Positions 1 through 64,000 of a stretch of 64,000 nt of DNA are shown here, one piece after another (within the stretch, counting starts at the first letter, position 1; each line of letters begins with the position of its first letter). A program made the translations under genes and the position numbers. This stretch comes from Myrmaecium sp. VS I D KN 1. Lineage: Eukaryota > Ascomycota > Dothideomycetes > Valsariales > Valsariaceae. The notes beneath the pieces were generated by a model, which had not been told where the DNA came from, searched no databases, and worked only from the letters and a program-made list of their open reading frames with translations. Where the stretch lies: positions 124,001-188,000 of the forward strand of contig JADQAV010000025.1 in NCBI GenBank assembly GCA_019775845.1. Direction: 5' to 3'.

Positions 1-1348
1 ACACTTTCGAATAAGGACGGAAGGTAACAAGACTTGGGGTCTGGATCGAACATGGCAAGGAAAGTCCGGATTTCAGAGCACTTCAGGCTTCAAGAGGACT
101 GAGGAAGGAATGAGCTTGAGATAGGACATTAATCCATCGATCCTTATTCGCACGAAGCTGTCCATCATGGTTGCACGCAAATCTGAACATTTGAATGTGA
201 GAAATCAGGGCCATGAGGCAGAAATGAAATGTGACAAATCGGATGAGTTGGAAAGATACGAAGACGTGAGCGGTTTGCGAGGATAAGGTAGTAAGCCTCT
301 CAATGAAGGCGTGCAGGAGCCGCTAATATAAGTTGGTGGGGGGTTCCAATGACATACATGGAAGGAATTATGGCGAGCGCTATCGACGAGGTAGGTATAA
401 TGGGAAGGAGCAGGATCGTCAATGCTCAGTCAAAGTCATAAGGAGATGGAAGACTGCTCGTATTGCGTCTTCAAATGATACCGAGGAAGCTTATCAAAAG
501 AGTAGTCCAGGACTGTTAGAAGGACTGGTGAGCTAAGGCCCACGTTCGCAGGACAAGTGACCGGGGCTAGAAGATCACAGTGAATCTGGGACCAGCGGAT
601 GATGTGCTGTCATATATGACTGATGATGAGTCCAATGCGGGATGTTAGCCCCTCCGAAGGGATGCGAGAGCGAATATAGTGCTTCCAGAGGAGTCTCTCC
701 ATGGTTGCCTTTCGAAGGTGTATAATTAGAATAGCATGTGCTGCCGAAGTTTCCAGACTCTGATTTGAAGATGGCAGCCCCGGTCTGCATACGAGAATTT
801 CTAGTTACGGTTAAAACCACCGAAGGCTTCAACATCTCCATGACGGAACTCTCTGAGCTACGTAGAGCATTGTCGACGATGGCTCGATGATGGCATGCGG
901 GGTGATATCGCACAGAATAGCGGAGCGTTGAATCCGAAAAGGTAGGTGTTGTGTACTCACGTAAGCATCAAGCAAGATATCTCGTACCACCCGCGGTGGA
1001 AGACCGAGGGAAGATGCAGGACTCTGTCGAAAGAGAAGCCGGACTGGCGAAAAGAGAGCGATGGGGATGCCGCCGGGCTAGGGAAAGAGACCGTACGGAA
1101 GTGCGAGGTTGGGAACCGCCGGTTGCTGTACCTAGCGCTTAGCCACTTGGCACCCCATGTTCACTGCTGTTTCTCAATGTACATGGCGCCAAGGATTCGA
1201 CTGGCTGGGGAAGCGAAAAAAAAAGAGACGGGAGGTTGGGACTTGAGAAATCTGCGCCATGGCTGCATGAAAGCACTTTCCCACGAGCAATGTCCACGGC
1301 TACCTCCCCGACGATCGTGCCGTCGTGAAGCAGACAAGGAGGAGCCGT

Positions 1349-1381
1349 CTCGTCGATAGCTCCTCGATAGCTCGTCGATAG
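1349..1381. repeat. Three-copy 11-bp tandem repeat
   Basis: The unit CTCGTCGATAG occurs three times head to tail, with one change (CTCCTCGATAG) in the middle copy. It lies in the gene-free left part of the window. No function is evident. Confidence 0.8.
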
Positions 1382-3120
1382 CCTCGCGGAAGTGGTGATG
1401 GGAAAGCCGAGGAGGATCAGCGATGAGCTGGTTAATCCGGAAGCAGAGAGATCATCGTGTTCCTGCCCAGCAACCGACCAGTTTACCGCTGTGCGGCGAC
1501 CGATACGTCCCCGCGCAGGTGGGGTCGACATGCTCCGAAAGGGCCGCTGGCCATTGCACACCTGCACATCCGCCCTGTATCCACGGCCCCAGAGAAAAAG
1601 AAGAGGCAGGAACAAAACAGAAAGGGTAGTCCTTAGAAAGGGCGATGAATAGGTATACACACCGTATCTAGATCCAGCATGTAGTCACAGTTGTACCATC
1701 GTGGCCAGAGCGTTTCTGACCACTTTCTTACACCCAATTTCCAACCCAAGCCAGTTGCTTTTTAGAGACAATGATCTAGTTGTAGACGTAAGGCAGCGAG
1801 GTGACGGCGTGGTTTCCACCGGGCCTGCAACAACGAAGGGTCCTGGACTATCTCCGTCCAAAAGCCACCAGCCAGTGCCCAGGACAACGTGATGGTGGGT
1901 CATCTCGTTCGTGTGTCCTTTTCTGGGGTGCCGGTAGCCATGGAACCCGAGCTCGGCTAGACGAAAGCGCACAGGCGGATATGCAGCTCGAGACAAGCTT
2001 CGGATCGGCCGCCAGGACAACGTGTTTGCACCCTCCTCCTTGACCGGGGAGGCTAGTTTACCAGGCCCGGTCGGAGACACAGCCGAGCGGTTGGATGGTT
2101 GCGGTGCATGTCACGATCAGCAGGCATGGCCGCGGCGAAGAGCGATACGACGTTGAGGTCGACGTAATAATAAGGTGAAAAAAGGTTGAAGCGACAGGCG
2201 ACCGGGGCACGTTGGTGTTGGCCGATGAGCGGGAAGGTGCGAGCCAAGCGAGATGGTGGCCAGTGAAGGGACCGGGACGAGAATAAATTTAGCAGCAGCG
2301 ACGCCGCAGCAACACAGCAAACGGCCGAGCCAGTCGGCCAGTCGGTCAGAACTATCCGTAAGCAAAAAGTAGCATGTGCTTACAATGGACTCATCAGATC
2401 CATCGTAAAGAACCACTATCGGGGTGGAATACTAGTAGTACTATACAGACCTGGAAAGGTGCCTACGACCTCGTCAGCTCACTGGATAGTAGTTGGTCAA
2501 CCATTCATTCTCACCTCCTTCATTTCAATTACCGACCTCCCCTTACTAGTAGTAGTACCTCAGGTACGTCCTTACTTCCTGCCTTACCTTACCTCATCTC
2601 GCCTCCTCTGACTTCGCTCACCCACCCACCTATCGACCACCACCAACCACCAACCACCCACTAACGATCACCAACGGGAGCCACCCTCCCCCCCTCGTCC
2701 CATCCAACCGCCATCGTCGTTTCCGCCCACTGTTTGCCAATCGGCGCCAGCCTACCGGTCTCACAGCGATACCCAGCGCCACATCTCGCATCCAAGCGCC
2801 ATGCTGCGTGGAATTCCCTCTTCCAGCCGACCGGCCCTCACGGCTACGTCGTCGTTCCGTGCCCTGCCATGGCCTGCACGACCCCCTACCGAACGGGCAT
2901 GGCCTTCGCTGACCGACCCACTCCCTGCCACCGCCATGGCCGCTCCGTCCGGGCTTGTAAGGCTGGCGGGCTGGCGGGCTGGCGAGTGATCCATGTCTGC
3001 CCACTGGAGTGGTGTCCTTTCGTATTGCGCGGGTCAAGATGCCACTGTCACATTATCCACCTGAACGAAGCCAGCCATCCCCAATTATTGATTCGGAAAT
3101 CCGTCGACATGGACGAGAGA

Positions 3121-3128
3121 TATAAGTA
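3121..3128 (+). promoter_or_regulatory. TATA-like element of the wall-protein gene
   Basis: TATAAGTA lies about 210 bp before the chosen start codon and is followed by a pyrimidine-rich stretch typical of a fungal core promoter and leader. This is inferred from position and sequence only. Confidence 0.35.
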
Positions 3129-3340
3129 TCCGCTTGTGCCTCCCAGTTCTCTTCCATCATCACATCATCGTCCACGAATACATCAATCGTTTGAGAGTAC
3201 GCTCGCTTGTCTCTCCTCAAAGCCAACTCCTTCGTTGTCCTTACAGTCGCTTCGTCGTTACTGCTAAGCAAATAACCTCACTTCATTCTTGTCTTTGCTC
3301 TCGGTACAAGGTCAATTCCATCCGAAGCAGACAAGAAAGA

Positions 3341-5710
3341 ATGCACTCAAAGCCCTTCCTCCTCGCCGCCTTGGCTGGCGCTGCGAGTGCACATCCCTTC
3401 GCAGGAGGATATGGACCTTACGGCTATGGCACGGGTGTGAGCTCATCCACACCGACGCCCTCTCCGACTACTTGGAGCTTGAAGCCCTATCCAACTCTGA
3501 GCCTGCCCGGCTATGGATCTAAGAGCAGCAAGGTCGTCCCCAGCAGCTCCCTTTACCCCACAGCGGTCACGGAAACCGAGAGCTACACAACCTACACCAC
3601 AGTCACAACATGCCCAGTGACTGCGACGTCCACCCAAGGCGTCAGCACCTACATCGTTACGGATACGACGACAAGCACCATCGTCGTGACTTCCTGCGTG
3701 TCCGGTTGCAAGCATCATTCCTCGACCCCTACGTCCACGCCAACGCCTACTCTGAGCTCATCCTCAAGCTTGAAACCATATCCGACGGGAGGATATTCTT
3801 CTTCGAAGTCCTCGCCTTCCCCCTCGAGCACACCGTCTAGCACCCCGATCAACACTTCATCCTCCTTGAGCTTGAAGCCGTACCCTACTGGCGGGTCTTC
3901 CTCCGTCGCCTCTTCTTCCAAGCCAGCACCCTACCCTACCGGAAGCTCCTCTTCTTCCCAGTTTTGGCCTACTTCCGTTCCTCAGAGTGCTGTCACTGAG
4001 ACTGAGAGTATCACCACCTACACCACCGTCACGACGTGTCCTGTCACAGAGACGACGACCTCCGGCCAGAGCACCTATGTCACAACCAAGCTTACCACCA
4101 GCACGGTGACTCTCACCTCTTGCGCCGGTGGATGCAAGCATTCCTCCACTCCCGTGCCAACCTCCTCCAAGTCCGTCTCTCCCATCTACCCCACCAGCTC
4201 GTCCGTCTCTTTGAAGCCTTATCCGACCGCTGGCTCTTCCTCGTCTTCTAAGCCATACCCTACTTTCGGCTCTTCGTCTGCTTCTGTCAAGCCGTTCCCA
4301 ACTGGTGGTTCTTCGTCTTCCTCGCTCAAGCCGTACCCGACCCTTTCTTTCTCATCGGCCTCGCTCAAGCCCTATCCGACCGCTGGCTCTTCATCTTCCA
4401 GTAAGGCGGTGCCGTACCCTACCGGGTCTTCTTCTTCTCCGTACTGGCCGACTTCGGCTTCCCCGGCGCCCACCAGCGTCCCCCCTGTCACGGAGACGGA
4501 AAGCATTACGACTTATACCACGGTCACTACTTGCCCGGTTACTGAGACCACGACATCCGGCACTAGTACCTACGTTGTCACCGGGACGACAACCAGCACA
4601 ATCACAGTGACTTCTTGCGTTGGTGGCTGCAAGCATACCTCGACTCCGACGCCGACAGCGGTCACTGAAACTGAGAGCGTCACGACCTACACTACCGTCA
4701 CTACCTGCCCGGTTACTCAGACGACGACTGTGGGTACCAGCACATTTGTGACTACAGGCACGACAACCAGCACTCTCACAGTGACATCTTGTGTTGCAGG
4801 TTGCAAGCATACTCCCACTCCAACACCGTCGCCGGTCACCGAGACTGAGAGCATCACAACCTACACCACGGTCACTACCTGCCCGGTAACCCAGACGACA
4901 ACCTCCGGTACTAGCACTTACGTGTCCACGGGCACGACTACCAGCACCCTGACTGTGACTTCGTGCGTTGCTGGCTGCAAGCACACTTCCGCCGTGGCAA
5001 CGCCGACCCCCACCACCGTCACGTCTGTCTACACCACCTCAGCAACCAAGACTATCACGACTTTCGTGCCCTGCTCCACGGCTGTCGGGACGAACGGAGC
5101 TTCTCAAGTCTACTCGACCTGGTTGACCTCGTCCACCTACACTACCGTCTCAACCTCTACCGGCACCACAGTAATCATCGTCACCCCGACTCCAACTAGC
5201 GTGACTGCCGTTGCCACTCCTTCTGGGACTTCTGCGGTGGTGTCAATTCTGCCGATTGAGACGTCTGCGGCCGTCACTTCTCCGGCTGTTTCTCCGATCG
5301 AAACATCTTCGGCGGCTTCCGTGACCAGCTCTCCGGTCGTTACTTCCGCCGTTGTGACACCTCCGGCGCTCACCAGCACTCTTCCCGCCGAGACGTGCCC
5401 GGAGACTTGCCTTGGCAAATGCCCGGCCAGCACGGTGACCGTTACCGAGTACGTCCAGCCCACTGGCTACACGACCATCACCGCTACGGTGTCCGGCACT
5501 GTGACGACCATCACTATCACCAAGTACCCGGAGCAGACCACCACTCCTGTTGTCCCGGCGTCCACGTCGGCAAAGGCTTCCTCCGCTCCCTATAGCACTG
5601 GTGGTCTCAAGCCCAGCAGCTACGGTACCGGCGCTCCCACCTGGCACAGCACCAGCCCGGTTCAGCCCACCGGCTATGTCAGCTACCCCTACCATGGCCA
5701 GCACTACTAA
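3341..5710 (+). CDS. Secreted Ser/Thr-rich cell-wall protein with five tandem repeats
   Basis: An intronless gene for 789 residues. The frame stays open upstream to 3134, but the ATG at 3341 gives a clean signal peptide (MHSKPFLLAALAGAASA), so it is the likely start. Next comes a Gly/Tyr-rich stretch with many Leu-Lys-Pro-Tyr-Pro-Thr and poly-Ser segments. Five copies of a 50-residue unit follow, each starting VTETES and ending with a Cys-containing SC(V/A)xGCKH. The tail is Thr/Val/Pro-rich. No hydrophobic GPI-attachment tail is visible: the protein ends in a Tyr/His-rich peptide. It is therefore probably secreted and held in the wall by other bonds, and heavily O-mannosylated. A role in wall structure or adhesion is inferred from composition only. 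There is no close known-function match I can name. Confidence 0.85.
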   Translation: MHSKPFLLAALAGAASAHPFAGGYGPYGYGTGVSSSTPTPSPTTWSLKPYPTLSLPGYGSKSSKVVPSSSLYPTAVTETESYTTYTTVTTCPVTATSTQGVSTYIVTDTTTSTIVVTSCVSGCKHHSSTPTSTPTPTLSSSSSLKPYPTGGYSSSKSSPSPSSTPSSTPINTSSSLSLKPYPTGGSSSVASSSKPAPYPTGSSSSSQFWPTSVPQSAVTETESITTYTTVTTCPVTETTTSGQSTYVTTKLTTSTVTLTSCAGGCKHSSTPVPTSSKSVSPIYPTSSSVSLKPYPTAGSSSSSKPYPTFGSSSASVKPFPTGGSSSSSLKPYPTLSFSSASLKPYPTAGSSSSSKAVPYPTGSSSSPYWPTSASPAPTSVPPVTETESITTYTTVTTCPVTETTTSGTSTYVVTGTTTSTITVTSCVGGCKHTSTPTPTAVTETESVTTYTTVTTCPVTQTTTVGTSTFVTTGTTTSTLTVTSCVAGCKHTPTPTPSPVTETESITTYTTVTTCPVTQTTTSGTSTYVSTGTTTSTLTVTSCVAGCKHTSAVATPTPTTVTSVYTTSATKTITTFVPCSTAVGTNGASQVYSTWLTSSTYTTVSTSTGTTVIIVTPTPTSVTAVATPSGTSAVVSILPIETSAAVTSPAVSPIETSSAASVTSSPVVTSAVVTPPALTSTLPAETCPETCLGKCPASTVTVTEYVQPTGYTTITATVSGTVTTITITKYPEQTTTPVVPASTSAKASSAPYSTGGLKPSSYGTGAPTWHSTSPVQPTGYVSYPYHGQHY
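3566..4984 (+). repeat. Five 150-bp coding repeat units
   Basis: Units lie at 3566-3715, 3992-4141, 4487-4636, 4661-4810 and 4835-4984. Each is exactly 150 bp, from the VTETES codons to the GCKH codons. The last three are nearly contiguous and most alike; the first two are separated by variable Ser/Pro/Tyr linkers. Each carries three Cys (one in TTCPVT, then SC and GC), so each unit probably folds as a small domain. Confidence 0.9.
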
Positions 5711-7119
5711 ATTATGGCCTTAGCAACGAATTTCCTTGGACTCCCCGGAGATCTTTGCGGTCTATCCGGGGCAACTAGGTGTCACGACTCTCCTTTCTAG
5801 TACTTCTTCTTCTTTCTTCTTCACAGCTTAGCCAGCATGCGAGCCTTTTCTTCATCTTTCTTTTTCTCGAGCGAAGCATCAAAGTATCCTCTCCTTTTTC
5901 TCATCAGGATCAAGCACTAGGGTATCTGGGAATCCGTTTTTAGAGTTGGAACGTCAAAAGGATTCGGTTTGTTTTTCCTTTTATTTTTATATAATTTCAC
6001 ATCGACAACACGTTCGCGATGGTTTAGAAAGGCGATCTATATGAGATCCGGGTGGAAATCGTGTTTGTCTGCGGGAGAATGTCACGTTCACGAATCCCTT
6101 TGTATGTAGCTTGATGGATGGGGCTTATCCCTGAGGAATTAATGGAGAGATATGGATATGTCTGAATCATGCGCTTTATGCTCCCTGTTCCGATGGTATC
6201 TTTTGTCTTCTGTTGTGGACTGATCCTGATCATGAGAGAGCGATCCTACCTCCTCCCTCCCGGATCCCATTGATCATTGGCGAAGCCGGCGACGGACTAC
6301 GACGGCGGATCTGCAGATGATATTACTGGCGTCGCAAGTCCACTCACCAGTGTATGACTATTGGATATGTACTGTACATATGCATCGTCACTCACTTTTC
6401 CTACTTGGAGAAGAATGTACATATGCATGTAACTATGCAAGGCCGTCGAAAATTCATGCATCTCGCTGAGAAGGGAAGGAAAGCACGGGAGGTTCATTGG
6501 GTGGGGAGGTTGGTATCGCCGATGCATACTTATGTACGTGCTGTGCCGTAATGAGCGTTGGAGGATTTCTGCTTTTTTCGATGTTTGTGTTGATTATCCT
6601 TGTAGGTACATATGTAATGTACTCTGCTCTGGGACTGCCCGTTGCGGAGAGATACTGCAGGGAGAGAGAGGAACAAGGAAGAGGATTTTGCCTTGGTGAC
6701 GGGTAGGTCGGCAATATCAGCTTTCTGCCTGTTTTCCTGTCTTCCTGTTTTCCTCTTTTTCTTTTTGGATTTCTCTCCTGACCTTTTGGAATGGTGACTT
6801 TCTTTTACGAGGAAGACGCAGAATGGACGGGATCTCCAGGGATATTGTCGGTCCTCGGAGGAGGTTCGGGCTAGAATCCGGGGCCCCGGCCGGACATTTC
6901 ACATGCGGAGGAGGAGGGGCCGGATTTCTGCCGGGACGAGCCGAGGCTCTGTGCTCGCCAGCTTCCCCGGATCTCTACGCTGACGTCTCGTCGGACTTCT
7001 TCTGCGAAACAAAGACTCTCAGGAACTCTACGCGAAACTCGCTCACAGCACTCCTTCTCATGTTCTCCGGGATCAGTTGATCGAGTGTATCTACAGACTC
7101 TGCTCGGGGGCGCATCGCC
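5711..7119. other. Intergenic region
   Basis: It holds the presumed 3' UTR of the wall-protein gene (T- and CTT-rich, 5790-5990) and the promoter and leader of the ABC transporter. Short frames such as 6823-7080 look non-coding. No RNA gene or repeat was seen. Confidence 0.6.
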
Positions 7120-9692
7120 ATGGCGACGCTATCCACCCTCCGCAACAGCCAGTCGATCCACGCCCTTTACCTTTCCTTCTCCTCTCTGCTGCGCGATCGC
7201 ATCGTCCGTAGCTCCCGCACCACCAAGCTCCTCTCCACCCTCGCCTTCATCCTCACCCTCCTCGGCGGCGGCTACAGCACCCGCCGGTGGTATCTCCGTC
7301 GCAAAAAGGAGCGGGAAACCGGCCGGCGCCTGCTCCGCCGCAACTCGGGCTTACGCGGCAAGGACGGTTCGCGCACCATCTACGTCCCCTACCGCAACGC
7401 GACCTCCAAGGTCACCATCTACCCGACCAAGCCGACCACCTTCGATGCCCACCGCCGACTGTTCCTCCAGCCGCCGCGCGCGGCCGGGCTGCGGGATGGG
7501 GACACGCCGCAGGTCCCGCCGCCGCAGACCAAGCCCGGGCTGAACCTGGCGTTCTTGCATCAGTTCCTTAGCCTGCTCAACATCATGGTCCCGCGCTGGA
7601 ACAGCAAGGAGACGGGTCTGCTGTTGAGCCACGGCGCCTTCCTCATGCTGCGGACCTACCTCTCGCTCGTCGTCGCCCGTCTCGACGGCGCGATCGTGCG
7701 CGACCTGGTCGCTGGCAACGGCAAGGGGTTTCTCTGGGGCATCGTCAAGTGGTGCGGCATCGGCAGCCTGGCCTCGTACACCAACGCGATGATCAAGTTC
7801 CTGCAGTCGAAAGTCTCCATCGCCTTCCGCACCCGTCTGACCCGTTACATCCACGACCTCTATCTCAACGGGCATCTCAACTACTACAAGCTGCACAACC
7901 TGGACGGCGGCATGGGCCAAGGCGCGGACCAGTTCATCACGCAAGACCTCACCTTGTTCTGCACGTCCGCCGCCTCCCTCTACTCCTCCCTCGGCAAGCC
8001 GCTCGTCGACCTGTGCGTGTTCAACTACCAGCTCTTTCGGTCCCTCGGGCCGCTCGCCCTGAGCGGGCTGCTCGCCAACTATTTCCTCACCGCCACCATC
8101 CTCCGACGGCTCTCCCCGCCCTTCGGCAAGCTCAAGGCCGTCGAGGGCCGACGGGAAGGCGACTTCCGCGCCCTGCACAGCCGCCTGATCGCCAACGCGG
8201 AGGAGGTCGCCTTCTACGGCGGCGACCAGATGGAGAAGCTGTACCTCGACCGGGGCTTTAAGGAGCTCACCGCGCTGATGGAGAGCATCTACCGGCTCAA
8301 GATCCGCTACAACATGCTCGAGGACTTCGTGCTCAAGTACTCCTGGTCCGCGTTCGGCTACCTGATCACCTCCCTGCCCGTCTTCCTGCCGGCCTGGGGC
8401 GGGCTCGCTGGCGAGGGCGAGGGCGAGGATGCGGGCGCGCTGGGGGAGAAGCACGGCCGCGAGCGCGGCCGCATGAAGGCCTTCATCACCAACAAACGGC
8501 TCATGCTCTCCCTGGCGGACGCGGGCGGACGGATGATGTACAGCATCAAGGACCTGCAGGAGCTGGCGGGGTACACGTCGCGGGTGTACACGCTGATCAG
8601 CACGCTGCACCGGGTGCACGCGCACGCGTACTTCCCCCCACCGTCATCGGCCGCCGCCGCCGCCGAGCTGTACAGCCTCGCGGACATCCAGGGCACCGTG
8701 CACCTCGGCTTCGACGGGGTGCGGCTGGAGAACGTGCCGGTGGTGGCGCCGGCGCCGCGGTACCCGCTGGGCGGCACGGAGCTGATCGATCGTCTGAGCT
8801 TCATCGTGCATGCGGGCGAGCACCTGCTGATCACGGGCCCGAACGGGGCGGGCAAGAGCGCGGTCGCGCGCATCGTGGCCGGGCTGTGGCCGGCGTATCG
8901 CGGGCTGGTGAGTCGGCCGCGCTGCGTGGGCGTCGACGGCATCATGTTCCTGCCGCAGCGGCCGTACCTGAGCGCGGGCACGCTGCGCGACCAGGTCATC
9001 TACCCGCACACCGAGGTCGACATGAGGACGGCGGGCCGGCGGGATCGGGAGCTGAGCGCGATCTTGGAGGAGGCGCGGCTGGGGTACCTGCCGGATCGGG
9101 AGGGGGGGTGGGATACGCGGAAGGATTGGAAGGATGTCCTGAGTGGGGGGGAGAAGCAGCGGATGGCGATGGCGCGGCTGTTGTATCATGAGCCCCGGTA
9201 TGCGTTTGTGGACGAGGGGACGAGCGCGGTGAGTAGCGATGTGGAGGGGCTGCTGTACGAGCGGTGCAAGGCGAAGGGGATCAGTGAGTTTTTTCTCCCG
9301 TCCATGGCCCTTGAGACGACAAGCAGTGTTCATTGCTAATCGATGTACCCCATGCGACGGCAGCGCTCATCACGATCTCGACCCGCGCCTCCCTCAAGCG
9401 CTACCACACCTTCACCCTCACCCTCGGCGCCGGCGACCACGGCGACGAGTGGGAGTTCCAGCGCATCGGCACGGCGAGCGAGAAGTCCTCGGTCGAGAAG
9501 GAGCTGCATGAGCTGCGGGAGCGGTTGGCCAAGGTGGAGGAGTGGAAGCGCAGGAGGCAGGAGATAGAGCACGAGCTCAGTAGGGTGTGGGTCGATGGCG
9601 GGGAGGAGTTGGCGGCTCCGCCTGCGTATGTGGAGAAGGAGGCTGAGGGGGCTGAGGAGGGAGGAGAGGGAGAGGGGGATGTGAGTGTATAG
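7120..9692 (+). CDS. Peroxisomal ABCD-family half-transporter
   Basis: Imports very-long-chain or long-chain acyl-CoA into peroxisomes for beta-oxidation, working as a dimer (family role of Pxa1/Pxa2 and ABCD1). There are two exons, 7120-9283 and 9364-9692, with a GTGAGT donor, a TTGCTAATC branch site and a CAG acceptor, giving 830 residues. The N-terminal part has a hydrophobic anchor (about 40-60) and a basic linker, then the ABC_membrane_2 domain (about 150-430). That domain includes the EAA-like peroxisomal motif NAEEVAFYGGDQMEK near 358. The ATPase follows, with Walker A GPNGAGKS near 573, signature LSGGEKQ near 673 and Walker B FVDEGTSAVS. The usual Asp-Glu-Cys after Walker B is Asp-Glu-Gly here. 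The C-terminus is a Glu-rich coiled tail. Whether this is the Pxa1 or the Pxa2 partner is not decided. Confidence 0.92.
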
Positions 9693-10385
9693 GGGTAGGG
9701 GGATGGGGTGTTTGGTTAGCTTTGTCTTTTGTATGTATATGTTCAATTGATTATACCCATCCTACCAGACTTGGGGTTTCTGTATACTGTTACTCTTGCA
9801 ATCTTTGCAATCTTTGCAAAGGACTTCCTCACTCCAGGATAATACCTTGAATGCTCTTGCAAGTCAAACCCGCTATCGTGAAGTCACAATCTACGAGTCA
9901 CAATCTTTCATCCACCGGTGCCTGATGCACCCACCAATGGAAGCCCTGCCGCTAGAAAGGCGGAACCGAGGTAACTTCCAGCAACCGCCGCACGTCTGAT
10001 CCAAACCGCGCGCCCTTTTGTCACACGCTTATACAGAAGTATCTTTAGGTTATACATCCAGTGGTGGCTCAGCGAAAGGGAAAAGATGGTTTCGTTTCAG
10101 GATTGACATGGTGGCTGTGCTACCGGGTGATCTCCCCGCACCGCTGAGCAACGTACGTCACCGACCAACTACCTCACCTATGTACAATACATACATACTT
10201 TACTCCTCCTCCTACCTTCCTGTAGGATGTCCACCCTCAATCCTCCATAACCTCCTCCTCCACTCTTTCCCACTCACAGAACCATTCCGCTTCATCCACA
10301 CCTTGCCGCCGAGAAAAGCCAACCACACAAAGCCCCTCCTCGGCACCCCGGACGCCGCAGCGGCAGAGAGCCACAAGCGACGACG
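9693..10385. other. Intergenic region
   Basis: Lies between the ABC transporter and the sterol glucosyltransferase. It contains short pyrimidine-rich stretches (10200-10330) likely to be promoter and leader. No gene or structured RNA was recognised. Confidence 0.6.
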
Positions 10386-13300
10386 ATGCCGTCATCCAGC
10401 ACCCCTCCTCCTCCGCCGCCGCCACAACAGTCCCGCGGTCCCCAAGCAGAAGAAGCAAACCAAACCCGCAACGCACCCGCCGTGCCTAATGAAGTCGTCG
10501 CTAGCGCACGGGCAGCAGCGGCGGCCGCGGCGCATGACGAAGGAGCAGAAGGAGCAGAAGGATCGATAGAATCCCACAGGAACAGCGGGCGCGCGGGCGG
10601 CGGCGGCGGAAGCGATGCGGCGGAGGTGGCAGCGGAGCACAGCAGGCAAGGCGGTCACTTGGATGCCGGCGGGCACAGCGGGTCTCAGAATCGCATCGTC
10701 GATGCGGGCCCGGCGCCGGAGGCGTGGCACGATGAGCTTCCCCCGCCGGCGTACAGCGAGGTGTACGGGCAGATTGCCAGCCCGAATGAGGATTTTGGGA
10801 CGCGGGCGGCGGTGACGGGTGAGTGCGACAGTTGAAAAGGCTTGTGTGAATTTGTATAGGAGAGGTGCTAATATCACGTTTCAGATGATGGGCGTGTGGA
10901 TATTCGCATCAACCAGCGAGCTCACAGCCTCACCAACCTTCTCCGACCATCCCTCACGCAAATCCCCAAGATCGAAGAAGCCGAAGTCGCGGCTATCCCG
11001 CCTCCCTTCATCCCCCCCTCCCTCGGCGGCGAACCAGGCCAGCTCCCCCCGCCGCCGCTCAACGTGGTGATCCACGTCGTCGGCTCGCGCGGGGACGTGC
11101 AGCCCTTCGTGGCGCTGGGCAAGGTGCTCAAGGACACGTACCAGCACCGGGTGCGGCTGGCCACGCATCCGGTCTTCCAGTCCTTCGTCGAGGAGAACGG
11201 GCTCGAGTTCTTCAGCATCGGCGGCGACCCGTCCGAGCTCATGGCGTTCATGGTCAAGAACCCGGGCCTGATGCCGGGCTTCGACACCCTCCGCAAGGGC
11301 GATATCGGCAAGCGACGCAAGGGCATCGAGGAGATGATAAAGGGCTGCTGGCGGAGCTGCATCGAAGCGGGCGACGGGACGGGAGCGGGGTTTGGCACGT
11401 CGATGGTGGATAATTGGGTGCGAAGGCTGGGCGGCGGCAGCACCGATGCTCCAACGCACGACATTCCCGGCGCCGCGGACGAGCGGCCCTTCATCGCCGA
11501 CGCCATCATCGCGAACCCACCGTCGTTCGCGCACATCCACTGCGCCGAGAAGCTCGGCGTGCCGCTGCACATGATGTTCACGATGCCGTGGTCGCCCACG
11601 CAGCAGTTCCCCCACCCGCTGGCGAACATCCAGAAGACGAACGCGGACGCGAGCGTGACGAACTTCATGTCCTACACCATGGTCGACATGCTCACCTGGC
11701 AGGGGCTCGGCGACGTCATCAACCGGTTCCGGCGGGAGACGCTGGCGCTGGAGCCGCTCAGCCTGATGTGGGCGCCCGGCATCCTCGCCCGCCTCCGCAT
11801 CCCCTGGACCTACTGCTGGTCCCCCGCGCTGATCCCCAAGCCGAAGGATTGGGGCCCGCACATCGCCATCTCCGGCTTCTACTTCCTCAACCTCGCGTCC
11901 AACTACCAGCCCGACCCGGAGCTGGCGGCGTTCCTGGCCGCGGGACCGCCGCCGGTGTACATCGGCTTCGGCTCGATCGTGGTGGACGACCCGAACGCCA
12001 TGACCAAGCTGATCTTCGACGCCGTCCGCAAGACGGGCCAGCGAGCGCTCGTGTCGAAGGGCTGGGGCGGCCTCGGCGCCGAGGATCTGGACAAGCCCGA
12101 CAACGTGTTCATGCTCGGCAACTGCCCGCACGACTGGCTCTTCCAACACGTGTCCTGCGTCGTGCATCACGGCGGCGCGGGCACGACCGCGGCCGGCATC
12201 GCGTGCGGACGTCCGACCGTGATCGTCCCTTTCTTCGGCGACCAGCCGTTCTGGGGCGCGATGGTGGCCAGAGCCGGCGCCGGCCCGGAACCGATCCCGC
12301 ATAAGCGGCTGACGGCCGACAATCTGGCTGAGGCGATCCAAGAGGCGCTCAAGCCGAGTAGCCTGGAGCGCGCGCAGGAACTGGCGAACAAGATTGCTGC
12401 GGAGAAAGGGACGGACACGGGAGCGGCGACGTTCCATCAGATGCTGAAGGTGGACGAACTACGCTGCGCCGTTGTCCCTTCACACGCGGCGGTCTGGAGA
12501 CTCAAGCGGACGCAGGTCAGGCTGAGTGCCATGGCCGCTGCTGTGCTCGCGCATGCTGGCGAGTTGGACTTTGGCCAGCTGAAGCTCTACCGGTCACGAG
12601 AGTACGACACGGATCAGGGACCCGCGGACCCCATCACCGGTGGGTCGTCTGCTATCGTTGGCACGGTTACGACGATGTTGATGGGGGTTGCGGATTTTCC
12701 GAAGGAGACCCTTAAGGCTTTGCGTATTCATCCGGATGCGGCGGCGAACAGGAAAGCGGCTGCGGAGGGCGTGCGACTGACTGACTCGAAGACTGGAACG
12801 TCTTCTGACAGCACACAACCCAAGAAGTGTTCTCCTTTGCTTTCGCCGACGTCCTCGGGGGATCAATCACCCGGTTCAACCAGTCAAGATCGCGCTGGGC
12901 CCTCCACGAGTAGAAGGGACAAGTGGGAACAGCCTCTGGACCCGTTCACCGCAGCAGCCGCACTCGACACCGGCAAAGGGGTGGCGAGGATCGTCGGCGC
13001 CGGGTTGCGCTCGCCGATGGAGTTCACTCTCGGCCTCTCCAAGGGCTTCCACAACACGCCGAAGCTGTACGGGGAGCAGGTGAGGCAGGTGGACAAGGTG
13101 ACAGATTTAAAGAGCGGGCTGAAGGTTGCCGGAAAGGAGTTCGGATACGGCTTGTACGACGGCATCACCGGGCTCGTGATGGATCCGTACCGGGGCGCGA
13201 AGAAAGAGGGCGTGGAGGGTTTCTTCAAGGGGATGGGCAAGGGGCTCGCGGGCGTGTACCTCAAGTCGTCCGCGGGCGCGTTCGCGCTGCCGGGCTACGC

Positions 13301-14867
13301 GTTCAAGGGCGTGTACAAGGAGCTGGCGAAGCCGTTCGGCGAGAACGCGACGAACTACATCATCGCGGCGCGGACGGCGCAGGGGTACGCGCAGGCGCAG
13401 GCGCTGTCGGCGGAGGCGCGGGCGGCGATCGTGTACGCGTGGCGGGCGATCAAGCGCGACCTGAAGGTGAAGAAACACCCCGGGGAGACGCAGATCGAGG
13501 CGCTGCAAACGCTGCTCGACAGCCATCGCGCGAAGATGGAGGAGCGCGACCGCCGCCGCCGCAAGGGGAAGTCGCCGCTGCCACGGCCCGGCCGAGCGAG
13601 CTCCTCGGCCAGCGGTGGGCGCATCGGGCAGGTGCTACGCGGTGTGATGCCGTCTGCGCCAACGGGGCAGGCAACGGGGACGGCAACGGGAACAACGCAG
13701 CGCTCTGGCGATGACTTGGGACCTGGGCTGTCGAGCGACTCGACAAACGCGTCCTCGGTGAATAGCTCAAGTAGCGCGCCGCTGCCTCCTCCCCGGCACC
13801 CTTATAGCGTTGCTCGCCGACCTGTGCCGGACCGCTCAGGCTCTACCACTGCTACATCGGTTTCTTCTCATCCACGATCCAACTCGACCGCTGCGAACGA
13901 GCGCAAATCTTCATTTGCACATCATAACCCAACTGAAGAGGAAGACGACCCGGAACTCGCCATGGCGCTCGCGCAGTCTTTAGAGGACCAAAGACCCGGA
14001 CAGCAAACCGGTATCATAGGGGGCGATGGACCTGCAATTGCGTGGCCGCCCCTTCCAGGAACCATCTCCAACGAAGGCGAAGCCGCTGCCCCTGCCGCTG
14101 CCCCTACCCCTGCCGAAACCCGGCCCACAGCCGCCGAAGACGACGAAGACACCCTATTCGAGCGCGCAATCCAAGCCAGCATCACCGAACTCCAACGCAA
14201 CCCACCCGGTCCCGGCGAGGAGGACGAGGAAGCCGCGCTGCAACGCGCCATCGACGCGAGCAAAGCCGAGGCCCACAGCTCCGGCGCGTCCGCAGAGGAG
14301 CAGCAAGCGCTCGAAGAAGTCCTCCGACGCAGTCTCGCGGAGCAGAAGCTCCGTCGTCGCCGTCGCCGCCGCCGCAAGCAGAAAGCACCCCGCATCCGCA
14401 GCTCCGACAGCGAGTGGGACAGCAGCACCGCGGACGCGGACGACGTCGTCACGAGCGCAGCCGAGGAGGACGAAGAAGGGGAACCCGTCTTCACCGCCGG
14501 CGACACCGACACCGACTTCTCCTCCGACGACGACGAGGAGCTGCAGGCCGCGCTGGAAGCGTCGCGGCGCGCGCCTGCGGCGCCGGATCCGCGCCAGCGC
14601 GAGGCGGAGGAGGCGGAGATGCTGCGCCGCGCGATGGAGGAGAGTCGGCGGGAGGAGGAGGCGGCGAGGGTCAGGGAGGAGGAGGAGCGTAGGCAGATGG
14701 AGTTTGTGCGCCGGCAGAGCTTAATGGATGAGGAGGTGCGGAGGGCGGCGAGGGAGGGGAGGCCGCCGAGGCCGCTGGAGGAGATGGGGGAGGGGAGTGG
14801 GAGTGCGGAGGGTGAGGAGGATGAGATGCCGCCGCCTTATGCGGAGGTTGGGAGGGAGAGGTTTTGA
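10386..14867 (+). CDS. Sterol 3-beta-glucosyltransferase with VPS13-like middle and UIM tail
   Basis: Transfers glucose from UDP-glucose to sterols (family role). There are two exons, 10386-10818 and 10885-14867; donor GTGAGT, branch GTGCTAATATC, acceptor TCAG; 1471 residues. An Ala/Pro-rich N-terminus with a PPPAYSEV peptide is followed by the GT28 N-domain (HVVGSRGDVQPF near 203) and the UDP-sugar domain (HHGGAGTTAAGIACGRP near 570). No PH/GRAM domains, unlike Atg26. About 835-985 contains GITGLVMDPYRGAKKEG and GFFKGMGKGL. These resemble the C-terminal amphipathic segment of VPS13/ATG2. The tail (about 1160-1410) carries acidic helices of the form LxxAxxxS, matching ubiquitin-interacting motifs, and a run of eight Arg. 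The enzyme call is firm; the middle and tail assignments are by motif similarity. Confidence 0.88.
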
Positions 14868-15168
14868 TGAGGATGGTGATGCGTGATGCGTGAGGTTTAT
14901 GATGGTTTTTGCTTGTATGAATTGCCCGATGGCTTTTCTCGGTTGTGTGATACCCCCCCTTCCGATACTCACGGTCGTTATTGACTTGGTTTTTTGTTTT
15001 ATTCCCTAGAATATGATTATGTAACTGTGATAAGACGTACACATATGACCATTCAACTGAGAGAAGAAAGAAATCTTACACTCCTGATCTGGGTACTACA
15101 CACTACTCTACTCAAACAGAGTCAGAAATCTCCGCTCGCCCAACCCATCTCCTCCCACCCCTCCGCCC
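14868..15168. other. Convergent 3' ends
   Basis: Separates the 3' ends of the sterol glucosyltransferase (+) and THG1 (-). T-rich stretches on both strands suit two polyadenylation regions. No gene seen. Confidence 0.6.
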
Positions 15169-16603
15169 TCACGCCTTCGGCCTCCCCGCCCTCCCCCTCA
15201 AAATCCATGGCCGGCGCTCCCAAAACTCATCCTTAATAATATCAACATGCTCGACAGCAATCCGCGCTTTCAGCCGTCGCTTGCGCTCCTTCTCCGCCGC
15301 CGTCTTCGAGAGCGGGTCCGGGTGCTCTGCCACATCATCATCCTCGTCATCATCGCGGGTGCTCGACGAAGGAGCGGTGTCCGTGGCGGCGGATGAGGGT
15401 TTCGGGTCCTCGAGTTGGTACTATTTTCGATGTCAGAGAAAGGTCAGGTTGATTAAAACGCGGGGAGCGACGTACATCCCGAAACACCACGCTGCCTTTC
15501 TTATACATCGCCGGCTCGTCATTGTAATTAATCCCAAAGCGAGCGAAAAGGATCTCATTCTTATCCGCCGCATACGTGCCCATAAGCGCCTTCTCCGCGG
15601 CCGTGGCGTCCAGGCCCCCCTGCTGGACCAGCGCCCAGAAGGTCGTGTTGTAGAGGTTGTTGATGTGGCCTGGAGGCGCGAGCGGGGTGGTCAGCGATGA
15701 ACAGACGGTGAAGGGAGGGGTGATAGGTGGGAATGTGGGGACACCCACAGTCGACTTGTCGCCAGCTCATGTAGTCCCGCAGGTTGCGCGTGGTCGGGTA
15801 GAGCACGGCGCGGCCGTCGAAGCTGGGGAGCGGCGGGGAGAGCGGTTTGCTGGGGAAGTGGGTGGGCCAGAGGTGGGTGTAGTAGGAGGTGAAGGTGGAG
15901 ACGATGGTGCTGGTTAGTTTGCTGTGTGCGGCGTTCGCGTCAGTGAGGGACTCTAGGCGTATGGCCACTGGTGGCATGTTTGGTCGATGCCCATATGGAA
16001 GGCTTCTTTCCATGGGGGGACGACAGGCTTACCTCGCTCTCCTCTCGAACAACGCGCAGTCCCTGTGGAAGACAAAACTACATCCATGTGAGCGACGCTT
16101 CATGTGGGCGAAAGGATGCCTCTCCCCATACCTGAACTCATCACTGACACCATACGCCAGCACCAGTTCCGGCAGCTCGGTCATGACCCCCTTCGCCGCG
16201 GCGTTCATGAGGTCCAGCGCCCGCCGGTCGTTCGGCTTCTCGAACTCATATTTTGCGGTCAATCTGAGAAGAGAAACGGCAGAGAAAAAATTCTTTAGCA
16301 CGCGAATAGAGACAGAAGCACTGAACAAGACGAGACAAGATCGAAAAAGAAAAAAAGAGAAACTCGATAGAAGAAGACAATGCCCAGAAGAAAGAAAGAA
16401 AAACCTAACAAGAGAACAAAAAAAGGGTGAAGCAGACGGGTTTCTCACTTGTGGAAGCCTCGGCCATCGATCCGCACGACGATCCAGGTATTAGGGAGCA
16501 GGATGTCGGGCTGCTCAAACGATTTCACGTATTCATATCTGTTCGAGCCTTAGCAAGGTAAGGTGCAAAAGGGGGGCTAGGTTTTATACTTGGAATTGGC
16601 CAT
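15169..16603 (-). CDS. THG1: tRNA-His guanylyltransferase
   Basis: Adds the essential G(-1) to the 5' end of tRNA-His. There are seven exons on the minus strand: 16603-16590, 16538-16449, 16263-16132, 16077-16033, 15921-15749, 15669-15476 and 15420-15169. They encode 299 residues. Every junction restores the frame and gives family motifs: MANSKYEYVKSF at the start, RIDGRGFH and GVSDEFSF (the two metal-binding Asp segments), [12 protein letters not shown], and [11 protein letters not shown]. The C-terminal exon ends with a fungal-type [17 protein letters not shown] segment. The first exon is only 14 nt. Its donor is GTATAA, so the start codon lies in a separate tiny exon. RPB1 lies upstream on the same strand. 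Confidence 0.93.
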
Positions 16604-17353
16604 TGTGCAACGTCCTTTGATTTGAGGATGCGCTCCTCGCGATGGGCTGTGGATAGGGCTGCAGGTGTGCGCCTCTCTTTGCTGAGTCATACACATCAGT
16701 CTATGGAACTTAGTCGTGGTAGACGGGTTATCACCACGGGAGACAAACAAGCGTCACAGTGACAAGGAGAGAGCGATGCAGTTATTCTTCACTTTTTCAT
16801 TCATTTCTACATATCGAAGCCTCAATCTACCAGGCCTCGAAAGCTGCTCTACTCATACCCTTGATATCAATTTTGGATGCAGCTGTCCCGACTCATGTTT
16901 GATTGCATTTTGAACAAACTCACTGCCCCGAAAGGAAAGGAGAAAGCAACCCCTCCACTAGATTGCACTTTGTGGTTCATCATGCCGCACCATACCACCA
17001 GATTTTCTTGAAGTTCTAGAGAAAAGAGATCGGTCGCAGATACAGAAACACAAAACGTGAACCACGCCCCCTCCCTGCCAATAAACGCCGCTGTTCAGGA
17101 GCATAACATATACTTCCGAGCGTTTTCTTCGTCTGCAAAAGGAAAAAAGAAAAAATGCCCAATGAAAAACCACCCCTGGAAAAAAGAGAAAACCCGCATT
17201 ATGCTGAATGATACTGGGTAAGTAAGGAGTAAAATGAAAGAAAAGTCTGATGTTACAATGAATGCCAGTCAGTGAGCCCCATCCAGAGCCTGGGTATCCG
17301 GCATTCTTTCTAAAGCACCGTAGTGATAAGAAGAGCACTACCGTTTAGTCACC
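16604..17353. other. THG1 promoter and RPB1 3' region
   Basis: 750 bp between two minus-strand genes. It should hold the RPB1 3' UTR and terminator (an A/T-rich stretch with many AAAAGAAAAA runs, 17140-17200) and the THG1 promoter. No gene recognised. Confidence 0.6.
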
Positions 17354-20300
17354 TTAGTCTTGACGAGGCGACCTAGGTTTTTGTTAGCGGCGAATCGAAC
17401 AAAATTTTCCATAGATTCAAACTTACGTCGGAGAGTATTTCGGCGAGGTGGGCGACCACTTCGGCGAAGCCGCCCCGGGCGAATACTTGGGCGACGTCGG
17501 CGAATATGCGTTGCCAGGGCTCGTCGGACTGTACATCGGGCTCGTAGGGCTGAAGTTGGGAGAAGTCGGCGAGCGCCTGTCGCTCCCTCCACCAAACGCA
17601 GGGCTCGTAGGGCTGTACATTGGTGAAGTGGGGCTGAAGGCAGGTGATGTCGGGCTGTAACGCGGGGAAGTCGCCTTGAGACGAGCGGGCGATGTAGGGC
17701 TAAAGCTCGGCGACGTAGGTGAATAGCCAGGAGAGGTAGGTGAATAGCTTGGCGATGTCGGAGAATACGAAGGCGAGGTGGGCGAGGTGCTGGCACCATA
17801 GGCGGGAGAAGAGGGAGAGTACGTCGGCGATGTAGGAGAGAACGATGGGCTGGTGGCGGCGAAACTGGGAGAGGTGGCGCCGAAGCGAGGGCTTGTCATC
17901 CCCATACCCGGTGAAGTCGGAGAGTAACCGGGAGATGACGGGGAAAAGCCTGGTGACGACGGGCTTTGGCTGAAAGGACTTGTGGGAGCATAACCAGGGC
18001 TACGTCCACCCATGTACGGGCTCATTGCGCCGTCACCGAATCCACCACCACCGTAAGCAGTGAATCCTCCAGACTCGTCCATGCCAGCTTGTACCATTGG
18101 CGAGAAGGAAGCTCCGTAATCGGGTCCCGCGAAAGCCCCTTCGTGGGAAGGAGATCCAAGATCGTAAGGCGTAGCCGCGCCGCCCAGATCGGCGAAGCCG
18201 GATGCAGCCGCGAGACCTGGCATAAGAGCTGAAGCATTCGAGGCTTGCAGCGTCTTGAGCATCTCCTCATCCAACAAGACATCCATCTCGCCAGTGCCGA
18301 GAGGAGCAAGTTGACCAAGCATGATGTTCTCAGATACACCTCTACAATCGTCCAGTTCACCGCAGGAGGCAGCATCCAGAAGAATCTCGACAGTCTCTTC
18401 GAATGAACAGCGCATAAGAGCACCCGTGTCGTTACGGTTGATGCCATGGCGAGTGATGGCCATTAGGGTGCCACGAGCGGTCATGATGTCTACCAAGAGC
18501 GCTAAATGACGGTGGTTGACGTACGAACCATCGAAAGCCAGAACGTTGGTCAGCTCCTTCATGAGCAGAGCTCGGGTTGCCTCAATGCCCATAGTTTCGA
18601 AAATTTCCTGGAACGAGTTTGTCGTGGTATGAACCGAGTCAACGCCTTCAGCTACAAGCACATCGCGGAAAGCGGTGCCGCTAGTGTCGAGGAACCATTC
18701 TGTACATCCCGGATCATCCTTGATCTTGATCAGCTCGTTGTCATCGCCACGTCGAACCTTGGGCCGTTTGTCGATAAAGGCACGCTCGATACCCTTGATA
18801 CCACGCAGGGTGACATCATCCAGCAAATGGTTCTCAAGCTTTCTCATCCATGTCTCGTCACGGTTTTCCTCCTCATCTTCGTCTTGCCCCTTCAGGAAAC
18901 TCTCATCGTGGATGAAACGGACACGGAGTACCTGCTCGTCCGCGTTTTCATCACTGAAAATGACAGCAAGGTTCGAAGGGAACTGCTCCTTGATCGTAGC
19001 CGCGACGTCTGCAAGAGTCATTCCCTTGTCCAACAGCTTTCGACGACTGCAGGTGATCCTAAGAAGCCACCTAGACTGCAGTTCGACATTCTCGTTCTCT
19101 TCCGGAATCAGGAAGTAAGACTCCACCATGTCCTTGTCAGCCTCGATCACGGTGTCTTCGATGTTAGGATCGTAGTAGAGCTCAACCATTTCCGCAAGAG
19201 ACCGGAGCGTCGTATGCTCTATACGGCTGCGGAGCAGTTTGGCGTCTTCTTGAGTAGCGTTAGGTGTGGACAAGAACACACGCATTGAGGGAGTCTTGAT
19301 GTTCTTAGCCACGTTGAGAATCTCTTTCAGACGTGGAACACCCAAGGTAACGTTCTTAGAAGACACACCAGCAAAATGGAAAGTGTTGAGAGTCATCTGG
19401 GTAGCGGGTTCTCCGACAGACTGAGCGGCCAAGACACCGACCATCTCACCCGGGTTGACATGTGCTCGGAGGAAACGGTTCTCCAAGTCTCCCATGATGT
19501 TTTCAAAAGCGAGCTTGTTGAGCCTGTGCTCTCGAACAAGGCGCTTGAAAGCGAGCTGTGACCGCAGCAGGCATTTGAAGAGCATGGTGGCACTCTCTTG
19601 TGCCTCTTTAGATATAGGATCTTCACCCCGAACTACAACGAGCCTATCCAGCACCTCCCGAACCTTCGTGATTACTTCCACAGGATGAAGGTTGCTGATG
19701 GCATCGTCTTTGATCTTGAACTTCGTCCTAGCGGACCTTATTATGCGGCTGATGTTGAGCGGGAGCTGGTACATCTCATTATCATCGTCGGCATTCTTGA
19801 TGCTGCGCAAGAACTCTCTGTCCTTCTGCAGTTGCTCCCATTCCTCGTCCAGGTGGTGCTGCACGTCGATGTCGCCAGCGATCTCAGCGGCAACTTCGAG
19901 ATCCTGCGGAGGTAACTGAAGTTTAGGGTCTGTGAGATCGACCCGATATTTTTCCCTGAAGACAGAGTCACCACACTTGATGATGTCGATGGGTTGCCCT
20001 TCGATGATAGCGCCATCGAGACCGTCTTCTCCATAGACGAACTGGACGATATCTCCGAGGGAGTTACGAACCGTCCCGTCATACTTGGCCATAACGTCTT
20101 CGAGAGCCTTCACCAATCTTCGCTGGATGTATCCAGTTTCTGCAGTCTTGACGGCGGTATCAATGAGACCTTCGCGACCAGCCATAGCGTGAAAGAAAAA
20201 CTCAGTCGGTGTGAGTCCACGGAGATAGGAGTTCTCCACAAAACCTCTCGATTCTGCAGAGTAATCGTCTTTGGTGAAGTGTGGCAAAGTCCGATATTTG

Positions 20301-22840
20301 AATCCGAAGGGAATACGCTTGCCTTCCACGGCTTGTTGGCCGACAAGAGCGGTCATTTGGGCAATATTGATATCGGAACCTTTTGAGCCGGAAGTTGCCA
20401 TAGCCTTTGCGTTGTTGAGATCCTTCAAACTCTTCGATGCTCGACTACCCGCATTATCACGGGCGCTGTTGAGGGCCTTCTGAACCTTGCTCTCAAAAGT
20501 CTCACGGACGTTCATACCGGGTAACGGCTCCAGCAGGTTCTGTGTAGCTTCTTCCGTAATCTCCTCGACTTCAGCCTTCTCCTTGGCGACGGCGTCCATA
20601 ATCTCCGCGGTTGTGGCCTTATCAGGGACAGTATCGCCAATGCCGATACTGAAACCATTGTGCAACAACCAGTAATTCACGACTCGCTGGGCGCCGTTGA
20701 AGAAGTTGACAGCGGCTTCCCATCCGCTCTCGTTGTAGATGACATGAATAACGCCACCACTGCTAGCACCTACAGTTTTCTTGCTGAACTGCCCGTACAT
20801 GAGCTCGCCATTGCTGATGAGTAAGTTCTGGTCAGCAGAGGGAGAAAAGCCATGCCTTGCTTCGTGTCGAATCAAGTTCAGTCCATCCGGGAGAACTGTG
20901 CTGATGATCTGTTTCCCCGTCCATCGTGGACGAGGCTTAATGATAGCAGGCTGTGGAATTTGTCCGTCCCAATCAGGAACCCACATGAGAATGTTCATGA
21001 CTTGCTCCTTCGTTAGGAAAACGTCGCGTCGGCAAATCTTATAGATACCGCACAAAGTATCTTGAACAATACCCATAAGAGGCCCATTGCGTTGAGGGGA
21101 CACAATATTTAGCGGTACCATGCACAAGTTCATAACCTCTGCTCGAGTTTCCTCTGACTGCGGAACGTGCAAGTTCATCTCGTCACCGTCGAAATCGGCG
21201 TTGTAAGGTGAGGTGACGGACAAGTTTAGTCGGAATGTGGAGTACGGCATCACGCGGACGCGATGACCCATCATGGATTCCTTGTGCAGAGAAGGCTGGC
21301 GGTTGAAAATGATAACGTCGCCATCTACGATATGACGCTCAACCTTCCAACCAAGCTCCAGTCGTATTTCGCCTGCTCGTTTGTGATGCTTGAGGTCGAT
21401 ACGCTGACCATCAGACCGAATGATGTATTTCGCTCCGGGGTGCTCATTAGGACCGTTCCGGACGATGCGATTCAACTTCTCGATGTTGAACCTCGTTACG
21501 GTCTCGGGGTACGTCAACGTACGAGCAATGCTGCGTGGGACACCAACCTCATCCAGAGACAAGTTTGGATCGCCAGTGATGACAGTGCGAGCCGAGAAGT
21601 CCACACGTTTACCCATCAAGTTTCCTCTGAGACGACCCTCCTTACCCTTTAGGCGACCGCGAATCGTCTTGAGAGGTCTACCGGACTTTTGCAGCGCTTG
21701 AGGAAGACCAGCAACATCGTTATCCATATACGTAGCGACGTGGTACTGGAGAAGATTCTCAAACTCCGATTGAATATGCTGTGGAGAACCATCCGTCAGG
21801 CATCGTTGGACGTTCGAGTTTGCACGAATGATATCGCCGAGTTTGTAAGTAAGATCATCCTCGCCACGCATGCCTTGGCCTGTGCCATCGACCGAGATAC
21901 TAGGGCGGACGGGTGGCGGTGGGACAGGCAAGATAGAAATGATCATCCACTCCGGACGAGCGTAGTCCTTGTTCAGTCCTAGGATCTGCAGTGTCTCATC
22001 GGTAAGATTGCGGAAGATGTTGAGCGCATCCTGCGGGGTTATGGGCCTCTGCTCCTCTTTCCCACCGCCTTCTTCTTCATCCCCTTTGGTAGCCTTGAAT
22101 ATAGCCGTAAGCTTGAGGCCATTCTTCTTGATCTGATCTGGTTGCCTGTTGCCACAACCGCCGTGCGAAATCTTTGGTTTTTTCTTCGAGTCCTTTGCAT
22201 CGGGATCAGCTGCATCGAGGTCTGATTCGCAAAACTTCCTGCTAGAGGAGATTCGCCAGATCGCATCAAAGCGCTTCTTTGGGTCACGCATCCTTATAGC
22301 CTTTCGCCAGTCCTCTCGGCTCTAAAAGACGTTAGTAATATGCGGCAGAGAGCTATTTGGAGCTAACACTGACGAAATCGGCTTTGATCAGTCCGCAGTT
22401 ATGGCAGACAGTCTCAAGAAGCTTTTTAATCTTCGTTATGAAACCTGCGTAGATAGTTAGCGAGATGAACCTCCCAAGTATCTTCATAGAGGTTTCGTAC
22501 CAACGTGAAATACCGGGACAGCCAGTTCAATATGTCCGAAGTGACCAGGGCATTCCTGCATGTTTTCTCCGCAAGTTGCGCAGGAAAAGCCACGGTCGAT
22601 GGAACCGAGCTTCGGGTCATTCAGACCTTTCTCACGGGGTTTCTGTTTCTGCTCATCCTGAATGAAATGTCAGATACGAGTCCATCAACGAGGATTCGGG
22701 TGTAAGCAAACCATAGTTTCCGGGTATTGGATGTGCACTACACTCATATTCTTGATCTCCTCCGGAGAGAGCAGGCCGAACTGCACCTCTTGAATGGAGC
22801 GCAGCGGCGCGCTCGACGTGGGGAAATTGAAATTCGACAT
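17354..22840 (-). CDS. RPB1: RNA polymerase II largest subunit
   Basis: Catalytic subunit of RNA polymerase II, nuclear. There are five exons: 22840-22712, 22657-22501, 22444-22374, 22321-17427 and 17372-17354, encoding 1756 residues, the usual size. Exon 2 carries the N-terminal zinc-binding Cys/His set ([17 protein letters not shown]). The active-site Mg motif [10 protein letters not shown] lies near residue 490. Clamp, bridge-helix and jaw regions are complete. The C-terminal domain from about 1553 has roughly 25 heptads, of which about nine keep YSPTSP exactly. The others are degenerate (FSPTSP, YAPTSP, FAATSP) and interrupted by short inserts such as ARLKA and AFGGGSDRR. The last exon adds only SPRQD after an intron with a GTAAGT donor and a CCGCTAAC branch site. 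Confidence 0.97.
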
Positions 22841-23546
22841 GATGACCGTGTAATATGATGATACGGTCCAACTAAGCCGTTTGATGAACTCGGTGAAAGC
22901 GGCTGTCGTGTTAAGGCGCCTTCACGGGTTGAAAGTCCGACCAACTGAACCACGACTTCACACGACTTCCGCGCGAAGACCTCCTCCTTCCAAGCCCCTC
23001 TCCAATGTTCCCAAGCTGACAGTTGCTCCGTCGAGGGCGGATATATCTCGCGGATGATGTTGCGGTGCGTTCTGCGCGAAGGGGCGGAGGCGGCGAAGAT
23101 GATGTCGCGTCGATGGCGAAAGACGTGAAAGGCCGCCCAGGTTCCGGCCGCAGGCAGCGGAAACCACACCGAGTACTTGGTCAAGCAGGCGTCGTACAGC
23201 ACGTCGTCGTCGAAGGCGGCAGACGCGATCAAAGTAGACGAAACTGGGTGCGGGATGCCGGTGGAACTGTGGTATGATGAATGTTCGGAGGTTGAGGTCG
23301 CTGGGGGCCACTCGAGACTTGGCTCCAGGTGACAAAGAAAGGTTAGCGTCGTTTCCGACAAAGCGGCGATCAATCCTTGGCTTGGACTACGGTGGTCCAT
23401 CGTACATCAACAATCCCACTCCAACGGCGCTGTGTCTTGAGTAACGCAAATCTCCTCTTCTATGATAGATGCGCACTTCACGCGCCACTATGTCTTCTTC
23501 TGCAGCATAACAGGTTCAGCGACATCACTACGGCCAGTCCGAAGTC
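22841..23546. promoter_or_regulatory. Divergent promoter of RPB1 and SWD1
   Basis: 706 bp between the oppositely oriented start codons of RPB1 and SWD1, so it must contain both promoters. A minus-strand open frame crosses it (ending at 22744) but overlaps the RPB1 start in another frame. It lacks any known domain and is treated as chance. Confidence 0.6.
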
Positions 23547-25048
23547 ATGAATCTCTCCCTCGTAGACCCCTTTGTTCTTGCGCAGGACTGCCCAGAGGCT
23601 CTTACTGGCAAACTTCGTAGTGGTCATTCCACATGCATTCGATTCAGCCATCGAGGCGACCTCCTCGCATCCGGAAGGCTTGATGGCACCGTTGTCATCT
23701 TCGATATAGAGACGAATGGCGTTGCGCGCAAATTGCGAGGGCACACGCGTCAGATACAATCGCTCAGCTGGTCGTACAATGACCGATACGTGTTAAGCGC
23801 GTCCCAAGACTGGAAATGCGTTCTTTGGGACCTTAAGGATGGCTCACGGGTCCGCACTGTAAGATTCGAGGCACCAGTGTTCATTGCAGAGCTACATCCT
23901 AAGAATCAGTAAGTAAACTGAAATACTCAATGACGCTCTCTAACCACTTCACCAGTCTGCTATTCGTCGCCGCCTTGTTCGAAGACCAGCCTGTGCTTGT
24001 TGACATCACGTCCGACATACCCATAAAGCGTACACTTCCTTCGGCACCGAGAAGGACACAGATAGAACGTGATAATGCCACAGAAAAGCAAGCTGCTCAG
24101 GACGCAAAGCAAACATCCACGGTGACCGTCTTCACGCCTTCTGGCGATCATGTTTTATCTGGCACCAATAAAGGATGGATCAACATAATCGACGTTGAAA
24201 CAAGACAAATTGTCTCATCAACTAGGCTAACAAACAGTCTGATAGTACTGATCCGGTTGACCTCTTCGGGGCGCGATATGGTGGTCAATGCTAGCGATAG
24301 AATCATTAGAACCCTTCATCTTCCGGACCTCTCGGATCCTAATTTGGACTTCGACAATTTGAGACTGGAGGTCGAACACAAGTTCCAAGATTTGGTCAAC
24401 CGTCTCTCCTGGAACCACGTCTGCTTCAGTTCGAGCGGAGAATACGTCACCGCTTCGACCTGGATGAATCACGATATATATGTCTGGGAACGAAGCCATG
24501 GAAGCTTGGTCAAAATCCTGGAAGGCCCCAAGGAGGAGCTTTCAGTGGTAGAGTGGCATCCACATCGACCCTTCGTCGCAGCTGTTGGTCTAGATTCCGG
24601 GCGAGTATATTTATGGTCGATATTGACGCCGCAGCGATGGTCGGCCCTCGCGCCCGACTTTGTTGAGGTTGAAGAGAATGTTGAATATGTCGAACGTGAA
24701 GATGAGTTCGATATCCAACCCATTGAGGAGATTCACAAACGTCGACTTGATCTGGAGGACGAGGATGTGGATGTTCTCACAATCGAGCCTAGCAAAGCTG
24801 AGTTTGAGCCAGGCGAGTTCCAAATGCCTGTGCTGCTTGATCTGGATGCTAGCGACAGCGAGGATGAGGTCGTCGCTATTGGTGCAGGCCAGTTTCGCCG
24901 CAAAAGCCCTGGCACGGGGAGAGAGTGGATGAATGACGGTGACACGGCTGTAAGCGGTGACGAGACTATAGCCAGGAAACCAGGGACACCCACAAATGGA
25001 GCTTCACGCTCGCAAAATGGCTTAGCCAAACGACGACGGGGTGATTGA
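23547..25048 (+). CDS. SWD1: COMPASS subunit Swd1 (RBBP5 homologue)
   Basis: WD-repeat scaffold of the Set1/COMPASS histone H3-K4 methyltransferase, nuclear. Two exons, 23547-23908 and 23956-25048, with a GTAAGT donor and a CCAG acceptor, give 484 residues. It starts MNLSLVDPF like RBBP5 (MNLELLESF). Beta-propeller blades follow with landmarks shared with RBBP5: ASGRLDGTVVIFD, LSASQDWKCVLWD, ASDRIIRTLHL, FQDLVNRLSWNHVCFS, and the post-propeller WSALAPDFVEVEENVEYVER. The C-terminal 100 residues are acidic and low-complexity. The intron is 47 nt. Confidence 0.93.
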
Positions 25049-26149
25049 AGTCCCTCGTCTATAAGTTGGGAGAATGTTCGTACACCATCCGTATAACATG
25101 CTCAACCCAGCTCCTTCCGAATCCTCGGAGTTCCAATTACAGGACTCGGGTCAGCGTTCCTCTGGCGACAAGCCGCTGCACTGGAAATTATGAGGTTTAA
25201 TGGTTCTGCATCCGAAGCGCTTGCCTTTTCTGTGGATTTCAACGAGTGTGAGGCTGGCTCGTCAGGACACATGGCGACAGCCTACACACCTCGCAACGTT
25301 TCATGTCCGGTTGGCACAACAGATGTTCTAATCATACCCAATGTGGACACCGTCCAAGAACCGAAACTTGACAGAGCGTTCGTGCCGGACCGGCAGGGGG
25401 AAGATCTGCCTTCGGAACCTACTCACCCCAGGTGACTAGAGAACAGCCCTGGTGGAGTTGTCTTCAAAGCTGCTTATTGGGCTCTAGTAGTGCATGCTGG
25501 ATAACCAAGAGCGGCACCATGGGGCTCATATGTCTGCGCCGTATATGCCTGGCATCAGTTATCTTACCGTATAGCCTGATCGCTGGCGTGTAAGGGCAGT
25601 TCACGATACGCTTCAGATCTTCATGCGGGTGTCACCTTTTTTTAAGTATAGGCAAGTTGCGGTTGCGTGCGGCTGGGATGATTCTTATCTTCTCCACACA
25701 TTCTCCCGTTATTTCCGGTGGGTTACCTAGGCCACAGCCCGCGCGTCTAGCGGGGCGGGACGACTTGGACCGACAAACCTCCCCGGTCACCATGTTAAGT
25801 TAGGAACCTCCCACCGGGTGCACCATGAAAGCCATTCCACCCTGCACGTCTGAAGCTGCCACCTTCTATGGGCGGAGAAATTCAAGCGCCAGCGCCATTA
25901 TGCTGTGGCCACTGACGGGGGATGATCCACCCAGGTCAATGACCCTCATGAGGTTGCAAAGTATCATGTGGCTCCCACCTCAATTCCCGCGTACAGATTA
26001 GATCTGCTTGCGCAAGCATACAAATAGTCGGACGGGTACCTACACTTTCTGACATCGCAATCTGAACCTTCTTCCATCTCTTCAAACTCAAGACTCTCCG
26101 ATCGGACCTCGGCGGCCTTGCGACGTGCTGCTATTTGCAACCGGACATA
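25049..26149. other. Intergenic region
   Basis: Downstream of SWD1 and upstream of L-arabinitol dehydrogenase. An 81-codon frame at 25190-25435 has no recognisable domain. The GC-rich stretch 25725-25800 includes several C/G-rich hexamers that could bind zinc-finger regulators. No RNA gene seen. Confidence 0.55.
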
Positions 26150-26189
26150 CCCCGCCATTTCCCCGCGTCTAATTTCCGTTGTACCCCGC
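26150..26189 (+). promoter_or_regulatory. Three CreA-type GC boxes before the LAD start
   Basis: CCCCGC occurs at 26150-26155, 26161-26166 and 26184-26189, the last ending one base before the ATG. It fits the reverse of the carbon-repressor consensus SYGGRG. CreA repression of arabinose-catabolism genes is established in related fungi. Binding here is inferred, and the closeness to the ATG means some sites may lie in the leader. Confidence 0.4.
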
Positions 26190-26190
26190 C

Positions 26191-27358
26191 ATGTCTTCCA
26201 CTGAGGTGAAAATCACCAAGCCCAACATTGGTGTTTACACCAACCCCAATCACGACCTTTGGATTGCTGAAGCCGAACCTTCGCTGGAGGCTGTTCAGAA
26301 GGGGGAAGCTTTGAAGCCGGGTGAGGTCACAGTTGCCGTAAAAAGCACTGGGATTTGCGGGTAGGCTTTCTGTTGGTCCCCTAATGTCATGAACCCAAGC
26401 GCTTACAATGCTATGTAGCTCCGATATCCACTTTTGGCATGCTGGTTGCATAGGTCCTATGGTCGTGGAAGATGCGCATATTCTCGGGCATGAGTCTGCG
26501 GGTGTTGTTATCGCTACGCATCCCACTGTGAAATCTCTCAAAGTTGGCGACCGTATCGCCATCGAACCCAACATCCCTTGCTTTGCTTGCGAGCCCTGTT
26601 TGACTGGCCGATACAACGGTTGTGAACGAGTGGAATTTCTGTCCACTCCTCCGGTCCCTGGACTTCTGCGCCGCTACCTTAACCACCCTGCCGTTTGGTG
26701 CCACAAACTTCCAGATAGCATGACCTACGAAGATGGGGCTATGCTGGAACCGCTGTCCGTGGCTCTGGCTGGAATGCAGCGTGCTGGAATCCGACTTGGT
26801 GACCCTGTCATCGTTTGTGGAGCTGGACCTATCGGTCTGGTCACCCTTCTATGCTGCCGCGCCGCTGGCGCCGAACCTATTGTCATCACAGATATCTCCG
26901 AGGAGAGACTGAAATTTGCGAAGGAGCTCGTTCCTAGTGTCCTCACGCATAAGGTTGAATTCTCTCACACCCCGGAAGACTTCGCCAAATCCATCGCTGC
27001 GTTGACTGGAGGTATCGAGCCTGCCGTGGCAATGGAGTGCACCGGGGTTGAGAGCAGTATAGCTGGTGCTATCCAGTCCGTGAAATTTGGGGGTAAGGTA
27101 TTCGTCATTGGCGTGGGGAAGAATGAAATCAAGATCCCTTTTATGAGGCTAAGTACAAGGGAGGTGGATCTCCAGTTTCAATACCGATACGCCAATACCT
27201 GGCCACGAGCGATCCGGCTTATGAGCAGTGGCCTCATTGACACGAAGAAGCTTGTCACTCATCGTTTCGATATCGAGCAGGCTGTGGAAGCCTTCAAGAC
27301 TGCCTCTGACCCAAAGTCAGGAGCAATCAAGGTGCAGATCCAAAACCTCCAAGGCTAG
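26191..27358 (+). CDS. lad1: L-arabinitol 4-dehydrogenase
   Basis: NAD-dependent oxidation of L-arabinitol to L-xylulose in the fungal L-arabinose pathway; cytosolic medium-chain dehydrogenase. Two exons, 26191-26360 and 26419-27358; donor GTAGGC, acceptor GTAG; 369 residues. Visible features: catalytic zinc Cys56 in GICGSD and His81-Glu82 in LGHES; structural zinc Cys111, 114, 117 and 125; NAD site CGAGPIGLV. The stretches [17 protein letters not shown] and [16 protein letters not shown] match known fungal LAD more closely than xylitol dehydrogenase. The start at 26191 is preferred over a longer frame because upstream only a TTG is available. Likely repressed by glucose through the GC boxes just upstream. 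Confidence 0.9.
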
Positions 27359-28132
27359 TTGGATATCAAATCATGGAAAAGATAGACACATAGATACACA
27401 TCAAATATTGTGATTCTCAACTTCGTCTTCGCATGACGGTACTCGGAGATCTGTAAGTCAGCAAAACCGCCCGGATGCCCCTCAGCGGGGTTCGTGTCCG
27501 TGCGCTCGCGACGGCTTGAGTCACGGTCGCACGTGCCGATAAGAGGTCTTATCACCCACCTACAAAAACGAGTCGAAATTTCCTCGCGCCGATTCTCTCC
27601 TCCCTTTAAGCAGTCGTCCTCGTCAACGCCGCGTTTCTTTGCTCACATACAGACGGGGGTGCTTGCACCTTGCGTCCTCACACCATGCAAATGAGAAATT
27701 CGGAGTAATCTTCACCTTTTGCGTCATCTCTGCTTCGGCGGAGCTCTGACAGCTGCCCGTGAGGGCCTGGCGTGATTCACGCCTGCACGTCTGGCATCAG
27801 AAAACTCAGGACGCAGGTAGGGCGTTGTCTCTGGTGGCGCCCTATCCTGTCGCTCCTATGGAAGCCGGTGCGAAGATTGTGTGCCTGCGGGCGACACTTA
27901 AGTGCAATGCGCGGCGTGTCTGAATCCCGTCTCTCAGAGGCGGATGATGGCATTATTCGATTCCGATTACTCTGACAAGGACGGCTGCTTCACCCTTTTT
28001 TTCCCCTAGGTACGTCATATTATTTCTTTTTTATATGAAACTGAGCGTACAAGAATACTACTAACGTCCTGCATCTCTCTGTTTGGGGCTCGACCGCCCA
28101 TTCGGTGCCTCAAGAATACCTACCGCCGCTCC
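27359..28132. other. Convergent intergenic region
   Basis: Between the 3' ends of LAD (+) and the 2OG oxygenase (-). Short open frames only; A/T-rich near 28010-28050. Nothing recognised. Confidence 0.55.
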
Positions 28133-28980
28133 TTACATGTCAAAAGTAAACTTCAGATGCTCTGACTCTCGGCCCTGTATTCCTTCTTCTTTCGCGTATA
28201 ATATATCTGTCCGCATGGTATATTTTGTACCGCTCAGCACATCATCCCCCGAGTGCAAGAGATCCCTCTGTTGGAAAACCAATACCCTTCCCGCTTTCGG
28301 GCTCACGTCCATGTAGCGGTTCATATCCAGTGAGTGAAATCTGGTTGCTCCACCTTTGAGTGGTTCGTCCCCTGTCGCCTCGCTATTGAGGTACATATGC
28401 AAGGTAAAATAGGAACGCTCTTTCCTTTCGTTCTCGTAGTTCGCATCGCAGTGCGCTTTTGCCAGGATCAGTATCCATAAATCAATATAGCAATGAACTT
28501 ACGTCGGAAATATTCGCCCCCGGTGTACTTCAGGAATCGCAGCCGCTCGTTAAGCCTTCTCATGGTCATCACCTCCCTCCTTCTAGGTGGACCAATGCCC
28601 GTGATTCGTGGGACGTCTTCCAGCCGCAGAATACTCTGGAGATAAGTCTCTACTCTGGTCCAAATCCTGGCAGCCAGGTCCGGGAAATCCCAAAACAGAC
28701 GGCCGCAATTTCTCTCATCTTTGTAAAGTGTGCTTGGCCTCCATTGCCCGTATTCACCATAGCTCTTGGCCAAATGTTGCTTTGCCTTTGCCTCCACCGC
28801 CTCGATAAGAGTCTCGCATTCGTTCTGCGTCAGTACATTATCCAATACAGCCGCGTATAATCCTGTGTTCTCGGGTAATTGGCCCCCTTCCCAGTCGACG
28901 TAGGAGATGGTCACATCCGGCCCAGAGCCATTATAAGAGTCTTCGGGTAATGGATCAATCGGATTGACGTGGGTAGCCAT
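28133..28980 (-). CDS. 2-oxoglutarate/Fe(II) dioxygenase, prolyl-4-hydroxylase type
   Basis: Two exons, 28980-28503 and 28455-28133; donor GTAAGT, acceptor AAAAG; 266 residues. The double-stranded beta-helix has the iron ligands H161-C162-D163 (formed across the junction as FRPHCDA) and a distal His in LLHSGDDV. The 2-oxoglutarate-binding Arg is in KYTMRTDILY. No signal peptide is evident, so it is probably cytosolic. The family hydroxylates prolyl or other substrates using O2; the actual substrate is not predictable. Closest type is the short fungal P4Hc-domain oxygenases. Divergent from RAX1, 777 bp away. Confidence 0.85.
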
Positions 28981-29757
28981 AGCGTTCTTCGCCTCGCATG
29001 GACAGAGCTGGAAGGTTTGAGGGTATGATGCTTAGGCGTTGCACATCTTTATAGTCCGATGCTGCCTGAGCGCACCAGCGCAATTCTTCCAGCCGGTACA
29101 TTATTATTCTACTGCCTAGCTATATAGCACCAGTCTGTCATATATTCCCTGCCTTGATGCTGGTCAGATTGTGCGGTGTACCCGATCTGACTGCCGTTAG
29201 GTACTCGAAGAGTGAACTCGCTGGCCATTAGGAGTAGGTGTGAATACTATACGGGGAGCCGAAAATCCACCGCCGCGTAAATATGGCTCGATGTCTCGAT
29301 CTCCTATTGCTTGGCGCGTCTAACCCCTGTTTACGAGCGTTCCTTGCGAGGTGAGGGCTTAACCAGCCAGACTCCCAGTAAACCACCACAAGCACGACAT
29401 CCAACTGTCTATCGCTCGTTCATACCCATTCTTCGCTTAATAATACTTCTAATTCGAATCGCAAAGGTCGTTGATCGCGACCTTACACCCGCTTTGGCCC
29501 TCTTGCTCTCGCTCTTCGATCACGACGTTTCACCATCTAATTTCCCGCTTCCCGACAACCTCACCTCTTCCAGCTTCTTCCGCGCAAAACCACGAAACAC
29601 CGCACACCTCGAAAATCACCGCCAAAGTGCCGGGAATAACTCTGCAGTAGCTCTACGATCACCCGCTCTGGCGGTGCGGCGCATACAGCGTCAGTCTCAG
29701 AGCGTTTCCCTCGACTGGACCGATTAGATCACAGAGCAACTGCGCTCAGTCGACGCG
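28981..29757. promoter_or_regulatory. Divergent promoter region of the dioxygenase and RAX1
   Basis: 777 bp between two divergent start codons. A 138-codon plus-strand frame (29311-29727) lies in the expected RAX1 leader but has no domain and a leader-like composition. It is not called as a gene. Confidence 0.5.
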
Positions 29758-30983
29758 ATGGCGGGATCCACTCGTACCACGCCTTCGCCAATGCCCGATA
29801 TGCATCGCAATCGGCTACCTACTCTGTTTGAAGTCCTAAACAGAAGGACGGCTGCCCCAGTGGATCTGTTCTCGTTCTACATCTATATGCGCGACCAGCA
29901 ACGATCTGTCGATTACTTGGATTTCTGGTATGTCCGACTCAAATAGACCGTACACAAGCGGCTTTGGAGCCTCTGTCTAATTTTGTAGGCTCGATGTGTC
30001 GCAACACATGTCGCTGTGTCGTCATTACGTGCGTCGTCTCAACAGATCCATGATTGAAGACACCCCCGACATGGATACCGCTAGCAAAGAATCTGCTTCA
30101 ATGCTGAATCAGGCATTGGCCGGGCCTTCGAATGAGAAGGGGAATGTTTCTGACCAAAGGCTATCCGCTTTCCTACGAGAGAACAATGGTAGCGGCCGTC
30201 ACTCCCCCCATAACAGCCATGGAAGCAATCACTCAACACCTGTTGAGCGACCGAGCTTTATGACATCCCAAACAGGCACCCCTGCAACCCACGACAATTC
30301 GCCTGGCGGCAATACTGGAACGGGCGAAATGCTCACTCGTGCGGACATCAAAGCTTCTGCGGAGAAGATTCTTTACACCTATCTACTGCCGGGGTCCGAG
30401 CGCGAGATCATTCTCCCACCGGGAATCCTGAACGAGGTGACCAACGCAATCGAAGGGCCAGAGCAGCGCGACGACCCGGAAGTGTTCGATGCTGCAAAGG
30501 ACTATGTGTTCCAGGCTATGGAGCGGGATGCCTTCCCTGGGTTCCTGCGCTCGAAGGCTCTCGGTAACATCGTTCCGCCGAGCATGATGCTCCGTTTAAT
30601 CATAGGACTACTGAGCATGTTCGGTGGTTTCTGGGCTGCTTTCATGGTGATTTTCCTAAACGAACCGCGACACACGAGGTGCTGGGTAAGTTGACACCGG
30701 TGCAATCTTTTCCAGGCATAAAGCGCGTACTGACATTGGTATCTAGCTGATTCTTCCGTTCACGATTGGTATCTATGCGCTGGCCTCCCACCAGTATATG
30801 CTTGATCCGGTTCTGGTATTTGCTGGCCTGAGCGAATACACGTTCATGTCATTTTCCCGCATTCATGAGCCGTACGTCAAGAAGCTCCTCATCAAGCGCG
30901 CGTGGATGGTCCTCCTTAACGTTGCGCTTATCGATGCCGCTCTCTGTTGCCTCTTCATCTTCGTACCTGGCAAGAGATTGTGA
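29758..30983 (+). CDS. RAX1: RGS-domain membrane protein Rax1
   Basis: Three exons, 29758-29927, 29989-30685 and 30747-30983; donors GTATGT and GTAAGT, acceptors GTAG and CTAG; 367 residues. The N-terminal RGS-like fold (RLPTLFEVLNRRT, VDYLDFWLDV) is split by a Ser/Asn/His/Pro-rich insert (about 95-155) and resumes with the last RGS helices (AAKDYVFQAMERDAFPGFLRS). Three hydrophobic segments follow (about 260-365), ending VALIDAALCCLFIFVPGKRL. In yeast, Rax1 with Rax2 marks cell poles for bud-site selection. In filamentous fungi the homologue is a membrane RGS-like protein linked to growth and G-protein signalling. Role inferred from architecture. Confidence 0.85.
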
Positions 30984-31595
30984 GCAGGTCCCGCTCGGCG
31001 CTCTTCGCACATCTTGAGCCAGTCGTGCGACTTCAGCAACACGTCGCCGGCATTGCAACATGCGTTGGATCCCCAGGCTATCGGTCTTTTTCCCCTTCAC
31101 CCATTTGTTGCTCGCGTTAAACTGATACCCTCACCACATTGTCCCTTTTGTTGAAAGCTTTGCTTTTCCGTTCCACTTTGCACAGCCCTTGAAGGGCTTA
31201 CGGGCAACTTTGATTTTCTCTAATCACGGGGCGATATCATATACGGTTCGCCCTTTACACCGAAAAACTGAAGCATCACAGCTCAACCAAAAACATCTTC
31301 TCTTTTCCTTCTTTCTGTTTCCCCGTATCTTTTCCTTTCGGGATTCATCGTCGGGGGCTTGGACAGCGCAGCCATGGGATATTCTCCCTGTCTCTCCGTC
31401 TTTTCTTTTCATTCCAGCGAAGTTTGGGGCTGCAGCAACGGCGCAAATATGGTGTCAACCGGAAGCAAGGAGCGAGAAGCACTGCGAGTCTTTCCTTCTT
31501 CTCCCTTTCTTTTTCTCTTTTACTTTACTTTTGCCTCTCCTCTACGGTTTCCTTAGTTCCTTTTTTTTTTTTTTTTTTTNNNNNNNNNNNNNNNN

Positions 31596-31627
<32 letters not shown>

Positions 31628-32095
31628 TCTGCGATATCTGCTCTTTCTGTATTGGCTATGTAAACAACACGCGCCATCAGACGTAAACGCCTTGGTCGCC
31701 AGCCGTCTTCTCTAGGGAATCTCACGTGAACGACATAGTCTACCTGACGCGGTCCTTCGTTGATGCCTAAACCTTGCGTGCAACGTGAACATGGAACATA
31801 GAATGTGGAGCATATCCAGTTGAGGCCCCTAAAGCGGCATGATCAGGGCACGTTATGAATAGTCTACAAAGTCTAGAAGAACCCTTCTACCAAAAGTATG
31901 GTGAGAGCACGAGCCCAGACGCCGGGATAAGCCCCAATCCAATCAATGCATAGCCACGCTCCGTGAACGCCCACCCCAAGGCCATAATAGCGAATCACAA
32001 TCGAACTTTCCTTCACGATCAGCATCTCTCCTTCCCCCGAGGATCCACCATGCATTCCGAATTGTTCGCAGTGGTGTCGGCACAGGGACCGATCA
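30984..32095. other. Convergent intergenic region with assembly gap
   Basis: Between the 3' ends of RAX1 (+) and the RMD1-family gene (-). 31561-31579 is poly-T, 31580-31595 is 16 N, 31596-31608 is poly-T and 31609-31627 is poly-A. This looks like a scaffold join or collapsed homopolymer. No gene was recognised on either side of the gap. Confidence 0.8.
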
Positions 32096-33919
32096 TCAAG
32101 CAGGGAGGGAAGGATCGATGATTTTGGCTTCCTTCCCTCGGGAGCCAGCAAGGATGCCGAAGCGCAGGAAGACCTCGGAGCAGGTGACGATAATGGAAAG
32201 GATGATGAGGTAGATGATGATCCATGTAATGCCTGTATCCGCCCATCGTCAGTAAACAGCGATTCCTTAAATGCACAAGCGGCTGGGGCAACATACGCGT
32301 CATCTTCTTGTCCGCGATGGAGTCGGACAAGATTTCGGCCAGGTCGAGGAAGACCTTGCAGCGCTCGTTAAGGACTTGGATGCGCGGCTTGATCTCGAGA
32401 TACTCGCGGACGGCCACGTACAGGGCGTGCAGCGTGGGTTCGCTCTCCCAGAAGAAGTTGGGGACATCGAGGACGTTCGAAGCTACGGAGGAGCTGTCAG
32501 TAACTTTCCTACCAGGTACGATGAGATATCACTTACATAGGTTGACTTCCACGCGGCTGGTGAAAAGACGACCCAGCATCTTGACCACCTCTTCTCTGTC
32601 CATGCCCAGCTTGCCCGTTAGGGCCAACCGCCGCGGCACATGCTGGACTTCGAGCATGGTATGCGCCATTCTCTCTTCGAAGAAACACAGCTTCGTGCTC
32701 TGCGCTATTGCATGGCTCATGGCGAGCTTGATCATATGGTCTCCAGACTTCAGCGTGATCATGTCGTTGAACATCCTTGGCCGGGGTATTTGCGGATTGT
32801 ACTCGAAGTGGAACTCCTCCATCTCGAAATCTTCTTCCGGCTGTGGCCGCGAAACGAGCGAGACGCCGGTATCTTGCTCAGCAAATGTGGTATCCGCAAG
32901 GATATCCTTTTCTTGAGCTTCTGTAAAATTCCAGAAGACCACGACACCGTAGCTGAAGATGAACATCTCCCCGAAAGACAAGGCATCTGGCGGTATTCGT
33001 TTGGGCGATAATGATCGTCGGGACGAATCGCTTCTCGATTCCCGATCTCTGTCATCTGGGCTTTCTGGTGATCCGTCCTCCCGCGCTCCCACTCCATGGT
33101 CTTCGTCGTTGAAGTAGCCGTCTCTTCCGATTCCCTGCTCGTTCCTCTCAATCTCCTCATCCAGCACGCTCTTCCCACCCGGCGACTTGATCACCGGCGC
33201 ACTCTTTACTCGATACCCGTCCGTCCCTGGTAGTAACCGTAAATGATATACCGCATACAAGCAATCATCGTAGAGCTTCGTCCGTGCCTGATGCTGCGTT
33301 TTCAAGAACTCAGCTGTGGCTTTGAGCTTATATCCTTGTGCCGTGCAATATGCCGTAACCCTCGCCAGTTTCTCCGTGCGGCTTGCTTTGGGTAGTCGCT
33401 CTGCGTATGACTTCTCCTTCAGTCCCATCGGTACGCCGCTCTTCATCCGTTCTATCTTCGCATCGTCCGGCGGTGCTTCGTCCTCCTCCAATTGCAGTTC
33501 GTCATCATCGAGCCCTTCCGCCTCCGGCAGCAACACCAATTTCTCTGAGACTTTCGAAGACCGCGCCGGAATGTGTGCTGGCAGTAGACGTCCCGAAAGC
33601 CTCGGGTCGGCGGGCTTTCCACTTGCTGTGCGATTCGAGGGACGCGGTCGTTGGTCTGGGGGACCTCGTCGTTGGCCGGAAGGGATCTCGGACGCATATT
33701 GGAGGATGTTGTCGACGGAGATGAGCTTGGTTCGAGGTGAAGAAGCAGGCCCTTGAACTGAGCCTGGCCGTCGGTGTGGTTGTTGCTCACGGGCGTCTGT
33801 CACCTGCATCGTCGAGAAACAATCAGTACCCTTTCACTTTTACGACCTGCGACTTTCAGAGGATTAAGAAATACCAGGACTGTGGGCCCCCGTTTCGATT
33901 TGGTCGTGGTGGCAGACAT
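32096..33919 (-). CDS. RMD1/RMND1 (DUF155) family membrane protein
   Basis: Four exons: 33919-33875, 33803-32537, 32482-32297 and 32232-32096, encoding 544 residues. The N-terminal 250 residues are low-complexity and Arg/Ser/acid-rich. The DUF155 core starts ARVTAYCTAQGYKLKATAEFL and includes FGEMFIFSYGVVVFWNF. A single C-terminal transmembrane helix (ITWIIIYLIILSIIVTC) follows the last splice junction. The layout resembles yeast Rmd8 and S. pombe Sif2/Sif3, whose biochemical role is unclear; human RMND1 acts in mitochondrial translation. The first exon is 15 codons. An in-frame ATG at 33809, in the last bases of intron 1, is an alternative start. Confidence 0.85.
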
Positions 33920-34371
33920 TATGCTAGCCGGTGAAGTGAGAACTGTCTGTCCTAAGAATAGGGGCTGCTGGTTTGGCGCATAGACAGTTTGTTACGATCA
34001 CCGGCGTTGATGTTGGCGACGTTGACTGCCCTAGAGCTCGCTCACCAACCCCAGCACTCCAGCACAGGGATCAAACGTCATTGCGTAGCCTGCGCACAGA
34101 CCCCGGCTCCATCAGAACGTTCCGCAGCGAACATTCAGCGTTGCCTTGAGGTTTTGAGCAGCCAGCGGATTTCACTTGCTTCTATGAAATTTGCATATTC
34201 CTGCTAAGGATACTTTTACTCAAGTCTGTCCCTCCCTCGTCTCTAGGAATTAACAACAAATAATTGGGCCTGCAAACCCCAAGTCAAATCTCCAGTGGAA
34301 CAATATCTTGGACCATCGCGCTTCCCATGAATTGACAGCTTTACAACTAAGATCCCTCGTATCCGTACCAC
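33920..34371. other. Intergenic region
   Basis: 452 bp between two minus-strand genes: the promoter of the RMD1-family gene and the 3' end of the arrestin gene. Nothing recognised. Confidence 0.6.
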
Positions 34372-36082
34372 TTAGAGACTCCTTCTCTTCTCGTCCCTAG
34401 ACGAAAGACCAGGATCGCCTTCAGGGAAGGGAGGTGGTGCGTACTCCCGCCTAGGCCCTTCCACCGGCGGCAACTCCTGGGCTATCGCATCCTCGTAACT
34501 GGGAGGCGCATCTTCATATCCGGGGGCGCTCTGTGCTTGTGGAGTGCCTTGAACTGCCGTTCCTCGCCGCGCCGGCGAATGTTGATACGTGTGCGACGGA
34601 GGCCCGAGAGGCGAAGGTGGAACTTGATGATAATCCTGAGCAGCGGGTTGCGGTGGAGCCAGGCCTGGCTTCTCGGAAGGCTGCTTCTCGGGATGGATTG
34701 TCGCTTCTAGCAATGCAGCTGGCGGCTTGATACCTGAGAAGACTTGGACCGGAAGTCGGAGCGGGAGCACGACGAGCTGGTCCTCGCCATGCTTGTAGGA
34801 ACCATACCCAAGCCCTACACGAACCTCCAATTCGTATGTTCGACTTATATTGCAAGTCGTGAAGGTTGGTGCCACTGTGTTGGGCAGTGTTCTACCGTAC
34901 CAGTATTCCCTGTTGATCGGGATCTCAGTTCCTACACTATCCGTGGGAGAGCCCAACGGTATGGCCATGTTGCTCATGCTGAGAATGACCCAACTGCTGG
35001 TTTCAGTACGTTGGACTTCGTGGGCCTGGACCCTCGTGTAGCCGATCAATTCGATATGCAATATCTGGAGGTATACATTTTGCGTACGCTCACTTAATTG
35101 CTTGACCAGAATCCTCAGCGGGATATCGTCATTACAAGTTAGTATCGCAGGATTCGGCAGCCGCGCATCTATGCTGAATCTTGGAGGTATCTTGGACACG
35201 AGGCCGGAGGATGCCGTGTCCAGTGAAGGGACGTTTTTGGACAGCCGACCAAAGAGGGTTTTCTTCTCTACCCCTTGCGCGGATGGTGGAAGAAATTGGT
35301 GTTGCCGCCTAGCATACGTTTCCCCAGCTGTGGAAGCTCTAGGCGGTTCTATAGGTAGGAATGTGAAGTTGGACCACTTTGAGCAAACTTAGCGGGCCAG
35401 TCCAGCAAAGGGAGAGAGGGCAACGTACCGCCCGTGGATTTTCCTTGAAAAGCTGCGGCCGATTCACCGTGACTTTGACGTAATACCGGATTTCGGCCTC
35501 GCCCGGGAAGCCGTTGAGAGATGGCGGCAAAGTCTGCTTGACATGCCTCAGCGGCGCCTGGGCGAGCTCCAATGCAAGGCCGGGGAATCTCAAGTGCGTG
35601 GCTGGATTAGCATTACAGGAATTGTTGATCGGTATCTGAGCATAGTTTAGAATATATATCAAACATCAAATGGCTTGTCTGCCAAACCTTGAATTGAAAA
35701 GGGTATTCATATTGACCCGCGCTCAAAGTGAAGGACGTCGAGCCTTCGACTTGTCGCTGTAAGTCTGGTGGAGGAAAAACGACTTGTGTCTTATACAGAA
35801 TCTGTCCGGCGATTAGTTTCGAGCCTCATAAGCGGACGCACACCCATAAGAGCGATATACGATAGGAGTGCTAACCTTGTGTAACTCCAGTACAGGTCTC
35901 TGTTTGTCATCTCTGTCTAGTCTTACAGGGGCCAATAAGCGTGTCCTGCTCTCGCCCTCGAGTTTGACGACAATGCTAGATATGCTACTGCTATGCGAGG
36001 ACCGGAGGAAGACCCTGCCCGAGATGATGTCGAGGTTGGTGAACGTGGGGTGCGGTTTGTCGAGTGTTATTTGCACGAGCAT
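34372..36082 (-). CDS. Alpha-arrestin with PPxY motif
   Basis: Adaptor that brings a HECT ubiquitin ligase of the Rsp5/HulA type to membrane cargo (family role). Four exons: 36082-35876, 35801-35688, 35635-35429 and 35376-34372, all phase 0, 510 residues. The arrestin N-domain starts MLVQITLDKPHPTFTNLD and has GRVFLRS. The arrestin C-domain includes VKQLSERTQNVYLQILHIEL. The Pro/Ser-rich tail carries APPSYEDA, a PPxY motif near 467 that WW domains bind. An upstream in-frame ATG exists at 36151, but family similarity starts at 36082. The short introns (53-74 nt) were placed by frame and arrestin similarity; the third junction (PRA/WSNFTFLP) is the least certain. Confidence 0.82.
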
Positions 36083-36521
36083 GATGCCGGTGGAGGTGGG
36101 CAATGGTCGGAGCACGCGGAGAAGGCAAAGTTGGGGCGCCTGCTTTGACACTGGAAACGTGATAAATTCAATGATATACTACTTTGCGCCGCGTTTTTTT
36201 TTTTTTTTCTTGTCAGGATCCATGGTGGATTCAAGCGCCAACCCAAATTGATAATGGTCACTAGGTACTACTTGCACTGCCCGGATCAAGCAGGCATAAT
36301 TATACGCAGGGTGTCCTCTGAGTACGGGGCTGAAGCCTTGCGGTCGGCTGAGGATACCTAATCCGCCAACGCATTGCGCAGGGACAGCCCGGTACAGCCA
36401 CACTCTTTTTCGATGCCGACTCCGTTGATGAGAACTTGATCACTTCAAACTGGTATGATGAAATAATCTATATGATCGTGACTCTATGTGGCATATTCGC
36501 AATGCCTCCCAACCTCGGCAG
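36083..36521. other. Intergenic region
   Basis: Promoter of the arrestin gene and 3' region of the lipase gene. A run of about 15 T starts near 36194. Nothing else recognised. Confidence 0.6.
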
Positions 36522-37639
36522 CTACAGGCCTTCCTTTGCCAGCATGTCCGCAATGTCCAAATAAAATGCGATTGCATTGAATTTGCGCCCGCCGCCACCA
36601 ATGGAGTACCAGAACCACTTCAGACGATTTGTCCAGTTGATGAGATCTAGATGGCTGACGCCGACAAGTGTGCCCTTATATTCGCCCCATTTGCTGGAAG
36701 GGACACTCACGAGGCCATCATTGGGGGCGTTCTCCAGTCGCCAGATAATCGCATGGGAAGGTTTGAAAACCGACCAGAATGTCGGCTCAAGAGTCGCGCC
36801 GTAGGAGTAATACTTTATGCCCTCCACATCAGGGGTCTTCGGGTTAAAATTCTCCATCATGTACTGCCGGGTTAACTGCGAAAATGCTTCTGTCTCTAGA
36901 CCGAAGTATTCCAAGACTTTGTAGATCCTCTGAAGCCGGCGAGGCCCAATTTGGTCAATCATATAGTCGGCGAACGCTGACCCTCTGTGTGGAGTCGCAA
37001 TTGTAGTCAGAGACTTGACGACCACGTTCTTGGGTTTTAGCTGGCTGATCATATAGCGCGAGTCGAGTCCTCCCTGCACGATATTAGCAGTTGCGATGCA
37101 GTATTTTGTCACGACTTGACTACCATGCTATGCGCAATGATGTTCACACTTTTCCCGCCGGCCTTCTCCGCGATCGTTTCTGCGAGTCTTGCTGCTCGCT
37201 TCTCTAAAGAACCAGACGGCGGTACAGTGGCTGATATAACCTCTATACCATTCGCACTCAAGGCTTCCCGGATTCCTCGCCAGTACTGAATGCCAGGTAA
37301 GTTCTGACCAGCCAATCGCAGTTCATCAAACCCCAAAAGGCCATGCGCAAGGATGATGGGATTTTTCTGTGAGTTCGATCACGTTGAGCTAGGTACAATC
37401 GTAACTGCGGCAATGGATTCTAACCGGAGTTTCTGCTTCCAAGTTATCTTCCTGTGCTGCTCCGAGCGGTGATGCTGCTCACCATAACGCTCTCTGATCA
37501 CAGCGAACTCATCCTCGATCAAGCGCCCGAAGTCCTCTAATCGAGCGTCTTTGAGACGAATTACGCTGGCAGAGAATGTGCGAACTGATTTTATTGTGCG
37601 CACGCATGGCTGGTATCGCGCGCGAAGCACCAAAGCCAT
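36522..37639 (-). CDS. TGL2: TGL2-type mitochondrial lipase
   Basis: Alpha/beta hydrolase related to yeast Tgl2, a mitochondrial acylglycerol lipase. Proposed exons: 37639-37483, 37432-37425 (8 nt), 37366-37124 and 37073-36522, giving 319 residues. The Arg-rich, acid-free N-terminus (MALVLRARYQPCVRTIKSVR) looks like a mitochondrial presequence. The core has KNPIILAHGLLGFDE, nucleophile Ser135 in AHSMGG (formed across the exon 3/4 junction), an Asp in APNDGLVSV and a His in GVSHLDL. Joining exon 1 directly to exon 3 breaks the frame. The 8-nt exon AAACTCCG, flanked by CAG and GTTAGA, restores it and yields RYETPKNP, close to family sequence. That microexon is inferred. Confidence 0.85.
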
Positions 37640-38184
37640 TTTGTTGCGATGTATGAAACATGTTTATCTGTATTTACATGGATGGAGTTAGGGAGATGTT
37701 CTCGGCTCTACGACTGTTTCTGTGACGTATGGACCCAGGGTTCTGCCCCCCCAAAAGGTCAGTGCGCAGCGGGCATCAAGGCAACACGGATCCGAATGGA
37801 GCAAATGGCAGAGTACAAAGCTAGACATCACGATCTGAATGAGAGTTCAGCAGCCCTTAGGGGCTCGCAAGGGCCTTCTGCGCCTTCGATTTGTCCAGCA
37901 GTAAAGCGCGAAACAGTGTAGGCAAGAGCATACGATCTGTCCTGACCGTGTCCGATCTCCACAGGGTAGTACGTGTAAGAGTATCTATTCAAAGGTAATC
38001 CGCCTATGTAGTCCAGGCTGTCGTCGTTTCCATCGCGCTCCTCTTCCGCATATCAGTGTGAAGAGTCCAACCGTTCTATGCACATGCCAGAGGGGCGCCC
38101 GCCTAGATCCCAGGAGTCGATACCATGTTCCAACTCATGTTCTCCCACGTTGATTGTCGATAAAGCTCGCATCAGGGTATTTCT
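37640..38184. other. Intergenic region
   Basis: 545 bp between the lipase promoter and the VMA10 3' end, both minus-strand. Short frames only; nothing recognised. Confidence 0.6.
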
Positions 38185-38820
38185 CTACTCGGGGGGTGTT
38201 GGCTTGACTTCCGTTACCGCTGCCAGGAGTTGTTCCACGACTGATGGGCCATTCTTCTTTCCGATCTCCTGAATCTCCTTGATCTTCGCCTCTGTCTCCT
38301 TGTTCGCTTCCTCTTCTGCTTTCTTGTTACCGCTGGTGTGCTATGTCGGACGTTAGCACTGCATGCGCCGAGGAGCAGCCGATTTCCTCCTGGGTCTTGA
38401 CGAACCTCCTTCTCAAAAGCCCTGAACTCTTCCTCCTTCTGCTTCCTGTACTCCTCAATTTCTTTCTGGGCTTCTGTTCGCGCTTCCTTCACTCGTTTAG
38501 TGCGGTCTGGCGCCAGAAGTTAGAATGAACAACGTCATAGGCGGAAGTCGCGAGTCTCGTTATGGCATACATTCTCTGGCTATGGTCAAGTCAGCAGCTG
38601 TATCACAGTGAACTGATATTGCCACATCGCAGCAGGGACGCACCTTGCTGCACTATCTTCTGCGCCTCTCTTTCTGCCTGCACATTGGTGAGCTTAAGTG
38701 TCCGGAAGGGTGATCTGATAAGCGTACATCAAGCAGCGTCTGGATTCCGACGGAGTTTTGGGCGGACTGTTGAGTATATTAGCATCAAATCCCAAGGCCA
38801 CGAGTTTCGTATCTCACCAT
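38185..38820 (-). CDS. VMA10: V-type proton ATPase subunit G
   Basis: Peripheral-stalk subunit of the vacuolar H+-ATPase, pairing with subunit E. Six exons: 38820-38818 (the ATG alone), 38766-38728, 38677-38644, 38579-38571 (9 nt), 38506-38406 and 38340-38185; 113 residues, normal for the family. Sequence: MSAQNSVGIQTLLDAEREA, then QQAREYRTKRVKEAR, then EKEHTSGNKKAEEEANKE, ending AVTEVKPTPPE. It is one long charged helix. The start exon is followed at once by a GTGAGA donor. The 9-nt exon CCAGAGAAT supplies A-R-E-Y, and without it the conserved AREYRTKRV motif is lost. All junctions restore frame. Divergent from PET117. Confidence 0.9.
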
Positions 38821-39016
38821 GTTTATGGCGGTGCTGGTCTGCTTCGACGTTCCTCCACTGTATGGCTGAATGATGGTGGTGATGCGGCCAGGAAGCTGCC
38901 CGCATCCTTGGCGTCGGGGGTCCAAGCTCCGACACGGCCTCAGATTTCCTGAATGGAGAAGTACCGTACAATTGGTGAATATCTTTCACCACCCGCGGAG
39001 ATCAACCCAGCTTCCA
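38821..39016. promoter_or_regulatory. Short divergent promoter of VMA10 and PET117
   Basis: Only 196 bp separate the two start codons, so both promoters must overlap. No TATA box is obvious. Co-regulation is possible but not shown. Confidence 0.6.
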
Positions 39017-39308
39017 ATGTCTACCCGATCGAAGATCACATTAGCGGCCACAACGGCCGGAGCGATTGGCATTGTTATATTTGTACATTATGCGCAGCAA
39101 GCAGAAAAGGCTGTAAGTCATTCTCATTGCACGGATAGCCGCAGATTCTGACGAATTGCTTTAGGCAATGCACGCCGGTGTCCTTCGAGACTTGGAGCAG
39201 CAGCGGGTGAAGCGGGAAAGACAATTGGACTTCGAGATGCAGCAGGCATTGGAGAAGGAATATCGTAAAGTCCAGACAGTCTCAGACGGGAATACGGGAA
39301 GCTCGTAA
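39017..39308 (+). CDS. PET117: Cytochrome c oxidase assembly protein Pet117
   Basis: Small mitochondrial protein required for complex IV assembly; in yeast it couples heme a synthase Cox15 to assembly. Two exons, 39017-39112 and 39165-39308; donor GTAAGT, acceptor TTAG; 79 residues. The sequence has an N-terminal membrane segment (about 7-25), then VHYAQQAEKAAMHAGVLRDL and QQRVKRERQLDFEM, which are near-invariant in the family. The length is typical. It is short enough that gene finders may miss it. Confidence 0.93.
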
Positions 39309-40282
39309 CCCGCACAAATGGGTTCAACCTCTCCCTCGATCGGCTCATCCGGATCAGAGCACGCCTATAAGGCCCGAGGCCCCTTGGCGCCCTGAAATGC
39401 CTATACTGTATGATGAAGCAAATGTGATTGCTCGACTGCGCGGACAAACGGTATCGGGGCAGCAGTAACCCTTCGGGCCATCCGTGTCGCATTCTACACG
39501 ATTCGCGAGAGAGGCCGCATAAAGGAGGCATCTGCTATATCTCCCTTCGTACGCGCTTGTTATCGACTGCAAGATGTCCCGAGCAATGTGAAGGGATATG
39601 GTGGTGATTGCAGGAAGGTGTATGAAGTCGTTTCTGTTAGATAGAGTGTAAGATATCAAAGACAGACCGTCGAGCCGGTTCTCTAGCCTGTTGCGCGTTA
39701 GATATGCAGGTCGCTTGAGGCAATTGCGGATTTGGGTCGTTCTCTGATCTCGAGATAGAGTCTATGTCGTGTCCTCGAGACTTGAAATCGGAGACGCTGA
39801 TCTATTGAACCCAGCGTCCGAATGTTTGTAATTGAGGATTCCCTCGCCACTGGCGCGTCACTCATTTTCCCGTTGCAGTAGTCCTTGTCAAATAGAGGAA
39901 GGGAGTGCCAACACACAATCGCGAAGTGAACGCGAGATGACGGGCGGATCGCGCTCAATTTACGAGGCGGTGAAGTTCTGCCAACGTAGCGCCAACCGTT
40001 GCCCGAGTGAGCGGCACTTCGGGTGTTTACAACACGGACAGTTCTTTCCGTCATGTGAATTCTAGCCTCTCTCATGTGGAGTCGTCTCTGTTGCTACTTA
40101 TTACCAGCCCAACCGACTTCCTTAAAAACTGCTAACCCTGCCCCTTGATCGTCGTTGATATCCTTTAGCTTTCTGCTTTTCCCATCGTCGCACCACCACA
40201 CAAAGGAACCCAGGAACATTCCAGTCCAACCCTCAAAGGCCTTACTATCGTTGCACTGCACTCCTCTGTCTATCTGAACAAG
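39309..40282. other. Intergenic region
   Basis: 974 bp between PET117 and UBC11, both plus-strand. Open frames on the minus strand up to 135 codons have no domain. Nothing recognised. Confidence 0.55.
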
Positions 40283-40935
40283 ATGGCTGCCGCTGCAGAC
40301 GTTGCTTCCGCTGGAGCTACCGGCAAAGTTTCCGCTCCCTCTCAGGCCTCTAGCAGCTCGAACAACGTGACCAAACGGTATGTCCTCGCGCATCGGCTGT
40401 CGCAGTGCACGACTGACACGCACCCTCACAGCCTCCAAACCGAGCTCATGAACTTGATGATGTCTCCGGCACCCGGTATCTCGGCCTTCCCGAACGACGG
40501 GGACCTTCTCAACTGGACGGCCACTATCGAAGGGCCCAACGACACTCCCTACCAAGGCCTCACGTTCAAGCTCACGTTCTCTTTCCCCTCCAACTACCCC
40601 CTCAGCCCCCCGACCGTCCTCTTCAAGACTCCCATCTACCACCCGAACATCGACTTTTCCGGCCGCATCTGTCTGGACATCCTCAAGGACAAGTGGAGCG
40701 CGATCTACAACGTGCAGAGCGTCCTGATCAGTCTCCAAAGCTTGCTCGGCGAGCCCAACAAGTAAGTTCCAGAACCGCGCCGGACCATGGACGAGATCAC
40801 AGGTAGCTGACCAACTCTCGCAGCTCTAGCCCCTTGAACGGCCAGGCCGCTGAACTTTGGGACAAGGACCCCGTCGAGTACAAGCGCCTTGTTCTCGCTC
40901 GGCACAAGGACCTGACGGACGAGGAGATGGCTTAA
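40283..40935 (+). CDS. UBC11: Ubiquitin-conjugating enzyme E2-C (UbcH10/Ubc11 type)
   Basis: E2 enzyme that works with the anaphase-promoting complex to ubiquitinate cyclin B and securin (role of UBE2C). Three exons, 40283-40377, 40432-40761 and 40824-40935; donors GTATGT and GTAAGT, acceptors ACAG and GCAG; 178 residues. The flexible Ala/Ser N-terminus is followed by [20 protein letters not shown], a segment characteristic of the E2-C subfamily. The HPN motif ([20 protein letters not shown]) with catalytic Cys112 comes next, then [20 protein letters not shown]. The C-terminus DLTDEEMA is longer than in yeast. The subfamily call rests on the N-terminal helix and the LLGEPN segment. Confidence 0.93.
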
Positions 40936-41679
40936 TCAAGCGGCATTGCGACGGCATTTTTTGATACCCTCATACCTTCTTAACCCCTGTGTGCATTTGG
41001 CCTACTACCAGCGGAGGCGTTGCTCCCTTTTTGGAATGTTCAGTAGTTTTCCTTTTCCTATCTTGTCGGCGGTGGAGTCCTTGGCATGTTACGAAATCAC
41101 GACGGGGTTGCGCTTCCTCCTCCATGGGGTGTCCATCAGGCTTTGTTGTTCGATACTCTAATATGAGACTACCGAAGCCTTGTTGATGAAAGACTTTACA
41201 TTGATTCGATGTGTTTATGCCCACCTGACTTGCATCCCGCCAGGAGAAGGTTGCATCGACTCCCCGTCAAGCACTCCGCCGTTGCACATCCAGCCGGCTC
41301 TGAAGTGCCCACGCGTTGGTATCATGCGCCCCCCAGAATGTTTCCTTGAACCCTGTCCCGAAAATAGCAGCGTCATTCTGCTCTGAGGCGTACGCTGTAC
41401 TACTATAGGTTATGGAGTGTATGTCACGCAGCCACCCAGCTCTTCCTCCCCCTTCCCTGGCCCCATCCTTGCGATCTCAGGTACCACGTCGGGAAGAGGA
41501 AGATGGAACCAACCGAACCTGCAGTGGAGACATTTGTTTCACAAGCGCGGGGATTGATATAGAGAAGCGGATGGACAAAAATAAACGCAAATAAGATCAA
41601 CATCAAGAAGAGGAAGGAGGAGAGGAATAGCAGCAGGCACCGATCCAGATCCCAAAAAAAGAAGATGCAAAAGAAATGT
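40936..41679. other. Intergenic region
   Basis: The 3' UTR of UBC11 and flank of the tRNA gene. 41575-41680 is A-rich on the plus strand, so T-rich downstream of the minus-strand tRNA, which suits Pol III termination, although no long T run lies immediately after the tRNA. Nothing else recognised. Confidence 0.55.
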
Positions 41680-41826
41680 TAGCACGGACGAGGTTCGAAC
41701 TCGTGCGGACAACGTCCAAGTGATGACACATCAAGTCGTGTTTCTTTTTCCAACCGCATGCCGCGAAACATGGCGGGGAAAATTGCAAACTTAAGTCACT
41801 CGCCTTAACCACTCGGCCACCGTGCT
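41680..41826 (-). tRNA. tRNA-Leu(UAA) with a 65-nt intron
   Basis: Minus strand, 5' end at 41826, discriminator A at 41680. The acceptor stem AGCACGG pairs fully with CCGTGCT. The D arm is GCCGAGTGGTTAAGGC. The anticodon stem AGTGA/TCACT closes a loop CT-TAA-GA whose anticodon is UAA. The intron 41789-41725 (65 nt) sits one base 3' of the anticodon, the standard position. The long variable arm GGAC-GTT-GTCC is typical of class II Leu tRNAs. The T arm ACGAG-TTCGAAC-CTCGT includes the internal B box. The mature length is 82 nt before CCA. No CCA is encoded. Confidence 0.95.
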
Positions 41827-44800
41827 GGGAATGAGTATCGTGGAAAAAGTTGGCTGGGTTGGTTTATGTAGTGGGATGGATTGGGCTGGGCGGGGTTTTT
41901 GGGGGCAGAGTGCTTTTTTTCGGCTGCTGTGCTGCGGGTTCCTCTTTCTGTTTCTGTTTTATGCAGGTCGCCTTTCTTTTTCTGCATTGTGCGCACCTCG
42001 TTTGGTGGGGAGGGAACATGGAAGGGGACCTTGGGGAATCTAAGAGCGCGGTACGAGGCAGCGAGGGGCGGGCCGCCTTCGAAGACACAGCGGATAGAGA
42101 CGCGAAATCCAAGAGGAAGAGAGAGATGACACCAAGTATAAGTGAGTGACTACCGCTACAGGATAGTAGAGTAAAGTTCATACCCATTCCTTATATCGGA
42201 TTGAAAGAATATATCAAAATGTCGTGATACCGTTTATTGTCTAGGAGTATATATTTGCTTCCTCGATCTCACCTCCACGTCTTCCCCGCGAAAAGTCCTC
42301 GAACCCCTCCTCGTCTGTGAAACCTGGAGGAAGCCAAGGATCGGAAGCAGAGATCGCGGATGATTGAGGATCAGACTTGTCTTATATGTTTCCATTCAGA
42401 AACACTTGTATATATGTAGATAGGTACAGGCAAGAGCACGGAAAACTTGCCCATGAAGTAATACGGATAATCACTCCGGAGAATACTTGTATACCTGGAT
42501 ATGTCGAAGATCATGAACGTTATTGAAGCACATCATGGCCCTACGAGCCCACTGAACCCAGCCGATAACCACATATACCGTGTGGAGGAAGTATGAACGG
42601 TAGTAGATGGTGTTGTCCGCCCCGCCTGGACTTACCTCGTAGAAATCCATCAATCTCGCCCATTCCGCGCAGCGGTGGAGTTCCCGCCCTAAGGTACCTC
42701 GTAGATATGGTTATACCTTATTGCGGTAGGAGTAGAATAAAAGGTAAATAGTAAACGAGCCGAAGGAGTTTGGCTGGATGGGCTGGCTGGCCGCCCCCTC
42801 CTTCCTTCGTTCCCTCGAGGTATTTTTTTCCTTCCTACCATCCCGTCTCTTCCCTTTTCCCCGGCCGAGGAAACTGTACTTATAAGGTATTATCTAGCAC
42901 TCTAGCACCTATATAAATTGCCTGCGTAAGTGGGGTGCGATTTGGATGAATTGATTGGTATCTCCACAGGCGGCAAGTACCTCTAGCGGTCAGTAGGAAT
43001 GGCATGAGGTTCTCGCGACGCTCTCCTTTTTCTTGGGGAGCGGTCCGTCTCGCCGCGGCCATTGTTACCCCTCGGCCCCGCCAAAAAGTCGCGCGTGCAG
43101 TGGGCGATGATGTACATGAAGAAAAATGTACAGAGATGCCAGGTCTGGTTCTGCGGCTGCTGGCAATGCCTGCCTGCTTGCTTGCCTGCCTTGCTTGCGT
43201 GCGTGCGTGTGCGGAGCCGATCTGAGCAGCGAAACATCCATCAGCCTTGGGGGCCGACCACGCTTGCTGTCGGGATCCTTCCTTCCCCCTTCGAGATCGG
43301 CCACTCCCTCCCGAAAGTTGCAGCCAGTGGAGGGGCAGGCCGGCCCACCGTGCGGAGCGGGCGGACAGGGACGACTCGGGCCACCTGCGCCCAGACTTAG
43401 CCTCGAAAGCAAGGATCATGTTCCCGGCCGGCGACCCTTTCTTTTTGGGGAGCTGACAGATGATGCAGCCGGTGGCTTGCAGGGGTGCGTCCTGGTTAGG
43501 GCGAGAGGCGGAATGACGACCATGGACCGGCATTCCGTCGCCTGTCATACAGACTTTGCGGTAGTGATGAAGAACAAAGGGCTGCATGGCGGTAGGGTAA
43601 CCTGGGCGGGCGGTTCATGAAGCTACTAGAATGAATGGTGAATACACGGCTGGGGGAAAGCAAAAGGAACGACGAACCGAGAAGAAGAGTGAGGAGGGTG
43701 GTTGATGAAGGGACGACCGGGGGGGAAGCGACGTGCAAGCCCCGTCGTTTCTGAAAGCCTCGCATGTCCGAGCCCTCCTCAACGCACGTTTAAAGACTTC
43801 GGCGCAGAAAGCTGTTGGCAACCAGCCAAACGCAGTCACATCTGGCGGGATGAAGGATGAATGGACGAGTTGGCATGCCACACGCCCGGCCAGCCATTTC
43901 CGCACACCTTAACTGGATCCTCGGGTCGTTTTGCTTTGTCCAGCCGACACAGGGCGCAACACCACACAGCGTTTGTGCCACCATCGGTCCGGAAGGAGGG
44001 TGCATCAAGTGCGCCCGTTTAGCGCGCTGCACTCACTCTCGCTGCCTTCCTCACCTCTTTGCCGTGAACGTGCCTTGCCCCGGTAACCGCTTTGGGGGCT
44101 GCAGAATCGAGAGCATGAAAGAAAACTTTCGTATATTCACTCGTTTGTTCACCGCGTCTGTCCCTCCATCACTCGCTCACTCAGCGGACTACCAGTACCC
44201 ATGTACGGCGTGGGATGGGGGCGTGGGAGGTGGGTCGTTCTATGGTAGGGTCTAGTTCGTCGGAAGGTACAAGTAGTAGGCAGGTTGGCGGCGTGCAAGG
44301 TACTCACTCACTCACTCACTCACTCACTCATCTCTACAATCTAATCGATTAGGCCGTTCCGGTTCAGTGGTGGTGCTGAGAGGATCAAAACATATATATG
44401 TGTGTGTATACTTATATATATATATATATATCACTTCGTTCGCTCTCCTTTCAAAATCCTCTCTCATCGATAGCTGTTTAGTTTTGAGAGATGGATCTCG
44501 AACGCGCATCGGACCTGGATGGTCAGCACCGACATTTCCCCTTCCCCTTTGTACCTGATGTAGACACCGCACCGAGGTGACGGAGAGAGGTACCTCGACT
44601 CGACTCAACTCAACGGTGGGCGGTCAGGGTCGGCGGTCGTCAGGGTTCGGCTGACTGACGAAGGAGAGAGTTGCACCTGTGCCTGGCGTTGCTGGCGATT
44701 CCCCTCGATGTGCCCTTGTTCTTTGCCCGCGCCCTGCCCATGTTGCCGTTGCCGTCGCCCATGCCCATGTCCATCTTGCCCGCGGCCACGGCTGGCTGGC

Positions 44801-45408
44801 GCTGATGATCCGGCTTCTCCGATTCAAGCAAAGCCACCAAGCCCGCTCGGCGACGGCCAAGCAAACTGTTGGACTGGCAGGTCTGTAGGGAGCACTACGG
44901 TCGGTCCGCCGTCCAGACGTGCAGAGTGCGGTAGGGCTCATGGCTCCCCCGCCCTCCCCGAATGGTTAGTGACTCGCTGCCCGTTCCGTGGTTTCGCCTG
45001 CCTTCTCCTCCGTCCGACGCTGACCTGCTTGACCTGCATATCCTCCGCCGCAGCCCTCCACCACCAACTCACTCCCTCTCTTCACCAGACTTCCCCTCCC
45101 GCTCCCTCGCTCGCCAACGCACCCGTTTGACGTTCTGCTTGCTCCTGTCACATCTGCTGGCCACACCACCGACAAACGCACGACGTCCTCCTGTGACATC
45201 ACAACTTCACCCTCCCGCCGTTTGCCTGCCTTTAGCTTCGCCTGCACCTGTGAAGCTTCCGCCCTCCATGCCCGCCCTCCTTCGTTGACACCTACTTCCC
45301 ACCGGGGACGACCTCGAACTGTGATACCTCTCTCTCTCTCTTCCTTTCTCACACACACTTCAACTTCAATCGACCTCGTATACATACAACATACCCCCTG
45401 CAGTCGCC
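41827..45408. other. 3.6-kb region without a recognised gene
   Basis: The longest gene-free stretch in the window. It contains simple repeats: TGCC/TTGC tetranucleotides (about 43165-43210), (ACTC)n, (AT)n and pyrimidine-rich DNA from 44960 to 45400 leading to the ELL-like gene. Overlapping frames on both strands (for example 42880-43587 minus and 43126-43620 plus) look like chance. It could hold a long leader, distal promoter or a non-coding transcript. Confidence 0.5.
44302..44330. repeat. (ACTC)n microsatellite
   Basis: About seven tandem copies of ACTC. A second microsatellite, (AT)n, follows at 44413-44431. Both lie about 1 kb upstream of the ELL-like gene. Confidence 0.9.
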
Positions 45409-47554
45409 ATGGCTGCTGCACCCATTGTCCTCACCGGGGCTCCCGACATCCATATGTCCAGGAAGAAGGTCGGAAACAAGCCTGCTGTGCAGGCTATACA
45501 AGTTCAACTGGCCGACGAGATCGTCAAGGAACTGCTTCAGTCTTCCAAAGCCGGCAAACAGCCTCAGCTGTACCTTGGCAATGTCCCAGTAAGTTCACTA
45601 CAGTCTTGACGGTGGTCGCACTTGAGGCTTCATGCTGACCATGTCACAGACACTTCGATATGGAGATAAATCACATACTCTGAACCTGACCGACAACAAA
45701 TTTCGCACCGAATTGTACCGTTCCGATAGTGTCGGTTCCAAGAAGGACCTTACGTTTGCCGCCCTTATAAAGCACAGACTTGCGCAGGAACAGGAGGACA
45801 CTACGGCTGAAGCTGACGTTGCTCTTCAGACGTGGAAACGCAGCCGTGATGCCGTAGAGCAAGAGAAGGCGGCGTCGAAGACACAAATCGAGGAAGGCCT
45901 CATGAGAACAGTCAAGAAAGGCAACCGAAAGTTCCTTCAGTCACCGGCCGTGAGGACTCCGGTACGATCCCTAGTTTCAAGTCCCGTGCAATCTACTCTT
46001 CCCTCGCCTGCTATGCCACCACGGTCCGTCGGGCTCGGTCAAAAGGCCGATCAAAAGGCAGCGGCGATCGCAGCGGTCAGGAAAGGCATTGTTCATTTGT
46101 TGGCCTTGGAACCTTGCACCTTCGAAGTTCTTTGCAACAAGGTCGCACCGAAGCACCCGGGCAGCCTCATCACGGACAAGGACGTGAAAGACATCCTACC
46201 AAAGGTCGCAAAGCTCACCACCGATCATAAATATCAACTGCTCGACCGAGCTTATAAAGGCATCGACGTTTTTGCATTCGCCTATTCGGCCTCGGATCGG
46301 GAGAAGATCATCAACAATGCTATACGTGCATTCGACCGTCAACGCCTGCCCAAGACCGATCCGAATTGGCAATATCTTCTGCCTAAGGATGAGCGTGGCC
46401 AGGGCAAATGTCTTTCGCGCCTTAATCTGAAAGCCAACGTTGATCAGTCAGCCCCGAAGCCGACGGCCGCAAGTCTGCCAAAGTTCGCAAAGCTCGGCGA
46501 GAAGAAGAAGGTCCCCGTGAAAAAGACTGCCTCGAAGGACGAGGAAGAAGCGAAGAAGTCGCCCATGGCGAAAGGAGGCGCGAGTCGAAAAGTTGTCGCC
46601 AAGGATAAAAAGGACGGTGCTACGCCTGCGGCGAAGTCTGCTGTTAAAGAGCTCAAGCACACTGTCAAACCGACCGCGAATGCCACTAAAGCTTCTGCTG
46701 GGAAGAACAATCAAGGCATGCCGAAGTCTTCGGATGCGAGACCTACCAGACCTACCGAGAACGCTCCTGCGACTGCAACCGCAGAGAGGAAGATGCTCAA
46801 GTCAGCCGCCGGTGTCAAGAAACCTCAAGGCACCAAACCGAAAACACCGTCACCACTGAGTGCATCTCTCAACGCGTCGGACCTCGAAGACAGCCACCCT
46901 GTTCACAAGGCTCTGTCAGCATCTACGTCACCGGTGAAATGGAGCCAGGGCAACTCTGATCGACACCTCAAGCGCAAAGCCAATGACCTCGATGAAAACG
47001 TCCACAATCACGGCGCAACCATGAAGCGTGCCAAAGCCGAGCCTCCAAAGACATCTGTGCTCAGCAAAAAGGCCAACACCCCAAGCAGCCAATATGGCCA
47101 CCAGAAGATGGTCAATGGAGCCCATGCTGCCCCAAAGGGTTTAGCCACCAACGTTCGCGGCCTCAAGCGAGGAGCAAGCGATATGGACGTTTCGACTTTG
47201 AAGTCGGCGAAGCACCGCAAAGTTGAACCCGGCCTTACCGCAGGGACTCCACGCTCCACGATCGCGCCTGTGTCTCGCAATCCAAGCAGCCCGATCCAGT
47301 CAGACAGTTCTACTGACCAGGCACATCAGAAACACCAAGCACACGAAGAGCAGGTTCCCTTCGCGGCACGCCAGACCTTGGATCTTGCGGGTAGGTTCAA
47401 CGTCCACTACGCCAACTATGTAAAGTTCCACTTGCAATTGGCCAGCAGTCCCACCCCTCCTTCCGAGCAAGAGCGTACCGAACTGATGAGGAAGAGGCAG
47501 AAGCTGGAGGAGATGAAGCAAGTGATTAACCAAGGAGCCAAGGCGATGAAGTAG
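45409..47554 (+). CDS. ELL-like RNA polymerase II elongation factor
   Basis: Two exons, 45409-45588 and 45650-47554; donor GTAAGT, acceptor ACAG; 694 residues. The N-terminal region (IQVQLADEIVKELL, then LYLGNVPTLRYGDKSHTLNL) suits an ELL N-domain. A winged-helix-like segment VRKGIVHLLALEPCTFEVLC to KYQLLDRAYKGIDVF resembles the ELL core. A long Lys/Ala/Pro/Ser-rich linker (about 270-600) is probably disordered and nuclear. The C-terminus LAGRFNVHYANYVKFHLQLA followed by a charged coil resembles the occludin/ELL domain. ELL proteins suppress Pol II pausing, with EAF partners. The assignment is by motif order and is moderate. The alternative is an uncharacterised nuclear protein. Confidence 0.65.
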
Positions 47555-48390
47555 CCTTCACTGGCATTAAGAAGAGAGGAAGTCTGTTTTTTTTTTTTTC
47601 TACACAACTATATACGAGGCGCTGGGGTCAACGGAAAATATGGCGCTATTGCCCGGGGTCTCAAGGGTTCGGGTTCACTTTGCTTCTTATGCTTTTTTTT
47701 TTCTTTTTATGGAACACTCACGCTGCGACACGCACACGGTCTTGATACCAGGAATGGCCCTCAGATGCCATGCCACTTGCATACCCACAGGCGCTGGAAG
47801 GGTTCTCTAATCCACGGGAATGGGTCGGAACATTAGACGGCTGGCGTCTTTCGATATACCTCTGGCCTTTGCTTTTTTTTCTTCTTTCCTTGATCTCTTC
47901 TAATCGAGGAACCTCCCAAGAGGGGTTATAAAATCGGTTCGAACCCGGCTCACATCATGATGGCTTTATAGTCGTTTAGATAAGTAATGAAAAGCGATTT
48001 TCATTTTGATCTTGTCCTTCTATCGCCCTGATTCGTGCCGCCTGTCGTGTTATGTAAAAGGGCCTAATAGCACCTTTCTCCGCATGACATCTACCTCAGT
48101 TCTATTATACCATTGCCGTCTTTTCTTCTTTACTCTCTCTCTTAGATCTATCCAACGCTCTTTACACCGATGGCAGCCACGGTAAATACGTACCATCGCT
48201 CACAGACCTCGACACCATTAGCAACCAAAAAAGGCGCACAACGCGCGTGAGAACAAAAAGAAAGGCGTGCCCCATTCTGGCCGCAGCTGACCACACCACA
48301 CCACACCACATATCACCGCCCCCGTCTCCCACCCTCCAAATTTTCTTTCTTTCCCTCCACCTCCACCTCCCAACCGCACCCTACCATACT
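47555..48390. other. Convergent intergenic region
   Basis: 3' ends of the ELL-like gene (+) and the GT31 gene (-). T runs at 47587-47600, 47693-47708 and 47872-47880 suit terminators. A GGTTCGAACCC at about 47934 resembles a tRNA B box but has no tRNA around it. Confidence 0.55.
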
Positions 48391-50104
48391 CTACCCCAGC
48401 GGCAGCGGCGGCGCCGTCGGCGGCCCAACCCACCCCGCCTCCCGATCACACGGCTCGAGCGCGTCACGGAAAGCCTGGATGCGCGCCGTCATCCACCCAC
48501 TGGTCACCTGCCGCTCCGGCGGCGCCGGCGCCCCGAGCCGGACGGCGCGGCTCAGCTCGCACGTCCCGGGCCGCCAGCGCCACTGCAGACACTCTTCGTC
48601 GGCGAGGCAGGCGGTGCGGCAGTGGGTGGGGGCGTCTGGAGCGGCGGGGTTGGGGTTGGTGGGGTCAGGGTTGGGGTTGGGGTTGGGGTGGGGGTTGGTG
48701 GTGTCGGTGGTGTTGGTTTGGAGGAGCACGTCTTCGGAGAGGTTGTCCCAGTCCGGGCGGAGGTCGGTGGGGTGCTGGGCGAGTTGGGGGGCGACGAAGT
48801 GGTCGTAGGCGTCGGCGAAGAGGAGGGTGGTTTCGGGGCCCTGTATTGATCAATCAGATTGGCTCGGCATTTGCTTGTTTTTGGGGGACTTTGATACTGA
48901 CCTTCTCCCGCAACCACGCCTCCTCGAACCGCCAGAGCATGTCGACCTCGGCGGCGGAGAGATGGTGCCAGCTCACGGCCGGGGCGCACCAGTGTTGGCG
49001 GGTCCAGTCGAGGGTGAAAGGGGTGTGGCCTTGGATGAGGGGCCAGGCGCCGGTGAGGGGCACGTCGGCCTGGAGGAGGGCCTCGGCCAGGACCTTGTCG
49101 CCGCAGCAGTTCTCCTTCATCGTGCCCATCCACAGCGCCGCCGGGCCGCGCTCGTCCGCCAGCCGCTGGAGGCGGGCCAGGGCGGGCCGGGAGAGGATCC
49201 AGCCGCTGCCGCCGTGGGCGAAGACGGTCGGGCCGATCATGACGGCGCAGCCGAGGTAGACCGCCTCCCGCGCGTCCCACCGCCGCAGCCAGAGCAGCAG
49301 GTTGTGCCAGCCCAGGTGGCTGTCCGCCTCCATGAACACGAACCAGCGGACCTCTTCGCTCGCTTGCCGGTAGCTCTCCAGCACCATCGGCAGGAACTTC
49401 CACTTGTCCATCGCCCAGCCGCCGTCCAGGCCGGCGGCGTGGGCGCGGATTTGCTCCTCGATCGCGGTCCGGTTGTCGCCGTGCTCGGCCGCGGCGGCGA
49501 GGGCGTGCTGCTGGATGTCGGCGTACAGCTGGAACTCTTCGTGGCTGTCGCGGACCGGCTGCGGGATGTCCCGGAGGGCGTCGTGCATTACGTGTCCGGC
49601 CATCTCCTGCGGCCAGTCCGAGAAGATGAGGTGCTGGGGCGTGCAGGCGAAGGTGGTGTTGAAGTGCGCCGGCAGCTTCGTCGCGAGCTCCGTCGAGCCC
49701 GTCTTGAGGACGAGCAGGACGGACGAGGAGCCCGGGAGGTCGGCGCAGAGCGGCTTGGACGCGGATGGTGCGGCGGGGGAAGATGCCATGGGCTTTCCTT
49801 TCTTCTTGCCGGCGTGGTGGCTGGGCGCGGTGATGGGCTTGGTCTCGGGCTTCCCTCCATGTCCTCCTCCTGCGAGCCCTCTCACCGGCGCCGTCACGGT
49901 CACTGCTGTCTTCCCGGCCGTCACGATCTCGAGGCCACTCTCCGATTCTGCGAATGCCGGCTCAAAAGTCCTCACCTGCGCGGTTGGAACTGTGACCATC
50001 ACATTCCCCATTCGAACATCCTGGTTCTGCGCCATCGCTCCAGGACCGCCCCTCCAGCCTCGGTTCATCATGTCCACCTCCTTTACGACATCCTCCGCCA
50101 TCAT
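48391..50104 (-). CDS. GT31-family (Fringe-like) glycosyltransferase
   Basis: Exons 50104-48902 and 48840-48391; donor GTCAGT, acceptor ACAG; 550 residues from the ATG at 50104. Features: VLLVLKTGSTELATKLPAHF, the Glu-Ala-Asp metal site in FVFMEADSHLGWHNLL, GGSGWILSRPAL and KENCCGDKVLAEALL, all typical of the fungal GT31/DUF604 group. The C-terminal exon adds an Asn-Pro repeat and a Cys-rich PAN-like segment (CRTACLADEECLQWRW). Family enzymes are Golgi type II proteins with an N-terminal anchor. Here an anchor-like stretch (50260-50126, with WPQLMVAFMLVITLAAF) lies in the same frame upstream but is separated by a TAG at 50125-50123. The true N-terminus is therefore unresolved. Donor and acceptor sugars are unknown. 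Confidence 0.82.
48645..48697 (+). repeat. GGGGTT-type repeat, likely G-quadruplex
   Basis: Seven or more runs of three to five G separated mostly by TT (for example GGGTTGGGGTTGGGGTTGGG) lie in the second GT31 exon. They code on the other strand for an Asn-Pro repeat. Four-stranded DNA would be possible on the plus (template) strand. It looks like a Tetrahymena-type telomere unit but sits inside a coding exon. Confidence 0.8.
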
Positions 50105-51926
50105 ACACTGTGCGTCCTGGACCTACTCCCGTCGTAGCCACGTCCGCCGGAACGCCGCCAACGTGATGACGAGCATGAAGGCGACCATGAGCTGCGGCCA
50201 GCCCAGACGAAGCCAGCGCCGGCGACGGTACGGACCGGCCAGGCCACGCTTGGGCAGCATGATCTTACAGATGTCTGAAACGCTGAACGGAGGAAGGACT
50301 GGATTGAAGAAAAGACCAAGGAGAGAAAAACAGCAGGAAAATGCCAGACCTTGCCGAACAGCGATGACGATTCGATGGGAAGGGGCCAGAGCAAGAAGGA
50401 AACGGGGTCTGCGGGAAAACACAGCACGATCGATCTCTGTGTAACGCAAAGCGGGTTTGTTTCTGTTCTCCAGGGGCGACAGGAAAAAAGGAGAATAGGA
50501 TCAGAGATCAGGGGAGGGGGTGAATATTCTCCTTGCAGGAGCAGGAAGAGAGGGATTTCGCATTCCGTATCGTTAACCCTTGCCTTGCATGACGACTCGG
50601 AAAAGGAAAACCAAGTGCGCAGGGAGAAAAAGGGATTTTCATCTCCGATGATTCCCTTTTCTCTTGGCTTCACGATCTGTCGTATGTTGTGCTCGTAGGA
50701 CTCTGGAATGAAGACGGTTTGAAGGGATGGAGGAGAGAATCGATATTGACAGCAGCAGCAGCAGCACCGCTCCTTCGGTGCGCTCCCTGCTGGTGAAAGG
50801 GCGTGATGCGGTATGACTTGGCAGCGAGTGAGATCCGTTTCGTATATGCAACGCGCTGAGTGTATGTCCGCGCGTCTGATAAGCATCCAAAGTATGGCAG
50901 GTTGGTGGTGGTGATGGTGGTGCCTTTTTTGGATGACCTGCCGTGATGAAGAGGACGAGGAACCTAGGGAACATTAGAACGAGCTCTCGGAGGCTTTCAA
51001 GGGAGATTCTTCTCATGTAGTGTAAGTACATACTTACCTCCCTCGACGCCCATCAGCAGCATTCGAAGAACTGTCTGTAGAGGGATTCACGATCTTCGAA
51101 GCCAGCAGCGCGCTCGGAGAAAAAGGCACGCTACTACACGGTCAGCACACCTCGAAATAACACGGCGCGGAAGGGGAGGAAGTATCTCTAATCGTACAAT
51201 TTCTTTCTCTTTTACATGACGGCGATAAAGTAGAGGAGGAGGATGAGATAGAGCAAGCAGTATGATGTCGACCGTCCTCCAGCAAGCCGAGCCGAACAAA
51301 TACCTGAAATCTCCTGCCCAGATGTAACCGATATGGCCGCAGCAAGTAACCTCCGGAACATAAATATCTTTTCTCCTTCTCCCGTCCTTTCCTGGGTGTA
51401 TGTGTGTATGTGTGTGGTTCTTCAGCCAGCTAGCCCCCAACAACCAACGACAGCCTCGCCTCAGCTCCGGCTTACATGCATGCCATGACCACGACTCTAT
51501 CCAATTGTGGAAAAGGGAGGGTGTGAGGAAGATTTGGGTGAGAAGAGAAGAGATCGAGTGAAGATTGTAGAAGGAAGGAGAGAATGGGAAGGCCCCATTC
51601 CCTTCCGCGATTCTCTTTTCCCCATGGCTTTCGTCACCGCCGCCACCACTCCTGCCGCTGCCGCACGCGCAGGAGGTGAATGTTTGTTCTCACAGGCATG
51701 TACTCTGTGTGAGAGGCCGAACAACAAGAAGGAAACAAGGGGAGGGGCAAGCAACGACAGCCGAACGAAGAAGGAAAGAAAAGAAAAGAAGAGAAGACAA
51801 GAGAAGAGAAAAAGCCGGCTCGTTTTCCTTTTTAGAATGAAAAAAAGATCGCCCGCAGCAACAGCCAACTCCATGGACTCGCACATGCTTAATCTCCTCG
51901 AACCAAAAGTATTAGAACATCTCTTT
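50105..51926. other. Region between GT31 and SWR1
   Basis: 50105-50260 holds the possible membrane-anchor exon of the GT31 gene. The rest contains the GT31 promoter and the SWR1 3' region. Long frames here (50101-50886 minus, 51507 onward plus) show no domains. A GCT/CAG-rich run lies at about 50750-50765, and purine-rich DNA at 51720-51840. No other gene was recognised. Confidence 0.55.
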
Positions 51927-54900
51927 CTACACCCGCAACCGCTTCCGCTTCCCCCGGTCCTTGCCCTTCTTATTTCGCCTCCGGTCGTCCGGGGGCTTGA
52001 TCGGGATATCCCGCATCTCCCACTCAACATGTGCGATCATGTACTCGTCCACATGCGGTCTGTCCTCAGTCTCAGGGTTGGCAGCAGGCCCAGCGGCGGC
52101 ATCGTCGGCCTCCCCAACGACCGCCGGCGTGCCGGGCGTCTTCGGCGTGGACGCCGACGCGTTCTCGTCGAAGTCCGCGGCGTCGTTGTGGACGTCGTGC
52201 GTAATCTCCTTCTGGGCCGTCTTCGCCGCGACTACGTCCTCGGCGTCTTCGACCTTCTCGAGCACCTTGCTCAGGCCGGCCGCGTCGCCGAGCACCTTGT
52301 CCAAAGCGGCGGACGCCTCGGCATCCTGGTCGAGGGCGAGCGTGTCGTCCTCCAGCAGCGCGTCGCGGTAGCTGATGCGGTTGAAGGCGTCGGTGGTGAA
52401 GTCGCCCTTCTGGATGATGACGTCGTCCAGGAGTCGCTTCTGGTTCGACTTACGCAGGATGTTCGCCTCGACCGTGTATTCGCTCACGAACCGGTAGATG
52501 TGTACGTCGCGAGTTTGGCCGATTCGATGCGCACGGTCTTGACATTGCTTGTCCATTGCTGGGTTCCAGTCGAGGTCGTAGAAGATGACAGTGTCAGCAC
52601 CCGTGAGGTTGAGACCCAAGCCGCCAGAGCGGGAGGAGAGGATGAAACAGAGGATGCGCTCGTCGCTGTTGAACTGTTCGCACAGCATCTGACGCTGCTC
52701 TACCTTCGTCGCTCCGTCAAGGCGCAAGTACCTATGTCCATGTATATTGAGGAATTGCTCCAAGATGTCAAGAACCTTGGTCATCTGCGTGAAGATGAGC
52801 GCCCGATGACCTCCCGCTTGCAGGTCGCGGAGCAGCTTATCTAACCGCTGCAGCTTGCCGCAGTCGTACTGAAGGAGACGTTTATCAGGGAAGGCAATCG
52901 AGAGGCGGATGCGGGACTCGTGGAAAGGGTCCTTGCGAGCCCAGGGCGATGCGCGGACCAGTTCGGCACCACGCTCCGAAAGCGCAAGAGGAGCCAAGTC
53001 CGCGGCGACTGCGGCTGGAGTGACGCAGCTGAACCGTGTGATGTATGGTTTCATGATGGCGGCACGTTCTGGGACTGTGTGCACCATACTCAGGAGTGCA
53101 GAGGATGTAGAGAAGTACCAGTTCTTCGATTCGAACTGCGAGCGGGGGGCACGCAAGATAAACCGATCGTTCAACTTGAGATCAAGGCGTTCACGGATTC
53201 CTTTTCCGTAGACCGGGAGGTGCGCTGTCCTGTGATGTGTGACGGACCGGCATGTCTGGAGATGGCTGATGTAGTTAGAAATACCTCTCATCGCAAAGTG
53301 ATGTGCGATGGGATAGGCAGGTTTCTCGACTGCTTGGAGCTCGCCCAATCGGCGGGTCTGTACCGCAATCAAGTCATCAAGAGGCTTGACCGCAATGATG
53401 CGCTGCGTGCTAACGGCGTTCAGTTTGGACGTCGACTCCCGTGCAACTGGCAGCAAGCCGAGGAAATCGAGGTCTAGCTTGTTGTCTTCCTCCTTGACAA
53501 GCCGCTTGCGAACGAGGAAGTCCTTGATCTCGAAGTCTGCCGCAACAGAACGTTGCATCGCGAAAGACGTCACGATCTGCCGGGTCTCGAAGAGATCAGG
53601 GTGATTACACACTTTGCGTAAGGACATCAGACAGTTCATGACGGACATGTAATTGCCGGATGAAAGAGCTTGCTTCGTATCCGCTCTGCCCATGAAGCCA
53701 TCGTAGAGCTGACGCTGACGCTTCGACAGCCGACAGTAGACGACATGCTCGTATTTGGCTGGCATCTGCTTCTCGACATCCGCCTTGAGTCGACGGAGGA
53801 TGTACGGACGCAGCACCTCGTGAAGTTGCTTGACTCTAGCCTGCCCTTCAGCATCCAACTCTTGCTTTCCTTGCTCCAATATCTGATTGGTTGGCTTGCT
53901 CAGTGCATTGCTGAAGGCAGCCAGATCTGCGAAGCCGCCCGTGCCATCCTCTTGAGTGGGCATCAAGAAGGCGAGCAATGACCACAGTTCGTCGATGTTG
54001 TTCTGGAGAGGTGTACCGGTCAAGAGAAGCCTCCTCGCGGTCTTGAAGGTAAGAAGCGTCTGCCATCGCAGCGACTTAAAGTTCTTGATGTTGTGCGCTT
54101 CGTCGAGAACAAGGTAGTGCCACGTGCGTCTCTTGAATGCCGTCTGGTCGTGGATGATAAGCTGGTATGAGGTGATTACGACGTTGTAGCGGTCGTCGTC
54201 AAGCCAGCCCATACGTTTGCGTTTCCGCTCCTCCTGCGATCCGTAGTAGGTGAGGATCTTGAATCCTGGAAGAAACTTCTTGAACTCCATCTCCCAGTTC
54301 AGTATCACACTGGTGGGAACAACGACAAGGTGAGGGCCCCATGAATACTCATGGACGGCAAGATAAGCGAGCAGCGCGATGGTCTGGATCGTTTTTCCGA
54401 GTCCCATCTCGTCGGCGAGGATACCACTGGTATGCTGCTCGTACAAACCGACCAGCCACTCGAGGCCATCATGCTGATACTCTCGAAGCTTTCCACGCAG
54501 AAGTTGCGAGGGAGCCTTGATACGGCGGTGATCAGAAGCTTCCGATTGCGGCGAGCGAGGTACTTCTTCAACGTCCTGATCCTGTTTACCTAATTTTGAA
54601 TCGACATCTTCCATGATCACATACCCGTCCTCACATGGAGTCGCTTCCCGGTTCTCAGCGGCCGGACTTTTCGAAGGAACCGTCTCAGCCGACACATCTT
54701 TCCCGAGCACGACACTATCGTCAGCCGATTCGCTAACACCATTAGTGTGAGGTTGTCCTTCTGCCATCTTTTCTGAAGACTCCGCCATTTCATGAATCTG
54801 CTTCTTCGAAAAGAAACCAGCAATTCCAGAATCAGGCGCTTCATCATCCTCATCGTCGTCTTCTTCGTCCTTATCCTCTTCCTCTCCCCCACTATTACTC

Positions 54901-57218
54901 TCATCCACGCGTTCGGAGGCTTTCTCTTGAGGTGGTTCAACCGACGGATGCTCAGGAGGCTCAGAAGCCTCCTCCTTCAGTTTCTTGACCTGTTTCGAAG
55001 AGAAGAAGCCGAGTAACCCCCCGCTTTCCTCCTCTTCAGATTCCTCATCCCCTGATGCCCATTGCTCGCTGTCCGACTCCGAACCAGACTCCTCTGTAGC
55101 GGAACCCGAGTCGGACGCGTCGTCAGAATCGAGAAGAGCGTCATCCACTTCCTCCAACTGCACCTTGGAGTAGTCGATCTCGTTGCCTTCCGCATCCACG
55201 GCCGGCCTTCCTGTATCTGGGGTTTCGTGGTCGAGCGGAGTGGCTTGCTGGTCCGCAACTTCGGACGATATTGATCTCAACTGATCGCCCCCTATTGCTT
55301 CATCCTCTTCCTGGCCAGGCTTTTGTAACGGTGTATTCTCCCCTTCGTAGTCCTTGTCTGGTTTCATTCCCTCCTCATCATCAATATCAGTACCTGACAT
55401 ATCACCATCGTCTCTAGCAGGCGTGGCCCCGTCAGCTTCTAAATGTTCCGAGTCTACAAGGTCCTCTTCGTCATGATCGCCTTCATCTTGAGACTCCACC
55501 TCTTCCGAGTCTGACCCCTCTTCTTCCGCGGCCAACGCCGCAGCATACTTCGCCCGCAGCTCGTCAGGACCAAGATTGGCATCCTCGTCAAGACCAGGCT
55601 CGTCTTCCTCGTCCTCTGACGAGCTGGTCATGTTCTCATCATCGTCGTCGGAGTCGTAATCTTCTTCGTCGGATTCATCCTCGGAAAGGTTCGTCGATGC
55701 AAGTTCGGACGATTTCCGCCGTCGTCGCTGATCGAGGAGTAACTGTGACTTGTCCAGCATCTCATCCAGCGCCTTCTGTCCTTGCTTGTGTTGCTCCTCC
55801 TCCCATCGTTGCAGTCGTCTCATGTTCACCTCGGCCTTAACCAGTTCAAACGCTTGTTTTAAGTCGGTCATGAGCTGCCTGTACCTAATGATATTTCGAT
55901 CCGTCTCCAGCTGAAGTTTCTCTTCCTCGGTGAGTACTCTTGAAGCCTCATGTTTGCTGGCAAACATCTCCTTCCATTTCTCTACGGCTTCCTGCGCAAG
56001 CCGTTTGGCAGCCTGCGCGTGCGTTCTTTGTTCTCGCAGCAGCAGTTTCTGGAAGTATATCGCGTGCGCTGTGATGTAGTCCCATCGTCCGTACACGGTT
56101 GGAGGCTCATCCTGCGGATCTGGCTGGTATGCAGAGCATCTCTCCTCACTCAAAAGCCCACCAGGTTGTGCTTCCCTAAGGATCCGTAGCCGTATGTCCG
56201 CCTCTCTCCGTGCTTCATCCGCGGTCCTGATCACACCTTCCTCCTCGGCGAGAGGGTCGTCATGTTCGAGGAACTCTTGGAGGCTCGCGTATTTCTTAGG
56301 CGGCGGTATGTTCGCGGGTTGGGTGACGGGCAGCTTTGGAACGCGAAGGTTAAGCTTCAGTCGTTTTGTCGGACCAGCGGGAGGTAGCTGTGAGAAATCG
56401 AGTGCCTGGAAGCCACTGTCAGAGCTTTCCGCGGACTCGGTGTCGTTAGCATCAGATGATTCCAGCTCCTCGACGCAAGCTTGGCTCGCAGCAGTGGACT
56501 GCCGGCGACGACGCGTCGGTCGCTCCACCACCATCGGCTGCTCACGTCGCGCCTTTGCCCTTGAAGTACGTCGGGCCGGTGTGTGTTCACACTGTGCATC
56601 CTCCTGTTCGATTTCGGGTGCCGACCTTCCCTTTGTCCTCCCAGACTTGCGTGGCGTGTCTTCTGGCGACTGCGCTGTGGAGAGCTTGGCAGACAAGCGT
56701 GACTTTCGACCTTTGTATGTAGCGGGCGTGGACGATGATACGGACGCGCGCGATCTGTTGCTTAGGACGCGCTCGCTTGGTGTACCGTTCGCTTGCGGCG
56801 CCTTGGGTGTCGCACCTGCCCGAGTCTTCCGTTTGCCATCGTCAGGCTGCAGCTCCGGAGGGAGTCGGTTGACCCGTCCAGACTTGCGTTTCCCATCGAC
56901 TATGAACGTGGTCGGGCCCTCCGACTCTCCAAAGTTCCATGGCGGCGACGCGGCACGCGACCGGGCGGGCGTGCTGTGAAGCCTGCGCTTCTTGCTGGGC
57001 CGCTCGCTGACGCCATTCTCGGCCGCGCTCTCCTCTTTGACGTCGGGCGCGGCGGTGTTGGAACGGTGGATGATGCGGAGTCCGGGGTCGGTCGGCTCGC
57101 GTTCGGTGGATGATGCGCGATGGGGGTCGAGATGGGCGTCGCCGTTGATGCCGTTCGACGTGGATGCGGTGGTGGAGTTGTTATCATGTTTGACCCCCGG
57201 ATTGTCCGCGTCAATCAT
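51927..57218 (-). CDS. SWR1: SWR1 chromatin-remodelling ATPase
   Basis: Catalytic subunit of the SWR1 complex, which swaps H2A for H2A.Z in nucleosomes. One uninterrupted exon, 1763 residues. The N-terminal 350 residues are Ser/Arg-rich. The HSA domain that binds actin and Arps is near 370-440 (VYGRWDYITAHAIYFQKLL). A long acidic region (about 520-860) suits histone binding. The ATPase begins LREYQHDGLEWLVGL near 912, with ADEMGLGKT near 935 and DEAH near 1039. The second lobe comes after a long insert: IFTQMTKVLDILEQFLN near 1470 and QDRAHRIGQTRDVHIYRFVS near 1562. The split ATPase is typical of INO80/SWR1. The tail is Lys/Arg-rich. Divergent from the NDUFB8 gene. Confidence 0.96.
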   Translation of the reverse strand: MIDADNPGVKHDNNSTTASTSNGINGDAHLDPHRASSTEREPTDPGLRIIHRSNTAAPDVKEESAAENGVSERPSKKRRLHSTPARSRAASPPWNFGESEGPTTFIVDGKRKSGRVNRLPPELQPDDGKRKTRAGATPKAPQANGTPSERVLSNRSRASVSSSTPATYKGRKSRLSAKLSTAQSPEDTPRKSGRTKGRSAPEIEQEDAQCEHTPARRTSRAKARREQPMVVERPTRRRRQSTAASQACVEELESSDANDTESAESSDSGFQALDFSQLPPAGPTKRLKLNLRVPKLPVTQPANIPPPKKYASLQEFLEHDDPLAEEEGVIRTADEARREADIRLRILREAQPGGLLSEERCSAYQPDPQDEPPTVYGRWDYITAHAIYFQKLLLREQRTHAQAAKRLAQEAVEKWKEMFASKHEASRVLTEEEKLQLETDRNIIRYRQLMTDLKQAFELVKAEVNMRRLQRWEEEQHKQGQKALDEMLDKSQLLLDQRRRRKSSELASTNLSEDESDEEDYDSDDDDENMTSSSEDEEDEPGLDEDANLGPDELRAKYAAALAAEEEGSDSEEVESQDEGDHDEEDLVDSEHLEADGATPARDDGDMSGTDIDDEEGMKPDKDYEGENTPLQKPGQEEDEAIGGDQLRSISSEVADQQATPLDHETPDTGRPAVDAEGNEIDYSKVQLEEVDDALLDSDDASDSGSATEESGSESDSEQWASGDEESEEEESGGLLGFFSSKQVKKLKEEASEPPEHPSVEPPQEKASERVDESNSGGEEEDKDEEDDDEDDEAPDSGIAGFFSKKQIHEMAESSEKMAEGQPHTNGVSESADDSVVLGKDVSAETVPSKSPAAENREATPCEDGYVIMEDVDSKLGKQDQDVEEVPRSPQSEASDHRRIKAPSQLLRGKLREYQHDGLEWLVGLYEQHTSGILADEMGLGKTIQTIALLAYLAVHEYSWGPHLVVVPTSVILNWEMEFKKFLPGFKILTYYGSQEERKRKRMGWLDDDRYNVVITSYQLIIHDQTAFKRRTWHYLVLDEAHNIKNFKSLRWQTLLTFKTARRLLLTGTPLQNNIDELWSLLAFLMPTQEDGTGGFADLAAFSNALSKPTNQILEQGKQELDAEGQARVKQLHEVLRPYILRRLKADVEKQMPAKYEHVVYCRLSKRQRQLYDGFMGRADTKQALSSGNYMSVMNCLMSLRKVCNHPDLFETRQIVTSFAMQRSVAADFEIKDFLVRKRLVKEEDNKLDLDFLGLLPVARESTSKLNAVSTQRIIAVKPLDDLIAVQTRRLGELQAVEKPAYPIAHHFAMRGISNYISHLQTCRSVTHHRTAHLPVYGKGIRERLDLKLNDRFILRAPRSQFESKNWYFSTSSALLSMVHTVPERAAIMKPYITRFSCVTPAAVAADLAPLALSERGAELVRASPWARKDPFHESRIRLSIAFPDKRLLQYDCGKLQRLDKLLRDLQAGGHRALIFTQMTKVLDILEQFLNIHGHRYLRLDGATKVEQRQMLCEQFNSDERILCFILSSRSGGLGLNLTGADTVIFYDLDWNPAMDKQCQDRAHRIGQTRDVHIYRFVSEYTVEANILRKSNQKRLLDDVIIQKGDFTTDAFNRISYRDALLEDDTLALDQDAEASAALDKVLGDAAGLSKVLEKVEDAEDVVAAKTAQKEITHDVHNDAADFDENASASTPKTPGTPAVVGEADDAAAGPAANPETEDRPHVDEYMIAHVEWEMRDIPIKPPDDRRRNKKGKDRGKRKRLRV

Positions 57219-57676
57219 CTCACCGGCAGGCGACCACCTTTGGCAGGGTGCAGGGAGGGACGGAGGGGGTGAACGTGGTGTCGATGGATAGGCACGCTCC
57301 AGAAGAGATCATTGCAATTTTCAGATTCGACCGGTGAGGCTTGCCTCGGGACTTATTCGCCGAAAACTGTCATGCGTGATGGGGAGTGGCAGGTACGAGT
57401 TTTGGAGGGAGCCGAAAAGTTAACCCGCACGTTTGGCCGCCTAGCTGCCTGGCTGCCTGGCACGCTCGCTCCGCCCTTGCGTCCTTCGTACTGACTAGCC
57501 CGATCTGACCTCACCCGCCAACCTCCCATCTCCACACCTCATCGACCCCATCGACCCCATCAACCCCATTCACGCTCCCCGCAATCAACCGCATCTGCTA
57601 CAGTCAGCAATCCCTCTCTCCACTCTTTCAATCGCATGCACTCTTCGTCCTAACGTCAATATCACCACCAGGAAAG
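57219..57676. promoter_or_regulatory. Divergent promoter of SWR1 and the NDUFB8 gene
   Basis: 458 bp between two divergent start codons. A CATCGACCCCATCGACCCCATCAACCCC-type short repeat lies at about 57540-57570 in the leader of the complex I gene. No TATA box is obvious. Confidence 0.6.
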
Positions 57677-58367
57677 ATGCTGTCGAGACGAATCGCTGCG
57701 GTCCGCCCGCTCACCCAAGCTCTCCGCCCGGCCATCACTGCCGCACGCACACCCTCCATCATCAGCCAGCTCCGCCATGCCTCCTCGCAGAACACCGCCG
57801 AGCTCGACGACCCAAACATGGTCAGTCCAACACGTCCACCCAGTCCCTCATAAGCCAACGCCCCCAAACCCTCAACCCGCACCACTGACATGCCGCCTCC
57901 GCCTCTCCGCGTCCCTTGGCCGCACCTCCAGAACGGCGGCTACCCCGTCGTCCCGGCCGAGAAGCGGCAGTTCCGCGACCCGTACGGGGACTGGTGGGAC
58001 GAGCAGGAGCGGCGCAACTACGGCGAGCCCGTCCACGAGGACAACGACATCCTTGGCATGTTCTCCCCGGAGGAGTACACCCACTTCACCCCCGGCTGGG
58101 GCGCCGTCCTCCTCGGCACCTTCGTCGCCACCCTCTTCGCCGGCCTCGGCCTCGTCCGCCTCTACTACCCCGACAAGCCCGCCGTCCCCCGCACCTTCCC
58201 CGGCGGCTTGGACCGCGAGCTCGGCGGCAAGGGCGCTTTGCCGGTGCGTTTACCCTCCGACTGTGACCTGACCCTACCCGGTCTAGGCGGTCCCGTATGA
58301 TGGATGATGGACGGCTGGCTGACGTAGATCTATGATTTAGGCTCGCGCCAACCTCGACGACTTGTGA
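57677..58367 (+). CDS. NDUFB8: Complex I NDUFB8 (ASHI) subunit
   Basis: Accessory subunit of the membrane arm of NADH:ubiquinone oxidoreductase, mitochondrial inner membrane. Three exons, 57677-57820, 57932-58243 and 58341-58367; donors GTCAGT and GTGCGT, acceptors CCAG and TTAG; 160 residues. The N-terminal Arg-rich presequence runs to about residue 36 (LRHASSQ). DPYGDWWDEQERRNYGEPVH, the family signature, follows. A single membrane helix (GWGAVLLGTFVATLFAGLGL) and YYPDKPAVPRTFPGGL come next. The last exon encodes only nine codons, including the stop. The length is typical of fungal orthologues. Confidence 0.92.
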
Positions 58368-59035
58368 TTTCGCGTTTCCTCTACTTCAGCGTCCCGGTAC
58401 GGTGGGGGAAGGGGGAAGAGACGGGTGTGAGCGCAGAAGCAAATATATTACCTCTACCTGTTTCATGTTTATTTTCAGAGCAGGCGCAATGGCAATTTCC
58501 AATTCCAATGACATAGAAGCGAGAAAGATCTCAACCATTCTCGTTCAACTGATCAAACCTGTCGTTATGTGGCGCTCTTTGAGATCTTGCGCGCGGACGA
58601 TCAAAAGTTGACGAAGAAGAGGGCTGAAAGAGGTGAAAAGCTGTGGTCTATGAATGAAACGAGGCGAACAGCAAAGGCGGGAAGCAACAACGTGAGACGG
58701 AACATAATTTGATACAATTCGATTCTCCGAAGAGGGTACGAGAGATGTGAGCGGAAAATGGCCGAATGATGGATGGACAAACAAAAAAATGACCAGATCA
58801 ATACACCGCACGCCTGCTTTTCTCCCTCTCTTTTGACAGATTGTCGCACTGTGAACCAGAAAGGAAAAAGAAAAAGAAAAAAAAGAAAAAGAAAAAGAAA
58901 AAGAAAAAAAGAAAAAGAAAAAGAAAAAGAAAAAGAAAAAGAGAAGAAGAGGTAGAGAAGAGAAAATCAAGACAAGAAGCAGCACCACAGCGCCCTCCTC
59001 CACCCTCTTACCCTCTTCGTCAACACGATGACACC
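58368..59035. other. Convergent intergenic region
   Basis: 3' ends of the NDUFB8 gene (+) and TMA23 (-). It includes a long polypurine tract. No gene recognised. Confidence 0.6.
58858..58952 (+). repeat. 95-nt polypurine tract, (AAAAAG)n
   Basis: An unbroken purine run made mainly of AAAAAG hexamers, with a few A-run length changes. It is downstream of both flanking genes, about 85 bp from the TMA23 stop. On the minus strand it is a CTTTTT-rich pyrimidine tract that could aid termination. Confidence 0.9.
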
Positions 59036-60550
59036 TCACTTCGAAGAAGCAGCGGCCGCAGCCTTCATCGCCTTCAACGCCTTCTTCTTCTTCCTCTTCG
59101 GCTCCCAGCCCTCATACGGGCCCGTCCGCGCGCGCTTGTGCTCCTTGAGCGCCTGGCGCGCCATCCGCTTCACCTTGTCCCGCAGCGTCTCCGTCGCCGC
59201 CGGCATGCCGCCCACGACGCCCTCCTGGGCGAGGAACTGCTCCTGCAGCGCCGCGAGCGCCTGCAGCTTGCGCCACTCGAGGTCGCCGTCCTGGCGGTCC
59301 GCGCGCGCGCGCTCGCGCTCGGCGCGCTTGCGGGCGCGCTTGAGCTCCTTGCGCACGGCCACGAGGTCGGCGGGGAGGAAGCGGTTGCCGGTGCGGAGGA
59401 GGACGGCCTCGTTGAGCGCGCCCGTGGCCGGGTCGTGGAGGGGCAGGGTCTTGAGGCGGGCTTTGGCCTCGCGGTCCCTGCGCGCCTGGCGGGCCGCCTC
59501 GCGCTCGGCTTTGCTTTTCGTGCGCTCCTGCTCCTCCCGTTGCTCCTGCTTTTTCGCCTTCTTCTCCTCCCGCTTCTTCCGCATCTTCTCCTTCTTCTTC
59601 TCCTTCTTCTCCCGGGACTTCGCTTCCTTCGCCAGCTGCGCCGCCTGCGCCTCGGACGTCTCTCCCGCCGCCGCCGCATCCGCCTCCGCCGCCCCTGTCG
59701 CCTCCTTCTTCGCCCGACGCTGCTCCACGTACTCCTCGAGTGTCATGCCCTTCTCCTGCGCCCGCTGCCGGTACCGCTCCTCCTTCTCTATCGACAGGCC
59801 CTGCAGGATCTCCGATGCGGTCGCGCTGGCTTCTACGCCATCCGCGGCTGACGCCTCGCGCCGCACCCGCTTGGCGGCGCGGGCCTCCGCCGCCTCCGCT
59901 TCCTTCCGCGCGCGCTTCTGCTGGCGCAACTCCTTCTGCGCCGCGTACTTGACTTGTCGCTTGTTTGACTTCTTCCTTTTGTCTTTCTTGTCGCCGCCGT
60001 CGCCCTCAGGCCTCGGCCCTTGCGGAACGAGTCGGATGACATTGTTCACCTGTCTCTCCTGGGGAAAGCTGCTGGCAGAGGATGGCGGGGTGCTGGACCT
60101 GAACTGGACGGAGGAGTCGGCGGCGGCGGGGGTGGACACGCCGGACACGGTGGTGGAGGTGAGAGTGGTGCTTGTGGTGCTGTTGCCAATGGTGCCAGGG
60201 ACGCCTTCGCCCTTGACGAAGAAGCCGTAGAGGCCGCCTTTGGCGAGACCGTGGTCACGGACTTGGGAGAGTGTTGTCTGTGGAGGGAGTGGTGGTCAGA
60301 ATGAGCGAAGGGGAAGCGGAGGCGGCAAATATGGATTGGTTACCTGTTGACCGGTGCCGAGAGTCTTCAAGCTCTCATCGAACGCTCGCATCCACCACTG
60401 GTCGGAGACATTGTGCTTCTTGATGCCGACGCCGAGGAAGTCGTTCTTCTTGGAGATAAGCAGCGGCTTGGCGAGACCGCGGTTTTTCGAGTCGAGGGAA
60501 TGGCCATCGCCGCGCCAGCCGCTCTTCTTAAGCAATGCAGCGGCGTCCAT
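59036..60550 (-). CDS. TMA23: Nucleolar ribosome-biogenesis protein Tma23
   Basis: Two exons, 60550-60344 and 60277-59036; donor GTAACC, acceptor ACAG; 482 residues. The N-terminus is a divergent G-patch as in yeast Tma23: MDAAALLKKSGWRGDGHSL, then GLAKPLLISKKNDFLGVG, then QWWMRAFDESLKTL. The remainder is extremely Lys/Arg/Glu/Ala-rich (KKDKRKKSNKRQVKY, SREKKEKKKEKMRKK), predicted as long charged helices with nucleolar-localisation signals. It ends KRKKKKALKAMKAAAAASSK. It is much longer than yeast Tma23 (about 211 residues), as seen for other filamentous fungi. Role in small-subunit assembly inferred from yeast. Confidence 0.85.
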
Positions 60551-60919
60551 CCAGAGCAGGGCGAGGGTGTAGTAGAGCGAGGTCGCGGAGGTGAAGGCGG
60601 CCGCGGCCGCGAGGGAAATTCTGCGGAGCGGTGGACCGTGCGACTGTTGGCGGCGGAAGGGTCCCTCGGATATCAGGCGGGCGACGGTGATGGACAGAGA
60701 CGGCTCGTCTCTCAGCGGGACGGGAATGCCAAACATGTGTTGGACAAGTGCATCGAGGTTGGTCGTGGTGGCATGGACGGCCTTCACTCGATCGCGGCCT
60801 GGCAGTTGTTCGGTCCTGAGAAAGTCCAGGCACGGAAAGCTGGAAATTCTCTGCCCAGGCCGTCAGGGCGGCGAAGGGATTGGCGCGACCGCACGGTGCC
60901 GATGGACCCCTACCGCGTA
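60551..60919. other. TMA23 promoter flank
   Basis: 369 bp between the TMA23 start and the foldback element; it should contain the TMA23 promoter. A minus-strand frame continues upstream of the start without a supported ATG. Nothing else seen. Confidence 0.55.
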
Positions 60920-61080
60920 CGGAATACTATAACTAGCTTCGGGCCACAACTAAGAACACCAAACCCTAAGACCGAGCTGGCACGCCGATACTAAACCCTA
61001 AGACCGGGCGGGCACGCCGTACTCGGCCAGCGATTCTATTAGGCCTACGGCTAGTAATTAAAATAAGACTTAAATAACTA
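60920..61080 (+). repeat. Left inverted end of foldback element
   Basis: Outer inverted repeat plus A/T-rich zone. It contains an extra tandem copy of a roughly 30-bp segment with AAACCCTAAGACCG (near 60960-60988 and 60993-61020), not duplicated at the right end, which makes the left arm longer. Confidence 0.8.
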
Positions 61081-61122
61081 TTTGGAGGACTAGTATTATA
61101 TAAAAGCCTATAATTCTCGCAG

Positions 61123-61480
61123 GTCTTTACGCAGGCCCCCTCGCAGGCCCTTACGTAGGCTCTGGTAGAGCCGTTTATAACGACGAGGAAGGATATCAGA
61201 TAGAAGCCTCGCAGGCCCTCACGCAGGCTCTCAAGCAGGCTCTCACGCAGGCTCTCAAGCAGGCTCTCACGCAGGCTCTCACGCAGGCTTCCACGCAGGC
61301 TCTCACGCAGGCTTCTATACAGGCCCTCACGCAGGCTCTCACGCAGGCTCTTACGTAGGCTTCCCCGTAGGCCCTTTCGCAGGCTCCCTCGTAGGCCCCT
61401 AGAGCGCCCTTAGGCTTCCTCGCAGGTCCTTTTGTAGGCTCACTCGCAGGCCCTTAAAGCACCCTCAGGCTCCCTCTTAG
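61123..61480 (+). repeat. 12-bp minisatellite array, left orientation
   Basis: Variants of GCAGGCTCTCAC (GCAGGCCCTCAC, GCAGGCTTCCAC, GTAGGCTCTGGT) in tandem, about 25 units, drifting in sequence toward the centre of the element. Confidence 0.8.
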
Positions 61481-61509
61481 GCCCTGTTAGAGGCTTACTA
61501 AGGGCGCTC

Positions 61510-61690
61510 TATGGGCATACGAGTAAGCCTGCGCGAAGGCCTGCGTGGAAGCCTGCGTGAGGGCCTGCGAGGACGATTTAGGGGCCTGCGTGAAAGCCTG
61601 CGTGAGAGCCTGCGTAGAAGCCTGCGTAGAAGCCTGCGTAGAAGCCTATATGAGAGCCTACGAGGCTTCTATACCAGAGCCTGCGAGGAT
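61510..61690 (-). repeat. 12-bp minisatellite array, inverted orientation
   Basis: The same 12-bp unit on the opposite strand (GAGAGCCTGCGT, AGAAGCCTGCGT), about 14 units. Being a multiple of three, it keeps a 68-codon frame open (61511-61717: repeated SLRE and SLRR) that is not a gene. Confidence 0.8.
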
Positions 61691-61737
61691 ATACGTAAAA
61701 CTTTATTAAAACTATAGGTTTATTTATATTCTTATTA

Positions 61738-61875
61738 TAGTAATTTAAATCTTAATTTAATTATTCGCCGTAGACTTAGTAGAATCGCTAGCTAATCCCC
61801 CGCGGCGCGGCGTACCAGCCCGGTCTCAGGTTTTGGTGTTCTTGGTTGTGGCCCGAAGCTAGTTACAGTATTCCG
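61738..61875 (-). repeat. Right inverted end of foldback element
   Basis: Reverse complement of the left end, without its internal 30-bp duplication. It is more G/C-rich at a few positions where the left end has A/T, so it may be less mutated. Confidence 0.8.
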
Positions 61876-62616
61876 TACCGCGGATGACCAAGCCCTATTC
61901 TGCCTCAGGTTCTGTTCAACCTCAGGGCTGCCTGTATGCCTGACGTCCCCGCCTCTTTCCTACGACATGTGACGGTCGTCGTGAGCTGTCCACTTCCACC
62001 TTCACCTCCGTTCACAGGCTTCAGCATATCCGGCGTGTAGCCTCTGTCAAACAATCAATAGGCGAGTAGCACACTGGCTTTAAGGCTTCATTCACGGCTG
62101 AACTGAGTATTTCCCATCCACCGTCCGTCCACTCGACTCACTCTCTGTCCTTTACCACTCGCGTCTCACAACAATATATCTGATGCTGAAAACAACTCCC
62201 TACTCCCACCTACTTCTCGTCGTTCTCCTGCCATGCGTTTCGGTCTTCTCTTGCAATCGCTGAACAACGCGGCCGGCAACTAACGGCACCTATCCACCCC
62301 CAGGCCCTCTCCCCCAATCGTAGTCCCACCGGGGCCCCCGGTAACCGCGCGTTGAATGACAGTTTCGAAAGCTAGGAGCTTGCGGGCGCAGCTACTCGTC
62401 TCCTTCTCGCAACCTACCGGTATTCGAGTGCAACGTGCCACCACGCTTGGTGTTTCTCCGAAGACGGGAGACTCACTGCCCAGCGATATCCATCCCATCC
62501 CATCGTACCAACGTTCAGCGCAGCGTTCATTCCATCCACCATCCTCCTCAGCATCCGATCCGGCACGAGAGCACCTTGAATCACGACGCCGCGTCTCCGA
62601 GAGCTATCTCTCCAAT
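61876..62616. other. Promoter and leader of the dsRNA-binding gene
   Basis: Pyrimidine-rich in places. The frame of the next gene is open from 62356, so a longer N-terminus is possible, but it lacks domains. No RNA gene recognised. Confidence 0.5.
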
Positions 62617-64000
62617 ATGGACCGCTTGGGTCCCGGCCCAGCGGAAGGTAACTTCACCGTCGACGACTTCATCAAGCTCCAAAGCCACCGCAGCGACAGG
62701 CCGACCTCGTCATCGATTATCGTTCCCATCACTGCCGCTGCCACTACTACCACCACCGCTGCTGCCACCACCACCACCACCACCTCCTCCTCCTCACCTT
62801 CATCTTCTCCACCCGCATCTTCTCCGCCCGCCTCTTCCCCCGATGCCGTCGCGCAAATCAACCACCTCTCACAGCTCCTCGCCCTCCACCCCGAATATAC
62901 CTTCGCCGAACACCCCTTCGGCACCTTCCACTGCACCATCACCATCGAGCAACACTCCTACAGCACGCCCTTTCCCGGCTATCCCTCCAAGAAACTCGCC
63001 AAACAGCATGCGGCCGCACTCGCCCTACCCGCTCTGCGCAGCCAGATCGAACAGGCGGAGAGAGCCAAGCGACGGGCCGAGCGGGCCAAACAACAAGCCG
63101 GACAAGCAAAACAGCAGCCCGCCGCCGCCGCGCCACCGTTGAACCCTGCCCTGGCCTTCCAACTGCGCCAGGCGGAAGAGGCGGACCGGCTCGCGGGGAA
63201 TTTCGTTGCAACGCTGCAGCAGCACAGCTGCGCGACCCGGCAGCGGGAGCCGCATTACGCTCTCACGGCCACGGAGGACGGGTTCATCTGCACGGTGGAC
63301 GTGGCGGCGCGGGACGGCCGGCCGTTCGCGGGGCCGCCGGGCCAGGCGTGGAGCACGAGGAAGCTGGCCAAGCAGGCGGCGGCGCGCGAGGCGGTCGCGT
63401 GGATGCGGCGGGAGGGTCTGCTCGACGGTGGGCACGCGGAGGAGGGGAAGCGGGAGAGCTTGCCGGGACTGTCGCTCGAGCAGGCCGGTGCTCCTCACAG
63501 GGACGACGCGATGGTCGTGGATAGAGCGGACCCGGTTGCAGAAGAACCGCAGGACTCGGACATGAAGGATTGGCGTCCGGAACGCGATCATGATCAGGAC
63601 TCGATCTACGGCACGCCGAGGAGCCAGAGTCCCGCTCCCGCCCATCATCCGGCTCCTTCTTCTTCTTCTTCTTCCTCTTCTCCTACTAGTATGTCTCAGG
63701 CGTCGTCGGCAGACGGGAAGGAAGACGCAAAGGCACAGATGGAGAGTATCACCCGTACGTAACGTAACACCTTTATCCCCCCTCCCCCTAAGCACACCAA
63801 GCACACCCACCAAGCAAAAGCCAAAGCCACTAACCCCCCCCTCCCTCCCCTCAAAACACAGAACTCTGCGCCCGCCTCTCCCTCCCCCTCCCCATCTTCG
63901 ACTGGGAACCCCCCATCCCCATCCCGGTCCCGGGCCCCGTCCACCACCCGCTCTACACCGGCGTCGCCCGGCTGCCCCACCACGTCGACTACCCGGACCC
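62617..64000 (+). CDS. dsRNA-binding motif protein, incomplete at window end
   Basis: Exons 62617-63754 and 63862 to the window edge; donor GTACGT, acceptor ACAG; the intron is 107 nt. The start is chosen at MDRLGPGPAEGNFTVDDF; an upstream in-frame ATG at 62356 would add 87 low-complexity residues. After a Thr/Ser tract there is a first dsRNA-binding fold (INHLSQLLALHPEYTF to PSKKLAKQHAAALAL). A second follows after an Ala/Gln-rich helix (NFVATLQQHSCATRQREPHY to STRKLAKQAAAREAVAWM). Both end with the KKLAKQxAA-type helix that contacts RNA. The second exon (QLCARLSLPLPIFDWEPP, HHPLYTGVARLP) may begin a third. No RNase III or deaminase domain is visible so far. Function in RNA metabolism is inferred. 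Confidence 0.8.

Follow-up and report, generated by a model that had tools for sequence, protein, structure and literature searches.

The gene at positions 10386-14867 on the plus strand of the window, as we call the whole 64,000-nucleotide stretch of DNA analyzed here, is one open two-exon gene with a predicted product of 1471 aa. The encoded protein is well-formed. It is probably a UDP-glucose:sterol glucosyltransferase paralogous to Atg26/UGT51, targeted by an ATG_C region and regulated by ubiquitin. Homologies and motif statistics supported the architecture proposed in the initial annotation, namely a sterol glucosyltransferase (SGT) followed by a VPS13-like segment and a UIM array. The activities, location, and regulation of the protein are all predicted from its sequence. 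The features of the gene are listed in Table 1.

Table 1. Features of the predicted SGT gene, in window coordinates
Feature	Position	Strand	Residues (aa)	Remarks
Exon 1	10386..10818	+		N-terminus of low complexity, rich in Pro/Ala/Gly; neither GRAM nor PH matched
PPxY motif 1	10743..10754	+	120-123	ELPPPAYSEV
Predicted intron	10819..10884	+		66 nt; GTGAGT donor, GCTAAT branch-like site, TTTCAG acceptor
Exon 2	10885..14867	+		GT domain, VPS13-like region, UIM tail, stop
GT28/UDPGT sterol glucosyltransferase (GT) domain	11064..12449	+	about 205-666	Pfam and yeast UGT51 match
Region common to the C35 paralog	12603..13571	+	718-1040	
Core homologous to the second of two VPS13 ATG_C stretches	13101..13319	+	884-956	
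UIM 1	13941..13988	+	1164-1179	motif
UIM 2	14142..14189	+	1231-1246	motif
UIM 3	14223..14270	+	1258-1273	motif
UIM 4	14295..14342	+	1282-1297	Val replaces conserved Ala
UIM 5	14526..14573	+	1359-1374	motif
UIM 6	14607..14654	+	1386-1401	motif
PPxY motif 2	14829..14840	+	1460-1463	MPPPYAEV, 8 residues before the C-terminus

Gene Structure and Glucosyltransferase Domain

The main frame, 10896-14867, was uninterrupted over 1323 codons. Six GT-AG introns kept the frame in the stretch tried, which ran from the ATG at 10386 to the main frame; the most canonical of them, 10819-10884, is predicted to join 10386-10818 to the main frame. The unbroken frame and the canonical predicted intron bore out the two-exon gene proposed earlier. 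The extension beyond the GT domain, previously put at about 900 residues, measured about 805.

Pfam matches above the respective cut-offs were obtained for Glyco_transf_28 (62.4 bits), EryCIII-like_C (51.1 bits), and UDPGT (29.1 bits), while Glyco_tran_28_C scored under its own cut-off. The best solved homolog was the yeast sterol 3-beta-glucosyltransferase UGT51 (5xvm) with an E-value of 1e-73. It aligned in two stretches, query residues 30-125 and 172-488, which cover both GT halves. HHGGAGTT in the window protein was aligned with HHGGSGTT in UGT51, and PFFGDQ was identical in both. The combination of a GT28 N-terminal and a UDPGT-like C-terminal domain with UGT51 as the closest solved homolog places the enzyme in the UGT51/UGT80 type. 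Thus, the Pfam matches and the similarity to UGT51 confirmed the assignment as a GT28/UGT sterol glucosyltransferase. A Pfam scan that covered exon 1 as well as the main frame, with E-values up to 10, found neither GRAM nor PH, the two N-terminal domains that characterize Atg26. The initial annotation had contrasted the gene with Atg26-type enzymes on this point.

VPS13-type ATG_C Region

A piece of 238 aa (12882-13595) was compared with the PDB. It matched human VPS13A (E 3e-11) and VPS13C (E 7e-11), and the remaining three of the five matches had E-values of 0.3 or worse. VPS13A and VPS13C were each aligned in two stretches, the stronger of which comprised query residues 75-146 and 74-146, respectively; the second stretch alone was weak (E 0.23 and 6.7). 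A two-sequence profile built from the window gene and its paralog on contig C35 repeated the match to VPS13A and VPS13C with E-values of 3.5e-10 and 3.7e-9.

Own-genome comparisons were made within the one assembly that contains the window (25.66 Mb, 66 contigs). Its size, the short intron, and the genes present point to an ascomycete fungus. Besides itself, the 12882-13595 piece matched contig C35 (two pieces, 37% and 43% identity) and contig C6 (39%). The C6 protein is VPS13, as its fragment carries the domains VAB (residues 1-99) and VPS13_C (residues 618-724). It shared 47% identity over 66 aa with the window segment, and hhalign returned a probability of 96.6 for the pair. The matched residues, 538-603 of the C6 fragment, sit between VAB and VPS13_C. 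This is the position given for ATG_C in VPS13 in the relevant passage of PMC7613979, and the match thus falls in the place of ATG_C. With VPS13 ATG_C homology in an SGT, the window protein belongs to the subgroup of SGTs with an ATG_C region as that passage delineates it.

The initial annotation had likened the segment to both VPS13 and ATG2 and had placed it at residues 835-985. The similarity to VPS13 held, with a core narrower than that range, whereas a direct match to ATG2 did not appear. ATG2 was rejected as the source of the segment, the best E-value in a tblastn search against the genome's own ATG2 locus being 1.7 and none falling below 1. The direct match is to VPS13, and the predicted link to ATG2 runs only through the published ATG_C homology. 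The profile check proposed for the segment came out in part: Pfam, used in a copy without PF09333 (ATG_C), gave no VPS13/ATG family match, and homology was therefore shown by sequence comparison and by the two-sequence profile, both of which did match VPS13. A single-sequence AlphaFold model of residues 830-1040 was all-helical, with a mean pLDDT of 38 that is too poor for use. The highest hydrophobic-moment windows lay near residues 836-842 and 988 in a scan of residues 718-1040 run without a control.

Paralogs and Neighboring Genes

At least three SGT loci are present in the genome: the window gene, one on contig C5, and one on contig C35. The C5 enzyme is Atg26-like: GRAM matches precede its GT domain, and it occupies a separate locus. 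The C35 paralog (L005, 1496-5304, minus strand) combines GT and ATG_C in one enzyme; its gene apparently has several introns, one of which was modeled. By piece, the window GT domain was 51-64% identical to C35 and 41-45% identical to C5. Because of the higher GT identities, the window gene and C35 appear closer to each other than to C5.

In the ATG_C region the C35 paralog was 37-43% identical to the window gene, by piece. It differs in having no UIM array: the six frames of its 8-kb stretch held one relaxed UIM-like match, which lies in its C-terminal 500 aa, and no PPxY occurred in those 500 aa. Since the C35 enzyme lacks both the array and a C-terminal PPxY, the UIM tail is not constant in the GT-ATG_C subgroup. 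A search for relatives in viral_contigs yielded one stretch that fitted a pattern, and none was confirmed.

The upstream neighbor (window 7120-9692, plus strand) encodes a peroxisomal-type half ABC transporter (ABC_membrane_2, E 1.7e-96), the possible last exon of which (9333-9692 frame) also has a PPAY motif. Downstream, frames at about 15350-16448 on the minus strand appear to resemble the tRNA-His guanylyltransferase Thg1, split by introns, and 17426-22291, also on the minus strand, encodes the RNA polymerase II largest subunit Rpb1 with its CTD repeats. The window gene shares its contig with ATG2 (C16:23846-30442, minus strand), at a distance of about 104 kb. The ATG2 frame was read across a single in-frame TGA, which may mark an intron.

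UIM Array in the C-terminal Tail

UIMs follow a pattern of an acidic patch and hydrophobic-xx-Ala-hydrophobic-xx-Ser. The low-complexity tail (residues 1041-1471) harbors six such motifs within residues 1164-1401, five with Ala and one with Val. In all six, the Ser is present and two or more of the five positions before the core are acidic. When the residues of the tail were shuffled, none of 20,000 shuffles reached six motifs (mean 0.037, maximum 2). A slightly laxer pattern was also run over the window as a whole, taking every stop-to-stop frame that reached 100 aa (42,465 residues in total); it gave 12 UIM-like matches, half of which were the tail motifs. A UIM-like match at residue 670, just past the GT domain, was not counted as it lies outside the tail. 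Between any two UIMs, 3-8 of 16 residues agreed, and of the 77 pairs of identical residues other than Met and Trp, 45 used different codons. The array consequently does not look like a fresh DNA duplication.

The Pfam UIM model (PF02809; gathering cut-off 21 bits) stayed under its cut-off in every piece, at 6.8 to 20.7 bits. The whole ORF scored 12.3 bits, 13596-14864 scored 6.8, 13911-14714 scored 19.2, and three short pieces scored 20.7, 13.5, and 12.9. In two pieces an unrelated family had a better E-value, Dishevelled (0.00067) in one and SART-1 (0.00049) in the other. In a genome-wide six-frame UIM search the tail, represented by UIM 3, was the lowest of the 11 places listed (14.9 bits, E 1.36). 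The charged low-complexity background may depress the UIM score of HMMER. The several UIM-like helices noticed initially were thus upheld by the motif statistics and not by the Pfam cut-off. As judged from the motifs, the tail likely binds ubiquitin.

PPxY Motifs and Possible Modes of Regulation

Each of the two low-complexity ends carries one PPxY motif, a type of motif bound by Rsp5/NEDD4 ligases. These motifs do not figure in the initial annotation. At least one PPxY arose by chance in 2.9% and 1.5% of the shuffles of the N- and C-terminal ends, respectively. A third PPxY (residue 500) was not counted because it belongs to the GT fold, where it was aligned with the VYIGFGS strand of UGT51. 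The combination of PPxY and UIM motifs hints at a ubiquitin-regulated enzyme, which is suggestive only.

According to the preferred reading of a ubiquitin-regulated, ATG_C-targeted SGT, the GT domain would make steryl glucoside, as its homology to UGT51 implies, and the ATG_C helices, by analogy with VPS13/ATG2, would bring the enzyme to a membrane such as that of lipid droplets, endosomes, or a contact site. The six UIMs would give the tail avidity for ubiquitin, and an Rsp5-type ligase would be recruited through the two PPxY motifs. The enzyme might then either be held on ubiquitin-marked membranes or itself become mono-ubiquitinated in a coupled manner, as in Eps15, and be switched or moved. 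A bolder form of the proposal, which we put forward as a rather speculative idea, is that this sterol-modifying enzyme acts as a multivalent ubiquitin receptor: PPxY motifs would recruit an Rsp5-type ligase, the UIMs would read the ubiquitin it attaches, ATG_C would hold the protein at the membrane, and steryl glucoside would be made only on ubiquitin-marked organelles.

Among the alternatives, the protein could be an adaptor or substrate of Rsp5/NEDD4, that is, a partner of the ligase in endosomal sorting in which sterol glucosylation tunes the membrane. Two PPxY motifs next to six UIMs would suit such a role. In yeast, arrestin-related proteins bind Rsp5 through their PPxY motifs and serve as its adaptors, as described in a passage of PMC3439951; for Eps15, coupled mono-ubiquitination by Nedd4 depends on UIMs, as stated in part of PMC1832185. 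However, the relevant parts of both papers deal with proteins other than the window enzyme, and a PPxY motif consists of four residues only, here in Pro-containing ends. We regard this alternative as possible but tentative.

Unlikely, in our estimation, is a function in selective autophagy, in which the UIM tail would recognize ubiquitinated organelles such as peroxisomes and sterols would be glucosylated on the engulfing membrane, making the protein a ubiquitin-guided Atg26. The idea draws on Pichia pastoris, where Atg26, an SGT, is needed for pexophagy and is recruited by its GRAM domain through PtdIns4P (both from a passage of PMC3320016), and the peroxisomal-type ABC transporter gene upstream is a weak neighborhood hint in the same direction. 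Yet the genome already has its own GRAM-type SGT, and no direct homology to its own ATG2 was found. The 21 [WFY]xx[LIV] cores of the Atg8-binding type in 1471 aa are too many to carry meaning. The PPxY motifs make regulation of the Rsp5/NEDD4 type at least as good an explanation as autophagy of ubiquitinated cargo.

It is more doubtful still that the UIM-like repeats are nothing but a charged, Ala-rich helical tail that does not bind ubiquitin. The low-complexity composition (20% Asp plus Glu in residues 1041-1471), the weak matches to the unrelated SART-1 and Dishevelled, and the UIM scores under the Pfam cut-off would all fit this view. Against it stand the six motifs with their acidic residues and Ser, which composition-preserving shuffling did not reproduce, and the concentration of half of the UIM-like matches of the window in this tail. 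Finally, a wrong gene model, with the GT-ATG_C enzyme and the tail on separate transcripts, is very improbable given the unbroken 1323-codon frame that holds the motifs and the C35 paralog that likewise continues from GT into ATG_C.

Comparison with Known Systems

Fungal SGTs that carry a region of homology to the ATG_C of VPS13/ATG2 have already been described (Levine 2022, PMC7613979, citing Grille et al. 2010, in the passage on these enzymes), which within the open-access literature searched was the only source to state the SGT-ATG_C fusion. Because it is published there, the GT-ATG_C fusion is the known part of the finding. No report of a UIM-bearing sterol glucosyltransferase was found in the open-access literature. 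As far as could be tested, and within the open-access literature searched, the UIM array with PPxY motifs on a GT-ATG_C enzyme is a new variant. A UIM label may be attached to some fungal sterol transferases in database records. If such records exist, the tail is already known in databases too.

In passages of a recent review of fungal steryl glucosides, SGTs are presented as GRAM-PH-catalytic proteins (PMC9698648), and neither "Vps13" nor "ubiquitin" occurs as a word start in its main text. Beyond a GRAM-type SGT, the present genome possesses two GT-ATG_C enzymes, one of them with a likely ubiquitin-binding tail. If this is real, ubiquitin would directly position a lipid-modifying enzyme, and ubiquitin signaling would be linked to membrane sterol chemistry.

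The window protein has its sterol glucosyltransferase domain in common with yeast Atg26/UGT51 (5xvm, 5gl5). To our knowledge, Atg26 has neither an ATG_C region nor a UIM tail. Atg26 possesses an N-terminal GRAM-PH, as given in part of PMC9698648, whereas none was found in the window protein. The ATG_C region is shared with the fungal SGTs of Levine 2022, the passage on which in PMC7613979 mentions neither UIM nor PPxY motifs. An ATG_C stretch is also common to human VPS13A/C and the VPS13 on contig C6; in contrast to VPS13, the window protein gave no Pfam match to the VAB and C-terminal domains, and no lipid-transfer bridge was seen. UIM motifs, finally, are shared with the UIM-bearing ubiquitin receptors Eps15, epsin, and Hrs, from which the window protein differs in that its UIMs are fused to a predicted lipid-modifying enzyme.
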